A stretch of 48,413 nt of DNA from a virus: IMG/VR virus record IMGVR_UViG_3300036791_000256, positions 1 through 48,413 of that record. The stretch is one strand, 5' to 3'. Below are positions 1 through 48,413 of the stretch, piece by piece (position 1 is the stretch's first letter; each line of letters begins with the position of its first letter). The notes below the pieces were generated by a model. It saw nothing but the letters and a program-made list of their open reading frames with translations, made no database searches and had not been told where the DNA came from. Position numbers and translations under genes: made by a program.

Positions 1-432
1 AACTATGACGCTACGAATGTGATGACCAGACTATTCTTTAGCCACTACCCGATTGATCCCGCAGCCTCGCTCACGGTAGAGAGCCCGACCGGATCCGTGC
101 TCGACCCCTCGACCTACGAGATCGAAGAGAAGTCAGGAAAGATTGAGCTGCTCTCGACCAATGACGAGCCGATCAAGGTGACCTACTGGGGAGGCTATCT
201 GCTGCCTGATGAGACGCCGCCCGCACTCAAGCAGGCAACGGCCCTGCTGGTTCGAGAGGGCCAGGCGCTGATGAACAGACTGGCTGTGATTGGCATACGG
301 AGCATATCCCACAAGGACAGCCGCGTGATGTACTTCGATGCCACCCAGCAGGGCAAGGGTCTGACGATCCAGGGGATCATCGGCGGGGCGGCCAACTCTC
401 TGCTCATGCACTACGTGAGGCTCGAGGTCTGA
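1..432 (+). CDS. Head-tail connector protein, 5' partial (gp6/gp36-like)
   Basis: The frame is open to the left edge, so the gene probably starts outside the window; the first internal starts are GTG at 19 and ATG at 22. The visible part resembles the second half of phage head-tail adaptor (gp6-like) proteins: a strand with NVMTRLFFSHYPI, then a V-x-V turn and LDPSTYEIEEKSGKIELL, a common signature of connectors that sit on the portal. Its place just upstream of neck and tail genes fits. The stop overlaps the next start by one base (TGATG). The family call is from motif memory and is moderately sure. Confidence 0.6.
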   Translation, partial: NYDATNVMTRLFFSHYPIDPAASLTVESPTGSVLDPSTYEIEEKSGKIELLSTNDEPIKVTYWGGYLLPDETPPALKQATALLVREGQALMNRLAVIGIRSISHKDSRVMYFDATQQGKGLTIQGIIGGAANSLLMHYVRLEV

Positions 433-806
433 TGCTGGTCATAACCCTGGATGTCAGTGGGTTGGTCGCCAGGCTCGATTCCATGGCCAAGAAGCTCGAG
501 GAGTTTCCCAAGCACATGGCCGAGGAGCTGACTGCCTGGCAGACGGAGGACATGCGTCGCCGGTTTCCCAATACAGAGACGCCCGATGCGAACACCGTGG
601 AGACCGACATCTGGCCAACCTCCAGGGTGGTCGAGCGGGACCAAAGGAAGATCAAGTCCATCCTGCGAGCCCGCAAGACGGCCAACAGGCCTAAGCTCGG
701 CGTGGTCAGGTCCGGCACCAACAGACCGATCTTGAGGCCCGAGCTCTATGAGAAGTTGGTCAAGAGGATGGATGACTTGATGGAGAAGGAGCTGTCATGG
801 CGGTAA
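432..806 (+). CDS. Putative neck / tail-completion protein
   Basis: 124 aa with an amphipathic N-terminal half (VSGLVARLDSMAKKLEEFPKHM) and a basic, helical C-terminal half. The beginning, with a GL..L....KK pattern, recalls HK97 gp10-type tail-completion proteins, but the match is weak. It starts one base into the stop of the connector gene and overlaps the next gene by 10 nt, so it belongs to the head-tail joining block. I do not recognise it firmly; the role is inferred from position. Confidence 0.5.
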   Translation: MLVITLDVSGLVARLDSMAKKLEEFPKHMAEELTAWQTEDMRRRFPNTETPDANTVETDIWPTSRVVERDQRKIKSILRARKTANRPKLGVVRSGTNRPILRPELYEKLVKRMDDLMEKELSWR

Positions 807-1147
807 ACTTCTCGACGCTCGTCTACATGCCGACCCAAGATGTGTTTGGTCGCCCAGTGAACTTTACGTCGACCCTGGGCAACTCCTTCTCCGGAGGCAA
901 CAGAGGCATCTACGACAGCCGCACCTTGAACGTGATGCTCGAGGACGGCAGCATCTTTTCCGATCAGCAAACCATCTTGGACATAAGGGCCAGCGAGTTT
1001 TCGGCGCTGCCGGTGCAGGGAGACACCATAGACATTCCACCCGAGCCCATCACGGGTCTGCCCGCTGAGGGCAGCTTTGAGATAACCAACGTGTTCCACA
1101 ACGGAGGTGGGGAGGTCACTCTTGAATTGAAGGCGATAGTGCCATGA
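797..1147 (+). CDS. Head-tail joining protein (FII-like)
   Basis: 116 aa, all-beta in character. It contains DVFGRPVNF near the N-terminus, a central LDIRASEF and the PVQGDTIDI turn, ending in a beta strand with LELKAI. This pattern (Asp-Phe-Gly start, a Gly-Asp-x-I turn before a final strand) is typical of phage head-tail attachment proteins of the lambda gpFII type. It lies between a putative neck protein and the tail terminator, where such a protein is expected. ATG with GGAG upstream; ATGA overlap with the next gene. Confidence 0.55.
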   Translation: MAVNFSTLVYMPTQDVFGRPVNFTSTLGNSFSGGNRGIYDSRTLNVMLEDGSIFSDQQTILDIRASEFSALPVQGDTIDIPPEPITGLPAEGSFEITNVFHNGGGEVTLELKAIVP

Positions 1148-1551
1148 CAATACAACTCTCCGTCGCTGTTCGCAACGCTCGTCTTGACTCGTTCGAGACC
1201 GCCGTCGGACCGTCTCCTTTGCTGCGAATGTGGTCTGGTCCTATGCCGATCAATTGCGCTGCCGCCTCTACTGGAAGCAAGCTCATTGAACAAGCCTTGG
1301 CCTCTGACTGGGCAGCCAATGCCTCCGGAGGAAGTAAGTCGTTCAACAATACACCGATAGCCTGTACTGGTCTGGCGATTGGAACTGCTGGTTATTTTCG
1401 GATCGTAGACAGCACGGGGGTCACCTGTCATATGCAGGGAACGATCACCGAGTCGGGCGGTGGTGGTGACATGATAGTCGACGATGTGTCTATAGGAGTG
1501 GGTGAGATTGTCCACGTGACCTCGTTCACTATGACAGATGGAAATGCATGA
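1144..1551 (+). CDS. Conserved phage structural protein of unknown function
   Basis: 135 aa. The sequence IQLSVAVRNARLDSFE at the start, the SGPMPINCAAASTG segment, and CHMQGTI followed by GGGGDM and VTSFTMT at the end form a pattern I associate with a widespread family of uncharacterised virion proteins found between head-tail and sheath genes. It is beta-rich with many Gly/Ser/Thr. It may be a decoration or minor capsid protein; that is a guess. ATGA overlap on the left; the stop overlaps the next start. Confidence 0.6.
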   Translation: MTIQLSVAVRNARLDSFETAVGPSPLLRMWSGPMPINCAAASTGSKLIEQALASDWAANASGGSKSFNNTPIACTGLAIGTAGYFRIVDSTGVTCHMQGTITESGGGGDMIVDDVSIGVGEIVHVTSFTMTDGNA

Positions 1552-2297
1552 TGCTTGATGCGTCTGTCAATACGACATTGGGATCGATGACCGTAATAGC
1601 TATGGTTGCGGATATCAACAATGCGATGGCTAACATCACGCTGGCGCCCCTGTTCTCTTCGCAGAGTAGAATAACAATTACGGAGAAGCAGAGCTTCGCA
1701 GTAGACATCAGGGACGCGATGTACAACGTTGTCGCGGCCAATCCTTACTTCTCCGGCTACACCTTTCGTAAGACCAAGATAAAGCCAGTCCAGGCGGACC
1801 TCATCCCTTACCTCGGTGTGTACATCGTAGACGAGGTGATGGTCCCTGACGGCGATGCCAACGCCGGATGCATCAGGTTCAACCACACATGTCGCGTGGG
1901 CTTCTCGGTGATCCAGGCCAACAATGACCCTATCGCCTTGGAGCATGGGATCGACGCCGCCTACCTCCAAATCATGAGCTCTCTCTGGACGGACATAAAG
2001 CTGATGAACGTGCTGGTCAACAACAATCCAGAGGGCGTGGGCATAGAGAGTGTCACTAGGGGCTCGAGGCGCCACGTGTTCGGCAACGCTGGGCTCAACA
2101 ACGAGACGCCGATTGGTGAGCTCCAGTACGAGGTCAGCTGCTTCACTCGCAGTGAGTGGTATCCGGACATCACAGACATGTTGGATGAGATCGACGTTAC
2201 CACAGCCTATCCGCCGGATGGTCGAGATACTACGCAAGTCCAGCAGATCACGGTCAAGTACATGTTCAATACGTTGCGAGCAGCGAGAAGGAGCTAG
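1548..2297 (+). CDS. Tail terminator-like protein (Mu gp37-like position)
   Basis: 249 aa. The N-terminal 90 residues look atypical, while the rest has the alpha/beta layout of a tail terminator (a strand with SRITITEKQSF, helices, then EVSCFTRSEWYPDI near the C-terminus). It lies directly upstream of the Mu gp38-like gene and the sheath, which is where Mu places its terminator gp37. Terminators cap the tail tube and sheath and contact the neck. The family call rests mainly on position. Two ATGs (1548, 1551) are possible. Confidence 0.45.
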   Translation: MMLDASVNTTLGSMTVIAMVADINNAMANITLAPLFSSQSRITITEKQSFAVDIRDAMYNVVAANPYFSGYTFRKTKIKPVQADLIPYLGVYIVDEVMVPDGDANAGCIRFNHTCRVGFSVIQANNDPIALEHGIDAAYLQIMSSLWTDIKLMNVLVNNNPEGVGIESVTRGSRRHVFGNAGLNNETPIGELQYEVSCFTRSEWYPDITDMLDEIDVTTAYPPDGRDTTQVQQITVKYMFNTLRAARRS

Positions 2298-2299
2298 TC

Positions 2300-2581
2300 A
2301 TGGATGTCGTAACCAAGATTGTTTATCCGGGAGAGCTCATGAATGCCCGGATCAAGAAGTTGAGAGACAGGACGGCAATCAAGGGAGTGCGCGTGGTGCC
2401 TTCCGACGGCGATGGCTTTACCGCAGACGACATGCGTCAGTTGTTGAAGCATCCAAAGGCCGGAGGCTTCCGAGCAGAAGGGTCGATTGAGTGGCCCAAC
2501 GACACGTTTACCCAGAGGAGACTGAGAGAAGGTTCAATTAAACTGGCCGATGAGCAGACTTCTTCGGCTGACGATCAGTAA
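2300..2581 (+). CDS. Mu gp38-like protein (DUF2635)
   Basis: 93 aa. Near residues 30-80 it has VRVVPSDG, then AEGSIEWPNDTFTQRRLREGSI. This matches the DUF2635 core of Mu gp38 relatives, in which a Val-x-x-P-x-x-Gly start is followed by W-x-RRL-x-x-G. Usual members are shorter, about 50-60 aa, so the N-terminal 25 residues and a loop around 45-58 are extra. In Mu and relatives it sits immediately before the sheath gene, as here. Molecular role unknown. Confidence 0.7.
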   Translation: MDVVTKIVYPGELMNARIKKLRDRTAIKGVRVVPSDGDGFTADDMRQLLKHPKAGGFRAEGSIEWPNDTFTQRRLREGSIKLADEQTSSADDQ

Positions 2582-2595
2582 AGGAGAGAAAAGTC

Positions 2596-4179
2596 ATGCC
2601 CATCAGTTTTGCCAATATTCCTTCCAATATCAAGGTCCCTCTGTATTGGGTCGAAGTCGATCCATCCATGGCGGGCCTGCCCTCCATCAATCTTAAGGCG
2701 CTGATGGTCGGCGTCAAGATCACTCCAGGGAGCGCTCCGCCTGACATTCCGGTGCCGATCGGCAGCCAGTCCCAGGCCGACCAGGCGTTTGGTGCAGGGT
2801 CTGAACTGTCCAGAATGTTCCAGGCCTATTACGCCAACAATTTTGCCAACGAGGTCTGGGGACTTCCGGTGGCAGAGCCGACTGGAGGAGTCGCTGCCAC
2901 TGGAACTATTACGATCACTGCTGCACCGACCCAGCCAGGCACGATCCACCTGTACATAGCCGGAGACCACGTTCCCGTGAACATCATGGTAACAGATACT
3001 CCTACGACTATCGCTGCGGCGATCGTCAGTGCCATCAATGGAGCCTATGTGGCAGGCCAGCCGGCGCTGCCGGTGTCCGCGGCGTCTGCGGCCGGGGTAG
3101 TCACGCTGACGTCCCTGTTCAAGGGTGTCAATGGCAATGAGCTCACGGTCCAGATGAATTACTATGGAAGCGTCGGATCTGAGTTTACTCCTCCCGGGCT
3201 CGGTATCACGCTTCCAGTTACCGGCTTGTTGACCGGTGGGACTGGAGTTCCGGTGTTCACCAATGGGATCAACAACATCCAGAAGTTGGATTTTGAGTAC
3301 GTGGCGTTGGGCTACACTGACGCCTCCAGTCTCATAGCTTGGGACCAGGAGTACGGCTTTACGGACACAGGTCGCTGGGGCTGGGAGCGCCAGCAGTTCG
3401 GCCATGTGTTAAGCGCCAAGCGCGGGACCTATGCCAATCTCTTGACATTTGGCGCGTCCGGCAACAGTGGGGTAGAGTCGGTCATGGCCTTCGAGCAATC
3501 GACTCCATCCTCGATGTCTCAATGCGCGGCGGCCTACGCTGCCAAGGCCCAGCGAGCTTTGATCAACGATCCTGCGAGACCCCTCCAGACCCTCTCGCTG
3601 AATATGATCAAGAGTTGTCACCTCCAGGATCGCTTTGACTTCCCAGAGCTGAACAGCCTGGCCTCCAACGGCTTGGCCATCCAGGAGGTCGGCAGCGACG
3701 GCCAGCCGATGATCCTCAGAGAGCAGACGATGTATCAGCTCAACCTCTATGGGCAGAGCGACGATGCCTATGAGTTGGTGACCACCTTGGCGACTCTTGC
3801 TAAGTTGCTTCGCAACCAGCGACAGGCGATCACTAGCAAGTTTCCTCGAAGCAAGCTGGCGGACGACGGGACTAAGTTTGGGCCTGGCCAGGCGATTGTT
3901 ACGCCAGGGATCATCAAGGCTGAGTTGGTCAATGAATACCAGATGGATATGTGGAATGGCTTGGTCGAGAACCTCAAGGCGTTCAAGGCCCATCTGATCG
4001 TGGAGCGTGATCCCAACAATCCTAATCGGGTCAACGTGCTCTATCCGCCCGACCTGATCAACCAGCTGCGCATCTTTGCGGTGCTGGCCCAGTTCAGGCT
4101 CCAGTATGATCGAGGCATCGACACCGAGATCATTGGGGCGGCACCGCCTCCATTCCAGGCCTCTTCTGGTGCTCCGTAG
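2596..4179 (+). CDS. Tail sheath protein (Mu gpL-like)
   Basis: 527 aa, close to the usual ~490-530 aa of Mu-type sheaths. The start, ISFANIPSNIKVPLYWVEVD, is the hallmark of the Mu gpL family. Residues ~95-215 form a Gly/Thr-rich beta domain likely exposed on the outside. The C-terminal third, with a DRFDFPELNS segment and then a long helical stretch ending in ERDPNNPNRVNV, is the conserved core that packs on the tube. It forms the contractile sheath, so this is a myovirus tail. A clear AGGAGAG ribosome site precedes the ATG. The tube gene follows after 30 nt. Confidence 0.93.
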   Translation: MPISFANIPSNIKVPLYWVEVDPSMAGLPSINLKALMVGVKITPGSAPPDIPVPIGSQSQADQAFGAGSELSRMFQAYYANNFANEVWGLPVAEPTGGVAATGTITITAAPTQPGTIHLYIAGDHVPVNIMVTDTPTTIAAAIVSAINGAYVAGQPALPVSAASAAGVVTLTSLFKGVNGNELTVQMNYYGSVGSEFTPPGLGITLPVTGLLTGGTGVPVFTNGINNIQKLDFEYVALGYTDASSLIAWDQEYGFTDTGRWGWERQQFGHVLSAKRGTYANLLTFGASGNSGVESVMAFEQSTPSSMSQCAAAYAAKAQRALINDPARPLQTLSLNMIKSCHLQDRFDFPELNSLASNGLAIQEVGSDGQPMILREQTMYQLNLYGQSDDAYELVTTLATLAKLLRNQRQAITSKFPRSKLADDGTKFGPGQAIVTPGIIKAELVNEYQMDMWNGLVENLKAFKAHLIVERDPNNPNRVNVLYPPDLINQLRIFAVLAQFRLQYDRGIDTEIIGAAPPPFQASSGAP

Positions 4180-4209
4180 TATTTTACAACCTTGAAAGGA
4201 GACTGACCT

Positions 4210-4578
4210 ATGGCACAGCGATTTGCTGGCATCGCATTTCTAACCGTGGATGGCACTCAGCTGGCCCTCCGCGGCAACTTCACCGTAAGTCCAAGCTCCG
4301 TGGAGCGCACCATGATTGCCGGCCAAGACGGCGTCCATGGATACCAAGAGCTTCCTCGAGTGCCGTACATCGAGGGCGACCTGTCTACCATACCTGGTCT
4401 CTTGCTCGAAGACCTCGAGACGGAGACCGACGTCACAGTGATCGCCCAGTTGGCCAATGGGATGCAATATACGCTGACCGGCGGGACCTGCAAGTGCGGC
4501 TTCGAGAACAATACTCGAGACGGTCAGGTCAGGGTCCGCTGGGAGGGCCTGGCCTGCCAGGAGATTTCAATCGCGTGA
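4210..4578 (+). CDS. Tail tube protein (Mu gpM-like)
   Basis: 122 aa, typical length for Mu-type tube proteins. AFLTVDGTQLALRGNFTVSP at the start and GVHGY soon after match the gpM family; the C-terminal half (TGGTCKCGFENNTRDGQ..V.WEG) is the usual beta-sandwich end. It polymerises as hexameric rings forming the inner tube under the sheath. AAAGGAG lies 10 nt before the ATG. Position between sheath and chaperone genes agrees. Confidence 0.9.
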   Translation: MAQRFAGIAFLTVDGTQLALRGNFTVSPSSVERTMIAGQDGVHGYQELPRVPYIEGDLSTIPGLLLEDLETETDVTVIAQLANGMQYTLTGGTCKCGFENNTRDGQVRVRWEGLACQEISIA

Positions 4579-4586
4579 GGTGAAAA

Positions 4587-5084
4587 ATGACAGTAGAACC
4601 GACCAAGGGAAATGGTCAGCCGCGGATCAGGGAGGGCTTCGTTCCACCAGAGGGTCCGCTGTCTGAGGCTCCGCTATCTGCAATTCCTCAGGAGCCACTC
4701 CCTTCCCAAAAGAAGATCGAGGCTCCAGTCCCCGAGCCTCCGATAAGCGAGGCTGATAAGCTCAGGAAGGAAATCCGAGAGAGCGCCGACCAATGGCCGG
4801 TGACCGTTCAACTCCTGTATCGTCCGATCATGAACGACAAGGGAGAGATGGTCACCAGTTTGGTCTTCAGGGAGCCCAGGGCCAGTGAAATTAACAGGAT
4901 CGGTAATCCGACGAGGATGCTTTGGGACGGTGAGATCATCATTGAGGAGCGCAAGATGACTTACATCATGGGTGCGCTCTCCGGTGTTCTTCCTCCCCTG
5001 CTCGAGGCGATGGATCCGCGTGACTGGAACAGCTGTGCGTATCGTTTGCGAAAATTTTTTTTACCAGATCTGCGGGCGTGGTGA
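4587..5084 (+). CDS. Tail assembly chaperone, zero-frame product (Mu gp41-like)
   Basis: 165 aa. The first ~75 residues are Pro/Glu-rich and probably disordered. The folded part from about residue 80 (LLYRPIMNDKGEM, FREPRASEINRI, ITYIMG-like helix) matches the phage tail-assembly chaperone E family (Mu gp41). Such proteins bind the tape-measure protein during tail assembly and are not in the finished virion. The frame ends at TGA 5082 just after a -1 slippery heptamer at 5057, so this is the short form; the long form is listed separately. Confidence 0.85.
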   Translation: MTVEPTKGNGQPRIREGFVPPEGPLSEAPLSAIPQEPLPSQKKIEAPVPEPPISEADKLRKEIRESADQWPVTVQLLYRPIMNDKGEMVTSLVFREPRASEINRIGNPTRMLWDGEIIIEERKMTYIMGALSGVLPPLLEAMDPRDWNSCAYRLRKFFLPDLRAW

Positions 5085-5248
5085 CTACAGTCATCGACGA
5101 TGGAATGATCATCGACTGCTATCGACTGGCCAGCTACTACCACCTCGATCCTCGCATCTTTCTCGAGATGTCTATCAGTGAGGTTCAGCTCCACTTGTCC
5201 AGGACTGCTCAGCTCGAGAGGACGCGCGCAAGAGAGTCGGGAGAATAG
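4587..5248 (+). CDS. Tail assembly chaperone, -1 frameshift product (gpG-T analogue)
   Basis: A -1 slip on U UUU UUA (5057-5063) moves ribosomes into a frame that stays open to TAG at 5246-5248, giving about 159 + 61 = 220 aa. The extension contains CYRLASYYHLDPRIFLEMS and ends in an Arg/Glu-rich helix. This looks like the T-domain of frameshifted chaperones (a short helical domain with Asp-Pro-x-x-Phe), not random sequence. It ends one base before the ATG of the tape-measure gene. A conserved -1 frameshift between tube and tape-measure genes is established for many tailed phages, which makes this call strong. Confidence 0.85.
5057..5063 (+). other. -1 ribosomal frameshift site, U UUU UUA
   Basis: In the chaperone frame the codons are AAA TTT TTT TTA preceded by T, so the canonical X XXY YYZ heptamer T TTT TTA is in the correct phase. 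It lies in a run of eight T inside an otherwise GC-rich gene. The zero frame stops 19 nt downstream while the -1 frame continues for 61 codons. I see no obvious strong pseudoknot just downstream. Confidence 0.85.
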
Positions 5249-7438
5249 ATGCCCAACGAGCTCCAAGAGCTTCAACTTCGCGTAAGCCTGATCAACGAGG
5301 CGTCCGAGGGCGTCTCGAGGATACGCGATGAGCTCAAAGAGCTCGCCTCTGGAGCCGGCAAGACGGCCATGGACAAGCTGAAGGAGGAGCAGTCCGAGCT
5401 GGCCAAGCAGATCAAGGAGTTGGCCGAGCTGTCCGAGGGCGGTGGCAGAGCACTGATTGGATACATTGGAAAGTTCGGCGTGGCCGGTGCAGCCATGGGT
5501 GGATTTGCTGCGTCGATCTTGGTTGGATTGGGCGGCTTGAAGGAGTTTGCGGACAGGGTGGTTGATTTGACCAACAAGGCTAAGGTCATTGGGATGCATC
5601 CAGCGGAGCTGAAGAGCTTGATCGAGCAGTACGACCGGCTCGGCGTCACCGCCGGATCGGTCGAGCAAAGTATGGCCGGCCTGTCCAACGTGCTCGCCCA
5701 GGTGAACCGGATCGGCAGCGAAAAGCGGATGGAGATGATCAAGGCCGCTGGACAATTCGGCACGCTGATGGAGCAGGGCATAGAGCGCATCGAGGCCCAG
5801 GCCAGCCAGGCCGGTAAGCTTCAGGAGATTATTCGGCAGTCGTACGTGGTGTACGACGAGAGGATGAAGGAGACGGATGGCAATCGAGCCGACGCGATCA
5901 AGTCTCAGAACGACTTCATGAGGCTCTGGGAATTGGACCCGGTGCTGAAGGTCCTCCGCCACGTCGAGGAAGTCTCCGAGGAAGAGAAGAAGCTGATGGA
6001 CGCCAGGTCCAAGGCGACCGGAGAGTTCAAGAAGGTCGTTTCAGATCTTCACCACGAGGTGGAGGAGCTCGGCGCCGACTTGAGCACCAGCCTGTTGGGT
6101 GCCGGCGGAGTGGTCGTAAGCGGTCTCCATCTCATGCTGGATCTGGTCAAGGAGCTTCGCGAGCTCTGGAAGGGGACTGGTCCCTCGGAGAAAAAGCCTG
6201 CTGGATCTGGTGCTCCCACCAGACCGCTCACGACCAAGGACCTGCTGGGCAGCGTCCTGGGCGGAGGCGGCGCTACGTTTGAGGAGCGCTGGCGGGGTGC
6301 TCCAACCGCTCCGGCGAAGCCGGCCACAGAGCAACCGGCTGGATTGATGTCCGCTCCCGCTCCCGGCTCGACCGTTAGCGATCAGATCCCTGGCGTGGGC
6401 AAGGGCTGGGAGTGGATGAGGCGATCCGAGAACATAGAGGATCGCAGAGAAGTCGACAACGGTTTGAGACAGGGCGACGACTACCTTAAGAACATCGAGA
6501 AAAATACGGCAGAGACGAAGCGATTAAATGAGAACTTCAAACTGCTAGATCAGGGTGATGTCGAGCTGAAGGGTCTCGGAGGATTACCAGGATTTAGTAA
6601 GGGTGCTGGTGGAGCATATGGAGGTGGAGGAGCCACTGGAACATATGGAGATGGAGCCCCAGTCCCCACTGCTCCGAATGGTAGCAGCGTTGGTCCAGGC
6701 ACTGGTAAGGGATCTGGAGAAAGTCACCCAAGTACTGGCACTGGAGGAGGCACCAAGGCTCCTCCTGATACTCCCGTCGCTCCTACGGCTCCTGCTTCCG
6801 CTGGTGGTGGTAAGTTCACCGATCCGCACGGTATGGGTCCAAGTGTTCAGCCTCGTCTTTTAGCAGCAGCAAAAGCAGGTGCGGCCTATCTGCCCGAGGG
6901 CTATCGCGTTGAAATCAGTTCAGGTGCACGTTCTGGCACGCACGTTGGGGCTGGGCCGCATCTTGGCGGTCGTGCCATAGATGTGAAAATTTACGGTCCT
7001 AATGGTTATATTTCGAATCGTGGAGACGATCCGACCGGCATGTATCAGCTATGGGCGCAGGGCGCGCAATCGTGGGCCTCTGAGAATGATCCAGCGCTTG
7101 TGAAGGGGACGGGAGTTGGCACGCTTGGCTGGGGTGGTGCATTTGATACTAGCGCAGGCAGCGGTGTTGCTGATCCTATGCATCTCGATATTATGGGTAG
7201 CCGTGGTCGACATTTTCCGGAAAAGCAATTAAGAAAATTGCCATTGCTCGCTAAGCCGTTGGATGACAGAAATGTGATTGATGCTGCCGCCAAGTCGGTC
7301 AGGACTACAACAGTTGAAGTTAACGGTAAGCTGACTGCCGACGTCAATGCTCCGAGAGGAGCAGATGTGAAGGTCAATGGAGAGGGAGCATTTGCCAAGA
7401 CAGAGACGAATAGAACCATGCCCATTGAGGCTGACTGA
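5249..7438 (+). CDS. Tape measure protein 1 with M15-type peptidase domain
   Basis: 729 aa. Residues 1-300 are helical, with hydrophobic stretches near 70-95 (FGVAGAAMGGFAASILVG) typical of tape measures. Residues ~310-530 form a Pro/Gly/Thr-rich linker. Residues ~545-660 form a metallopeptidase-like domain: SGAR, then H571-x6-D578 in HLGGRAID, and D642-x2-H645 in DPMHLD. Spacing matches M15/VanX-like D-Ala or L-Ala-D-Glu peptidases (two His and one Asp as zinc ligands, D642 as likely catalytic acid). Base use from ~6520 to ~7270 is clearly more AT-rich than around it, suggesting a recently acquired domain. The N-terminal half is paralogous to the next gene. Likely sets tail length and helps DNA cross the peptidoglycan. 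Confidence 0.85.
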   Translation: MPNELQELQLRVSLINEASEGVSRIRDELKELASGAGKTAMDKLKEEQSELAKQIKELAELSEGGGRALIGYIGKFGVAGAAMGGFAASILVGLGGLKEFADRVVDLTNKAKVIGMHPAELKSLIEQYDRLGVTAGSVEQSMAGLSNVLAQVNRIGSEKRMEMIKAAGQFGTLMEQGIERIEAQASQAGKLQEIIRQSYVVYDERMKETDGNRADAIKSQNDFMRLWELDPVLKVLRHVEEVSEEEKKLMDARSKATGEFKKVVSDLHHEVEELGADLSTSLLGAGGVVVSGLHLMLDLVKELRELWKGTGPSEKKPAGSGAPTRPLTTKDLLGSVLGGGGATFEERWRGAPTAPAKPATEQPAGLMSAPAPGSTVSDQIPGVGKGWEWMRRSENIEDRREVDNGLRQGDDYLKNIEKNTAETKRLNENFKLLDQGDVELKGLGGLPGFSKGAGGAYGGGGATGTYGDGAPVPTAPNGSSVGPGTGKGSGESHPSTGTGGGTKAPPDTPVAPTAPASAGGGKFTDPHGMGPSVQPRLLAAAKAGAAYLPEGYRVEISSGARSGTHVGAGPHLGGRAIDVKIYGPNGYISNRGDDPTGMYQLWAQGAQSWASENDPALVKGTGVGTLGWGGAFDTSAGSGVADPMHLDIMGSRGRHFPEKQLRKLPLLAKPLDDRNVIDAAAKSVRTTTVEVNGKLTADVNAPRGADVKVNGEGAFAKTETNRTMPIEAD

Positions 7439-9729
7439 TGCCTACCGAGACTGAAGAGCTGAGGCTGGTCATCACGCTGACGGACAACGCGTCCGCCGGT
7501 TTTAAGGCTATTGCAGCGGCACAGGCCCAGCTGGGCGGCGGGGCGGCCCAGGGTCATGTGGAGAGGTTCAAGAGGGGCCACGCCGAACTGGCCAAGCAGA
7601 TCAAGGAGCTTCAAGAGCTCGCACTGGGCGGCGAGAAGGCCATGCTTGGCTTCATCGGGAAGTTCGGGGCAGCCGGTGCCGCGGTCACGGCGTTTGGTAC
7701 CGTGGTGATCGCAGGCCTCCACAACTTGAATGAGTTCTCGAACAAGATCACTGAGCTCAACAACAAGGCTAAGGTGTTCGGCGTCCACCCGGCGGTCTTG
7801 AAGAGCATAGAGGAGCAGCTGGACAGGATCGGACTAGGCGCAGACCAGGCCGACGCCAACGTGGCCAGGTTCAACGAGAAGTACGCCCAGATCGGTCGCG
7901 CCGGCAGCGAAGAGCACCTCAAGCTGTTGAACATGGCTGGTCGCCATCGGGATGAGATGGAGGCCGGCATTCAGAGCATCCTGAAGGAGCAGGACCCGAT
8001 CCTGGCCATGAACAAGGCGATGGCCCAGGCCCAGGTCGTGTTCAATGAGAGGATGAAGGACACCAACAACAACCTGGCTGACGCTACGGAGTTCACAAAG
8101 ACCTTCTTGGCCCAGTGGGGATTAGATCCGATTCTGCGAGGTGTTCGACTTACGCCGGTGACCGCGGAGGAGAGGGCCAGGATCGACGCCCAGGCCGCCG
8201 CTACGAAGGAATTTTATACGGGGATCAAGGACCTCAAGAAGGAGTGGAATGATTGGATGGATGAAATATCGACCTCCGCTCTGGGTCCAGACGGCGTGGT
8301 CGTGAGCGGACTGCATCTGGCCATCTCTCTGACCAAGACCCTGCACGAGTTGTGGGAGAAGCCGCTGACCAAGGAGGTCGCCAAGGGAGCTTTCGAGGTC
8401 CAGTCGTACATGATCCCAGGTGTCAATACGATTAAGTTTTGGAAGTGGATCACCGAACTGTATCAGAGCACCAGCAAGGGTGAGGGTGACCAGAAGGGAT
8501 TGGCCAACCAGCTAGGTCTTGATGCTCTGCCGAAGGCCAAGGGCGGAGAGGAGGGAGAGGCGAAGGCCACTCACCTGCTCTCCTCTATGGCCGATGACAA
8601 CGAAGAATACAAGAACACGATGAAGGACAACACAGGCCAGTTGAAGAGGCTTAATGACTATCTGACTGCCCAGCAGTTGGGCATCAACGTGCCGCCTGGA
8701 GGCGGCGGCGGCGCTATGCCCGGAGGCGGAGGCGGCGGCGGCGGCGGCGGCGGCGGAGGCGGAGGCGGCGGCGGAGGCGGCGGAGGGGCTGCCGGTCCTT
8801 CATCATCAGGTCCTTCGGCTGGTCCATCGATGAGTGGATTGAGTAACTTGCCAGGTATGGGTAGCATAGGCGCGCCCGAGCTCGACGCCTTTACCAAGGG
8901 CGCAAAGTCCATGGGTGCGATTGGTGCTAGTACGCCAGAGGCGGCTGCGGCCGCCATGGCAGGTGGAAGGATCGGAGGCAAGGCTGCTGGTCCTGGTGCC
9001 GTTGGTGGTCCAAGTGCAACTTTTCCTGGCACCTATCCAACTGAAGGTGAACTCTCCGACAAGTCTCGAGCGGCTGGTGAGCGGTTTAATAATCCGTTCA
9101 ATATGTGGTACGACAAGTATGCTGAGCAGCAGGGAGGAAAGCCAGGTCGCCAGATCACACAATTTGATACTCCATCCGTCTTTCCAAGCAAGCAGGCTGG
9201 GGCAGCCGCAGCCATACGCAAGATGGCGAACAGCCCGTTGTACTCTGGCAAGACGATGCAAGACTTGATCCAGACTTGGGTTGGTCACGGTACATCGTAC
9301 GCACCGACCATCGAGAAGATGACTGGTATTTCTCGCAACACCAGGATCACTCCCGAGTTTCTCGCCTCTGAGGATGGCATCAAATTCCTCAAGGCAATGT
9401 CGCGATATGAGACGCGCGTTCAGGAGCCGTACCACTTAACCGATGATCAATGGAGAGAGGCGCGAGACGCCGCTCTTGGTAAAAAGCCTGATATAACCAG
9501 AGAAGTTTCTACAGCGACTGGAGACAGGGTGATCGTTGATCAAAAGTCGGTCAAGACTGTGAAGGTGGATGCGACCGGCAAGGTGGCCGTGAACATTGGG
9601 GCTAATGGATCCGACGCCACTCTAGGCAGTAAGCGATTGTTCAAGCCGACCTCGCCGGAGAGAAGCACCCAGATGGTGCCGGCTGAGACTGGACCAAAGG
9701 AGTCCTCGTTCGCAGAAACGGCCGACTGA
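7438..9729 (+). CDS. Tape measure protein 2 with lysozyme-like domain and poly-Gly linker
   Basis: 763 aa, paralogue of the preceding protein: both share LAKQIKEL, I-GKFG-AGAA, NKAKV-G-HPA-LKS and GVVVSGLHL at similar positions, and related C-terminal tails (KSV-T). Residues ~415-455 are a Gly linker including 22 consecutive Gly codons (8722-8787, GGC/GGA mix). Residues ~535-690 contain FNNPFNMWYD, FPSKQAGAAAAIRKM and TMQDLIQTWVGHG. This resembles the NNPxNI-type phage lysozyme/transglycosylase-like domains. It would give a second peptidoglycan-cutting activity distinct from the M15 domain next door. The start overlaps the upstream stop (TGATG). Hydrolase type is moderately sure. Confidence 0.8.
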   Translation: MPTETEELRLVITLTDNASAGFKAIAAAQAQLGGGAAQGHVERFKRGHAELAKQIKELQELALGGEKAMLGFIGKFGAAGAAVTAFGTVVIAGLHNLNEFSNKITELNNKAKVFGVHPAVLKSIEEQLDRIGLGADQADANVARFNEKYAQIGRAGSEEHLKLLNMAGRHRDEMEAGIQSILKEQDPILAMNKAMAQAQVVFNERMKDTNNNLADATEFTKTFLAQWGLDPILRGVRLTPVTAEERARIDAQAAATKEFYTGIKDLKKEWNDWMDEISTSALGPDGVVVSGLHLAISLTKTLHELWEKPLTKEVAKGAFEVQSYMIPGVNTIKFWKWITELYQSTSKGEGDQKGLANQLGLDALPKAKGGEEGEAKATHLLSSMADDNEEYKNTMKDNTGQLKRLNDYLTAQQLGINVPPGGGGGAMPGGGGGGGGGGGGGGGGGGGGGGAAGPSSSGPSAGPSMSGLSNLPGMGSIGAPELDAFTKGAKSMGAIGASTPEAAAAAMAGGRIGGKAAGPGAVGGPSATFPGTYPTEGELSDKSRAAGERFNNPFNMWYDKYAEQQGGKPGRQITQFDTPSVFPSKQAGAAAAIRKMANSPLYSGKTMQDLIQTWVGHGTSYAPTIEKMTGISRNTRITPEFLASEDGIKFLKAMSRYETRVQEPYHLTDDQWREARDAALGKKPDITREVSTATGDRVIVDQKSVKTVKVDATGKVAVNIGANGSDATLGSKRLFKPTSPERSTQMVPAETGPKESSFAETAD

Positions 9730-10316
9730 TGGCTACGATCAAGGACATCCACCTTCCGTTTCGAGACAACTGGGTCCCGGCCTCGTTCAGGAACGCCATG
9801 TTCTTCACCGAGGCCAACAGCAGGGACAGCGGCCGGAGGAACGTGGAGCATGAGTTTCCCAAGAAGGAGTTGCCGTACGCGGAGGACATGGGCAGGAGGG
9901 CCAAGAGCTTCACCGTCAGGGCGTACTTCATCACGCATCCGTTCACGGCGCAGGGTCCCACGCTCGATGGGCTGTATAACACGGACTACAGGGTCGGCAG
10001 GGACGCGTTGATCACGGCGCTGGAGCAGCCCGGGCCCGGTGTATTGGTTCTCTCGACTAGGCCGTCCGAGAACGTAGTAGTCACCAGATATAGGATGACG
10101 GAAGAGGACAGGTTTGGAGGTTACTGCACATTCGACATAGAGTTCGTTGAGTTCGGTTTGCCTCCGCAGTATCTTACTCCGTCTCAGAATACGAACACCG
10201 TGCTCAATTCTGCGGCGGATACGCTCCGCGACCAGACCAAGGCAAATATGGCTGGGCCAGATCCTCCCCAGGAAAATCCCACGTTTGTTGATCGCTTTGG
10301 AAATTGGGGTAAGTGA
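9729..10316 (+). CDS. DNA circulation / baseplate protein, N-terminal half (Mu gpN-like)
   Basis: 195 aa. NWVPASFRNAMFFTE, then GRRNVEHEFPKKELPYAEDMG and ALEQPGPGVLVLSTRPSE, match the DNA_circ_N domain of Mu gpN (gp43) almost in full. In Mu and relatives the domain is followed in the same chain by a C-terminal helical part; here the protein ends after ~195 aa and the remainder is a separate gene. gpN-type proteins are baseplate components; the name circulation is historical. The stop overlaps the next start (GTGATG). Confidence 0.85.
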   Translation: MATIKDIHLPFRDNWVPASFRNAMFFTEANSRDSGRRNVEHEFPKKELPYAEDMGRRAKSFTVRAYFITHPFTAQGPTLDGLYNTDYRVGRDALITALEQPGPGVLVLSTRPSENVVVTRYRMTEEDRFGGYCTFDIEFVEFGLPPQYLTPSQNTNTVLNSAADTLRDQTKANMAGPDPPQENPTFVDRFGNWGK

Positions 10317-10987
10317 TGGACAAGTCAGAAGCTATTGAGGCGACTGGGATCGTGCAGAGAACTCTGGTCAATTTGTCTGCTGTCATTAATAACAAGACTG
10401 ATTTAATTGGTGTTCAAACAACCGTACTGATAGGATGGGTGGCGGCAAATGCGACCATGCTGCTCTATTACGACCAGATGGGCTCGCCGTTGGATCTGTG
10501 CTTTGACATGGTGCGTCAGTGCGATTGCACTTTGCCTCAGATGGATGGCATCAGGATTTTATTGGACGTAGAGAAACCGGTGTCCGTCGGGGCAACCATG
10601 GTCCGCGACAACGCCATCATGCTCGCCTTGGCCCAAGAGGGCAAGATCATCTCGGCCATGACTTTCAGAAGCCGCCAGGACGTTGATGATTTGATCACTC
10701 AGATCCAGGCTCCATTCAACAAGGCCGAGGAGGTGGCAGCAGATACCATGGCCCAGATGAGCTACCAGGGGATCATTGGACTTCGAGCGGCGATCGTCAA
10801 CTATCTCGTAGAGACCGGTCGTCCATTGCCATATATGCTCTCGTACCAATTCGCCAAGGTGTTGCCCAGCCTGGTCATCTCCCAGAAGCTCTATGGGGAC
10901 GCCAGTCGCTACGATGAGATACGCGCGGAGAACAGGGTGGTCCACCCGGCGTTTTGTCCCACCTCCGGCCAGGCGCTCTCGTCATGA
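10316..10987 (+). CDS. DNA circulation / baseplate protein, C-terminal half (Mu gpN-like)
   Basis: About 223 aa from ATG 10316 (a GTG lies one codon earlier). The final third, RPLPYMLSYQFAKVLPS, then YGDASRYDEIRAENRVVHPAFCP, is the conserved C-terminal signature of Mu gpN-like proteins (A-x-x-x-Y-G-D-x-x-R-x-x-E-I-x-x-x-N, then HP-x-F). With the preceding gene it makes up one gpN split in two. The junction is a one-base overlap, so the pair is probably translationally coupled. No slippery motif joins them. Confidence 0.75.
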   Translation: MDKSEAIEATGIVQRTLVNLSAVINNKTDLIGVQTTVLIGWVAANATMLLYYDQMGSPLDLCFDMVRQCDCTLPQMDGIRILLDVEKPVSVGATMVRDNAIMLALAQEGKIISAMTFRSRQDVDDLITQIQAPFNKAEEVAADTMAQMSYQGIIGLRAAIVNYLVETGRPLPYMLSYQFAKVLPSLVISQKLYGDASRYDEIRAENRVVHPAFCPTSGQALSS

Positions 10988-12222
10988 ATGACGCCACCCC
11001 TCCTCCGCGAGTGATCATCACCGGAGGCACCACCGAGCCGGCTCCTCCGGTGACTCAATACGCGATCCCGGCTAGAGACCCCAACTCGAGGGTGCCATAC
11101 GAACAGGCCACGCTGATCGTCAATGGGATTAACTTTCAGGACTGGGAGAGCATCTTCGTCCAACTCAGGTGGCACGATGCGTTTTCCTATTTTCGTTTCG
11201 CGAGCGTGGAGCGAGATACGCCTCCGGGTATATTCTACAAGCTCCAGTTCATGCCAGACACGACGGAGCTAGTTCAGATCAATTTGGGCGGCGTCAATGT
11301 GCTCGCTGGCTACATCGAGACCAGGCAGGTGGCCTATGACGCCACCCAGCATGGGATCGAGATCCAAGGCAAGAGCGCGACGGCACCGGTGGCCAGGAGC
11401 AGCGTCAACACCAAGAGCGGCAGCTTCGACGGCATGACCTGGCAGCAGGTGGCCGAGAAGGTGGTCAGTCCTTATGGGACCAAGATCATTCCAGTGGGCA
11501 GTCTGAACGCCACTCCATTCGACAAGCTCCAGAACCAGCCCGGCGAGCCGATTTGGGACTTCCTGGAGAGGATTGCCAGACCCAGGGGCATCATCCTCGG
11601 GAGCGACAGCTGGGGAAACTTTTTGGCGATCGGCGACCACCAGATGCCGGTCCTGAATACCCAGTTGATCGAGGGCCAGAACATCAAGAAGTGCCAGTGC
11701 GTGTTTCACAAGGAGCACACCTACAATGAATACAAGATCGTGGCTCAGTCCGCCGCCGGCAGCAACGGCATATCGGGTACCCAGGCGAGCGAGCTCGAGG
11801 CCAGCTGGGCCGGCACTGGTTACAAAGGCAGTCTGCTGATTACGCCGTCGGAGCAGCCGGTCAAGAACATTCAGGAGGTGATTGATCGAGCCAAGAACGA
11901 GGCGCTGTGGCACGAGGGACCTCAGATCGATGCGACGATCACGGTCCAGGGTTGGTTCAGGGATGACACGAACTTGTGGTGGCCGGGAGACAACGTGTTT
12001 GTCTACTCTCCGATGTGTCCATTGAACATGATGATGAAGATAGAGACGGTTACGTTCACCCAGGACAATAGCAATGGGACCCAGACCCAACTGGACTTGA
12101 AGCAACCGTGGGCGTTGAAGGACACAGCCCCGATGAACGTCGGTCCATCACCCATTCCATCAATTCCAAACCAGCTTCCTGGCCCGGTAAGTCCTGGCAA
12201 TACCATTCCACCAGTCGCGTGA
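10984..12222 (+). CDS. Baseplate hub / tail protein gpP (Mu gp44-like)
   Basis: 412 aa from ATG 10984, chosen because it forms an ATGA overlap with the previous stop. Matches the Mu gpP / phage late-control D architecture: an early IVNG..F..W.S segment, GYIETRQVAYDATQHGIEIQGKS at about 110-135, and WDFLERIARPRGII near 190. A C-terminal beta-barrel follows (WWPGDNVFVYSP), then a Pro-rich tail. These proteins form the trimeric hub beneath the tube, above the spike. Confidence 0.9.
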   Translation: MNDATPPPRVIITGGTTEPAPPVTQYAIPARDPNSRVPYEQATLIVNGINFQDWESIFVQLRWHDAFSYFRFASVERDTPPGIFYKLQFMPDTTELVQINLGGVNVLAGYIETRQVAYDATQHGIEIQGKSATAPVARSSVNTKSGSFDGMTWQQVAEKVVSPYGTKIIPVGSLNATPFDKLQNQPGEPIWDFLERIARPRGIILGSDSWGNFLAIGDHQMPVLNTQLIEGQNIKKCQCVFHKEHTYNEYKIVAQSAAGSNGISGTQASELEASWAGTGYKGSLLITPSEQPVKNIQEVIDRAKNEALWHEGPQIDATITVQGWFRDDTNLWWPGDNVFVYSPMCPLNMMMKIETVTFTQDNSNGTQTQLDLKQPWALKDTAPMNVGPSPIPSIPNQLPGPVSPGNTIPPVA

Positions 12223-12232
12223 GGAGATGAAC

Positions 12233-13006
12233 ATGCACAGAGCTACGCCAGCCAACTCTTCGTTTCGATCCTACGTGGCCGGAGGCGCGAGGGCCACCAT
12301 CCCTGGAGTAGACGACACTCAGCACATGCAAGAGAGCAACGGCAACATGATGGCCAACGAGGCCAGGAGCGCCATCGAGAGCCCACAGAACTACGGCTTC
12401 ACCAGTGTGGTGATGGACGCGATCAAGGACGCTCAAGGCAAGATAACTTCCAGCGCGGAGAGCTTCGTCAGCTTCATGGGCGGCAACCGAAGCTTTCCGG
12501 TGATGGGCAACATGGATGACCGGCGGCACCGGCTCATGAACCTGGCCAAGGGCGACGTGGCGATGTTCCGTACGGCTACCGACTTCCTCCAGATGCACTT
12601 CTCGAAGGATGGCGGGTTCATGACTGGTCCAAGAGACAAGACCGTTCGCCTGCAGTTGCTCGACAAGGATAGCGGCCAGCAGCAACAGACATCCCAGCAA
12701 TCTGGGAGCGCGAGAGACCCCAGCGGTGGAGGGAGCGGTGGTGGCCAATCATCCTCAGACCAACAGCAGAAGGGCCAGCAGGCCGTCTATCAGGACGGCC
12801 AGAAGAGTTTTCGGTTCATGGACGTGACCAAGGACCAGACCAGGATGAGCGGAACTGAGTGCCACACGATGCTGGCCGACGGCAAAACTTACCTCCACGT
12901 CAACTCAGACAAGAATGTCTACGTAGGCGGCAAGGCTGGAGATGGTTCGTTTGACTTTCTGATCACCCTCTCGGGGCCATGCAAGAACAGCAAGGGCAAG
13001 AAGTGA
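12233..13006 (+). CDS. Baseplate spike protein (Mu gp45-like)
   Basis: About 257 aa. ATG 12233 is preferred over 12227 because GAGGAG at 12221-12226 then has a normal 6-nt spacing. ESPQNYGFTSVVMDA and the OB-like N-terminus identify a Mu gp45 (gpV-type) spike. Residues ~150-185 are a Gln/Ser/Gly-rich linker. The C-terminal beta part (HTMLADGKTYLHVNSDKNVYVGG) would form the trimeric needle with a Cys and Lys-rich tip. The spike punctures the outer membrane. Confidence 0.88.
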   Translation: MHRATPANSSFRSYVAGGARATIPGVDDTQHMQESNGNMMANEARSAIESPQNYGFTSVVMDAIKDAQGKITSSAESFVSFMGGNRSFPVMGNMDDRRHRLMNLAKGDVAMFRTATDFLQMHFSKDGGFMTGPRDKTVRLQLLDKDSGQQQQTSQQSGSARDPSGGGSGGGQSSSDQQQKGQQAVYQDGQKSFRFMDVTKDQTRMSGTECHTMLADGKTYLHVNSDKNVYVGGKAGDGSFDFLITLSGPCKNSKGKK

Positions 13007-13536
13007 CCAATCTTCCAGTAGACATCAGGACCGTCCAGAACGCCGAGTTTCCAAAATACTCGGTGACTATAGACTGGCAGTTGCTCTCTGATGGGGAGCT
13101 CGATGACAGCAGGGTGCTGGCCACCGCGGTGATGGTCGCCTTGGGCACCAACGCGTTGGCGAGCGTCGATGATCGACTGCCGGACCCCGACTCGTCAGAC
13201 AGGGAGGGATGGTGGGGAGACATGGACGGGGACGTGATCTGGAATGCGTGGCCGATAGGATGCAGGCTGTGGTTGTTAAGGAGGAGCGCGATCGAGCCCT
13301 CCTCCTCCCAATTTGGAGCCACCCAGGCCTGGGCCATGAACTACATCAGGGATGCGATCCAGCCATTCGTTGACTACAAGATCGCCAGCAGGTTTGAAGT
13401 CATGTCGATGAGAACCAGTAAGCAGGAGATCGACGCGGTGGTGCGCATCTACCGAGGGCCCAGGATAGCTATCGACCTCGCATACCAGATGCTCTGGCAG
13501 GGGATTGCTCCGTCTCCGTGGCCATCTGGAATTTAA
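13003..13536 (+). CDS. Baseplate protein gp46-like (Mu gp46)
   Basis: 177 aa from GTG 13003 (GTGA overlap with the spike stop); an ATG at 12979 in the same frame would add 8 residues. SDREGWWGD and GCRLWLLRRS, then a helix with W..NYIRDAIQPFV, are the signature of the GP46 family, which is related in role to T4 gp25 wedge proteins. It lies between spike and baseplate J as in Mu. Function: assembly of the baseplate wedge. Confidence 0.88.
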   Translation: MTNLPVDIRTVQNAEFPKYSVTIDWQLLSDGELDDSRVLATAVMVALGTNALASVDDRLPDPDSSDREGWWGDMDGDVIWNAWPIGCRLWLLRRSAIEPSSSQFGATQAWAMNYIRDAIQPFVDYKIASRFEVMSMRTSKQEIDAVVRIYRGPRIAIDLAYQMLWQGIAPSPWPSGI

Positions 13537-13551
13537 TGGGATGATACGATA

Positions 13552-14625
13552 ATGCCTTGGACAACTCCCACGCTGAGAGAGGTCAGGTCGCTGGTCAGGG
13601 ATTCAATCCATGGCTCGTTGCCGGGAAGTGACGCGACGATTCCCAACAGCGTGCTGAGGGTCATGAGTGACAGCCAGGGTGCGTTGTGCTTCCTCACGCT
13701 GGAGTACGTAGATTGGCTCGCATTCCAGCTCTTGCCAGATACGGCGGAGACTGAGTGGCTGGATAGGCACGGCAATATCTGGCTGGTCAATGCTGATGGG
13801 ACGATCGGCCGAAAGCAGGCCACTCTGGCCACTGGCATCATAGCCATCACAGGAACTCAAAACACCATCGTCCCTTCCGGCGCCGTGCTCGGGGTGGGCT
13901 CGTTGTATCAGACCACAAAGCAGGTAATTATAGGTGCTGGTCCGACCAACGTCACGGCGACGGCATTAAATGCCGGCAGCGTGGGCAACATGAACCCGGA
14001 GGATACGCTGGCGTTTGTATCTCCAGTCCCTGGATTGGACCCAACTGCCACCGTGATAATCATGGACGGTGGTGCGGATACCGAGACCGACGACGAGCTT
14101 CGCGCTCGCATCCTGCAACGAATTAGACAGCCCCCGATGGGCGGCGATCAGAACGACTACGTGGCATGGGCGGAAGCGGTGCCGGGTGTGACGCGAGCGT
14201 GGTGCTCTCCGCTGGAGATGGGTATTGGCACCGTGACCGTCAGGTTCATGATGGATGATCTGAGAGCGGACAATAACGGATTTCCAAACCAGAACGATGT
14301 TCAAGCCGTCACGGCTTATCTGGACAGCAAGCGACCTGTGGCGGTTAAGGACTTCTTTGTGGTAGCTCCGATCCAACAGCCAATAAACTTTACCATCAGT
14401 GAGCTGGTGCCGAACACTGAGGCGGTTCGCGCCGAGATTGAGCAAAGCATTCAGACCATGTTGTTCGAGAAGGCTGCGCCTGGTCAAACGATCTATGCGT
14501 CATGGAAGAACTACGCGGTCATGAGCGCGCCGGACATCATCTCGTATCACCTCGATAATAATATCGATGACGTGATGCAGACCGCGGGCAACATGGCGAT
14601 ATTGGGAAGCATCTATTATGTCTGA
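13552..14625 (+). CDS. Baseplate J-like protein (Mu gp47)
   Basis: 357 aa, usual size. TPTLREVRSLVRDSIHGSLPGSD at the N-terminus, DTAETEWLDRHGNIW, GGADTETDDELRARIL and PMGGDQNDYVAWAEAVPGVTRAW form a textbook baseplate-J / gp47 pattern. It is a wedge component that transmits the fibre signal to sheath contraction. Overlaps the next gene by 8 nt. Confidence 0.93.
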   Translation: MPWTTPTLREVRSLVRDSIHGSLPGSDATIPNSVLRVMSDSQGALCFLTLEYVDWLAFQLLPDTAETEWLDRHGNIWLVNADGTIGRKQATLATGIIAITGTQNTIVPSGAVLGVGSLYQTTKQVIIGAGPTNVTATALNAGSVGNMNPEDTLAFVSPVPGLDPTATVIIMDGGADTETDDELRARILQRIRQPPMGGDQNDYVAWAEAVPGVTRAWCSPLEMGIGTVTVRFMMDDLRADNNGFPNQNDVQAVTAYLDSKRPVAVKDFFVVAPIQQPINFTISELVPNTEAVRAEIEQSIQTMLFEKAAPGQTIYASWKNYAVMSAPDIISYHLDNNIDDVMQTAGNMAILGSIYYV

Positions 14626-15298
14626 CCGGCACGTCCGTAGGATCGGGTCTGATTACCGAGAAGCCTTTCTGTCGCTGCTGCCTAATGGGCAGGCGTGGCC
14701 AAAGCGCGCGATGGATAGCGTGCTGTGGCAGACCAGCGACGGGCTCTGCGAATATTGGGGGACCGTCGATGGCCGAGCCGCCGATCTGCTGGAGCGGGAG
14801 AGCGACCCCAGAGCCACCATTGAGTTGCTGCCGGATTGGGAGCGCAATTGGGGTTTGCCAGACCCGTGCTTCGTCCAGGCCCAGAGCATCGGAGAACGGC
14901 AAAATGTTTTGATCCTAAAGATGACCCTGCTTGGAGGTCAGTCGAGAGAGTTTTTTATCTATGCCGCCAGCCTGTTAGGTTACACTATTACCATTTCTGA
15001 GAATGCGCCATTTATGGTCGGCGTGTCAAACGTGGGTGACACTCGAGACGCTGCCGGTTATTATCGATGGCGGATTGGTCCTCCAGAGAACCGTTTCTAT
15101 TGGACCGTTCACGCATCCAAGACCAAGCTGACATGGTTCAGAGTAACCAAAGGCCAGTGTGGCGTTGATCCTCATCTAAGAATTGGAATAGACGACGATT
15201 TGGAATGCCTGCTCAATGAATGGAAGCCGGCTCACACCATGATCATCTTCGACTATTCTGGTCAAATGAACGGCGACCCGATGGAGGGCACGCCTTAA
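14618..15298 (+). CDS. Baseplate wedge protein gp48-like (DUF2313)
   Basis: 226 aa. DYREAFLSLLPNGQAWPK at the N-terminus and LLPDWERNWGLPDPC are diagnostic of the Mu gp48 / YmfQ family, which attaches fibres to the baseplate (tail protein I-like role). The C-terminal half, ending in WKPAHTMIIFDYS, is also conserved (A-H-T-x-V). Follows gp47 and precedes the fibre genes, as expected. Confidence 0.9.
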   Translation: MSDRHVRRIGSDYREAFLSLLPNGQAWPKRAMDSVLWQTSDGLCEYWGTVDGRAADLLERESDPRATIELLPDWERNWGLPDPCFVQAQSIGERQNVLILKMTLLGGQSREFFIYAASLLGYTITISENAPFMVGVSNVGDTRDAAGYYRWRIGPPENRFYWTVHASKTKLTWFRVTKGQCGVDPHLRIGIDDDLECLLNEWKPAHTMIIFDYSGQMNGDPMEGTP

Positions 15299-15311
15299 AA
15301 GGAAGTTTGTC

Positions 15312-16556
15312 ATGAAGTATCAACCTCCATATGGCATAGCTGATCCCGATGCTAGTTATATCAACGGCAATCCGGCCTCAGGCATTGAAGGCTCGATCCC
15401 TCCGGCTGCCGCCATCGAACAGCCGATGCGCGAGATCGTCAATGTCATAACTGCCAGCCAGTTCACTCCATCAGATGGAGACCTCGCCCAACTGTTACGC
15501 TCGATCCGTCGCCAATTTCTCAATTTTTGCATAGATACCGGCACGCTGAATTCTCTGGTGGTAACATTGAACCCACCGCTGGAGCAGTACTGGCAGGGCA
15601 TGCCGCTGCATGTATTGATCGGGATCACAAATACGGCCGCCTGCGTGATCAACGTCAATGGTCTTGGCAACAGGGCGATCAAGCGGCCTGATGGATCTGA
15701 TCTCCACGCCGGAGACATGACCGCCGGCATGATTGCCAACCTACTCGACACCGGGACTGTCTACCAGTTGCAGAACGCCATGTCTGGCGTTGCTGGAACG
15801 TCGAACACCTACACAGTTCAAATTCCTTACATCGCAGACACAGGCACGGTGAACACAATCAAGGCCATCTATTCGCCAGCGTTGACAGCAATCGTCGAAG
15901 GCCAGTATGTCGCGGTCAAGGTCGCTTTCACCAATACCGGCGCGATGACATTCCAGCCCAATGCGTTGCCGACGCTGCCGGTCTATCGGCAAGATGGGCA
16001 ACCATTAATGGCGAATGATATTCGTCTGAACGAAACCATCCTGCTGGAAAATCATGGCACTTATTACCAGGTTCAGACTTACGTCCAGTCACAATTCCCA
16101 GCGGCGCCTAAGCTCCGGGGTATTATTGCAAGTCAAACCGGCTATGGTGCGCAGGCCATCGCGGCCTATGTTCCCAACGGTGTGGGCATGATATTGAACC
16201 ACACGGATCAAAACTCACTCCAAACTTCCACATTCGACGGCGCGACATTAACTGTCGGAGCAGGAGAAGCAGGCATATGGGCGGTGTTTGCTTCCGTTCA
16301 TCTTGCCAAGATAGGCGTGGATTGTAACTATGCTTCCGTTTTCATCGATCTCAATAATGGCATTGCTGCTCTGACCTCCAATGGAGGAAACGTGGCCGGT
16401 TCTGAAAATGCTCTTTGTGTTCAGGATCATATTCCGTGTCAAGTTGGAGACAAGCTGACATTCAGGGTTTATCACCAGGCATATGGCTACGCTACGATGT
16501 ATACGGTTCCAGATGAAACCACTTCCATGTCGGCATATTTGATTTCCACCTTCTAA
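15312..16556 (+). CDS. Tail fibre protein with C1q-like C-terminus
   Basis: 414 aa. N-terminal ~150 residues (GSIPPAAAIEQPMREIVNVI, DLAQLLRSIR) are the baseplate-attachment type common in phage fibres. Two imperfect beta repeats follow at ~75-150 and ~175-260 (I..I.NTAACVINVNG... versus V..TNTGAMTFQPNA). The last ~130 residues read like a C1q/TNF-type jelly-roll head (VGAGEAGIWAVFASVHL). The 3' part of the gene is more AT-rich than the baseplate genes, as is usual for exchangeable receptor-binding domains. Confidence 0.75.
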   Translation: MKYQPPYGIADPDASYINGNPASGIEGSIPPAAAIEQPMREIVNVITASQFTPSDGDLAQLLRSIRRQFLNFCIDTGTLNSLVVTLNPPLEQYWQGMPLHVLIGITNTAACVINVNGLGNRAIKRPDGSDLHAGDMTAGMIANLLDTGTVYQLQNAMSGVAGTSNTYTVQIPYIADTGTVNTIKAIYSPALTAIVEGQYVAVKVAFTNTGAMTFQPNALPTLPVYRQDGQPLMANDIRLNETILLENHGTYYQVQTYVQSQFPAAPKLRGIIASQTGYGAQAIAAYVPNGVGMILNHTDQNSLQTSTFDGATLTVGAGEAGIWAVFASVHLAKIGVDCNYASVFIDLNNGIAALTSNGGNVAGSENALCVQDHIPCQVGDKLTFRVYHQAYGYATMYTVPDETTSMSAYLISTF

Positions 16557-16571
16557 CAGAGGCCAAATCGA

Positions 16572-16958
16572 ATGGCTTATACAACTATCGATTTGACAAC
16601 TTTTACAGACGCAGATTTTGCGCGTTCGTTCAGGCAGCAATTCACGTCAAGTGGTCTGTTTGTTGATTTCACTGGCTGCACCATGCAGCTGATGGTGCGA
16701 ACGACTCCAGAGGACGCTGAGGTATTTCTGGTTTTGAACAGCTCGACCAGCGGCATTCCCGTAGATGAGAGTGGCATCGATATTGCAGTTGGAAGCGACG
16801 GGCTCATGAGCGTCATCAACGTGATCATTGCCAAAGAGGATTTGCAGAACATACCGGAAGGCAGTTACGTTCATAGTCTGATTGTGACTACGCCAGACAG
16901 CATTGAGAATGATCTGTGGCGAGGTAGCTTGATACACAGTGTAGGACCTACGCGATGA
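16572..16958 (+). CDS. Small fibre-associated protein
   Basis: 128 aa. The layout is a strand with FARSFRQQFTSSG, then VDFTGCTMQLMVRT, and a final ENDLWRGSLIHS. It resembles the small beta-sandwich proteins found between fibre genes in many phages (the pattern of a polar start, D-x-T-G-x-x-x-x-x-x-V-R, and a final W-x-G-x-x). These are thought to be fibre adaptors or baseplate upper proteins. Family not named with certainty. ATGA overlap with the next fibre gene. Confidence 0.5.
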   Translation: MAYTTIDLTTFTDADFARSFRQQFTSSGLFVDFTGCTMQLMVRTTPEDAEVFLVLNSSTSGIPVDESGIDIAVGSDGLMSVINVIIAKEDLQNIPEGSYVHSLIVTTPDSIENDLWRGSLIHSVGPTR

Positions 16959-18205
16959 CCGACGCAGTGATAATAACGTTGCCGGATCAAGGACCGCGAG
17001 GACCGGCAGGACCAGTAGGTCCGCCTGGACCAGCTGGTCCGCAAGGCAATATCGGGAGCAATGGGCTTCAGGGGCCCACCGGAGTCGGTTATGGCGGCAC
17101 GGCTACCGATACCGCGACCATCGCTAGCAGTGGATCGCAAACTTTTACAATTGGTTCTGGCTTTGCATACTTGCCTGGATCGAGGGTTCGTGCCAGTTCT
17201 GGCACGAACTACATGGAAGGCATGGTGACCGCCTACGACGGTCTTCATCTGACTTTCACCGCCGATCTATCCCACGGCAGCGGCACTTTTGCTGCCTGGA
17301 ACATCAATCTGACTGGCGCTCCTGGCACTACGACCGTGACCGGGGCCGGCACGCTAGGCCTCCAGAATGCCAACGCTGCCGCCATTACGGGTGGTACGGT
17401 TTCTGGCACGGCCATCACCATGCCGACGCCGGTCAATCCAGGTGATGCTGTTCCCAAGAGCTATATCGATGGGCGCAACATCAACACCTCTGGATTAGCC
17501 AGTGGCGGCGGCAATCTCTCGGCTGACAGAACCATCAGCGTGCCGATAGCTGCGACCTCTGATGCTACTAACGGCGTTTCTGATACCTTGGCTATGACTC
17601 CGCTGAAGACTGCGCAGGCAATTTCCGCATTGGGTACTGGCGTTCCGTCATCTACAGTGGTATTTACGCTCAAGAACGCAGCCCCTCCGGGCTGGCTGAT
17701 GTTCAACGATGGCACGATGGGCGACGCGTCTAGCGGAGCCAGTCACGCCAACGCTGATGCCCAGACTGTGTTCACCGATCTCTATTCATATTCAGACGCC
17801 AACTGTCCGCTCTACACCTCCGCCGGCACGCTGGTCACCAGAGCCTCGCAGGGTACAGCGGCCGCGGCGTGGGCCGCGCATTGTCGAATTAGTCTGCCCA
17901 AGGCATTGGGTCGCGCGTTCGCTGCGGCCGGCACCGGGGCCGGCCTGAGCGTGAGAACCATGGGCGACAACGTCGGTGAACAAGCCCACACCCAGACTAT
18001 CGCAGAATTGGTTGCGCACGGCCACCAACTGCCGGGGGGCGACATTGCTCCATGGATGACTGCTGCGCAGTCCGGCACATTCATCTGGGTCGTGCAGTCT
18101 GACGGTACCGCCTATGGCGGCTACCCTACGCAAAATAGTGGCAGCGGTAACCCATTCAACGTGATGCAGCCAACGGTATTCTTGAACGCCATGGTCAAGC
18201 TTTGA
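16955..18205 (+). CDS. Collagen-like tail fibre with collar-type C-terminus
   Basis: 416 aa. Residues ~12-45 are Gly-x-Pro collagen-like repeats (GPRGPAGPVGPPGPAGP). A beta region with TIGSGFAYLPGSRVRA follows, then AVPKSYIDGR. The last ~165 residues start with NAAPPGWLMFNDGT, typical of phage tail-collar/microcystin-dependent-type fibre tips, and end in [13 protein letters not shown]. An 11-bp perfect hairpin lies inside the gene at 17186-17209. The stop overlaps the TTG start of the glycosyltransferase. Confidence 0.82.
   Translation: MTDAVIITLPDQGPRGPAGPVGPPGPAGPQGNIGSNGLQGPTGVGYGGTATDTATIASSGSQTFTIGSGFAYLPGSRVRASSGTNYMEGMVTAYDGLHLTFTADLSHGSGTFAAWNINLTGAPGTTTVTGAGTLGLQNANAAAITGGTVSGTAITMPTPVNPGDAVPKSYIDGRNINTSGLASGGGNLSADRTISVPIAATSDATNGVSDTLAMTPLKTAQAISALGTGVPSSTVVFTLKNAAPPGWLMFNDGTMGDASSGASHANADAQTVFTDLYSYSDANCPLYTSAGTLVTRASQGTAAAAWAAHCRISLPKALGRAFAAAGTGAGLSVRTMGDNVGEQAHTQTIAELVAHGHQLPGGDIAPWMTAAQSGTFIWVVQSDGTAYGGYPTQNSGSGNPFNVMQPTVFLNAMVKL
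17186..17209 (+). repeat. Intragenic hairpin in tail-fibre gene, 11-bp stem
   Basis: Arms GTTCGTGCCAG and CTGGCACGAAC with a 2-nt loop, in codons for VRASSGTN. It is the only comparable coding hairpin I noticed in the + strand late genes. Confidence 0.75.
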
Positions 18206-19296
18206 GTTATCGCTTCCATGTGCTCGGCATTCCTCACACAGCGACCTCGCTAGACTGGCTGTGCTGCGCCTACACCCAGAAGGTGCTCAAGCTCTGCAAG
18301 ATGCTGTGCGACCGAGGGCATTACGCCATTCACTATGGCAACGAGGCCAGCCGCGTTCCCTGTGAGCACGTCAGCGTCACCGGGTCTGGAGACATAGGAG
18401 ACCCCTCGCAGTACCTCAAGTTCGCCCTGGGTGACCGGTCCCACAGCGTGTTCACCAAGCGAGCCATAGCGGCGATCGAGGGTCGCAAGCGGCCCAAGGA
18501 CTTCCTGCTGTGCATGTGGGGTGCTGGTCACAAGGCTGTTGCCGATGCCCACCAGGACTTGATCGCAGTAGAGCCAGGCATCGGCTACGCTGGCGGTCAG
18601 TTCGCCTTCTTCAAGGTGTTCGAGAGCTACGCCATGCTCCACGCCTTCAAGGGTCTTCACGCGGTCGGGACGGGCAACACCATGTCGGCCTACGAGGTGG
18701 TGATCCCCAACTACTTCGACCCGAATGACTTTGAGTATCGAAAGAAGAAGGACGACTACCTGTTGTTTTTGGGCAGGGTGGACGAGGGCAAGGGCACCCA
18801 CATTGCAGCGATCGTGGCCAAGGCCTGCGAGCTCCCGCTGGTGGTGGCCGGTCCTGGGGAGATGAAGTTCGACTATCCAAAAGTTAGGGTGGAGGGGATC
18901 GTCGGCAGCCAGAGGCGCCGTGAGTTGCTGGCTGGGGCCAGGGCGCTGATCGCACCGTCCACCTTCCTGGAGCCATTTTGCGGGGTGGTCACCGAGGCCC
19001 ACTTCTCCGGCACGCCTACCATCACCCACGACTGGGGCGCCATGGCGGAGAACAATCCCCACGGCCTGACCGGCTTTCGCTGTCGGACACTGGACCAGTT
19101 CACGTGGGCGGTCAGGCACATCGATGACATCAAACCAATCGATTGTCTGAGGTGGGCCGAGAACTTCACGATGGATCGGGTGGCTGGCATGTATGATGAG
19201 TACTGGGAAATGGTCTCCGACGTCATGGGCAGAAACGGCTGGTACCAGCAGCGGCCAGAGCGGGCTGAGCTGGACTGGCTGACGAAGAGGATTTGA
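18202..19296 (+). CDS. Glycosyltransferase, GT4 family
   Basis: 364 aa from a TTG start overlapping the fibre stop (TTGA). The C-terminal half has the GT4 donor-binding pattern: [15 protein letters not shown], then [20 protein letters not shown], and the E-x7-E element in [18 protein letters not shown]. The enzyme should transfer a sugar from a nucleotide donor; the acceptor is not shown by sequence. Position between two collagen-like fibre genes suggests modification of fibres (inference), the alternative being host surface glycan change. Complete and intact, no membrane segment. Confidence 0.85.
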
Positions 19297-19297
19297 T

Positions 19298-21262
19298 GTG
19301 TCGATCGTCCCTTGGCAGTGCGCGCTCGGCGACGCTCCCAGTGTCACACTCCCGTGTGCCGCTACGGTCGTGCTGGCCCCGAACGACAACAGCGTAGACA
19401 CCAACAAGGTTGCGATCAGTGGCAATGGTACGATCAGTTCATTCGGGCCATCGCCGATCAGCCCGGTAGACGGGATCACTCCGCTCGGCGTGACCAAGCA
19501 GGTCACGTTTCTGCCGACCAGCACATCAAGCCCGATCGTATTGCAGAACGGCGCATCCTTGGTGTTGCTGGGCGGGGCCAGCAGGACGATCAACCACAAG
19601 AGCATCGCCACCTACTTCTGCGACTCTAGCGGCCACTGGTTTGAGCAGAGCTTCTCGGACACCACGGTTGCTGGCGGGGGCGGAGGCACGGCCGGACCTC
19701 CCGGAGCCACTGGCCCCGTCGGCCCTCCGGGTGCAACTGGTCCAGCTGGCGCTACCGGAGTCGGCGCGACGGGCGCGACCGGTCCCATTGGTTCAACCGG
19801 CGCTACCGGTCCCATCGGCCTCACCGGTTCTGCTGGTTCTACAGGTCCCGCCGGCCCTGCTGGAGCCGCCGGCGCCACGGGCGCATCTGGTCCTATTGGA
19901 TCAACCGGTGCCACGGGTTTGACCGGTCTCACTGGTCCAGCCGGTGCTACTGGCTTAACTGGCCCAGCCGGTTCGACTGGTGCCACCGGCCCGATTGGTT
20001 TAACCGGTCCAGCTGGCGCTACGGGACCGACTGGCGCAGCTGGTTCGACTGGTGCCACCGGCCCGATTGGTTTAACCGGTCCAGCTGGCGCTGGCGCCAC
20101 TGGTGCGACTGGACCGATCGGCGCCACTGGCGCCACTGGAGCTACCGGTCCACCCCTGACCGGCGCCACGGGACCTCCGGCCCTGCTGGCCATGCGGGTC
20201 ATCACGGCCTCTGGCACTTACACGCCCACGCCGGGCATGGTGGCCTGCTTGATCGAGGCAGTCGGCGGCGGCGCCGGCGGCAACTACAATTCGTCTGCAA
20301 GCGGTTACTTGACGGCCGGTGGTGGTGGCGGTTCTGGCGGCTACTCCAGGAAGTATGCCACGGCCGCGGCCATCGGCGCCTTGCAGATCATAACTATCGG
20401 CGCCGGAGGAGCGGGCGGAGTAGGGACCGTAGGCGGCGCGGGCGGAGATACCAGCGTCGGTACCCTGTGCATAGCCAAGGGTGCCCCAGCTCCACCCGGA
20501 CTGGCCAATAACGGAGCCGGAGCGCCAGTCGGCACTGGCGACTTTGTGGTCGGCGGCAATCCGGGTCAGGCTGGTTCCAACGCCAGCGCTGGCGCCGCAG
20601 TCTTTGGCTCTGGTGGAGGCGGCCCTAGTCACTTTGGGACCGCTGGCAGTCAGAGCTACGGCGGTACTATGACCGGAGTTTCCGCCGGTCCCTACGGCGG
20701 CGGCGGCGCTGGCGGCGAGGGTTACAACGGCGGTGCTGCCAACGGCGGGCCCGGCTATGCCGGCGTCGTGATCATCTGGGAGTATGCCGCAGGCCAAGGA
20801 CCCGTGGGAGCTACCGGCCTCACTGGTCCTCCAGGAGCCACCGGCCCGGCTGGCTCGACTGGCCTGACTGGCGGCACGTTCGCAGATGCACCGTCAGACG
20901 GCACGATCTACGGTCGCCAGAACGCGGGGTGGGTCAATGCGGCCGGCGGCATACCCAAGGTGGCCTGGGTGAAGTTCCAGGGCTCGGCCGTTAACGGCAA
21001 TCAAACGATCCTCAACTCCTATAACGTCACCAGCGTCGTGCGCAATGCTCAAGGAGTGTATACCGTCAACTTCACAAATCCGTTCAGCAACGGGCACTAC
21101 GCCTGTTCAGCCACGGACAACGCCAACGGTGTCACCAATGGGTGGGGGCAGGTCCAGACCGCGGCTGGACAAACGACCACGAGCTGTCAGATAGCCTTCG
21201 TCACGTTTGGTCCTGCGGTCTTCGATCCTCCGTACGGCTACGCCATGTTCTTTGGGAATTAA
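19298..21262 (+). CDS. Large collagen-like tail fibre with Gly-rich tip domain
   Basis: 654 aa from GTG 19298, one base after the glycosyltransferase stop. Residues ~128-290 are about 50 Gly-Ala-Thr / Gly-Pro-x collagen-type triplets ([17 protein letters not shown]), with high local DNA repetition. Residues ~300-490 are a Gly-rich domain starting [13 protein letters not shown] and ending VIIWEYA, a pattern seen in Gly-rich fibre tips. A second short collagen block lies near 500-530. The last ~100 residues ([20 protein letters not shown]) form a beta head shared by many fibres. Likely receptor binding. Thr-rich triplets are possible O-glycosylation sites. Confidence 0.8.
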
Positions 21263-21271
21263 AGGGTCGCT

Positions 21272-21517
21272 ATGTTTCAGTTGCAATTGGCCGCGGTCCT
21301 GTTCATCATCATTCACGCGCCGGACGGCCAAGAGGTCCAGTTGAACGTCTCCGAGATATCGAGCATCAGGAGGCCGGGCGGTTCGGACGGCCACTTCGCC
21401 AAGGGCTCTAAGTGCATTCTCACCATGAGCAACGGCAAGTTTTACCTCTCTATGGAGACCTGCGGCGAGGTCGTCAAGATGATCGCGGCCGTCAACAAGG
21501 AAGATGAAACCAAGTGA
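21272..21517 (+). CDS. Small protein, FlbD-like pattern, unknown function
   Basis: 81 aa. A hydrophobic start (LQLAAVLFIIIHA) is followed by DGQEVQLNVSEISSIR and CILTMSNGKFYLSMETCGEVVKMI. The order (polar turn, L-N-x-x-x-I-x-x-I, then T-M-x-N-G-K-x-Y, and E-x-x-x-E-V-x-x-x-I) resembles the small FlbD/YlxI fold, a similarity by eye only. It lies between the last fibre and the lysis genes. Confidence 0.6.
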   Translation: MFQLQLAAVLFIIIHAPDGQEVQLNVSEISSIRRPGGSDGHFAKGSKCILTMSNGKFYLSMETCGEVVKMIAAVNKEDETK

Positions 21518-21589
21518 GATGTGAGACCTGTGCGAAGATGAGGGCGAGACTTCTTTTGTGGGGCAGGGGGCCAGCAAGGGGAGCAGGCC

Positions 21590-21841
21590 ATGGTGGAGAT
21601 AGGAGACAGGGTGAGGCTGTCGGGCAGGGTCGCCCGGGTGATGATGAGGCGGAGGCTCAGGTCCGGGCCAGACTGGCTCAGGCGGCGCGGCGTGGTAGCG
21701 ACCAGGGCCCAGTTCCTGGACACGGTCGGCGTGGTCTGGGACGGCAGGCAGACGGTTGATCCGTGGCCCATGGCGGCGCTCGTGCGGATCCAGGGGAGGA
21801 GCTACAATGATGACCAGGCGGCTGAAATTAGTAACCGGTGA
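21590..21841 (+). CDS. Hypothetical basic protein
   Basis: 83 aa; ATG 21590 has GGGGAGCAGG upstream. Starts VEIGDRVRLSGRVARVMMRRR and ends TVDPWPMAALVRIQ, a small beta-barrel-like pattern with a Gly-Asp-x-V-x-L turn. Frame 21514-21759 overlaps but has a poorer composition, so I prefer this one. Function unknown; sits upstream of the endolysin in the lysis cluster. Confidence 0.5.
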   Translation: MVEIGDRVRLSGRVARVMMRRRLRSGPDWLRRRGVVATRAQFLDTVGVVWDGRQTVDPWPMAALVRIQGRSYNDDQAAEISNR

Positions 21842-21974
21842 CCCAAGCCCGCGCGGAGACCCACTGGAGGCCTGGGTGCGGGTCGCGATCCGGTGGCAGG
21901 TGGCAGGCCTCTACCTCTGCGTGGCCTGGCTCGAGATGGTCGAGTGTGAGCTACTAGGGAGGAGCGAGCCATGA
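21807..21974 (+). CDS. Small hypothetical protein in lysis cluster
   Basis: 55 aa from ATG 21807, with GGGGAGGA 6 nt upstream; a second ATG follows at once. Contains an amphipathic stretch VRVAIRWQVAGLYLCVAWLEMVE that may associate with membrane but is too polar for a clear holin. Overlaps the endolysin start by 4 nt (ATGA) and the previous gene by 35 nt. Possible lysis accessory; unproven. Confidence 0.5.
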   Translation: MMTRRLKLVTGDPSPRGDPLEAWVRVAIRWQVAGLYLCVAWLEMVECELLGRSEP

Positions 21975-22888
21975 ACATCGTCATATCATCTGGCCACGGC
22001 AAACTGGTCCGAGGGGCCAGCGGCCACATCGACGAGGTGGATGAGGCGCGGAGGGTCGTAGACCAGGTGGTCCTCTACCTGGCCAAGCTGGGCGTGGACG
22101 CGCGGCCGTTCCACGACGACACCAGCATCACCCAGGGCGAGAACCTCGAGGCGATCGTAGACTTCCACAACCTGCACGCCAGGGACCTAGACGTGTCCGT
22201 CCATTTCAACGCCTACACCGAGACCGCCAAGCCGATGGGCACCGAGGTCCTGTACGTGACCCAGGCGGAGCTCGCGTCCGACCTGTCCAACGCGATCTCC
22301 AAGTTCGGAGAGCTCACCAACCGGGGGGCGAAGAAGCGGACGGACCTGTACTTCCTGAACAACACGGAAGAGCCGGCCGTCCTGCTCGAGGTCTGCTTCG
22401 TGGACAGCTCGGCGGACGTGGAGCTGTACCAGGAGAACTTCGACCGGATCTGCCGGGCAATCGCGGTGGGTATCTCCGGTCTCCACTTCATCCCCGACGG
22501 CATCCCGGAAAACCAGGCGGGCATCACGGCCAGCGTGTTCGGGGGCGAGGGCGACTACAACGTCAGCGCCTACGACGAGGACAAGGTGCTCAATGACACG
22601 GACTTGTATGTCGCCCTGCCGGACAGGATCGAGGGTGAGCGGCCCCGGGTGGTCGTCTACAACCGGGCGACCGGGGCCATGGCCGTGGCCGAGATCTGGG
22701 ACGTCGGCCCGTGGAACATCGACGACCCCTACTGGGACAAGGGCACGCGCCCCCAGGCGGAGAGCGGGACCGACATGACTGGGCGGTCAACTAATAATGC
22801 GGGCATAGACCTCTCGCCGGCCCTGGCCTCGGTGCTGGGGATCGACGGCATGGGGACGGTGGACTGGGAGTTTGAACAGGAGGAGTGA
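21971..22888 (+). CDS. Endolysin: N-acetylmuramoyl-L-alanine amidase (Amidase_3) with C-terminal domain
   Basis: 305 aa. The N-terminal ~170 residues are a zinc amidase. Likely ligands are H9 (SSGHG), E25 (DEVDEAR; E22 is an alternative) and H78 (SVHFNA). E140 in LLEVCFVDS is the catalytic acid. It cleaves the amide bond between MurNAc and L-Ala of peptidoglycan. Residues ~185-300 form a second domain (VVVYNRATGAMAVAEIWDVGPW, GRSTNNAGIDLSPAL) that looks like a double-psi-barrel/RlpA-like wall-binding module seen in endolysins of Rhizobiales phages. No signal peptide, so release needs a holin. Follows a 4-nt overlap and precedes two small membrane proteins. Confidence 0.88.
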   Translation: MNIVISSGHGKLVRGASGHIDEVDEARRVVDQVVLYLAKLGVDARPFHDDTSITQGENLEAIVDFHNLHARDLDVSVHFNAYTETAKPMGTEVLYVTQAELASDLSNAISKFGELTNRGAKKRTDLYFLNNTEEPAVLLEVCFVDSSADVELYQENFDRICRAIAVGISGLHFIPDGIPENQAGITASVFGGEGDYNVSAYDEDKVLNDTDLYVALPDRIEGERPRVVVYNRATGAMAVAEIWDVGPWNIDDPYWDKGTRPQAESGTDMTGRSTNNAGIDLSPALASVLGIDGMGTVDWEFEQEE

Positions 22889-22890
22889 CT

Positions 22891-23064
22891 ATGACCCTGG
22901 GTCTCTGCTATTGGATCTTGATGCTGATTTGGTTTGTGTTCGGTCTGCTGGTCCACTTCTCAGTGGTCTCCGGCCCATACGCAATCGGCGCGAGCAGCCT
23001 GCTCCTATTCGTGCTGTTCCTGCTGCTCGGCTGGCAGGTCTTCGGGCCTCCGATCCACCGCTGA
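22891..23064 (+). CDS. Small two-TM membrane protein, holin candidate
   Basis: 57 aa, below common ORF cut-offs. Two hydrophobic segments: GLCYWILMLIWFVFGLLVHF (about 4-23) and IGASSLLLFVLFLLLGWQVF (about 31-50), with a short loop and a basic end. GAACAGGAGGAGTGACT supplies a good ribosome site before ATG 22891. Small proteins of this look (starting LG-LYWIL, ending GWxVFGPP) are common beside phage lysis genes. Class II holin is plausible; not proven. Confidence 0.7.
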   Translation: MTLGLCYWILMLIWFVFGLLVHFSVVSGPYAIGASSLLLFVLFLLLGWQVFGPPIHR

Positions 23065-23207
23065 TGTCATGGAAGGTCTTTCTCTTCGTGGCAAGCGTAT
23101 TGGCTGTTCTGTCACTGGTTCTATACGCCGAGCATCCCAGAGAGAGTCAGGTTGAGGACCTGCCCCCGTACCCTCCTCCGCCCCCGCCGATCTGCCGCGG
23201 GTGCTAG
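23064..23207 (+). CDS. Small membrane-anchored Pro-rich protein (spanin-like candidate)
   Basis: 47 aa; the start overlaps the previous stop by one base (TGATG). One N-terminal membrane segment (VFLFVASVLAVLSLVLYA) is followed by a short acidic linker and a Pro run (PPYPPPPPP) ending ICRGC. The geometry (TM anchor, Pro-rich tail beside the endolysin) recalls short spanin subunits, but there is no lipobox at the N-terminus and the length is small. Last gene of the late block before the terminator. Confidence 0.55.
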   Translation: MSWKVFLFVASVLAVLSLVLYAEHPRESQVEDLPPYPPPPPPICRGC

Positions 23208-23233
23208 AGGTATGATAGTAGGGTATGAAACGC

Positions 23234-23272
23234 AAAAAAGGGGGAACCCTAGCCCGCAGGCTAGGGTTCCCC
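23234..23272. terminator. Terminator hairpin at convergence of the two arms
   Basis: A perfect 14-bp stem (arm GGGGAACCCTAGCC at 23241-23254, loop CGCA, arm 23259-23272). Six A lie at 23234-23239, which is a U6 tract for leftward transcripts, so it is a strong intrinsic terminator for the - strand operon. On the + side the tail is only GTTTATGG, so rightward termination is weaker. Confidence 0.85.
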
Positions 23273-23462
23273 GTTTATGGAGGCTGGGAGGAGGCGGCTG
23301 GTAGGTGTTTCTTGATAGGAGGCCCTGGCATAGTCCAGGAAAAAACACCTACCATACAGCGTCCTCCAGGCCCCTGGAGAGGGCCGCTGGTTAAGTCTAG
23401 CGCCCAAGGGGGTCTAGGACCTCCCTGAGCTCTAGCCCTCCCTGTGGCCCTCCTTCAGGCCC
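23273..23462. other. CTAG-rich, structured non-coding stretch between the arms
   Basis: No convincing gene. Contains a long-range inverted repeat (TGGTAGGTGTTT near 23299-23310 with AAACACCTACCA near 23344-23355) enclosing a smaller CCTGG/CCAGG hairpin. With flanks it has about ten CTAG tetramers between 23240 and 23560, against one or two expected. The 14-bp palindrome GGGTCTATAGACCC lies just to the right (~23512) within the broken HNH gene. Could be an RNA, a junction scar or an att-like region; undecided. Confidence 0.5.
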
Positions 23463-23737
23463 CTAGTCTAGGTCCAGCTGGCCTATAGAGCGCATCCAAG
23501 CTAGGCGCTCGGGGTCTATAGACCCTTCGCACTTCAAGGCTAGAAACCTAGCCCTGCCTCGGATGCTTGTGTCTTCGCAGCCTCTCAGTTTGTGATTGCA
23601 GTCCCGACAGCATGGAAACGGTTTTGATGTGACTTGAGTCAATGCCAATAAAACCGAAGGAAGGTTTTCCACGCTGCGCTTTTAAGATGGTCCCGCTCGG
23701 TAGCTAGAGAGCCACAATAGACACAGAGTTTGGACAT
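23463..23737 (-). pseudogene. HNH endonuclease-like gene broken by a frameshift
   Basis: On the - strand ATG 23737 opens 32 codons containing CVYCGSLATERDHLK and stops at TGA 23639. The -1 frame (open 23672-23463) continues with TSKPFPCCRDCNHKLRG, SIRGRARFLALK and WMRSIGQ. Together they give C-x2-C ... DH ... C-x2-CN ... R..FL, the pattern of small HNH endonucleases with zinc-binding Cys pairs. Neither half alone is complete. No slippery heptamer is in phase, so I read it as a disabling indel or a sequence error. Confidence 0.65.
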
Positions 23738-23986
23738 TTAAGATGACCTCTCTATCAGCATGCGCGTGAAGGCGTAGGGTCCCTTGCACCCGACCCCCGG
23801 CAGGCCGTAGACGGCCTTTCCGTTGGTTAGCTGCTCGAAGGAGAGCCGCATGACCTCGTCTGGCACCAGCGCGAAATTCCCAGCCTTGGCCGAGAGGATG
23901 GTGCCAGTGGTAGTCCAGGTCTGGCCGCCGGCTGCGACTCCGCTCACCTCGTACGTGTACGTGATGCTCACTTGCGCCTCCTCCAT
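23738..23986 (-). CDS. Hypothetical protein
   Basis: 82 aa, mostly beta pattern (VSITYTYEVSGVAAGGQTWTTTG), with GNFALVPDEVMRLSFEQLTNGKAVYGLPGVGC in the second half. It ends one base above the ATG of the broken HNH gene and overlaps the preceding gene by 19 nt. I do not recognise the family; it is the last intact gene of the early operon. Confidence 0.6.
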   Translation of the reverse strand: MEEAQVSITYTYEVSGVAAGGQTWTTTGTILSAKAGNFALVPDEVMRLSFEQLTNGKAVYGLPGVGCKGPYAFTRMLIERSS

Positions 23987-24255
23987 GTTCGCTCGAAGCC
24001 GATGGATCGCCCGGCCGCCTCCACGCTCGCACTAGACGGCCGCCTCGTCTTGCCAAAGAACCACTGCTTCATGGTCTGGACGGTGGGACCTCCGGCGGTG
24101 GTGATCCCCTTCAGGTTCTTGGCCGAGACCTTCTCCCCGAAGTAGTCCTCGGCGAGCGTGCGGAGCTCGTCGATCACCGGGTCCTTGTCCTTGAACACGT
24201 AGCTCTTGTAGATCGGCGGCGTCCAGCTGCCGTTGCTCTTGCGCTTCTTGGCCAT
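23968..24255 (-). CDS. HTH-type DNA-binding protein (putative)
   Basis: 95 aa, basic at both ends. Central part VIDELRTLAEDYFGEKVSAKNLKGI, then GPTVQTMKQWFFGKTRRPSSASVEAAGRSIGF, follows the Cro/C1-type layout: helix, turn, recognition helix with W-F-x-G-K-T-x-R-P, then a last helix ending G-x. Likely a small regulator binding phage promoters. One base separates its start from the upstream gene's stop region. Confidence 0.6.
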   Translation of the reverse strand: MAKKRKSNGSWTPPIYKSYVFKDKDPVIDELRTLAEDYFGEKVSAKNLKGITTAGGPTVQTMKQWFFGKTRRPSSASVEAAGRSIGFERTWRRRK

Positions 24256-24256
24256 G

Positions 24257-24619
24257 TCACTTGCCTCCGATCACGGTGTAGATGGCCGGCTTGCCGGTGC
24301 CCTTGGCAGTCCCAGACCTCCGCAGCAGCTTGGCCGCTACGGCCTGCTTGATCACGCTGGTGTAGCTGCGGGGGGAGTAGCCGCTGGTGCGGCAGAACTC
24401 CTTGACGTCTACCGCCCCGATCCTGGCCAGCTTGTGGTTCTTCAGGTAGTCGCGAAGCAGGGCCACTGCGTCTCCGTTGGTCCTGGCTTGGACCCTGCCT
24501 CCCTTCTCCTCCGCGTTGACCACCGGCACGACCTTGGGCATCCCCAGGGCCACACCGGCCAGGCCTCGCAGGACGCGGGCCAAATTCTTATCGTCGCACA
24601 GTACCTCAATCTTGAACAT
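24257..24619 (-). CDS. Winged-helix-like hypothetical protein
   Basis: 120 aa from ATG 24619, chosen because AAGGAAGGACTACGA precedes it; a longer open frame upstream overlaps the coiled-coil gene and is poor. N-terminal part FKIEVLCDDKNLARVLRGL is an alpha/beta segment. The C-terminal 60 residues (LRDYLKNHKLARIGAVDVKEFCRTSGYSPRSYTSVIKQAVAAKLLRRSG) look like a winged helix, similar in style to the C-terminus of the gene at 41172-41468. Function unknown. Confidence 0.6.
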   Translation of the reverse strand: MFKIEVLCDDKNLARVLRGLAGVALGMPKVVPVVNAEEKGGRVQARTNGDAVALLRDYLKNHKLARIGAVDVKEFCRTSGYSPRSYTSVIKQAVAAKLLRRSGTAKGTGKPAIYTVIGGK

Positions 24620-24645
24620 TCGTAGTCCTTCCTTGCTTATGGGGT

Positions 24646-25107
24646 TTACTTCTTCAGGTCGTCGATCATCGCGGACGCGGTCTCTCTGACCTTGGCCGCG
24701 AGCATGGCTCTGCTTTGGATTTGCTTGAACAGCTCCCTCGCCTGTTCTCTGTAGACCTCGGCCGCCGCCAGGCATTGCTTCACGGCCTCTTCGGTCTCTT
24801 GCTTCGTTCGCTCCAGCTCCTTGATGAACTCGAGCGCTGATCGCTCGCACTCCCTCACGCCCTCGACCAGCCCCTGGCCCATCGCCTCGATCTGCTTGGC
24901 AGTGGCCTCGTAGCTCATAACCAGGGCCTCACTGGTCAGCTTGCCCACGTAGTCCACCTCGGGGTCGTGGGTCACGTAGTCTGGCATTTTCGGCAGCCGC
25001 GCGAGGCTCCTGACCTCGCTCTCGACCTCGCCTATTATGTCCTCTGCGATCCGGTCGATGTCCCCAGGCTCGACTACGTAGAGGCTCGGGTCTGTTCGCT
25101 TGACCAT
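24646..25107 (-). CDS. Coiled-coil hypothetical protein
   Basis: 153 aa. Residues ~60-150 are an uninterrupted amphipathic helix (YEATAKQIEAMGQGLVEGVRECERSALEFIKELER), probably a coiled coil. The first 55 residues are acidic. The leader carries CCCAAACCTTAAAGGAG, one of several similar leaders in this arm. Proteins of this type recur in phages of Rhizobiales in my memory, but no function is known. Confidence 0.65.
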   Translation of the reverse strand: MVKRTDPSLYVVEPGDIDRIAEDIIGEVESEVRSLARLPKMPDYVTHDPEVDYVGKLTSEALVMSYEATAKQIEAMGQGLVEGVRECERSALEFIKELERTKQETEEAVKQCLAAAEVYREQARELFKQIQSRAMLAAKVRETASAMIDDLKK

Positions 25108-25131
25108 GTGTGGTCTCCTTTAAGGTTTGGG

Positions 25132-25305
25132 TTAGTTTTCCTCATCGTGGAGTCGTTCCACGATGCGGCCGAAAGTATCCACTACGCTCTGGTTGCCCTT
25201 TACGTGGTTGTGGAGGTCCCGCGCCAATCTGATCGCGGTCTTTTTGTCTACGTACTTGAGCAGTATCTTGATGATCTGCTCGGTGGTGGTCCTGCTGGCA
25301 ACCAT
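25132..25305 (-). CDS. Small hypothetical protein (57 aa)
   Basis: Too short for most ORF cut-offs. Starts VASRTTTEQIIKILLKYVDKKTAIRLARDL and ends IVERLHDEEN, helical and charged. ATG 25305 with GGGGAGTAGCCA upstream, four bases below the stop of the HTH gene at 25309, so probably coupled. A 9-bp perfect hairpin (25143-25165) sits in its last codons. Confidence 0.65.
   Translation of the reverse strand: MVASRTTTEQIIKILLKYVDKKTAIRLARDLHNHVKGNQSVVDTFGRIVERLHDEEN
25143..25165 (-). repeat. Intragenic hairpin, 9-bp stem
   Basis: Arms CATCGTGGA and TCCACGATG with loop GTCGT, within codons for RIVERLHDE of the 57-aa gene. One of a series of coding-region hairpins on this strand. Confidence 0.75.
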
Positions 25306-25308
25306 TGG

Positions 25309-25506
25309 CTACTCCCCATTGTCTCTCTGCTTGTAGCCCGGCTCAGTCAGTTTGAGCGGAGCCAAGATTTCCTTCAAGGCCTCATTGACCCGACCGTGGT
25401 TGGATACCCCAAGGATCAATGCGATCTCCGCGTCACTCGTGCCGTAGATGACCTTGGCAGCGGCGGCCCGAATCTTTTCCTCAGGCGTCAATGTGGTTTT
25501 GGTCAC
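25309..25506 (-). CDS. Small HTH-like protein
   Basis: 65 aa from GTG 25506, with GGGAGAGAG upstream. TPEEKIRAAAAKVIYGTSDAEIALILGVSNHGRVNEALKEI has the helix-turn-helix spacing seen in small phage regulators (A-E-I-A-x-x-L-G-V-S-x-x-G-R-V). First gene below the pentanucleotide-periodic block, so its leader begins there. Confidence 0.65.
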   Translation of the reverse strand: MTKTTLTPEEKIRAAAAKVIYGTSDAEIALILGVSNHGRVNEALKEILAPLKLTEPGYKQRDNGE

Positions 25507-25550
25507 AGCTCTCTCCCTCTAGTATAAGCACAGTCTCCTTGGTATGAACT

Positions 25551-25585
25551 GGGCGCAGGGCCTTGGTCCTGCGCCCTTCTTTTTT
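25551..25585 (+). terminator. Rightward intrinsic terminator
   Basis: Perfect 9-bp stem (GGGCGCAGG at 25551-25559, loop of 8, CCTGCGCCC at 25568-25576) followed by TTCTTTTTTG. It acts on + strand transcripts, where no genes lie. The likely role is to stop late-operon read-through past 23.2 kb from running antisense through the early arm. Confidence 0.75.
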
Positions 25586-25589
25586 GCCC

Positions 25590-26796
25590 GCCCTGCCTTG
25601 CCCGGTTACGCAGGGCTCGGGAGCGCAGAGCACAGCACTGCCTTGCCTGCTATGCCATGTGGGGCTCCGCCACGCCTCGTTGCGCTACGAGTGCAGGGCT
25701 CGGCCTGCTGAGCTATGCCATGTGGGGCTCCGCCGTGCCTTGCCTGCCAAGCCCCGGCTCGCCTTGCCTTGCGATGGTGAGCCGTGCCATGCCTGCCTGC
25801 CAAGCTCCGTCTAGCTGGTTGAGGCCTGGCGTCGTCCTGCTTGGAACCGCCGTGCTCCGCCCGCTGAGCAGGGCAGGGATTGCCTGGCCGCGCCAAGCCA
25901 AGCTCCGCCTGCTATGGCTTCGTCTTGCTTTGCTCAGCCAGCTGAGACTTGCTGGGAATTTCGGCGGTCCGCCAAGCCCCGCATTGCCTGCTACGCTGTG
26001 CTCCGCAACGCTCAACCAAGTCCTGGAGAGCTAAGGGACGCCTGGCTGTGCCCGCCCAGCCTGGCCGAGCGATGCCCTGCAATGAGCCGCCCCGCACAGG
26101 ACAGCGTGACCTCGCATAGCCTGCTGCGCTGCGCTAGGTTTCGCTTCTGTTAGTTATGCTGCGCTTCGCCTGCAGTGGTATGCTGCGCTCAGAAGTGCCC
26201 AGTGACGCACAGCTCCTCCGGGTGGTCTGCGCCCTGCCCAGCCTCGCCCGCTTGGCCGTGGATAGCCCCGCACTGCTCGACCACGTCGAGAGTTGCTGGG
26301 CTCTGGTTTGCATAGCCAGCTTTGCTCTGCACCGACTTGCTGGGGATCGGCTACGCCACGCCCTGCCCAGTGCGGACATGCCATGCCAAGCCTGCATTGC
26401 CATGCCTAGCTTGGCTGAGCCTAGAGTGGCTCGAGCTCGCCATGCGTCGTGCCGCCACGAGGAGCAGTGGTTCGCCTGGCCCGCTGGGCTCCGCTAGGAT
26501 CGGCTTGGCCCAGTGGACAGGGCTTTGCTTTGCTCGGCCCGCTATGCCCGGGTGTGCCGCGCTGCGTAGCTGCTCGACACTGCTAGGCCTCGCATGGCTA
26601 GGTACGCTCAGCTGGGCCTGCCGAGAGTAGCTGCGTCGTGTCGGGACCGGCTAGTCATGGCTTGGCCTGCCGTGCTCGGATGTGCATTGCTCCGCTTGGC
26701 CTCTCATACTTAGCTGCGCTAAGCCCGCTGTGCTCTGGTTTGCCTAGATTGGCCATGCCCTGCGAAGACCTGCTGGGTGACGCCGCGCTCCGCCTG
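25590..26796. repeat. Degenerate pentanucleotide-periodic block (NNNGC)n
   Basis: About 1.2 kb without a credible gene. GC dinucleotides recur every 5 nt with occasional one-base drift; for example, from ~25737 successive pentamers read cttgc ctgcc aagcc ccggc tcgcc ttgcc. On the - strand the unit is GGCNN-like. An exact 23-nt copy occurs at 25649-25671 and 25712-25734. All six frames give ORFs of biased composition (Ala/Arg/Cys/Pro/Leu/Trp), as expected of the periodicity, so I do not call genes here. It lies between two early genes and would be transcribed leftward. Confidence 0.75.
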
Positions 26797-27048
26797 CTAC
26801 GTCCTCCTTTCCCTCCTCCACAGCCTCCACCCGGTGGTAATCTGCTCAGCCCTCGGGTTGGCCTCTAGCCACCTCCGCTCCCGCAGGGACGGCAGCCTCA
26901 TCCCCCCGGGAGAGTGGTTGTCGAACACGCCCCAGCAGCCGCAGTGCACGCACAGGCTGTAGTCCCCGTTGGAATGCGTGGTCCTAGTCACGAGGTCTAC
27001 GTGCCGCCCGTGCCTCGCGGCGCAGTGCGGGCAGCGGGTCTGGCTCAC
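26797..27048 (-). CDS. Zinc-ribbon protein
   Basis: 83 aa from GTG 27048, which overlaps the upstream stop as GTGA; a longer in-frame start (27093) would intrude on the neighbour. Two Cys pairs, RCPHC near residue 6 and CVHCGC near 32, form a four-Cys zinc ribbon. A basic C-terminus (WRLWRRERR) follows. A nucleic-acid-binding role is likely but unproven. Last gene before the pentanucleotide block. Confidence 0.65.
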   Translation of the reverse strand: MSQTRCPHCAARHGRHVDLVTRTTHSNGDYSLCVHCGCWGVFDNHSPGGMRLPSLRERRWLEANPRAEQITTGWRLWRRERRT

Positions 27049-27485
27049 GCGTCCTCCTTCCTCTTCTTGGCTGCCGCCTCGAGCTCCCTCCACACCCTGC
27101 GCAGCTCCCTGAGGCTCTCATACTTCTCCTTTAGTCTGTTCAGCTCGGCGAGCGCGTCCCCGAGCATGACGTCGTACAGGGTCTTGTTGCCCAGGATGTC
27201 CTTGACGTCCCGGTAGCCGCCCCCCTTCTTGCTGCGGTCGATGGACAGCGAGTAGAACCGTCTGGTCCGCTCACCTATGGTTATCTCCAGGGTGATGATG
27301 ATCCGGCGGATCTGGTTGAGCCTGTGCTCCCGCCCAGCCGTCCGGTCATTCCACTCCAGCTCCGCGGCCCACGCGGACTTCTTGTGCCGCTCCGCCCAGC
27401 CCAAGATTTCTTCTGCGGTGACCAACTCCCGGTCACCCTTGATCTGGAGGAGCTCGGCCTCCAATTGGCTGCTGCGATCGCTCAT
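27045..27485 (-). CDS. Conserved hypothetical phage protein
   Basis: 146 aa, charged and helical. AWAAELEWNDRTAGREHRLNQIRR and GERTRRFYSLSIDRS followed by a Gly-rich turn are features I have seen in uncharacterised proteins of Rhizobiales phages and prophages. The C-terminal 40 residues are a likely coiled coil (LNRLKEKYESLRELRRVWRE). Coupled to the downstream zinc-ribbon gene. Confidence 0.65.
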   Translation of the reverse strand: MSDRSSQLEAELLQIKGDRELVTAEEILGWAERHKKSAWAAELEWNDRTAGREHRLNQIRRIIITLEITIGERTRRFYSLSIDRSKKGGGYRDVKDILGNKTLYDVMLGDALAELNRLKEKYESLRELRRVWRELEAAAKKRKEDA

Positions 27486-27507
27486 GTTTCCTCCATTTGA
27501 AAAACTA

Positions 27508-28242
27508 TCAATTCATTTTGACTTCGAAAGTCCCCTTGCCGGTCCCCCCGCTCATCTTGCTGAACGGTCGCCCTGCCCCGATGCCCACCTGCCACCCAGC
27601 CCTCGCGAGCAGGTTGAGGATGTCCTGGGCGTGGAACACGTCGTCGTCCCAGGTGATCTCGAAGGTCGCGGACCACTTCACGAACATCGCCCTGGCCGCG
27701 AGGTCGGTGGAGCCCTGGCCGACCTTGACCCGCTCGATGTGCATCTGGGGCTTGCCGTTGATACGAACAAGTGGCTCGAGGTTCTCTTTGTCGAGACCTT
27801 GTTCTTGTACGAAGATGCACATCTTGGCCCGGGTCATGTCCATCTCGGTCAGGCGGCACGCGTCGATCATCGCGTTCCTCAGTGCGGTGCAAGGGATGCC
27901 GTTCCAGCCCTCCTGGGCGATGTGCATGGAGTTGCGGTAGACCCGGTCGAAGTCCTTCGGTGGCTTGGCCTTGCGGGTCCGCTTGGCCGCGCTGCCCGCC
28001 TTCTGGGTCTCCATCATCTTGTCCCGGTTCTCGGATGAGAAGCGGTTCTGGAGGTACGGGGCCTTGCCGATGATCGTAACGGTGGCCGTGGCCAGCTTGG
28101 GCGGCGTGATCACCACCTTCTTCTGCTCCTTGATCTCGGCGGCACTCTTGGTCCTCAGTTGTTTGACGTTGTCATGCTTGAAGGTCTCGATGTGCTCGGC
28201 CACGTCGGCGGACAGGGCCGCAGTCTTTTTTCTTGGTGCCAT
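27508..28242 (-). CDS. Conserved hypothetical phage protein (replication-region type)
   Basis: 244 aa from ATG 28242; AGGAG then sits 7 nt upstream, whereas ATG 28248 would be too close. Contains VTIIGKAPYLQNRFS, KAKPPKDFDRVYRNSMH, GIPCTALRNAMIDACR, MTRAKMCIFVQ, and a C-terminal LLARAGWQVGIGAGRPFSK. This combination belongs to a widespread family of uncharacterised phage proteins often near recombination genes. A basic Lys/Ala-rich N-terminus precedes it. A bulged hairpin is built into codons at 27765-27804. Confidence 0.7.
   Translation of the reverse strand: MAPRKKTAALSADVAEHIETFKHDNVKQLRTKSAAEIKEQKKVVITPPKLATATVTIIGKAPYLQNRFSSENRDKMMETQKAGSAAKRTRKAKPPKDFDRVYRNSMHIAQEGWNGIPCTALRNAMIDACRLTEMDMTRAKMCIFVQEQGLDKENLEPLVRINGKPQMHIERVKVGQGSTDLAARAMFVKWSATFEITWDDDVFHAQDILNLLARAGWQVGIGAGRPFSKMSGGTGKGTFEVKMN
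27765..27804 (-). repeat. Intragenic hairpin, interrupted 12-bp stem
   Basis: Outer arms GAACAAG and CTTGTTC, inner arms CTCGA and TCGAG, separated by a small asymmetric internal loop. It lies in codons for EQGLDKENLEPLV, which use A/T-ending synonymous codons (GAA, CAA, CTT, GTT) not typical of this gene. Confidence 0.6.
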
Positions 28243-28274
28243 TTTCATACTCCTGGTTTGTGTGGACGTGATAC

Positions 28275-28314
28275 AAAAGTGGGACGGGCCAGTCCACGGT
28301 TCTGCCCGCCCCAC
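28275..28314 (-). terminator. Leader hairpin with U4 tail (terminator or attenuator)
   Basis: An 11-bp stem with one G-U pair in leftward RNA (arms 28304-28314 and 28279-28289), followed by UUUU at 28278-28275. It lies 33 nt before the start at 28242 in a 123-nt gap, so it may terminate or attenuate transcription between the two genes. Confidence 0.55.
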
Positions 28315-28365
28315 TCCTCGACCCAGCGCTACAGGAGACCAGGCTGCGCCGGGCGAAGCCTTTAC

Positions 28366-28788
28366 TTAACGAAGTACATTCCGCATTTTTACTTTTTGGC
28401 TTGCATCACTAAAGTGAGCGAGCCGCTCGATGCGATCGGCCTGCTCAGGATTGGAGATGTAGCCACCACAGTCACAGGAGAACTCGTGGAGCTCGCCCTG
28501 GGTCAGCTCGAAGAACCCCATGACATCGAGCAGGGTGCTCTGCCTAGAGAGACCCTGGGCGTTGAACGTGGAGTCAGCCACGGCCAGAGTGAAAGCGCTC
28601 GTGGCCAGGACGTTCAGGACGCGGATGCGATCCAGCTCGCACGGCCTCAGGTACTCGAGGCCGTGGAAGAGGGTCAGGTCGCCGGGATAGTACCCACGAA
28701 CCAACTCCGCCCAGTGAGTGAGCCTCTTCCTCTTGGTCATCCGAACAGGAATGGCAACGGCAAACGCCTCTGCGTCTTGGTGCTTCAT
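28366..28788 (-). CDS. Hypothetical protein
   Basis: 140 aa. Basic start (RMTKRKRLTHWAELVRGYYPGDLTLFHGL), then LRPCELDRIRVLNVLATSAFTLAVADSTFNAQGL, and a C-terminal Cys pair in FSCDCGGY. Not recognised beyond a general likeness to uncharacterised phage proteins. The leader AACCAAGGAAAGGACTAGCAT resembles others in this arm. Confidence 0.6.
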   Translation of the reverse strand: MKHQDAEAFAVAIPVRMTKRKRLTHWAELVRGYYPGDLTLFHGLEYLRPCELDRIRVLNVLATSAFTLAVADSTFNAQGLSRQSTLLDVMGFFELTQGELHEFSCDCGGYISNPEQADRIERLAHFSDASQKVKMRNVLR

Positions 28789-28863
28789 ATGCTAGTCCTT
28801 TCCTTGGTTGGCGGCTGGTTAACTTCCGCGAGACCAGTGCCGCCATTGCTGGCCCCGAAGCTC

Positions 28864-29262
28864 TTACTCTGCGTCCGTCGGTAGCTCTGCGAGCTCCGGG
28901 GCGTGGTCTGGGTCATCAACGGCTAGGTCCTCGGGCCACTCCAGTTCGAGCCCCTCCATCTCCATCTCCTGCCACGCGTCCCTGAGCTCAGCGGCCGCCT
29001 GGCCCTTGTCTCCATCCCGCCACTTCTCGGACCTCTCGTCGAACTCGCCCTCGAGCCGGGTGGCGACACTCTCGGCGAACTCCTTGGCCTCGCCCGCGGC
29101 CTCGTTGTACTTCTCTATGGCCTCTACGACCGGCGCCCTCAGCCTGGACGCCCCCTCGTTGTAGGCGTCGACGGCCTGGTCAATCTCCGACCACATCTTC
29201 TCCAACTTCTCGACGTGCTGGTCTCTCAGCTCCAGCTCCTGCTTGCTCAACTTGAATGCCAC
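28864..29262 (-). CDS. Acidic coiled-coil hypothetical protein
   Basis: 132 aa, very acidic. Long amphipathic helix from residue 5 to ~100 (SKQELELRDQHVEKLEKMWSEIDQAVDAYNEG), then a Glu/Asp/Pro tail ending LPTDAE. Three bases from the upstream gene's region (29265), so part of the same tight operon. Possibly an ssDNA mimic or scaffold; no real evidence for function. Confidence 0.65.
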   Translation of the reverse strand: MAFKLSKQELELRDQHVEKLEKMWSEIDQAVDAYNEGASRLRAPVVEAIEKYNEAAGEAKEFAESVATRLEGEFDERSEKWRDGDKGQAAAELRDAWQEMEMEGLELEWPEDLAVDDPDHAPELAELPTDAE

Positions 29263-29264
29263 GC

Positions 29265-29468
29265 TCAGTCTCCCTCTTTCTGGTTGATGATTTGCCTCAG
29301 GGCGAGCAGCAGCCTGGCGTCGCCCAGTGCCTTTCTGATCGTGCGATTGGATATTCCGGGAAACTTGGCCCGCATGACCGAGGCCAAGTTTCCTCCAAGG
29401 TACTTGATCGTGACCAGTTCTACCGCGAACCTGGTCACCTCCCTGTAGTCGTGGGGGCCTCCCTTCAT
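29265..29468 (-). CDS. Small hypothetical protein
   Basis: 67 aa. YREVTRFAVELVTIKYLGGNLASVMRAKFPGISNRTIRKALGDARLLLALR reads as three or four helices, with FPGISNRTIRKAL resembling an HTH recognition segment. ATGA overlap with the upstream gene. A DNA-binding role is possible. Confidence 0.6.
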   Translation of the reverse strand: MKGGPHDYREVTRFAVELVTIKYLGGNLASVMRAKFPGISNRTIRKALGDARLLLALRQIINQKEGD

Positions 29469-29935
29469 AGTCCAGTCGCCTTCAGCATCTTGACCATGAG
29501 TTCGGTCTCCCGCTCATTCATGCGGTGGTCCCTGACCTCCGGCCACTCCCACGTGACCTCATCCCCGAAGGCCCGCTGCGGCCTGACCACCTCTCCAGTC
29601 TCTATGGCGTACTCAACCTCCCGCACGTCCCGGTAGAACATGACCGGTGGCTTGTGGTTGACCGAGACGGTCTCGCCACTCACGTCGGTGGCGTAGATTA
29701 CGGCGCCGCCCTCGTAGAGGTGGTTGCCGATACTGAAGTAGCGGCCCTGGTCGCCCATGAACAAGCCCGCCTCGTAGACCACGATGTTGAAGCTGTCTCC
29801 ATTCTTGAATATGTAGAGCATTCCGTGGTCCACCTGGTGGGGTACCAGCCCGACCCGCTCGTAGACGTCGGTGAGCTCACCGGCCTCGACGATCTCCACG
29901 CTGGCCCTCCTGGGGTCGATCGCAATAAAGTTCAT
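29465..29935 (-). CDS. Hypothetical protein
   Basis: 156 aa. Begins MNFIAIDPRRASVEIVE and contains YERVGLVPHQVDHGMLYIF and EAGLFMGDQGRYFSI. The order (ID-x-x-x-x-x-V, then a small loop, then helix) recalls phage proteins of the DUF3846 kind in a general way. The conserved-looking Gly/Phe segments suggest a real folded protein. Function unknown. Confidence 0.6.
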   Translation of the reverse strand: MNFIAIDPRRASVEIVEAGELTDVYERVGLVPHQVDHGMLYIFKNGDSFNIVVYEAGLFMGDQGRYFSIGNHLYEGGAVIYATDVSGETVSVNHKPPVMFYRDVREVEYAIETGEVVRPQRAFGDEVTWEWPEVRDHRMNERETELMVKMLKATGL

Positions 29936-29949
29936 TCTCTCTCCTCCTC

Positions 29950-30069
29950 TCAGTTCATCCAGCTAGCGATCTGCCAGACTAATCCAATGACGATGACTGC
30001 CACGCCGATGGCGGTCACGACCGTCGGTCCATACTCACTCATCACGGGTCTCCTCCTCCAGTAGGTCAT
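29950..30069 (-). CDS. Single-TM micro-protein
   Basis: 39 aa from ATG 30069 (ATGA overlap with the upstream stop); an internal ATG at 30042 with a perfect GGAGGAG would give 30 aa (MSEYGPTVV...). One membrane segment, VVTAIGVAVIVIGLVWQIASW. Both starts may be used. Unknown function; similar micro-proteins occur elsewhere in the arm. Confidence 0.6.
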   Translation of the reverse strand: MTYWRRRPVMSEYGPTVVTAIGVAVIVIGLVWQIASWMN

Positions 30070-30284
30070 TCCTTCCTCTCCTCCTCTACGATGTGCAGCG
30101 CGCTGGCCGCGGTGCGCGTGCCCCCATTCAGCATATTCACAGCGGTCATTGCCTGGGTGATCGACGGCACCGAGAACAGCCTCTGGAACTGGTGGTAGCC
30201 GTCCCGGTTGATCAGCCACTGGCCTATGTCGTATCGCTTCTCAAACATCTTCAGATACGTGTGGGTCATTCCCTTATGCTCCAT
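30066..30284 (-). CDS. Small hypothetical protein
   Basis: 72 aa. YDIGQWLINRDGYHQFQRLFSVPSITQAMTAVNMLNGGT, helical, with a Glu-rich end. Overlaps the upstream Cys-cluster gene by 19 nt and the downstream micro-gene by 4 nt. Not recognised. Confidence 0.6.
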   Translation of the reverse strand: MEHKGMTHTYLKMFEKRYDIGQWLINRDGYHQFQRLFSVPSITQAMTAVNMLNGGTRTAASALHIVEEERKE

Positions 30285-30733
30285 TGCATCCCTCGCTCGT
30301 CGGGCTCAGTCATCTGGACCTCTCGCTCTCCGTACCTGTCGATCATCATCTTGCTCGTCGACGCCGGCGGTCCCACGACCACCGATAGTCCTCCCTCAAC
30401 CATCCTGTCTATCATCCATTTAGCCGCTCCCCTCCTCCACGCGTCCGGGTGGCCGGGCATGACCGTCCCGGAGATCAGCCCATCCTTGGTGGTCGCGCTG
30501 AACACCACCTTGCACTTGTCTGGCCTGGCCTCCTCTGGGAGACCTCCTTCGATGTGCCCGTGGCTCTCCAGCCAGATGCATGTGAACTCAGAGCACACCT
30601 TTGGCCTCTTGTCATAGATCGTGCAGCCCACGCCGATCGCGCAGTGCTGGCACCACTTCCCAGCCGGCTTCTTGAACTCCGGGATGACGAACACCCGGCA
30701 GCACGCCGTGCAGCTCCCGCACTTGCCACCCAT
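30266..30733 (-). CDS. YkgJ-like Cys-cluster protein (putative metal-binding)
   Basis: 155 aa from ATG 30733, preceded by AAAGGAGG. The N-terminus GGKCGSCTACC gives C5-x2-C8-x2-C11-C12, followed by W-C-x2-C near 33, GCTIYDKRPKVCSEFTC. This is the YkgJ/UPF0153 pattern, thought to bind zinc or an Fe-S cluster. The C-terminal 80 residues are extra. Role in phage unknown. TGATG junction with the upstream gene. Confidence 0.75.
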   Translation of the reverse strand: MGGKCGSCTACCRVFVIPEFKKPAGKWCQHCAIGVGCTIYDKRPKVCSEFTCIWLESHGHIEGGLPEEARPDKCKVVFSATTKDGLISGTVMPGHPDAWRRGAAKWMIDRMVEGGLSVVVGPPASTSKMMIDRYGEREVQMTEPDERGMQWSIRE

Positions 30734-30939
30734 CACGCCTCCTTTCTGGCCGGGGTCTCGTCGATCATGCATATCACCTCGGTGAGCCGCAGCTGGTACT
30801 CCAGGGCTACGTTGCCCAGGGCCTCGGTCACCCTGGGATTGCTCATCTCGCCCAGGAAGGCGAAGATCGCCACCCTGACCACCCGGCTCTGGGCCTCGCT
30901 CAGCTCCTGGTCGTTGATCGTGATCTTCGCCTCTCTCAT
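30733..30939 (-). CDS. Small hypothetical protein
   Basis: 68 aa from ATG 30939 with AGGAG 6 nt upstream; the open frame extends further but through the leader hairpin. REAKITINDQELSEAQSRVVRVAIFAFLGEM and a helix ending ICMIDET. Not recognised. Confidence 0.55.
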   Translation of the reverse strand: MREAKITINDQELSEAQSRVVRVAIFAFLGEMSNPRVTEALGNVALEYQLRLTEVICMIDETPARKEA

Positions 30940-30956
30940 CTCAATCTCCTCAAAGA

Positions 30957-30986
30957 GGATGCACTGGGCTAATTCCCAGCGCATCC
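30957..30986 (-). promoter_or_regulatory. Leader hairpin, 12-bp stem
   Basis: Arms GGATGC..CTGGG and CCCAG..GCATCC with one G-U pair in leftward RNA and a 6-nt loop. It fills the 57-nt gap before the ribosome site of the gene at 30939. Different from the six-copy two-hairpin element. No U-tract, so not an obvious terminator. Confidence 0.6.
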
Positions 30987-30996
30987 TAGTCAAATT

Positions 30997-31536
30997 CTAA
31001 GCCACATTGTTGATCTGTCCGAGGACCTCTCGGGCCATCTGCGATGCAGCAGTGAACATGGCTGCGGCAGCACGCCACTTGCGATGCTGTGTTGAAGTCA
31101 AGTTGGCAGTAGTCCCAGCCGCCGCGTCTAGTGCGGCCGCCTCATGCTCGGCCATTGAAGCAATGGTTTTGCACGAGGAGACAGCGCCAGCCTGAAGACT
31201 TTGCTTGGAAACTTCAGATCGCATGGCCGGACTGTTGCCTTCGAGCATCACAGGGAAGTACCTGCGATGCTCATCCACAGTCCTATTCCCTTTTCTAGCA
31301 TGAGGGATCGTCCAGCCATAGTGCTCGGCGTGCTTACGCACGTGGCACATCGTGTTGTTCACTACGAAGAACGAGAGTTTTTTTCCAGCGGTCTTCGACA
31401 TGCGATCCGCAATTTCTTCGTAGTTGTTTGCTGGGCGCGGATAGATTGCGTCCCACAGAGCATAGGCGTAGCGGGCTTCCTTGAACCGTTGTCCGCCTCC
31501 TCCACCTCCTCCATTGATGACCCGGAGCTCAGGCAT
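30997..31536 (-). CDS. Hypothetical protein with Gly run
   Basis: 179 aa. PELRVINGGGGGGGQRFKEARYAYALWDAIYPRPANNYEEIADRMSKTAGKKLSFFVVNNTMCHVRKHAEHYGW: a flexible Gly start, then a helical domain with an HTH-like middle. The C-terminal half is Ala/Thr-rich. Its coding is more AT-tolerant than its neighbours. Overlaps the upstream gene by 8 nt. Possible DNA-binding protein. Confidence 0.6.
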   Translation of the reverse strand: MPELRVINGGGGGGGQRFKEARYAYALWDAIYPRPANNYEEIADRMSKTAGKKLSFFVVNNTMCHVRKHAEHYGWTIPHARKGNRTVDEHRRYFPVMLEGNSPAMRSEVSKQSLQAGAVSSCKTIASMAEHEAAALDAAAGTTANLTSTQHRKWRAAAAMFTAASQMAREVLGQINNVA

Positions 31537-32359
31537 GTTTCTTCACCTCCGTGATGTTGTGCACATTAGACTTCCCCGAGAGGAGGTTCTTGATGTGCGT
31601 TGCCGAGGCAATGATCTGATCACAGTCCTCGATGAAGCTGGCGGAAAAGTCCTCGTTGATCCGTCCCTTCATAGTTCGCAGCTGGGCCAGAGTGTCCTTG
31701 AGTGTCTCGACGACCTGGCTTAGGTCTGCGTCGATCTCCATATGGTTTGCGGAATTTCGCAACTCACTGTCAGATGGCTTGAAGGCACCAGCCTTGGTCT
31801 TGGGCATCCCCTCGAGTCGCTCTGCCTCCTCTCTCGCCTCCCTCGCCTCCTTGATGGTGGAGGCGTTCTTCATCCGCTCGACCGCCTTACCGTGCTCGCG
31901 CAAGCGGGCACGCTCGCCGATCTCCCGGTACTGCTGGGCCTTCTCCCTGATCACAACGATTGGGATGATGCTCCAACGACCACCCTTCTCCTTCTGCTTG
32001 GTGGTCTTCAGTATCCACCTTAGGCAGTCTGGGTTGTTGGCCTCTCCGTGGCCGTAGAAGCTGAGCCCGTCTACGCGATCAGCCTTCTTGAAGGTGATCG
32101 CGATGTCGCGAATTTGGCGCAGGGTATTTGCCTCATAGGTGATGCCCTGAGCCTTGAGCTCACGTGCCGCGACATCGAGCGTAGCGTTGCCGCCATTGCG
32201 AGCTCTAGTTCTCATGCCAGATGTCTGGCATGAGGCTTCTTCTCCGCAGTCCTTGATCAGGGCGTCGCCCAGTATCCACAGGCGATCGTCTGCATTCCTC
32301 TGCGCCTCGGCGAGCTTGGTAGCCGCCGCGACGACATTGGGACAGTGTAATCTAGCCAT
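31529..32359 (-). CDS. Hypothetical protein, possible DNA-binding
   Basis: 276 aa. Start HCPNVVAAATKLAEAQRNADDRLWILGDALIKDCG, then an ITYEANTLRQIRDIAITF segment resembling an HTH with recognition helix. A Lys/Arg-rich middle, a coiled coil (REKAQQYREIGERARLREHGKAVERMKN) and a C-terminal helix bundle follow. Follows structured element D at 32378-32431. An 11-bp perfect hairpin lies in its early codons (32211-32234). Layout somewhat like ParB-type or replication regulators; uncertain. Confidence 0.6.
   Translation of the reverse strand: MARLHCPNVVAAATKLAEAQRNADDRLWILGDALIKDCGEEASCQTSGMRTRARNGGNATLDVAARELKAQGITYEANTLRQIRDIAITFKKADRVDGLSFYGHGEANNPDCLRWILKTTKQKEKGGRWSIIPIVVIREKAQQYREIGERARLREHGKAVERMKNASTIKEAREAREEAERLEGMPKTKAGAFKPSDSELRNSANHMEIDADLSQVVETLKDTLAQLRTMKGRINEDFSASFIEDCDQIIASATHIKNLLSGKSNVHNITEVKKHA
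32211..32234 (-). repeat. Intragenic hairpin, 11-bp stem
   Basis: Arms CTCATGCCAGA and TCTGGCATGAG with a 2-nt loop, in codons for CQTSGMRT of the 276-aa gene. Confidence 0.75.
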
Positions 32360-32377
32360 TTCAATTTCCTTCCTTGT

Positions 32378-32431
32378 GGAGCTGGATTGCTCCGTTGAGC
32401 GCAGGATGACCTGCGCTCCGTCGGAATAATC
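32378..32431 (-). promoter_or_regulatory. Two-hairpin intergenic RNA element, copy D
   Basis: Leftward RNA order: 5' arm GATTATTCCG (32431-32422), 9-bp hairpin GAGCGCAGG (97/118 pair), 3' arm CGGAGCAATC, then GCTCC. The 3' arm can pair with the 5' arm or form GGAGC/GCTCC. Starts two bases below the TGA of the zinc-ribbon gene at 32433 and ends about 18 nt before the ATG at 32359. Confidence 0.75.
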
Positions 32432-32432
32432 C

Positions 32433-32621
32433 TCAGATCAACCACGTTCTGTTGTACTCATCGATCTCTTCCTCTGTAGCGAACTTTGTCGCATGATTAC
32501 ATTTTCCACAAGTCAGGACACCATACTCATGGTTACCATCCTCTGACCAATCAGTATAGGTCGAATAACAATATTTGCAATAATTTCGCCTTCGTTCATC
32601 CCACTTCAATCTTTTGGTCAT
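32433..32621 (-). CDS. Zinc-ribbon protein (four Cys)
   Basis: 62 aa from ATG 32621, overlapping the helicase stop as ATGA. Two Cys pairs, NYCKYCYS near residue 14 and LTCGKCNH near 37, form a zinc ribbon. An acidic C-terminus (ATEEEIDEY) follows. More AT-rich than its neighbours. Coupled to the SNF2 helicase, so it may act with it. Confidence 0.7.
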   Translation of the reverse strand: MTKRLKWDERRRNYCKYCYSTYTDWSEDGNHEYGVLTCGKCNHATKFATEEEIDEYNRTWLI

Positions 32622-33766
32622 ATCAGCCACTCCCGATAGTTGTCATTGGTGATCACTGCGGCGAGGTCCATCTTCTTTCGCAGAGCCCTGATCAACACCT
32701 CGTCCACGGAGCCCGGGACCACGAGGTCGACGTACGCCGTAGGCTCGGTCTTAGTCATGTCCTTGGCCCGCTCCTGGCTCTGGTCTCGGTGCTCGAGGTT
32801 GTTGGTGTTGCTGTAGTAGACCACGAGGTTGGCCACGTCCCACCTCCGGCCCCGCCCGCCGCTGCCGGCCGTGGCGACCATGAACCTGCACTCGGGGTCC
32901 GCCTTGAACCTCCGGTCCTCCTCCTCCCTTACGCTGGCGTTCCCGCCCCAGAATTGCGCCACTGCCTGCGGACTATATCTCTCCCGCAAGGCAGTGGAGA
33001 CCTTCCTCACGCTGTAGTCGTAGCTGCACCATATGATCGCCTTGCCGTCGTACTCCTCGAGGAGACTGAGAAGCGCCTCTGTACGCTTCTCAGGAACCTC
33101 TCGAAGTACTCCGTCGCTGTCCCTCGTGTAACCGCAGAGCAGCTGGTGGAGTCGGAGCATCTGGACGATGACCAATTGCGCAGTAATCAGTCCCCCGTCC
33201 TCCAGCTCTGCGAACGCGTTCTTCTTCAGGCTTTCGTAGGCCCGCTTCTGCGCATCCGTCAACTCGACATGCCTCACTTGCCAAGTTACTGGCAAGTGAA
33301 CGATGTCCTCCAGCCGGATCCGGAAGGAGTGGGGCTCGATCTTCCCATACAGCTCGGGGAGGTTCTTGAACCCCCTGACCATCGGGACCAGCCACCTGAC
33401 CCCGGGCATCTGGGTCATGACCACGTGGGCGTACTGGCGGCGAAAGAGCACGAAGCTGGTGTAGCCGAGTATGTCGTAGTCGAGGAAGCTGAACTGGCCG
33501 TAGAGGTCCAGTGGGTCGCGTGGCGTTGGAAGTCCGCATAAAATCCTCCGGTAGGAGGAGAGTGGCTTCAGCCTTCGTATGGCGAATTTTGTCCTGTTGG
33601 TGTCCGGTCCCTTGATGGTCGTGCTCTCATCAATGATGACCTCGGCCCGCCTCTGGCCTACAAACTGCTCCAGGGTATCTCTTACCCTCTCCACGGAGCT
33701 GGTGGCCTCGATGTTGGCGAGCAATAGTCTGGGTTTCCTGTCGTCGTCGCGGCTGGCTAAAAATTT
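32618..33766 (-). CDS. SNF2-type DNA helicase, C-terminal part (in -1 frame)
   Basis: This frame carries helicase motif II as EVIIDESTTIKG, motif III region GLPTPRDPLDLYGQFSFLD, a LPVTWQVRHVELTDAQKRAYESLK linker, and C-terminal motifs KAIIWCSYDYSV, FMVATAGSGGRGRRWD and RDQSQERAKDM. The ATG at 33808 in this frame is preceded by helicase sequence in another frame, so I treat the domain as the 3' part of one gene. Joined at the slippery site at 33760-33766 it gives about 484 aa, normal for phage SNF2 helicases. Three hairpins are embedded in its codons. Confidence 0.8.
   Translation of the reverse strand, partial: KFLASRDDDRKPRLLLANIEATSSVERVRDTLEQFVGQRRAEVIIDESTTIKGPDTNRTKFAIRRLKPLSSYRRILCGLPTPRDPLDLYGQFSFLDYDILGYTSFVLFRRQYAHVVMTQMPGVRWLVPMVRGFKNLPELYGKIEPHSFRIRLEDIVHLPVTWQVRHVELTDAQKRAYESLKKNAFAELEDGGLITAQLVIVQMLRLHQLLCGYTRDSDGVLREVPEKRTEALLSLLEEYDGKAIIWCSYDYSVRKVSTALRERYSPQAVAQFWGGNASVREEEDRRFKADPECRFMVATAGSGGRGRRWDVANLVVYYSNTNNLEHRDQSQERAKDMTKTEPTAYVDLVVPGSVDEVLIRALRKKMDLAAVITNDNYREWLI
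32959..32997 (-). repeat. Intragenic hairpin, 13-bp stem with one bulge
   Basis: Arms CCACTGCC+TGCGG and CCGCA+GGCAGTGG with a single bulged A and a 12-nt loop, inside SNF2 helicase codons (TALRERYSPQAVAQ). Confidence 0.7.
33066..33093 (-). repeat. Intragenic hairpin, 10-bp stem
   Basis: Arms CTGAGAAGCG and CGCTTCTCAG with an 8-nt loop, in the helicase codons for PEKRTEALLSL. Confidence 0.7.
33274..33299 (-). repeat. Intragenic hairpin, 10-bp stem
   Basis: Arms TCACTTGCCA and TGGCAAGTGA with loop AGTTAC, in the helicase codons for VHLPVTWQVRH. Confidence 0.75.
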
Positions 33767-34071
33767 CGCAGGGCCTTGTCGTGGCGAGCGCCTCCCTTCG
33801 TCTCCCATATGTGAACAAGGGTACGTTCACATAAGTCAAGACTGGCGTGCTTCTCGAACTCATCCCTCCAGGTGCGGTAGACCCCGGCCGGGGCGAGCAC
33901 CAAGAGGTCCTTGACCTCGCCGGCCATTTCCATCTCCCCGAAGTCGTCGATCGCGGTCTTGGTCTTGCCGGTCCGCATGGCCATGAGCAGGGCGAACGCC
34001 TGCCGTCCCCTCATCTTGGCCTCCGCGGTCTCTTGGTGGGGGTGGCAGGCCAGGGCTGGGAGATAGCTCAT
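33757..34071 (-). CDS. SNF2-type DNA helicase, N-terminal part (zero frame)
   Basis: 104 aa from ATG 34071 (ATGA overlap with the winged-helix gene; GGAGGG upstream). SYLPALACHPHQETAEAKMRGRQAFALLMAMRTGKTK holds the Q-like HPHQ start and Walker A (MRTGKT), then DLLVLAPAGVYRTWRDEFEK (motif Ia). It ends at TAG 33757 directly after the slippery A AAU UUU. Alone it lacks motifs II-VI and could not be a helicase; the rest is in the -1 frame. ATP-driven DNA translocation or remodelling is the expected role of the fused product. Confidence 0.8.
   Translation of the reverse strand: MSYLPALACHPHQETAEAKMRGRQAFALLMAMRTGKTKTAIDDFGEMEMAGEVKDLLVLAPAGVYRTWRDEFEKHASLDLCERTLVHIWETKGGARHDKALRNF
33760..33766 (-). 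other. Candidate -1 frameshift site, A AAU UUU, in SNF2 helicase
   Basis: In leftward mRNA the zero-frame codons are CGA AAU UUU UAG. A AAU UUU fits X XXY YYZ in phase, and the stop follows at once; the -1 frame reads AAA UUU UUA GCC into the rest of the helicase. A one-base indel in the T5 run would give the same appearance. Confidence 0.6.
33808..33833 (-). repeat. Intragenic hairpin, 9-bp stem
   Basis: Arms TATGTGAAC and GTTCACATA with an 8-nt loop, about 45-70 nt upstream of the helicase slippery site, in codons for CERTLVHI that use A/T-ending triplets. Confidence 0.7.
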
Positions 34072-34361
34072 CGCCTGGCCCTCCGCTTCTCCACCCAAAT
34101 TTCCAGGGGGATGGGGCCCATCCGCCTGCCCTTTCTGATCCGAAAGTTCTCCCTGTTGTGGTCGACCTTTCGCATCAGCTGGGAGAGCGTGGCCAGCACG
34201 ATCCCCCTGGAGTTGAATGGGACCTTCTCGCCCTCGTACCGCCTGACCGCCAGCTCCTCCGTCGAGATCGGTGTCCCGTCCCTCGGGATCAGGTCCAGTA
34301 TCTTTTGCTCCGAGTTGGAGTACTTGATCTTGTGGTTGTCTTTCGACATTTCTTCCTCCAT
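34068..34361 (-). CDS. Hypothetical protein, winged-helix-like
   Basis: 97 aa; ATG 34361 with GGGAG upstream (an ATG at 34349 is an alternative). YSNSEQKILDLIPRDGTPISTEELAVRRYEG, then FNSRGIVLATLSQLMRKVDHNRENFRIRKG has the layout of a winged helix with basic wing. Immediately upstream of the helicase with a 4-nt overlap. Confidence 0.6.
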   Translation of the reverse strand: MEEEMSKDNHKIKYSNSEQKILDLIPRDGTPISTEELAVRRYEGEKVPFNSRGIVLATLSQLMRKVDHNRENFRIRKGRRMGPIPLEIWVEKRRARR

Positions 34362-34362
34362 G

Positions 34363-34869
34363 TCACTCTCCCGCTACCAGCTGGCCGAGCAGGGCCATGT
34401 TTCTCTGGACTATTCCGGCTATGACCAGGAAGTGGACCCGAAGGCGCCACTTCCCGTAGTACTCAAACGTGTCCTCAGTGAACAGCTTGGTGAAGGTCTC
34501 CTCGCACCACAGGCTCTTGTGCTCGAGGCTCTGGGCCGCGAGCACGGTGTTATAGTAGGGGATCGAGAAGTTCATCACGCCCCGATTGGGGATGAGCACC
34601 CGCTCGACCTCCCTCAGGAAGGCCACCGCCTCGTCGCCGGTCAGGTGCTCGAGGAAGTGGTAGGCATGGATCGTGGCCACGCTCCCATCCTCCGCGGGGA
34701 TGGGGTCTCTCGGCACTCTCCAATTAGGCGGGCCGAGAGCCACCGCCCCCGGTGCCACGTGCCTGCCTGATGCCCCGCAGTCGAAGCTCGGGCCCTCGCA
34801 GGCCAGGAGCTCGGGCAGGTGGCGCTTCATCCCGAGCGCGAACAGCTTCTGGAATGGGTCGTAGTTCAC
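34363..34869 (-). CDS. SAM-dependent methyltransferase
   Basis: 168 aa from GTG 34869, which overlaps the upstream stop (GTGA). SFDCGASGRHVAPGAVALG occupies the SAM-binding motif I position, though it is less glycine-rich than usual. SVATIHAYHFLEHLTGDEAVAFLREVERVLIPNRGVMNFSIPYYN matches the Methyltransf_11 post-motif region (H-x-x-E-H-L ... L-x-E-x-x-R-V-L-x-P-x-G). Substrate unknown. Methylation of DNA, a base precursor or a sugar are all possible. Confidence 0.75.
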   Translation of the reverse strand: MNYDPFQKLFALGMKRHLPELLACEGPSFDCGASGRHVAPGAVALGPPNWRVPRDPIPAEDGSVATIHAYHFLEHLTGDEAVAFLREVERVLIPNRGVMNFSIPYYNTVLAAQSLEHKSLWCEETFTKLFTEDTFEYYGKWRLRVHFLVIAGIVQRNMALLGQLVAGE

Positions 34870-35165
34870 GTCGCCACCTCCCTCTTTGCAAACCTGGGCA
34901 TGAAGCAGTCGCCCAGCTTGAAGGTGTGGCGGTCCAGGTGGCGCTCGATGCCCAGCACGTCGTGGGTGAAGTTGAAGTCGTCCGCCAGCTCGAGGTCCTC
35001 GAGCCTCAGCGAGCAACCACCCAGGATGCAGGCGACCAGATCCATCTCTACGTCCCCAGGATTTCGGTCCGGGAACAGGAACACCGCCCGCTTCACGATC
35101 CTGTCAATGGAGTCGAACTCCAGCTGGGTGATTGGTAGTCTCCTCCTGCCTCTCGTCCTTCTCAT
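34866..35165 (-). CDS. Hypothetical protein
   Basis: 99 aa. Arg-rich start (RRTRGRRRLPITQLEFDSIDRIVKRAVFLFPDRNPGDVEMDLVACILGG) followed by LRLEDLELADDFNFTHDVLGIERHLDR. Mixed alpha/beta; not recognised. Precedes the methyltransferase with a GTGA overlap, so the two may work together. Confidence 0.6.
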   Translation of the reverse strand: MRRTRGRRRLPITQLEFDSIDRIVKRAVFLFPDRNPGDVEMDLVACILGGCSLRLEDLELADDFNFTHDVLGIERHLDRHTFKLGDCFMPRFAKREVAT

Positions 35166-35193
35166 TCTGTCTCTCCTGTCTGGATACAGTGAT

Positions 35194-35215
35194 GGCCCCA
35201 GCTCTCGCTGGGGCC
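35194..35215. promoter_or_regulatory. Intergenic hairpin, 9-bp GC stem
   Basis: Arms GGCCCCAGC and GCTGGGGCC with loop TCTC in the 90-nt gap between 35165 and 35256. On the + side it is followed by TTTGG, on the - side by no U-run, so it is at most a weak terminator; a leader structure for the gene at 35165 is equally possible. Confidence 0.5.
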
Positions 35216-35255
35216 TTTGGTTATCAAGTCGTGCGGTAGTTCGCTCGTGGTTGCA

Positions 35256-36131
35256 TCACCTCCCGCTCTTAAGCATGACGGACTTGTCCTCGCCCTTGCC
35301 GTCGTACTCCAATCTGTAGGGCAACTTGTGGTCATCGATCCTCATGCCGATGCCCATGCAAACGGTCTGAAGTTTGACCATGCTGGCCGCGTCCCCCGGC
35401 TTCCCGTCGTACACGTGGCGGTAGAGCTCGGCGAGCGGGACCTTCTTGTTCTTCTTTCCGTGGAGGTAGACCACCGCCTTGCCGCGGAGCGTGCCGCCCT
35501 TGTCGCAGAACTCGGCCTCGACTCCGGAGAGCTGGGAGTTGGTCTTCGGGGCCGCAGCGACCTTCGTCTTCTTGACGATCGCCTTAGTCGCCTTCTTCTT
35601 TGCAGACGTCTTCGCCATCTTCTTCTTCCTCTCTGGTTTGGCTGGGGCCGCAGGCGGTTCCTGTGGCTCACCAGCTTCAGGTGCTGCTAATTCTCCAGAC
35701 GCGATCTTCTCCCTCTGGGCGGCGATCGCATTGACCAGGGCCTCGCAGCGCTTTGCCCCTGTCTCAGTGTCCCGAAAGCGTGTAGAGATCGGCTTTGCAG
35801 TCAGTCCTATCTCTACCGCCTCCGCGACGAGCTCGTTGTACTTCTCGACGTAGTTCACTTTCGCTTCAGGTGATGTCGATTGTACGCTCTCATCGCTCAT
35901 GCGGCTCTCCTTGGTTTTGGTTCCAGCCCGCGTTCCATCATACTCCCGTCCGCGCAAGCGTCCAGGACTTTTTCTTTCACTCACTCTCTCCCAGTCTGCG
36001 TTCATCAGGCACTGGACCAGCCCGACCATGTGGGCTGGTCCCCTAGTGATCTTGACCAGGCTCTGCTCCGGCCCCTCCTCCAGGAGGCGGCCTGCCCACC
36101 TGCCCTTGAAGATTGATACCTCGCTGCTCAC
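35256..36131 (-). CDS. Lys/Ala-rich basic protein with conserved C-terminal domain
   Basis: Up to 291 aa from GTG 36131 (GTGA overlap). A strong AAGGAG before ATG 35900 suggests a main start there, giving 214 aa. From 35900: YVEKYNELVAEAVEIG..TAKPISTRF, then a Pro/Ala linker, a histone-H1-like KKKMAKTSAKKKATKAIVKKTK segment, and a folded C-terminus (LRGKAVVYLHGKKNKKVPLAELYRHVY). The extra N-terminal ~77 codons look coding for the first 50 only. A DNA-compacting or DNA-binding role is suggested by the basic tail. A 10-bp hairpin (near 36013-36040) lies in the N-terminal extension. Confidence 0.65.
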   Translation of the reverse strand: MSSEVSIFKGRWAGRLLEEGPEQSLVKITRGPAHMVGLVQCLMNADWERVSERKSPGRLRGREYDGTRAGTKTKESRMSDESVQSTSPEAKVNYVEKYNELVAEAVEIGLTAKPISTRFRDTETGAKRCEALVNAIAAQREKIASGELAAPEAGEPQEPPAAPAKPERKKKMAKTSAKKKATKAIVKKTKVAAAPKTNSQLSGVEAEFCDKGGTLRGKAVVYLHGKKNKKVPLAELYRHVYDGKPGDAASMVKLQTVCMGIGMRIDDHKLPYRLEYDGKGEDKSVMLKSGR

Positions 36132-36319
36132 TTGGGTCTCCTTGCTGCGGTCCCTACGAGGCGACCGCGCTCATCGTACACCTTGGTCTGGCCGCCCGAG
36201 TAGGTGGTGGCCGTACCCACACTCCGCCCATTCTTGTCATAGAACCTGACGGTCGGAAAGTCTGAGCCGTGGGCCGGGGAGGCCCACGTCACTACTGCTA
36301 CCAGCAAGAACCATCTCAT
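36128..36319 (-). CDS. Small secreted protein with short repeat
   Basis: 63 aa from ATG 36319, overlapping the zinc-finger gene's stop. Signal peptide RWFLLVAVVTWASPAHG with likely cleavage after AHG. The mature part has two copies of a short motif: VRFYDKNGRSVGTA and TKVYDERGRLVGTA. A periplasmic location is expected. Such repeats recur in small secreted proteins of alphaproteobacteria; function unknown. Confidence 0.65.
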   Translation of the reverse strand: MRWFLLVAVVTWASPAHGSDFPTVRFYDKNGRSVGTATTYSGGQTKVYDERGRLVGTAARRPK

Positions 36320-36537
36320 TCCAGCTCTCCCTCGTCGCAGGCCTCGTACGCGTCTGGCGCCGGGATGATCGGCGGCAGTCCGTTCTTGATCCTCAAGGGA
36401 TTGGCCCGCTCCACGCAGTACGCGCAGATCGGCTCCCTGGTCCCCTTGATGGTTATGCTGGGCACCCGCTTTGGGTTGAAGCCGAACACCCTGCCGCACC
36501 CGAAGCAGTGACCCATCGCCACTACGTAGCCTGTCAT
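36316..36537 (-). CDS. Zinc-finger-like protein
   Basis: 73 aa. HCFGCGRVFGFNPKRVPSITIKG followed by PICAYCVERANPLRIKNGLPPI has two C-x2-C pairs with a conserved-looking F-N-P-x-R-V-P-S between them. I have seen this pattern in uncharacterised phage proteins. The C-terminus DAYEACDEGELE is acidic. 4-nt overlaps on both sides. Confidence 0.7.
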   Translation of the reverse strand: MTGYVVAMGHCFGCGRVFGFNPKRVPSITIKGTREPICAYCVERANPLRIKNGLPPIIPAPDAYEACDEGELE

Positions 36538-36737
36538 CTGATCCTACTCCCAAACAGAGTTGCGTGTTCAAACAGCATTTGGTTCTCAACCTGCTCGACG
36601 GCCAGGTAGACCAGCTCCCCGCAGGACGAGGGGATGAACAGGTCCCCCCTGTCCTTCAGGAAGCCATTGAGCAACGCCTGGCTCACGTCCCTCTTGGACA
36701 TCTTGCTGTCGATCTCGAAGACGACCCTGTATCTCAT
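36534..36737 (-). CDS. Small hypothetical protein
   Basis: 67 aa. RYRVVFEIDSKMSKRDVSQALLNGFLKDRGDLFIPSSCGELVYLAVEQ: strand-helix-strand. ATG 36737 overlaps a TGA in the frame that is -1 to the HTH gene's frame, while the HTH gene as read runs 152 nt into this gene (see findings). Not recognised. Confidence 0.6.
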   Translation of the reverse strand: MRYRVVFEIDSKMSKRDVSQALLNGFLKDRGDLFIPSSCGELVYLAVEQVENQMLFEHATLFGSRIR

Positions 36738-37227
36738 GCGGCCTCTCCTCCTCTCTGACGATCACGACCTCTTGCCTGCGGCCGCGGTTCTTGGCCCACA
36801 GGCTCACTCCCTTCCTCGAGCACGAGACCTGGAGACTGCCCAGGGTGGTCCCAAGCCGCTCCGCGATCTGCTCCCTGCCCAAGCCCTCCGCGACCCAGGC
36901 CTGGATCTTGGCCAGGTTCTCCGCGGAGAATTTGGTCTTGCAGTGGCCCTTCTTGATCTTGACCACCTTGACCTTGGGCGGGGGCGGCGGCAGCGCCTTC
37001 TTGAGCACCTGCCCGTTCTTCTTCAAGATCGGGACACTGGGCGAGCGCCGCTCCGGCGCTGGGTGCGGAGCCAGGAAGGAGGAGGGCGAGAGTGGAGGAC
37101 TGGCCTCCACCCGGCTGATCATCGACCGTATCTCTGCGGCCGACGCCTCCAGCTCCCTTAGTCTGTGTTCCAGCTGGTCGACCTTGCTCTTCAGCAGGGC
37201 CGACTGGTTGTGTTTGGTAGCCATCAT
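36586..37227 (-). CDS. GcrA-like HTH protein with Pro-rich linker
   Basis: Up to 213 aa from ATG 37227. N-terminal coiled coil (LLKSKVDQLEHRLRELEASAAEIRS), then a Pro/Ser linker (ASPPLSPSSFLAPHPAPERR). The HTH domain at ~105-145 reads FSAENLAKIQAWVAEGLGREQIAERLGTTLGSLQ, followed by CSRKGVSL. This is close to GcrA/transposase-like HTH domains. The last ~50 residues overlap the next gene in another frame and look non-conserved, so the true end may be near 36734. Confidence 0.65.
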   Translation of the reverse strand: MMATKHNQSALLKSKVDQLEHRLRELEASAAEIRSMISRVEASPPLSPSSFLAPHPAPERRSPSVPILKKNGQVLKKALPPPPPKVKVVKIKKGHCKTKFSAENLAKIQAWVAEGLGREQIAERLGTTLGSLQVSCSRKGVSLWAKNRGRRQEVVIVREEERPHEIQGRLRDRQQDVQEGREPGVAQWLPEGQGGPVHPLVLRGAGLPGRRAG

Positions 37228-37257
37228 GTCTGTCGTTCCTTTTTGCTTGCTTAGGTG

Positions 37258-37455
37258 TTACTTGCACGGTTTGGCGTACGGGACCGGAGGACCGATCACG
37301 CGAGAGGGACAAGGCAGGTTGGGCCTGAGCCTGTCTGCCTTGACCGCACGGTTGACCTCTGCTACTTGGTCGTCGCGGTCGACGATGACCCGAGACAGCG
37401 CGAACGCCGCAAAGGCCATGGAGATGACTACGAACAGCAGCACGATCTTCACCAT
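37258..37455 (-). CDS. Small secreted or membrane-anchored protein
   Basis: 65 aa. N-terminal hydrophobic segment VKIVLLFVVISMAFAAFALS (anchor or signal peptide), then DRDDQVAEVNRAVKADRLRPNLPCPSRVIGPPVPYAKPC. Two Cys may form a disulphide in the periplasm. One base from the stop of the preceding protease gene; probably co-expressed with it. Confidence 0.6.
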   Translation of the reverse strand: MVKIVLLFVVISMAFAAFALSRVIVDRDDQVAEVNRAVKADRLRPNLPCPSRVIGPPVPYAKPCK

Positions 37456-37456
37456 G

Positions 37457-38128
37457 TCACAGAGGCTTCTTGGAGGTCAGCTGCTCGATGAACTCCTTCG
37501 GCAGGGTGGCCGCCGTCCCCTCCTCGAACTTGGAGGTGGTCTGCTCCTCGACTTTTATTATAGTCACCTCGATCCCAAAACCCTTGGCCAAGTCCTTGTT
37601 CAGCCAGTAGGCGTCCCTCGGGTCAGCGGTCAGGAAGAAGTCTGCGGCCGGCTTGGGCACGCCTATCTCCCTGTAATAGGACTTCATCAGTCCGATGGTC
37701 TTTGGGTCTACGTGCGGCCGGCCGCGCCTGTCCTTGTAGTACGGTTGGTGGAAGCCGACGTGGGCGGTCTGGGCAGTGTACTTCTTGGAGCCGGCGAGCC
37801 ACATCGAGGCGCAGACGCTGACGCAGTACGCGTCCGCATCGACGACTGTTTCGAAGCCGAACTTGTGGATCATGAGACCCATGATCAGACCGCTGACCAA
37901 CAGGCCTCCGTCGCTGTCTAGATAGACGATTGCAACTTTGATCTGGTTGTCCTTGACCACCTTCTCGAACGTCATGAAGTCTTTCTGCTGGATGTTTCCG
38001 ACGATCTTGATCTTGTAGCAGTCCTTCGGATTACAGCCGTCTCGCTCGGCCGTGATGGTCGCGGCCGGGGCCGCAGTGGTTATCAAGAGCGCGGCGATGG
38101 CCGCACCCACAGTGGTTCGTAGTGACAT
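37457..38128 (-). CDS. Periplasmic ClpP-fold serine protease-like protein
   Basis: 223 aa. Signal peptide 1-23 (VGAAIAALLITTAAPAA). The ClpP/crotonase-type core reads IVYLDSDGGLLVSGLIMGLMI, then DADAYCVSVCASMWLAGS with the candidate nucleophile S104 between two Cys, and AHVGFHQPYY with the candidate general base H127. This is the pattern of secreted ClpP-like proteins (COG3904 type). Expected in the periplasm; substrate unknown. Unusual in a phage early operon. Structured element A precedes it. Confidence 0.8.
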   Translation of the reverse strand: MSLRTTVGAAIAALLITTAAPAATITAERDGCNPKDCYKIKIVGNIQQKDFMTFEKVVKDNQIKVAIVYLDSDGGLLVSGLIMGLMIHKFGFETVVDADAYCVSVCASMWLAGSKKYTAQTAHVGFHQPYYKDRRGRPHVDPKTIGLMKSYYREIGVPKPAADFFLTADPRDAYWLNKDLAKGFGIEVTIIKVEEQTTSKFEEGTAATLPKEFIEQLTSKKPL

Positions 38129-38155
38129 GGGATAGTCCTTTTTGCTTGCTTATGT

Positions 38156-38214
38156 GATGCGGAATTGCATCGCACTGCACTCCCCTCGCAGGGGAGTGCA
38201 GGCCCGATGCAATC
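38156..38214 (-). promoter_or_regulatory. Two-hairpin intergenic RNA element, copy A
   Basis: Leftward RNA: 5' arm GATTGCATCG (38214-38205, overlapping the stop of the upstream gene), 12-bp hairpin with arm CTGCACTCCCCT, 3' arm CGATGCAAT, then GCATC. The 5' and 3' arms pair over 9 bp, or the 3' arm forms GATGC/GCATC. Leader AAGCAAGCAAAAAGGACTA follows, then the protease ATG at 38128. Confidence 0.8.
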
Positions 38215-38389
38215 AGGCGGCCTCTTGTAGGTTGGCCGTCTCCTCTGTTTTCGATGCGTCGATGACCTTGCCGAGGATTTCAAGTATCACTGGCTCATCG
38301 ACCTCGGCGCAGTAATTCAATAATTTGCCGAGCGCCTCAATGATCAGATAGGCCTGACCCTTGCAGACTTTTATTTCAACTTCTTCCAT
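38213..38389 (-). CDS. Small hypothetical protein (58 aa)
   Basis: Below common cut-offs. EEVEIKVCKGQAYLIIEALGKLLNYCAEVDEPVILEILGKVIDA, helical, with an acidic C-terminus. ATG 38389 with GAGGAG a few bases upstream and a CCCAAACCAGGAG leader further out. The stop lies inside the 5' arm of structured element A. Confidence 0.65.
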   Translation of the reverse strand: MEEVEIKVCKGQAYLIIEALGKLLNYCAEVDEPVILEILGKVIDASKTEETANLQEAA

Positions 38390-38423
38390 TAGCTCCTCAC
38401 CTCCTCTCCTGGTTTGGGATTTA

Positions 38424-38627
38424 TCACAGCCCGGAGTACTCCCCAGGTTGGATCAGCTTGGGCTCCGCCTCCCAGGCCTCCAGCTCCAGGAGCCTGGCCT
38501 CGAGCTCTCTCAGCCGGGCGATCTGTCCCGTGAGCGCCCAGCTGTGCAGTTGCTTGAGCCTGGCCTCGGCCAGCTCGATGGCCTCGACCAGTTGCTCCCT
38601 GGTTACAGTCGTCGTCCTGTCGTCCAT
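38424..38627 (-). CDS. Small coiled-coil protein
   Basis: 67 aa. TREQLVEAIELAEARLKQLHSWALTGQIARLRELEARLLELEAW is an uninterrupted amphipathic helix; the end is Pro-rich (EPKLIQPGEY). Not recognised. Confidence 0.6.
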   Translation of the reverse strand: MDDRTTTVTREQLVEAIELAEARLKQLHSWALTGQIARLRELEARLLELEAWEAEPKLIQPGEYSGL

Positions 38628-38642
38628 AGTCCCAGTCCCTTT

Positions 38643-38834
38643 CTACGAGTGTCCCTCTTCTGCGCTGAAGATCATGGCCATCCTCAAGACCACGCTCTTC
38701 AAGAGCGGTGATGCCTGCTTGTCCGAGAGCAGCATGTCGATCATGGATGCCATCTGTTCTCGGGTACTCATTTCTCGAAAGTGCTCATAGGCCGCCTCTG
38801 CGAGCCACTGCTCTCCTCTGTCGTTGATGCTCAT
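38643..38834 (-). CDS. Small hypothetical protein
   Basis: 63 aa. GEQWLAEAAYEHFREMSTREQMASMIDMLLSDKQASPLLKSVVLRMAMI, helical. ATGA overlap with the upstream gene (38831). Not recognised. Confidence 0.6.
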   Translation of the reverse strand: MSINDRGEQWLAEAAYEHFREMSTREQMASMIDMLLSDKQASPLLKSVVLRMAMIFSAEEGHS

Positions 38835-39028
38835 TTGAACCCCACCACCTTGATCTTAGGAAACCAATCCTCAGACTTGGCGGCCGAGGCCCTGGCCCTG
38901 GACGCGGCCAGGTCGGCCTCCCTCTCCGTGGTGAACCTGTGTGCCCTCCGGGTGGAGTCGGACCACTTGCGGTCCTCCTCCATCCAGAACCGGCCGTGCT
39001 GGTCGTCCAGCCTGACCATCCAATGCAC
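38831..39028 (-). CDS. Small hypothetical protein
   Basis: 65 aa from GTG 39028 with GAGGAG 7 nt upstream. WMVRLDDQHGRFWMEEDRKWSDSTRRAHRFTTEREADLAASRAR: a small beta start then a charged helix. Members like this are usual in phage early operons; function unknown. Confidence 0.6.
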   Translation of the reverse strand: MHWMVRLDDQHGRFWMEEDRKWSDSTRRAHRFTTEREADLAASRARASAAKSEDWFPKIKVVGFK

Positions 39029-39029
39029 G

Positions 39030-39230
39030 CTACTTCTCCTCTACGACGCTGAGCCTGATCGCCTGCCACGCCCCGTCGGGCATCCCCTCCTTGGTGATGT
39101 ACACACTCCTGATTGGAGCCGATCTATCTACTGAGTTGTAGACGTACGTGCCCGGGGTCGTCTTGCCTAGTGCCATCTTGACCGAGATGGTCTTGTCGTT
39201 GCCGTCGTTGTTGGTGGTCGCCTTGGCCAT
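39030..39230 (-). CDS. Small conserved phage protein
   Basis: 66 aa. TISVKMALGKTTPGTYVYNSVDRSAPIRSVYITKEGMPDGAWQAIRLSV resembles the small K-x-T-x-G-T-x-x-Y ... YI-x-K beta proteins seen across phages, whose role is unknown. Preceded by element E. Confidence 0.65.
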   Translation of the reverse strand: MAKATTNNDGNDKTISVKMALGKTTPGTYVYNSVDRSAPIRSVYITKEGMPDGAWQAIRLSVVEEK

Positions 39231-39249
39231 GCCTCAATCTCCTGCTGCT

Positions 39250-39314
39250 GATGCGGAAGTGCATCGTTAGACGGCCAGGCCCCTAGCTCTCTGGCCGTCC
39301 CGTCGATGAACTAC
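39250..39314 (-). promoter_or_regulatory. Two-hairpin intergenic RNA element, copy E
   Basis: 5' arm TAGTTCATCG (39313-39304, containing the TAG stop of the upstream gene), 9-bp hairpin with arm GACGGCCAG and a 12-nt loop, 3' arm CGATGCACTTC, then GCATC. Same alternative pairings as copy A. Followed by AGCAGCAGGAGATTGAGGC and the ATG at 39230. Confidence 0.7.
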
Positions 39315-39520
39315 TCGACCTTGACTATCCTGCCGTTTCTCATCGTTATGATGCCGAACCACTCCCTGCCCAGTCCCGTTATGAGCGGGCGGTTGGCAAC
39401 GGTGAGCCGGCCATCTTCTCGATACTCAGCTCCGAACAGGCTCGTCTCTATGTACTTCAGCTTCTGGCCGACGGCCTCCTTGGCCGCCTGCTTCGTCGGG
39501 TACTTCGCTATCAGGGTCAC
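39311..39520 (-). CDS. Small hypothetical protein
   Basis: 69 aa. LIAKYPTKQAAKEAVGQKLKYIETSLFGAEYREDGRLTVANRPLITGLGREWFGIITMRNGRIVKVE: helix then a beta meander ending in GREWFG-ITMRNG. The stop codon is part of element E's 5' arm. Not recognised. Confidence 0.6.
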   Translation of the reverse strand: MTLIAKYPTKQAAKEAVGQKLKYIETSLFGAEYREDGRLTVANRPLITGLGREWFGIITMRNGRIVKVE

Positions 39521-39810
39521 GTTACTTCTCCTCTCTCTTCATCGTCGAACCAGAACTCAAACTCAACCCTCTCCCCTGGCTTGAACTGGGAGACGCAGAG
39601 CTCGATGAGCTCATCGGAGACCCTGCCGCTCAGGCGCGACCTGATGTCCTCCTCTCCCAGGAGCGGGTCTCCATCTAGACTAGCCAGGGCTCGCTGCCCT
39701 GCGTCCCACTCCGCCTTGCCTATCTGCGGGAACGGGTTGCATGTGAGACTGAACTTGTGCCAGGGGTTCTCGTTGGTACCGTTCAGTCTGACCTTTATCG
39801 TGTGCTTCAC
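39517..39810 (-). CDS. Hypothetical protein
   Basis: 97 aa. TIKVRLNGTNENPWHKFSLTCNPFPQIGKAEWDAGQRALASL, with a C-terminal acidic beta segment (ERVEFEFWFDDEE). Looks like a small beta-barrel. 4-nt overlaps with both neighbours. Not recognised. Confidence 0.6.
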   Translation of the reverse strand: MKHTIKVRLNGTNENPWHKFSLTCNPFPQIGKAEWDAGQRALASLDGDPLLGEEDIRSRLSGRVSDELIELCVSQFKPGERVEFEFWFDDEERGEVT

Positions 39811-39992
39811 CTCTTCTTCTCCTCTACGATCTTGGTGTGGCGGACGACGGGCGTCCAGTTGGGATCAGCCTCGACCGCCTTCTGCTCAGCCTCGGCCCCG
39901 GTCCAGGCGCGAACCCGGACCTTCTTGGTCCGGCTGGGTTGGCGGGGGAAGATCGACGCGACTAGCGTGACCTCCCACAGCTTCTCTCTCAC
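39807..39992 (-). CDS. Small basic hypothetical protein
   Basis: 61 aa. REKLWEVTLVASIFPRQPSRTKKVRVRAWTGAEAEQKAVEADPNWTPVVRHTK: a small beta-alpha-beta unit of the kind with a W-x-x-T-V-V pattern. Coupled on both sides. Function unknown. Confidence 0.6.
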   Translation of the reverse strand: MREKLWEVTLVASIFPRQPSRTKKVRVRAWTGAEAEQKAVEADPNWTPVVRHTKIVEEKKR

Positions 39993-40744
39993 TTCGTCCT
40001 CCTCCTTCCTTTAGGACCCACGTGGACCGCCGTCGTGACCGGAGGTCCCCTGAGGTCCAGTCTCAGTTTGTCAACCCTCTCATCGAACCCCTTCTTCACT
40101 TGCTCCTTGAATAGGTCCACGATGTCTGCCTTGACCAACTCCCTCTCGCTGTCGCCGGACGCCCTCGCCCTCTTGAGGATTTCCTTTGCTAGTTGATCTA
40201 CGTCTGAGATGAAAGTTTCGACTAGTTCTGAGAGCCTGTCCCACTCGTTGACTGGGGACCTCCTTGCCTTGGGCTCGTCCTCTCCATTTCTCTCGTTCTT
40301 CGAGGGGGATGGATCCGACTTACCCTCCGCCTTCATCTTCAGCGCGTCCTTGAGTTGGGTGCCAGGGTTGATCTCCCCGCTGCCAAGCTTCTCTGCGAGC
40401 AGTCCCGGATCAAACTGGGAGAGCTCATAAAGTACCGTATAGGCCGCAGGAAGTTGGTGCTTCGAGGAGTACTTGATCAGCACGGCGCATTGCCCGATGG
40501 ACATTAGCTTGGAAATCGTGGACTGCGGCATACCTAGTTGCTCCACGATCGCCTTCTGGCCCTCCTCCTCAAACTCTGCGTAGGTCTTGGCAATCCTCAC
40601 GCCAGTCTCAATGATGCTCTCTACACTCTGGCGATAGGCGATCCCAACCCAGCGGACCCAGTACTCAAGAGGGTCCTTACTCGTAGGTTCATTGGTCACT
40701 GGAGGGATGATCATGACCCTTCCCTTAGTTATCCGTTTATTCAT
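39989..40744 (-). CDS. ParB/KorB-like HTH DNA-binding protein (putative)
   Basis: 251 aa. PLEYWVRWVGIAYRQSVESIIETGVRIAKTYAEF is a helical start. EEEGQKAIVEQLGMPQSTISKLMSIGQCAVLI holds an HTH (G-M-P-Q-S-T-I-S-K-L recognition helix), then LPAAYTVLYELSQFDPGLLAEKLGSGEINPGTQ, typical of ParB/KorB-style or phage replication-initiation HTH proteins. The C-terminal half is charged with a coiled coil and a basic end. Likely binds phage DNA to regulate transcription or replication. Confidence 0.75.
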   Translation of the reverse strand: MNKRITKGRVMIIPPVTNEPTSKDPLEYWVRWVGIAYRQSVESIIETGVRIAKTYAEFEEEGQKAIVEQLGMPQSTISKLMSIGQCAVLIKYSSKHQLPAAYTVLYELSQFDPGLLAEKLGSGEINPGTQLKDALKMKAEGKSDPSPSKNERNGEDEPKARRSPVNEWDRLSELVETFISDVDQLAKEILKRARASGDSERELVKADIVDLFKEQVKKGFDERVDKLRLDLRGPPVTTAVHVGPKGRRRTK

Positions 40745-40839
40745 CTGTATGAATATCCTTTCTTGCTCTCGATCTCATCCAGGCTGATCGCTTGGATGCG
40801 GGCCAGGACCTCCAGGATGATTGCTCGCTGCGACTTCAT
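40741..40839 (-). CDS. Micro-protein (32 aa)
   Basis: KSQRAIILEVLARIQAISLDEIESKKGYSYR. Very short, but both ends form 4-nt ATGA overlaps: with the membrane-protein stop upstream and with the HTH gene start downstream. That is the usual junction style here and supports translation. Function unknown; translation may mainly couple its neighbours. Confidence 0.6.
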   Translation of the reverse strand: MKSQRAIILEVLARIQAISLDEIESKKGYSYR

Positions 40840-41036
40840 TGGGTCAGCTCCCTCGCTACTGCGTCGTAGCCCAGGTGCGAGGCCCTGGCATGGGCCATCT
40901 CAACCAAGATGGCCGTGTTGCGGGCCGAGGCCTCGGTGGCAGTCGCTATCCGCATGGCAGTCTTGATCCCGAAGTTGATCAGCCTGCCGAGCCAGATCAC
41001 GTAGATGATGGCCAGAATGAAACTTATGAGTGCCAT
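40836..41036 (-). CDS. Small membrane protein
   Basis: 66 aa. One N-terminal membrane segment (LISFILAIIYVIWLGRLINFGIKTA), then a helical soluble part (IATATEASARNTAILVEMAHARASHL). Follows element B. Not recognised. Confidence 0.65.
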   Translation of the reverse strand: MALISFILAIIYVIWLGRLINFGIKTAMRIATATEASARNTAILVEMAHARASHLGYDAVARELTQ

Positions 41037-41063
41037 AGTCGTAGTCCTTTTTGCTTGCTTAGT

Positions 41064-41122
41064 GGAGCGTGATTGCTCCGTGCTGCACTGGGCCTCGCGC
41101 CCAGTGCAGTGTCGGAATAATC
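41064..41122 (-). promoter_or_regulatory. Two-hairpin intergenic RNA element, copy B
   Basis: 5' arm GATTATTCCG (41122-41113), 11-bp hairpin with arm CTGCACTGGGC, 3' arm CGGAGCAATC, then GCTCC. Leader AAGCAAGCAAAAAGGACTA follows, then the ATG at 41036. The 5' arm is identical to copy D; the hairpin stem differs, so the common part is not just a recent duplication. Confidence 0.8.
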
Positions 41123-41171
41123 CATAAGTCGACCTCCCTTTAGGTCACAGCAGGGAAGGCAGGGATCCGAC

Positions 41172-41468
41172 TTACTTGCCGCCGCCTACGAACTTGTAGA
41201 CGTACTTGCCCTTGGTGCCCTCCTGCTTGATCTTCAGGCCGGCCCGCTTCGCAACTGGCTTCAGGTTGCTCAGCATGGAGCCGGAGGTGTAGACGCCCAG
41301 CTCATCTCGGAACTGGGAGGTGGTCACGCCCTTCTTCAGCGCCGCGATGATCTTCGCATCACGCGCTGGGTTGGCGACCCTCGTGCGGGTGGCCACGGCC
41401 TTCTTGGCAGTGACTTTGCCCTTGCGACGGGCAGAGGTCTTAGCGGACTTCTTTGCAGATTTAGCCAT
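41172..41468 (-). CDS. Lys/Ala-rich basic protein with winged-helix-like end
   Basis: 98 aa. The first ~35 residues (AKSAKKSAKTSARRKGKVTAKKAVATRTR) are histone-H1-like. The rest (DAKIIAALKKGVTTSQFRDELGVYTSGSMLSNLKPVAKRAGLKIKQEGTKGKYVY) looks like a winged helix. A DNA-binding or nucleoid role is inferred. Flanked by elements C (upstream) and B (downstream), the only gene with a copy on both sides. Confidence 0.7.
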   Translation of the reverse strand: MAKSAKKSAKTSARRKGKVTAKKAVATRTRVANPARDAKIIAALKKGVTTSQFRDELGVYTSGSMLSNLKPVAKRAGLKIKQEGTKGKYVYKFVGGGK

Positions 41469-41491
41469 AACAATTCTCCTGGTTTGGGTTT

Positions 41492-41546
41492 GGAGCGGAA
41501 TGCTCCGTTGTGCGCTGGGGTCAGCCAGCGCACCGTCGGAAAATTC
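41492..41546 (-). promoter_or_regulatory. Two-hairpin intergenic RNA element, copy C
   Basis: 5' arm GAATTTTCCG (41546-41537, two bases below the TAA of the gene at 41549), 9-bp hairpin with arm GTGCGCTGG, 3' arm CGGAGCATTC, then GCTCC. The 5' arm differs from B and D, and the 3' arm changes with it (AATC to ATTC). Leader AAACCCAAACCAGGAG follows. Confidence 0.8.
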
Positions 41547-41548
41547 GC

Positions 41549-41797
41549 TTACTTCAAGAGCTCGCGTGCATCCGGCAAGTTAGACGAGTTGCGATAGATG
41601 CGAGCGTCGCTGCTCTCCTCTAGTGCGGCCAGCAGGTTGGCAACCAGGCCACCCTTCTTCTCCAGGTCCCTGTAGGAGCGAGGGAAGGCGTAGGCGTAGG
41701 CCTCCAGGGCCTCGGATAGATCACCCCTGTCTCCTGCGTCAGCGTTGCTGATCAGTTGGGCCAGGGCCTTCGTTAGTTCATTGCGTTGGGTAGTCAT
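41549..41797 (-). CDS. Small hypothetical protein
   Basis: 82 aa from ATG 41797 (overlapping the upstream TGA); an in-frame longer start runs into that gene. RNELTKALAQLISNADAGDRGDLSEALEAYAYAFPRSYRDLEKKGGLVANLLAALEESS, helical. Not recognised. Confidence 0.6.
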   Translation of the reverse strand: MTTQRNELTKALAQLISNADAGDRGDLSEALEAYAYAFPRSYRDLEKKGGLVANLLAALEESSDARIYRNSSNLPDARELLK

Positions 41798-42075
41798 CAC
41801 ATACTCCAGTAGGTCTCGGTTGAGGGATCGCAGCACGCCGGGGTGTTCTTGGCGATGCGGACCAGCTTGCCGGACTGCAAGTTGGTCACGATCTTCGTCT
41901 TCTTCTCATTGGCCAGATACTCGACCATGGGATCTGTCTTGGTCGAGACCTCGTAGCCTCTGCGAGTGGCGGCCTTGACCGCACCCCGGAATGTTTTCCA
42001 CTCTCCCTTCTTGCCGGATAACCGGTAGAGGCCGGTGAGGGTAGAGACGTAGACTTCAACTTTGGGGATGTTCAT
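41797..42075 (-). CDS. Hypothetical protein
   Basis: 92 aa. IPKVEVYVSTLTGLYRLSGKKGEWKTFRGAVKAATRRGYEV, then EKKTKIVTNLQSGKLVRIAKNTPACC. Small alpha/beta protein with two adjacent Cys. 4-nt overlap upstream. Not recognised. Confidence 0.6.
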   Translation of the reverse strand: MNIPKVEVYVSTLTGLYRLSGKKGEWKTFRGAVKAATRRGYEVSTKTDPMVEYLANEKKTKIVTNLQSGKLVRIAKNTPACCDPSTETYWSM

Positions 42076-42149
42076 GTTGAACCTTTCAGTGATGCGAGCA
42101 GGAAGAGAAAGATGAGGGCGAGGATGAGCAGGAAGAGGGTCGTGCTCAT
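42072..42149 (-). CDS. Single-TM micro-protein (25 aa)
   Basis: A start, a TT dipeptide and then almost pure hydrophobic sequence (LFLLILALIFLFLLASL) with a short end KGST. ATGA overlaps on both sides argue for translation. A separate ribosome site is not evident, so it relies on coupling. Membrane micro-protein of unknown role. Confidence 0.5.
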   Translation of the reverse strand: MSTTLFLLILALIFLFLLASLKGST

Positions 42150-42214
42150 CGCCGGTGGGTGCCCTGCATGAACGGAAGGAGCAGGGCGTCGAGCAGTCGG
42201 TTGACGTATTTCAT
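42146..42214 (-). CDS. Micro-protein (22 aa)
   Basis: KYVNRLLDALLLPFMQGTHRR after the start Met, from ATG 42214. GGAGGAGG lies 7 nt upstream and TAATG / ATGA junctions tie it to both neighbours. Amphipathic helix. Possibly only a coupling ORF. Confidence 0.45.
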   Translation of the reverse strand: MKYVNRLLDALLLPFMQGTHRR

Positions 42215-42306
42215 TAGTCTGCCTCCTCCTGTTCGTCGATCCCCTCGAGGATGACGCCCTCTGCAAGCAGTTCGAGGATCAGGTCGAGGTCGAGTTCGGT
42301 AGCCAT
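42214..42306 (-). CDS. Acidic micro-protein (30 aa)
   Basis: ATELDLDLILELLAEGVILEGIDEQEEAD, a very acidic helix. ATG 42306 with AAGGA upstream; the stop overlaps the next start (TAATG). First gene after the promoter-leader region and element F, so it is expected to be the leading cistron of this operon. Confidence 0.6.
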   Translation of the reverse strand: MATELDLDLILELLAEGVILEGIDEQEEAD

Positions 42307-42332
42307 GGGGTATTCCTTTTTTCTTGCTTATT

Positions 42333-42398
42333 GATGCAGAATTGCATCGCGCTACCCTCGCTCCCTTAATGGAGGGAGGAGGGCAGTCGATGAAATTC
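42333..42398 (-). promoter_or_regulatory. Two-hairpin intergenic RNA element, copy F
   Basis: 5' arm GAATTTCATCG (42398-42388), central hairpin (arms CTGCCCTC and GAGGGTAG with one G-U pair, inner 6 bp, one bulge), 3' arm CGATGCAATTC, then GCATC. The arms pair at 10 of 11 positions. Followed by AAGCAAGAAAAAAGGAATA and ATG 42306. The only copy that lies in an operon leader rather than between two genes. Confidence 0.8.
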
Positions 42399-42693
42399 GA
42401 AATCCCCTGGTCACCGCGCGTATCCTACTACGGCCTCGGAGGGCATTCGGATCGCTAGCGCATTCGTGTTGGGATGGCTCCAGATTTTTCGCAGGGCCGT
42501 TATGGCGCGCCCCGCGCTCGCTCTAGAGTACTCCGGGCTGGCCATTTTATTGGTCCCTGAAGACTAGGGGAGAGGTTCCTCATCCGCGCCTAGTCCCTTT
42601 TCTATCCCCCTCGTGAAGTGAGCCGAAGCCGCAGGGAGAAGCCCTATGGAGGGGAGGTAGACCTTGCTATCGAGCTACCTAACCTCAGGGCCT
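42399..42693 (-). promoter_or_regulatory. Operon leader, ~290 nt, structured
   Basis: No gene seen. Lies between the predicted transcription start near 42687 and element F. Contains GGACTAGG/CCTAGTC (arms near 42562 and 42589), a purine/pyrimidine-biased part and GC-rich stretches, more folded-looking than a simple untranslated leader. Four CTAG tetramers. Could hold a regulatory RNA. Confidence 0.5.
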
Positions 42694-42721
42694 AATATAA
42701 AGGAATAAATAAGAAAGTAAA
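42694..42721 (-). promoter_or_regulatory. Sigma-70-like leftward promoter
   Basis: On the - strand TTTACT (42721-42716, -35), a 16-nt spacer and TATATT (42699-42694, -10, five of six consensus bases). It sits in the most AT-rich part of the arm, in the largest gene-free gap besides the pentanucleotide block. It would drive the operon starting with the acidic micro-gene. Confidence 0.6.
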
Positions 42722-42784
42722 GACCCTGATTTGGGCCTGTTTTCGCTGGGATTTAGGATTTCAAGAAGTCTGGATGGGAGGCCC

Positions 42785-42898
42785 CTACGGGCCCCTCTCC
42801 CTGCGGTCCGCCTCCGCGCCCATCTGGACCACGGCCATGATCATTGCTCCGAACGCGGTCCCGACCAGCAGTCCTATGAATAGTCCGGTCCAAAACAT
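42785..42898 (-). CDS. Single-TM micro-protein (37 aa)
   Basis: FWTGLFIGLLVGTAFGAMIMAVVQMGAEADRRERGP: a membrane helix with Gly spacing (G-x3-G), then an acidic-basic tail. ATG 42898 has GAGGAGG 5 nt upstream. Proteins starting MFW-GLFIG are familiar to me from Rhizobiales phages. Last gene of the dnaE-side operon; overlaps the nuclease gene by 25 nt. Confidence 0.65.
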   Translation of the reverse strand: MFWTGLFIGLLVGTAFGAMIMAVVQMGAEADRRERGP

Positions 42899-43299
42899 TC
42901 GCGCCTCCTCATCAGCGCATCCAGGACCGCAGCCCAGACCCACTTCGATGGACCTCGCCCACACATCAGGATGTGTGGGCATGGCTTCAGTCCCTCCTCC
43001 CTGAGCAGCGCGGCGTGCTGGCCGTGGATGAGGTAGAGCTCATCCACCCCGCGGTTCTTCCTTCGCACGGCGAAGAAGGTTCGCCCGCGCTTGGACTGCC
43101 GCAGCTTGTGCCACGCGACCTGGCTCGGCTTGACCTCCACGGACCACGCTCCGGTTTTCTTCATCTCCACCCAGAACTCGATCCCCTCGTAGCAGCCCTC
43201 GAAGTCTGGCACGCCCGGCTCTACGGCGGCCGTCTCGATGGTAGTCCACGCCACCATCGGTAGGTGCTGGCGGAAGATGGCCCTGAGCTCACCGTCCAT
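42874..43299 (-). CDS. VRR-NUC-like endonuclease / resolvase-type nuclease
   Basis: 141 aa from ATG 43299. ETAAVEPGVPDFEGCYEGIEFWVEMKKT holds the PD-(D/E)xK core (G-x-P-D, then E-x-K), followed by VEVKPSQVAWHKLRQ and RTFFAVRRK, typical of VRR-NUC nucleases. Cuts DNA, possibly Holliday junctions or flaps, and lies in the replication cluster. The conserved Gln/Trp helix after the active site is present. Confidence 0.78.
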   Translation of the reverse strand: MDGELRAIFRQHLPMVAWTTIETAAVEPGVPDFEGCYEGIEFWVEMKKTGAWSVEVKPSQVAWHKLRQSKRGRTFFAVRRKNRGVDELYLIHGQHAALLREEGLKPCPHILMCGRGPSKWVWAAVLDALMRRRECFGPDYS

Positions 43300-43465
43300 C
43301 TTGCCTCCGCTCAAAGTTGGGACAGCGGTAGCGGCTGTCCGTGGTCTCCCCGCTGTCCATCGAGACTGGGTTGCAGCAGGCGAGGTACTTGTCCTTGCTC
43401 CAGCTTACGCAGGTCTCGCAGCAGTTGCCCGGTCGTCGCATCCACGAGGGGAGTGTGTCTGTCAT
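43289..43465 (-). CDS. Cys-rich small protein (zinc-binding candidate)
   Basis: 58 aa, short. RRPGNCCETCVSWSKDKYLACCNP and RYRCPNFERR: six or more Cys with C-x2-C-type spacing. ATG 43465 with TTGAGGAGCGACCG upstream; overlaps the nuclease start by 11 nt. Resembles small zinc-finger proteins of phages; function unknown. Confidence 0.65.
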   Translation of the reverse strand: MTDTLPSWMRRPGNCCETCVSWSKDKYLACCNPVSMDSGETTDSRYRCPNFERRQDGR

Positions 43466-43475
43466 CGGTCGCTCC

Positions 43476-43703
43476 TCAATAAATTCCGTACTTGGCCAAT
43501 AAGCGTTTGGCCTCGGCGTTCAGCGCGGCGGCGTCAGCGTCGGTCATGGGTCTGTAACTCTGGAGGTGCTCGGCCAATGCCGTCAGGTCTACCACGGCCG
43601 GCCCGGACCCATAGCCCGAGGGCATGAGCATGAGAACGCGGCCCTGATCGATGTCGATTTCCCAGCCCTCTCGCTCAAAAAATTCTATCAATAGCTTGAT
43701 CAT
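43476..43703 (-). CDS. Small hypothetical protein
   Basis: 75 aa from ATG 43703, overlapping the dnaE stop (ATGA). IKLLIEFFEREGWEIDIDQGRVLMLMPSGYGSGPAVVDLTALAEHLQSYRPMTDADAAALNAEAKRLLAKYGI. Alpha/beta with a final helix; not recognised. Co-translated with the polymerase. Confidence 0.6.
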   Translation of the reverse strand: MIKLLIEFFEREGWEIDIDQGRVLMLMPSGYGSGPAVVDLTALAEHLQSYRPMTDADAAALNAEAKRLLAKYGIY

Positions 43704-46558
43704 TCCAGATACCCCAGCTTGCGAACCTCGTGGACGTCGAGCATCCTGAAGGTCTCCGGGACCACGCCCTTCAGCGCCCAGATCACCTTGTTCAGCTTGC
43801 CCTCCTCCTGGACGGTGCGGCCGATTGTGGGAAACTTCCACCGCCCGATCTTGGCAAACATCTCGTCCCCGTCGTCCCTGACGAACATGTTCAGCGCGGC
43901 CGTGGGTCCATCCTTGATGGCGTAGCCTCGCTTGGCCACCTTGACCGGCTCATTCTCGTCCTTCGGGAGCAGGCGGGTGGGTGTGACGATCACGACCCTT
44001 GGACCTATGACCCCCGGCTGGCAGCACGAGACCGGCGTGGGCGTGGAGGTGATGTTCGCACCAGCCTCCAGTCCGTCGGGATAGAGCGTCTTTAATCGAT
44101 CCCTGATTGGGTAGAGGCTGTCGATCGCCGTGCGTGGGGCATCGAGCAGCTTGAACAATCCCGTCGGCAGCATTGATCTGATTTGTTCAGCGGTGAGGTG
44201 AGCATTCAGCTTTCTTATCTTCAAAATGTCATCTAGCTTCTTTGGACCAATGCCCTTGATGTTGGTCAGGGGTCCGAGCAGCCGCCCGTCGTCCTTCACC
44301 TCCCACTTGGCAGTCGAAAATTCAGGATCGACTGCCACGTAGCCAATTCCCTCTTCTGCGAGTTCTCGCAGAAGCGCGATCTGCCGCTCGGGCGCGGCCT
44401 CAGCGTCCAGCGTGGCCGCCGCGAACTCCATGGGGTAGTGGGCCTTCAGCCAGCAGCACCAATACGAAACGTACGCGTAGCTTACGGAGTGGGCCTTGTT
44501 GAACGCCCACGCCCCGAACTGGCACATGTCATCCCAGAATTTTGACGCTATCTCGGAAGGAAGTCCTTTCGAGACAGCGGCACTCTTCCATCGGTCACCA
44601 TACTGGGAGAAGTACTCGGCGCCCAGGCTCTTGCTCATGGCCTTGCGCAGGGCTGTGACGTCGGCCCAGGAGAGGTCCCCAAGCTCCCGCCCTATCTTCA
44701 AGACCTGCTCCTGGTAGACGGGCACGCCTAGCGTCTCCTCGAGGTACTCCTGGAGCATGGGGTGCGGGTAGGTTACCATTGAGTTTCCAGCGCGTCGATC
44801 AACCCACATTTGGGTTGATCCACTCGCTAGAGGCCCAGGTCTAACCAGCGCCGTGGCCGCGATGATGTCATCCAGGCTGTCGAACTGGATCTGGCGGGCC
44901 AGGCCCCGCATGGCGTTTGCGTCGAACTGGAAGATGCCGCAGTAGCGGTGCCTGTTCAGGACCTCGAAGGCCTCGGGGTCGTTGGTTGGAATTTTTTCCA
45001 ACCAACCGCTCCTCGGTTCTTCCCCAATCAGCTCTAGGATCCGCTCAAAGATCGAGAGCTGGGTCAGTCCGAGCACGTCGATCTTCAGGAGGTTCAGGGC
45101 CTCGGCGTCGTACTTGTTGCACATCGCGGTCTTGCTGCGCATGTCCACCGCCACGTAGGTCGTGACCGGCTTGTCCGTGACCACGAGCCCTGCGGCGTGG
45201 ATGCCGGAGTGGTCCGGGTGGCCCTCGAAGCGAGATGCGATCATGGCCTCTGGAAAGTCCCGAAGCATCTCCTTTCCGGCGTCCGTCTCGACCAGCGTGT
45301 CCTCGATGGTGCTGCTCTTGCGAGAGTCGCCCATCTTGCGTTTGATCGCGGTCTCGGCCACCTTGTTTACCTGCCACGTGGGTATCTTGAGCGCGGCGCC
45401 GACCCTGGCCAGTGTGGACTTTGGCTGGAAGATGGCAACCGAGGCCAGCCTCGCAACTCGCTCACCATACTTCGCCTCGGCGTAGGCGATCACCTGGTCC
45501 CTGTTGGCGTCCGAAAAGTCGAGGTCTATGTCTGGGAGGTCCGCGCGGGTGACGTCGATGAACCGCTCGAAGATCAGGCCGTGCGGGATGGGATCGATGG
45601 ACGTGATGCCCAGCAGGTAGCAGACCAAGGAGCCGCATGAGCTGCCCCTTGCTGGGCCCACCACCATCCGCGGCTTGGCCCACGCGACCAGGTCCGCGAT
45701 GATGAAGAAGTAGTCCTCGAACCTCTTTTCGGCGATCAGCGCCAGTTCTCGGTCTAGTCGCTCAGAGTAGACTTGATTGGTCAAGTCTACTCCGAGTGAG
45801 GAGGCCCCACCAACGCAGAAGTCTCGCAGGCTGTGCGGGCTGTTATACTTCAGGAGCTCAGCCGTTTCGAGGACCGCGGTGCAATCGTTCAAGATTGCAC
45901 AGCGGCGCTCTATGGCCTCGTCTACATTGACTCCTGAAAGGATCAATGTAGACCGGAGCTCGTCGTCTGATGTTATATGCTGCGGGTAGGTCTGGGTCGA
46001 GGCGAGGTACCGGCCAAGCATCACCCGGTACAGCTCCATGTCCTCGGCGCGTGGGTAGACGTTGCGGGGGTGGGCGACGAACCAGGCTCCTCTCGCCTTC
46101 GCCGCCTTTAGCGTAGCTAAAGGTGTCGCAGGAGTGACGCCCATGAATACGTCGGCCACGTCGAAGTCTGCGTAGTCCAGGTCCACGTGCTCTTGGGCGA
46201 TCTTGAACACGCCCTCTGCGGCCATCGCCTCGTCGTAGGACAGCACCGGGAGCTTGGAGTTGGAGGCCGACGTGGCCGTCTTGACCAGCAGGTGGAGCTC
46301 GGCCAAGCTACGCTTGGCCAAGAACACCCAGTTGTCGATCCTCGGCCGCTTCTCGCCCCAGTTGGCACTCACGCCTAGCTCTACACCGTACACTGGACGC
46401 AAGCCTGCATCTCTACAGGCTTTCGTCCAAGGGACGAACCCGAACGTCGAGGACCGATCCGCAATCGGGGCCGCCGGCCAACCCAGCTCAGACAAACGGC
46501 TCGCTATCGTCTGGACGTGGCCCACGGCCAGCCTGAAGCTGTACCCAGTTCTGATCAT
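43700..46558 (-). CDS. dnaE: DNA polymerase III alpha subunit-like (C-family) polymerase
   Basis: 952 aa, shorter than the ~1160 of E. coli DnaE. Residues 1-240 are a PHP domain, degenerate: YSFRLAVG stands where active PHP domains have H-x-S-x-Y-S. The palm has GPARGSSCGSLV (301-312), PDIDLDF with D343 and D345, and KIDVLGL with D494, so all three catalytic Asp are present. Fingers (NRHRYCGIFQF, ALVRPGP) and a helix-hairpin-helix (IKGIGPKKLDD) follow. The C-terminal ~100 residues are divergent. Synthesises phage DNA, proofreading presumably by the DnaQ-like gene nearby. Start ATG 46558 has GGAG upstream. About ten hairpins lie inside its codons. Confidence 0.93.
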   Translation of the reverse strand: MIRTGYSFRLAVGHVQTIASRLSELGWPAAPIADRSSTFGFVPWTKACRDAGLRPVYGVELGVSANWGEKRPRIDNWVFLAKRSLAELHLLVKTATSASNSKLPVLSYDEAMAAEGVFKIAQEHVDLDYADFDVADVFMGVTPATPLATLKAAKARGAWFVAHPRNVYPRAEDMELYRVMLGRYLASTQTYPQHITSDDELRSTLILSGVNVDEAIERRCAILNDCTAVLETAELLKYNSPHSLRDFCVGGASSLGVDLTNQVYSERLDRELALIAEKRFEDYFFIIADLVAWAKPRMVVGPARGSSCGSLVCYLLGITSIDPIPHGLIFERFIDVTRADLPDIDLDFSDANRDQVIAYAEAKYGERVARLASVAIFQPKSTLARVGAALKIPTWQVNKVAETAIKRKMGDSRKSSTIEDTLVETDAGKEMLRDFPEAMIASRFEGHPDHSGIHAAGLVVTDKPVTTYVAVDMRSKTAMCNKYDAEALNLLKIDVLGLTQLSIFERILELIGEEPRSGWLEKIPTNDPEAFEVLNRHRYCGIFQFDANAMRGLARQIQFDSLDDIIAATALVRPGPLASGSTQMWVDRRAGNSMVTYPHPMLQEYLEETLGVPVYQEQVLKIGRELGDLSWADVTALRKAMSKSLGAEYFSQYGDRWKSAAVSKGLPSEIASKFWDDMCQFGAWAFNKAHSVSYAYVSYWCCWLKAHYPMEFAAATLDAEAAPERQIALLRELAEEGIGYVAVDPEFSTAKWEVKDDGRLLGPLTNIKGIGPKKLDDILKIRKLNAHLTAEQIRSMLPTGLFKLLDAPRTAIDSLYPIRDRLKTLYPDGLEAGANITSTPTPVSCCQPGVIGPRVVIVTPTRLLPKDENEPVKVAKRGYAIKDGPTAALNMFVRDDGDEMFAKIGRWKFPTIGRTVQEEGKLNKVIWALKGVVPETFRMLDVHEVRKLGYLE
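44353..44374 (-). repeat. dnaE intragenic hairpin, 10-bp stem
   Basis: Arms CTTCTGCGAG and CTCGCAGAAG with a 2-nt loop, in codons for LLRELAEE. Confidence 0.7.
44551..44574 (-). repeat. dnaE intragenic hairpin, 10 bp plus one mismatch
   Basis: Arms TCTCGGAAGGA and TCCTTTCGAGA with a 2-nt loop; one mismatch in the middle. Codons for VSKGLPSEI. Confidence 0.7.
44797..44820 (-). repeat. dnaE intragenic hairpin, 10-bp stem
   Basis: Arms GATCAACCCA and TGGGTTGATC, loop CATT, perfect. Codons for GSTQMWVDR. Confidence 0.8.
44981..45006 (-). repeat. dnaE intragenic hairpin, 11-bp stem
   Basis: Arms GTTGGTTGGAA and TTCCAACCAAC, loop TTTT, perfect. Codons for WLEKIPTN use GAA, AAA, ATT, CCA although the gene prefers GAG, AAG, ATC, CCC. 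Confidence 0.8.
45761..45796 (-). repeat. dnaE intragenic hairpin, 12-bp perfect stem extended by 3 bp
   Basis: Arms GAGTAGACTTGA and TCAAGTCTACTC, loop TTGG, then one mismatch and three further pairs (CTC/GAG). Codons for LGVDLTNQVYSE. Confidence 0.82.
45874..45905 (-). repeat. dnaE intragenic hairpin, 8 bp plus 4 bp
   Basis: Inner arms GTGCAATC and GATTGCAC with a 6-nt loop; outer CCGC/GCGG after one mismatch. Codons for RCAILNDCTAV. Confidence 0.72.
45920..45953 (-). repeat. dnaE intragenic hairpin, 15 bp with one bulge
   Basis: Arms GTCTACATTGA and TCAATGTAGAC, then a bulged C and TCCT/AGGA around a GAA loop. Codons for RSTLILSGVNVDEA. Confidence 0.8.
46105..46123 (-). repeat. dnaE intragenic hairpin, 8-bp stem
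   Basis: Arms CCTTTAGC and GCTAAAGG, loop GTA. Codons for PLATLKAA. Confidence 0.68.
46301..46319 (-). repeat. dnaE intragenic hairpin, 8-bp stem
   Basis: Arms GGCCAAGC and GCTTGGCC, loop TAC. Codons for LAKRSLAEL. Confidence 0.65.
46395..46428 (-). repeat. dnaE intragenic hairpin, 12 bp with one mismatch
   Basis: Arms GGACGcAAGCCTG and CAGGCTTtCGTCC (lower case mismatched), loop of 8. The 3' arm can instead pair with GGACGAA just beyond it, a second alternative pairing. Codons for TKACRDAGLRPV. Confidence 0.7.
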
Positions 46559-46889
46559 CTTCCATCTCCGCCAGTACGTCCCTCATGATAGTCCTGACTA
46601 TCGACTTGTCCTGGTCGGTCATTCTCGTGCCCTTGACTGCGAACAGGCCGGTCACCTGGTGCAGCGCGTGGACCCACGTGTGGGGAGGTCCCTGCATGTC
46701 CTCTACTCCCTTGGCTAAAAATTCCAGGGCCAGGTCGGCTGTGTTGATCGCGCTCTGCGCCCGCCCGGTCTTGAGCAGGAACTTGATCCGGTAGAGCCAC
46801 CACTTCAGCCGGCGCTCCCGGTTGGCCAGGGCGATCGCCCGACTGGCCGCCTCCTCTCCGATCCTGATTGCCTCAGTCAAAGTGCTCAT
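46488..46889 (-). CDS. Hypothetical protein
   Basis: 133 aa. TEAIRIGEEAASRAIALANRERRLKWWLYRIKFLLKTGRAQSAINTADLALEFLAKGVEDM: helical, TPR-like spacing in the middle. The last 23 codons overlap the dnaE start by 71 nt, an unusually long overlap for this genome, but the dnaE start is supported by a ribosome site and by family length. Not recognised. Confidence 0.6.
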   Translation of the reverse strand: MSTLTEAIRIGEEAASRAIALANRERRLKWWLYRIKFLLKTGRAQSAINTADLALEFLAKGVEDMQGPPHTWVHALHQVTGLFAVKGTRMTDQDKSIVRTIMRDVLAEMEDDQNWVQLQAGRGPRPDDSEPFV

Positions 46890-47077
46890 AAGGCACCATC
46901 CATGCGATCTAAGAAGGCGCTTGCCAAAGCGAACAGCGAGTAGCGACGTCCATCCTTGAGCACGAAGTAGACGCCGGCTCGCTCATCGGCGCCAGCAGGC
47001 TCAACCCCCAGGCGCTCAGCCAGTGCCGGAAGCTTGGCGAATGGATCATCGAGCTGTCTTATCTCAAACTCACTCAT
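46886..47077 (-). CDS. Small hypothetical protein
   Basis: 63 aa from ATG 47077 (ATGA overlap with the upstream stop); a longer in-frame start would overlap the neighbour. SEFEIRQLDDPFAKLPALAERLGVEPAGADERAGVYFVLKDGRRYSLFALASAFLDR. Contains a Y-F-V-L-x-D-G-x-x-Y beta hairpin. Not recognised. Confidence 0.6.
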   Translation of the reverse strand: MSEFEIRQLDDPFAKLPALAERLGVEPAGADERAGVYFVLKDGRRYSLFALASAFLDRMDGAL

Positions 47078-47298
47078 CCCCTCCCTCTTCTCATCTTTCG
47101 ATTTTTGGGAGGCCATTGGACCTCGCCCGTCTCTGTGTCGATCTCGTAGACCCGACCGGCGACCAGGTCTCCTCCGCAGAGGGGTCGATCATCGGTTGAC
47201 CTGTAGAGGATCAGGGGCTTGTGCCGACCATCATTGATCGTGACTGGACCAGGCTTGACGTTGGGTGATGATTTGAATTTGATGAAGGTCACAGCCAC
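47074..47298 (-). CDS. Small basic hypothetical protein
   Basis: 74 aa. AVTFIKFKSSPNVKPGPVTINDGRHKPLILYRSTDDRPLCGGDLVAGRVYEIDTETGEVQWPPKNRKMRRG: a small beta barrel (GRVYEIDTETGEV) with a basic tail that may contact nucleic acid. Overlaps the exonuclease by 10 nt. Not recognised. Confidence 0.6.
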   Translation of the reverse strand: MAVTFIKFKSSPNVKPGPVTINDGRHKPLILYRSTDDRPLCGGDLVAGRVYEIDTETGEVQWPPKNRKMRRGRG

Positions 47299-47837
47299 CC
47301 CTTTCTTCGGATCTCACGGAGGCACCGCAGCGTGGCCATCACGTCGTCCATGGCCCTGTGGGCGTTCTCGTGCTTGTGGCCGAGCAGCATCTCGTGGAGG
47401 TCCTCGAGCTTGATCCTGTTCCCAGTGATGTGGATGGTCTGCTCGACCGTGCACATCCTTGCAGCGGGCCACGCTATCTTCCGCCTCAGCCGCTCGTACT
47501 CAATGTCCATCATCTCCATGTCGAACGACAGGTTGTGGCCGCAGACGACCTGGGTGCCAGTCAGCAGGGCTAGTACCTTCTCCGAGACCTGGTCGAAGGT
47601 CAGGCAGTCCTTGAGGTCCTCGTCGGTCAGGCCGTGGGGCTTCTCCTTCTCGGGCTTGTCGGCCAGCCTGGAGTACTGGGGCCTGACCAGGGTCTCGAAG
47701 CTCTCAATGATCTCATCGAGAGCATCCCACTGGGCCCACACGCAGGCGAACTCGATGACCTCGGGTTGGCGGTCGAGCCGCTTGACGTGGTTGTCGATCA
47801 ATCCCGTGGTCTCTGTGTCGAACACGCAGACGATCAT
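47289..47837 (-). CDS. DnaQ-like 3'-5' exonuclease (DEDDh)
   Basis: 182 aa from ATG 47837 (ATGA overlap). FDTETTGL gives D7 and E9 (ExoI), HNLSFDMEM gives D106 (ExoII), and H160 with D165 in HRAMDDVMATL completes ExoIII (H-x4-D). This is a complete DEDDh proofreading-type exonuclease. It lies about 0.7 kb upstream of dnaE in the same direction, so it probably proofreads for the phage polymerase (inference). Confidence 0.88.
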   Translation of the reverse strand: MIVCVFDTETTGLIDNHVKRLDRQPEVIEFACVWAQWDALDEIIESFETLVRPQYSRLADKPEKEKPHGLTDEDLKDCLTFDQVSEKVLALLTGTQVVCGHNLSFDMEMMDIEYERLRRKIAWPAARMCTVEQTIHITGNRIKLEDLHEMLLGHKHENAHRAMDDVMATLRCLREIRRKGWL

Positions 47838-48157
47838 GACGGCCTGATCTCCTTCCACGGCGGAGGGTCTCGGCCCTCGATCGCGTCGGCCACGTGGCGC
47901 ATCATCGCGACGATCACCATCTTCATGGTGGGCTGGACGCAAGGCTGCTCATCCAATTTGTCGGCGTACGCGCGTATCCGCTCGGCCTTGATCCGCTCCC
48001 GAAACTCGGAGTCATTTTCCATCTTGTATCCCTCCGGTGCCTCCGGCGATTGTGGCTCGTCCGACCTGAGCTTGATGAACCGGCGAGTAAATGCTGGCGG
48101 TATTCCATCCTTGGCGAAGTCGTCTGGTGGATCTGCATTATAATAAAAGCACGTCAT
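47834..48157 (-). CDS. Hypothetical protein
   Basis: 107 aa. TCFYYNADPPDDFAKDGIPPAFTRRFIKLRSDEPQSPEAPEGYKMENDSEF, then a helix KMVIVAMMRHVADAI ending WKEI. The Pro-rich first half is likely loops; the second half looks folded. 4-nt overlaps on both sides. Not recognised. Confidence 0.6.
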   Translation of the reverse strand: MTCFYYNADPPDDFAKDGIPPAFTRRFIKLRSDEPQSPEAPEGYKMENDSEFRERIKAERIRAYADKLDEQPCVQPTMKMVIVAMMRHVADAIEGRDPPPWKEIRPS

Positions 48158-48413
48158 AGCTCCCTCTCATCTACGAACTTGAGCAGCTGGGCGTACACGG
48201 CCGTGTCATCCAGGCTGTCTGGATGGCCCCCGGCGGCGAACCTCGCGGCGTACCGGCACAGCTTGCCGTGGGCCTGGGCGAACAGCGCGAACCGGGTGAA
48301 GTCACTCGGGCTCTTGAGCTCCACCCCCTGCGGGAACAGGGCCATCAGGCTCGGGCCCACGTTCAGGTAGTCCGCCCCGTAGGTCCCTCTCCGCTCTCCG
48401 TGGATCGTCGCCA
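48154..48413 (-). CDS. Phage protein, DUF6378-like, 5' partial
   Basis: The frame is open to the right edge, so the gene starts outside. Visible: ERRGTYGADYLNVGPSLMALFPQGVELKSPSDFTRFALFAQAHGKLCRYAARFAAGGHPDSLDDTAVYAQLLKF. The pattern R-x-G-x-Y-G at the start and H-P-D-S-x-x-D-x-x-x-Y near the end recalls DUF6378-type phage proteins thought to act on nucleotides. The assignment is from memory. Confidence 0.6.
   Translation of the reverse strand, partial: ATIHGERRGTYGADYLNVGPSLMALFPQGVELKSPSDFTRFALFAQAHGKLCRYAARFAAGGHPDSLDDTAVYAQLLKFVDEREL

Follow-up and report, generated by a model that had tools for sequence, protein, structure and literature searches.

Intergenic RNA structure with two exclusive folds in phages and Bradyrhizobium

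Six intergenic gaps of a viral DNA (IMG/VR record IMGVR_UViG_3300036791_000256; the window, i.e. the whole stretch analysed, is 48,413 nt long) raise the question of what function could be served by an RNA in which one strand has two mutually exclusive partners. The initial annotation described in these gaps a common layout, comprising a 5' arm, a hairpin, a 3' arm and a segment that pairs back to the latter. We found all six copies (D, A, E, B, C and F) at the positions it had assigned to them, on the minus strand and each ahead of one phage gene, and the layout holds, being followed in each case by a ribosome-binding site and a start codon.

Architecture of the element

The element is a cis-acting RNA of about 55-70 nt, located directly 5' of the ribosome-binding sites of single genes. 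The 5' arm (strand 1) and a 5-nt segment (strand 3) are rivals for the 3' arm (strand 2). Pairing of strands 1 and 2 (P1) caps the variable hairpin P2, so that P1 and P2 together make a single long, imperfect hairpin, interrupted between them by a small internal loop of about 2-3 nt on each side; pairing of strands 2 and 3 (P3) yields a short hairpin whose loop mostly has 5-7 nt. P2 is GC-rich and its sequence is unrelated between copies. P1 has an inner and an outer part, split by one position (N.C) that is mostly mismatched because its C is kept for P3. The junction is partly conserved (J1 "AC"), and the arms form only four P3 types (GATGC, GGAGC, GAAGC and GGTGC), which recur in distant phages and in chromosomes, with two or more types coexisting in one genome.

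A structural descriptor that is blind to sequence was used to score the whole window. It assigned scores of 42-51 to the six copies and reported three further matches (two at 41, one at 39). Since dinucleotide shuffles (n=150) gave 0.08 matches per genome at a score of at least 42, the six copies are far beyond chance expectation.

All six copies lie on the minus strand, as do the downstream genes with coordinates given here, and all are identified by the descriptor. Copy D (32378..32431; R1 60.0 bits, R2 57.7 bits) comprises a 5' arm (32431-32422), the P2 hairpin (32418-32397), a 3' arm (32394-32385) and a P3 hairpin of the GGAGC/GCTCC type (32393-32378), and precedes a gene for 276 aa (32359-31532). 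Copy A (38156..38214; R1 58.6 bits) has its 5' arm at 38214-38205, P2 at 38201-38175, the 3' arm at 38172-38163 and a P3 of the GATGC/GCATC type at 38171-38156; the gene behind it (38128-37457) encodes 223 aa with a signal peptide-like sequence. Its counterpart in the related genome G001 is 92% identical, yet both flanking genes differ. Copy E (39250..39313; GATGC/GCATC type; R1 59.4 bits) is additionally supported by the positions of the stop and start codons, its first three bases (TAG) doubling as the stop codon of the upstream gene, and is followed by a gene for 66 aa (39230-39030). Copy B (41064..41122; R1 65.2 bits) and copy C (41492..41546; R1 59.8 bits) are both of the GGAGC/GCTCC type, the latter with a P3 loop of 5 nt, and precede genes for 66 aa (41036-40836) and 98 aa (41468-41172), respectively. 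Copy F (42333..42397; GATGC/GCATC type; R1 54.8 bits), found ahead of a small gene (30 aa), has a long P2 made of a lower and an upper stem with one bulge; the upper stem CTCCCT/AGGGAG is replaced by CTGCGT/ACGCAG in the G001 ortholog.

Distribution of the family

Pattern and covariance-model searches extended the family to 63 distinct copies from 17 viral contigs, one of them a Bradyrhizobium prophage, and about 15 Bradyrhizobium chromosomes, the true chromosomal copies being found by the covariance-model search. The genes that follow differ, in phages as well as in chromosomes, and chromosomal copies also precede apparently isolated genes. The 26 matches from a first pattern scan of GTDB were judged by eye to be due to chance, as they were without P2 or a ribosome-binding site, and several strict-pattern matches (L003-L006, L131-L135) were unlike the true copies. 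No convincing copy was found in the ten named phage genomes examined, a BLAST search of named phages with one copy reported weak matches only, and two protein scans of IMG/VR recovered only the contig of the query.

Comparison with Rfam 15 gave no match in the window at the gathering score and none at the elements at permissive E-values, in agreement with the initial annotation, which knew no named family of this form. A weak match to suhB (24.9 bits, gathering score 41) was reported in L011, away from the element. The element represents an undescribed RNA family, matching no Rfam family, that is placed before genes in phages and in Bradyrhizobium chromosomes.

Selection for two exclusive folds

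Both exclusive folds are kept by selection. Among the 63 distinct copies, P3 is paired at 315 of 315 pairs, P2 at 98.4% and P1 at 95.3%. With all other column pairs of the same alignment, which share its phylogeny, taken as the baseline, of 1,624 pairs the 14 with the strongest covariation are without exception either helix pairs or transitive pairs between the 5' arm and the P3 strand; they include 10-71 and 11-70 (P1), 71-84 and 70-85 (P3), and the transitive 10-84 and 11-85. Covariation of the 5' arm with the P3 strand completes a triangle that is expected because one strand has two partners. As in a bistable switch, that strand is kept for two partners and covaries with both. On the sense strand G-U pairs outnumber A-C pairs (91 vs 10), therefore the structure is selected in the sense RNA and is no palindrome of the DNA. 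The joint changes of the arms reported earlier for the window (CCG/CGG to ATCG/CGAT, and AATC to ATTC with its partner) are present, and the proposals of a selected RNA structure and of a 3' arm with two exclusive pairings are borne out. The motif occurs in related and unrelated phages and its covariation is well above that of other pairs, the two points on which the initial annotation had made its interpretation depend.

Fold energies and gene context

The calculated energy difference between the folds is -0.9 +/- 2.3 kcal/mol for 19 copies in their context (a perfect 5' arm would give -8.1) and -2.2 +/- 2.7 kcal/mol for the 63 copies; hence the two folds are predicted to be nearly equal in energy. 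Of 73 aligned matches, 69 have a Shine-Dalgarno-like start 10-59 nt downstream on the same strand. Neither fold includes the ribosome-binding site, whose mean openness in silico is 0.63 in the P1 fold and 0.61 in the P3 fold (19 copies). Because it is equally open in both, a simple occlusion switch, one form of the translation switch listed in the initial annotation, is not supported, and an RNA thermometer was rejected on the same grounds. As judged by eye, a possible pairing between the P3 loop (ACTTCC) and the Shine-Dalgarno sequence downstream of it is not conserved (the loop of copy B is AATCAC). The 5' arm of copy B coincides with a short ATG frame, but a leader peptide was rejected, as the reading frame is not kept in G001. 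Searches for terminators and promoters gave no match at the six copies; an intrinsic terminator or attenuator was rejected too, the copies being absent from terminator-like sites and their sequence having no T run.

Possible functions

We consider it the best explanation, with a probability of roughly 0.37, that a double-strand ribonuclease cleaves P1+P2, after which the 3' arm folds anew into a 5'-terminal hairpin that protects the downstream mRNA. During transcription P1+P2 would form first, because strand 3 is made last. A host double-strand ribonuclease, most likely RNase III, would then cut the long hairpin on the 3' side of the internal loop, by analogy to the processing signals in the early mRNA of phage T7. 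P2 would stay close to the 3' end of the upstream fragment, while the freed 3' arm and strand 3 would form P3 at a distance of 0-3 nt from the 5' end thus created, a position at which hairpins are known to shield mRNA from decay. A protein common to all carrier phages was looked for and none was found, which is consistent with the use of a host enzyme. Against this model, the arms form only four P3 types although RNase III has few sequence requirements, a restriction that suggests common descent or recognition of more than structure. Moreover, several copies already favour P3 energetically, so that cutting would not be needed to reach it.

The main rival, which we regard as unlikely but worth serious attention, is a switch read by a host protein or another ligand that binds one fold (e.g. 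the P3 hairpin with its conserved arms) and shifts downstream expression. Balanced folds are typical of ligand-driven switches, and the restriction to four P3 types across distant phages and chromosomes, their coexistence within genomes and the partly conserved junction would suit such a partner. However, the downstream genes have no shared pathway, no shared phage-encoded partner was found, and the change of fold leaves the exposure of the ribosome-binding site unaltered in silico.

Translational coupling could operate if a ribosome ending at the upstream stop covered the 5' arm and freed the 3' arm, so that P3 forms and initiation changes. In most phage copies the upstream stop indeed either overlaps the start of the 5' arm or precedes that arm by 0-6 nt, therefore a terminating ribosome would cover the arm. 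In the window, the proximity claimed in the initial annotation holds for copies A, C, D and E (0-5 nt), but not for F (16 nt) or B, whose nearest stop is 52 nt away. Given also that no upstream reading frame ends near the chromosomal copies, that the compactness of phage genomes alone would bring stops close, and that both folds leave the ribosome-binding site equally accessible, we find this mechanism improbable. Equally improbable in our opinion is a transcription-level element (antitermination or anti-Rho, put-like) that would keep RNA polymerase moving across gene gaps: the intercistronic location in an early operon, the paired hairpins and the many copies in one direction would fit, but there are no terminators after the copies, some precede apparently isolated chromosomal genes, and the two conserved exclusive folds would be left unexplained.

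Gene cassettes move together with the element, including SnoaL-like ones in Bradyrhizobium: the genes beside a conserved copy are exchanged, and Bradyrhizobium contains a 600-bp unit of element, gene and terminator with sharp borders. The earlier wording "rather than a mobile repeat" was right about the RNA structure and too strong about mobility. A recombination site or mobile-element end (attC-like or REP-like), with hairpins of folded single-stranded DNA, would explain the cassette exchange, and the variable stem between conserved arms recalls attC in outline. Nonetheless, we deem it very unlikely, as the G-U excess reveals sense-strand RNA selection, not the pattern of an integron attC-type site, almost every copy is directed towards a start codon equipped with a ribosome-binding site, and such sites have no use for the invariably paired P3. 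That the copies are GC-rich hairpins arisen by chance or duplicates of a single recent repeat, as the unrelated P2 stems and the recurring arms might suggest, is refuted by the shuffles, slid-partner controls and covariation ranks, and has a negligible likelihood.

Returning to cleavage and refolding, the element would act as a portable insulator, providing its own stable 5' end for the gene behind it in any transcript. We tentatively speculate that it represents a new class of natural 5'-leader insulators common to phages and Bradyrhizobium, in which a bistable RNA is processed and refolded to cap the mRNA, although we would sooner bet against this than for it. If true, promoterless gene cassettes could be expressed wherever they are inserted in a transcript. 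Bradyrhizobium is a soil bacterium and an important nitrogen-fixing symbiont, and the family points to a layer of post-transcriptional control common to it and its phages. The covariation evidence for two competing folds is unusually clear and is seen within individual genomes as well as among unrelated phages, prophages and chromosomes; the family offers a ready system for asking why evolution retains two near-equal RNA folds, with many natural variants usable for experiments or for the design of RNA insulators.

Comparison with known systems

As a short hairpin leader before a gene, the element resembles the ROSE-type RNA thermometers and other Shine-Dalgarno-sequestering leaders of Rhizobiales, the same bacteria, but its ribosome-binding site is outside both folds and it has no match to ROSE or another Rfam family. 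It is also a structured alphaproteobacterial leader like a set of motifs that reportedly comprises SAM-II, serC, speF, suhB and ybhL, from which it differs in having no match to those Rfam families. The source of that set is a study in which structured leaders of Alphaproteobacteria were found by comparison (Corbino et al. 2005, PMC1273637).

The ESAS elements of cluster K mycobacteriophages consist of 17-bp inverted arms tied to a 13-bp SAS (GGGATAGGAGCCC) at the start codon, and their authors saw little evidence that they form an mRNA hairpin (PMC3203893). Both families have many copies per phage genome, with inverted arms and a variable spacer directly before the starts of unrelated genes. 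The present element is nonetheless not an ESAS: sequences and arm lengths differ, the hosts do not overlap, and here covariation backs two exclusive folds.

A stem-loop at the 5' end of an mRNA can make it more stable (Emory et al. 1992, as cited in PMC7509114). P3 would take the role of such ompA-type stabilisers after processing; unlike them, it lies within a polycistronic transcript and forms only in place of P1.

In layout the element is like the RNase III signals of T7, i.e. R1.1 and its sister sites, which also occur in several copies in one early operon, each before the next gene, as intercistronic imperfect hairpins of about 60 nt with a lower stem, an internal loop and an upper stem. 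R1.1 serves as the reference substrate of RNase III; it is a hairpin of 60 nt between two early genes, with an asymmetric internal loop of 4/5 nt, and is cut at the in vivo site into pieces of 47 and 13 nt (PMC6121014). The 13-nt product corresponds to the 3' arm of the present element, whose internal loop is smaller than that of R1.1, a difference that speaks against the RNase III model. In contrast to the T7 signals, the arms here are conserved in sequence, a third strand, located downstream, provides the 3' strand of the lower stem with another pairing partner, and the second fold that results is itself conserved.

Copies of the element in the window and in other genomes

The element is a conserved pair of mutually exclusive RNA folds ahead of single genes, in which the 3' arm pairs either with the 5' arm (helix P1, enclosing a variable hairpin, P2) or with a 5-nt downstream segment (hairpin P3). 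A purpose-written structural descriptor that makes no use of sequence (a P3 hairpin of five base pairs; a 5' arm of ten bases, complementary to the ten that contain the 5' strand and loop of P3; and a P2 hairpin between the two) recovered the six minus-strand copies claimed by the initial annotation with scores of 51, 47, 45, 43, 43 and 42. Shuffling the window 150 times with its dinucleotides preserved gave 0.08 matches per genome at a score of at least 42; the next best matches in the window scored 41, 41 and 39. All six lie in intergenic gaps, are oriented with transcription and are followed 18-27 nt downstream by a ribosome-binding site and start codon. A separate strong hairpin in a gene gap (35194-35215, minus strand; GGCCCCAGCGAGAGCTGGGGCC) is not among the element's copies.

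Pattern scans of IMG/VR revealed clear copies in unrelated phage contigs, and a DNA-polymerase search identified G001 (IMGVR_UViG_3300036828_000413, polymerase 90% identical) as closely related to the window; it has six copies of its own. Searches with two covariance models, R1 (built on 13 copies) and R2 (45 distinct copies), brought the set to 17 viral contigs and added Bradyrhizobium; the highest number per genome is eight (contig G030, seven clearly on the coding strand). At E<=1e-3, R2 matched 18 of 266 Bradyrhizobium genomes, although the matches in two of them (G405, G412) appear spurious; of 385 alphaproteobacterial genomes drawn evenly, only two matched. The genus name rests on the genome of Bradyrhizobium jicamae SZCCT0215 (G039). 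Contig G004 is assigned as a Bradyrhizobium prophage, since it is 100% identical to a Bradyrhizobium chromosome across the 3 kb tested and its three copies are spaced as they are there; we infer that the host of the window phage is Bradyrhizobium or a relative as well.

Four copies with arms TTTCG/CGAAGC/GCTTC (L323, L338, L341, L342) lie inside 3 kb of G275:C47:28982-31782, several of them followed by an extra GGGC/GCCC hairpin ahead of the ribosome-binding site. A hairpin at L139:12454 (plus strand, contig IMGVR_UViG_3300037069_001724) has the same three-strand layout with quite different arms (GCTAAC/GTTAGC/CTAACC) and may be a distant relative of the element or only resemble it.

Covariation and selection in RNA

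Across the 63 distinct copies, pairing is complete in P3 (315 of 315 cells) and reaches 95.3% in P1 and 98.4% in P2. One caveat is that the pattern searches selected in advance for some letters of the inner arms. This bias does not touch the outer P1 pairs, P2 or any copy found by model only; R1 and R2 model no P3 base pairs, but do carry sequence preferences at P3 positions. Two P3 pairs vary, each between two pair types, and the four P3 types (GATGC/GCATC, GGAGC/GCTCC, GAAGC/GCTTC, GGTGC/GCACC) represent every combination; the 5' arm varies in step. Pair 5-75 in the outer part of P1 is U-A in 28 copies, G-C in 26, A-U in 4 and C-G in 1, and the closing pair 13-68 occurs as G-C, A-U, C-G and U-A. 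In a corrected G-test ranking of 1,624 column pairs, with the remaining pairs, which share the same phylogeny, as the control, the top 14 consist only of P1, P2 and P3 pairs and of two transitive pairs that link the 5' arm to the 3' strand of P3; the slid and the shuffled controls point the same way. Such a triangle is expected if one strand has two alternative partners. On the sense strand G-U outnumbers A-C by 91 to 10, which argues for selection in the sense RNA, since this asymmetry would be absent from a hairpin in DNA, whichever strand is read. The selected RNA structure proposed in the initial annotation is thus borne out.

Neighboring genes and probable cassette exchange

In phage copies the distance from the upstream stop codon to the 5' arm is usually 0-6 nt, but chromosomal copies lack such a nearby stop, and coupling to translation upstream is therefore not a general feature. 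Copy A (window 38214-38156, minus strand) is 92% identical to G001 12269-12324, while the genes on both sides differ, which suggests that genes were exchanged, with the element marking the borders. The Bradyrhizobium unit consists of the element, a small secreted protein gene and a terminator hairpin, with sharp borders and unrelated flanks (L318 versus L326: 94% identity over 601 bp in the main match). Units of ~600 bp occur in unrelated contexts and without a conserved promoter on Bradyrhizobium chromosomes (L318, L326, L330-L332, L334); the unit behaves as if it were a moving promoterless cassette. By our own reading its secreted protein is SnoaL-like; the 75-aa part tested gave no Pfam match. 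No common function was found among the genes downstream of the element, many of which encode signal-peptide-like proteins (e.g. window 38128-37457, minus strand), an apparent excess.

A helicase gene of the window (34098-32618, minus strand) is split into two frames with a junction near 33757-33764, where CGA AAT TTT TAG contains the slippery heptamer A AAT TTT followed by a 0-frame stop. Both the split and the site are kept in G001 (L096, about 17040), which makes a programmed -1 frameshift likely.

Possible function

The computed difference between the P1 and P3 folds is -0.9 +/- 2.3 kcal/mol (19 copies, flanking sequence to the start codon included), where a 5' arm without mismatches would make it -8.1 +/- 2.2; for the element only (63 copies) it is -2.2 +/- 2.7. 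The balance is kept by the usual N.C mismatch and frequent U.G in P1.

We infer that the element may be an RNA processing signal of the kind cut by RNase III in T7 early mRNA, which P1 and P2 with their small internal loop resemble. In T7 R1.1, cleavage at the site used in vivo yields a 47-nt piece and a 13-nt 3' piece (PMC6121014); if cleaved at the corresponding place, the element would release its 3' arm, which would then form P3 with the downstream segment at the new 5' end, where stem-loops protect mRNA (Emory et al. 1992, as cited in PMC7509114). Such processing would give each fold a use and fits the retention of the element ahead of many genes; as no phage protein common to the carriers was found, a host enzyme would fit. 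A serious rival is a switch read by a ligand or protein, in favor of which no more than four types of arm sequence recur. A simple translation switch, also considered in the initial annotation, is unsupported, since the ribosome-binding site is about equally open in the P1 (0.63) and P3 (0.61) folds.

Relation to known systems

No Rfam family matched at the elements. The nearest described phage feature in layout is the ESAS of cluster K mycobacteriophages, whose sequence and length of arms are different and for which an RNA hairpin has little support (PMC3203893). We class the element as a new RNA family, outside every named one, of a known general kind, the bistable cis-acting RNAs.
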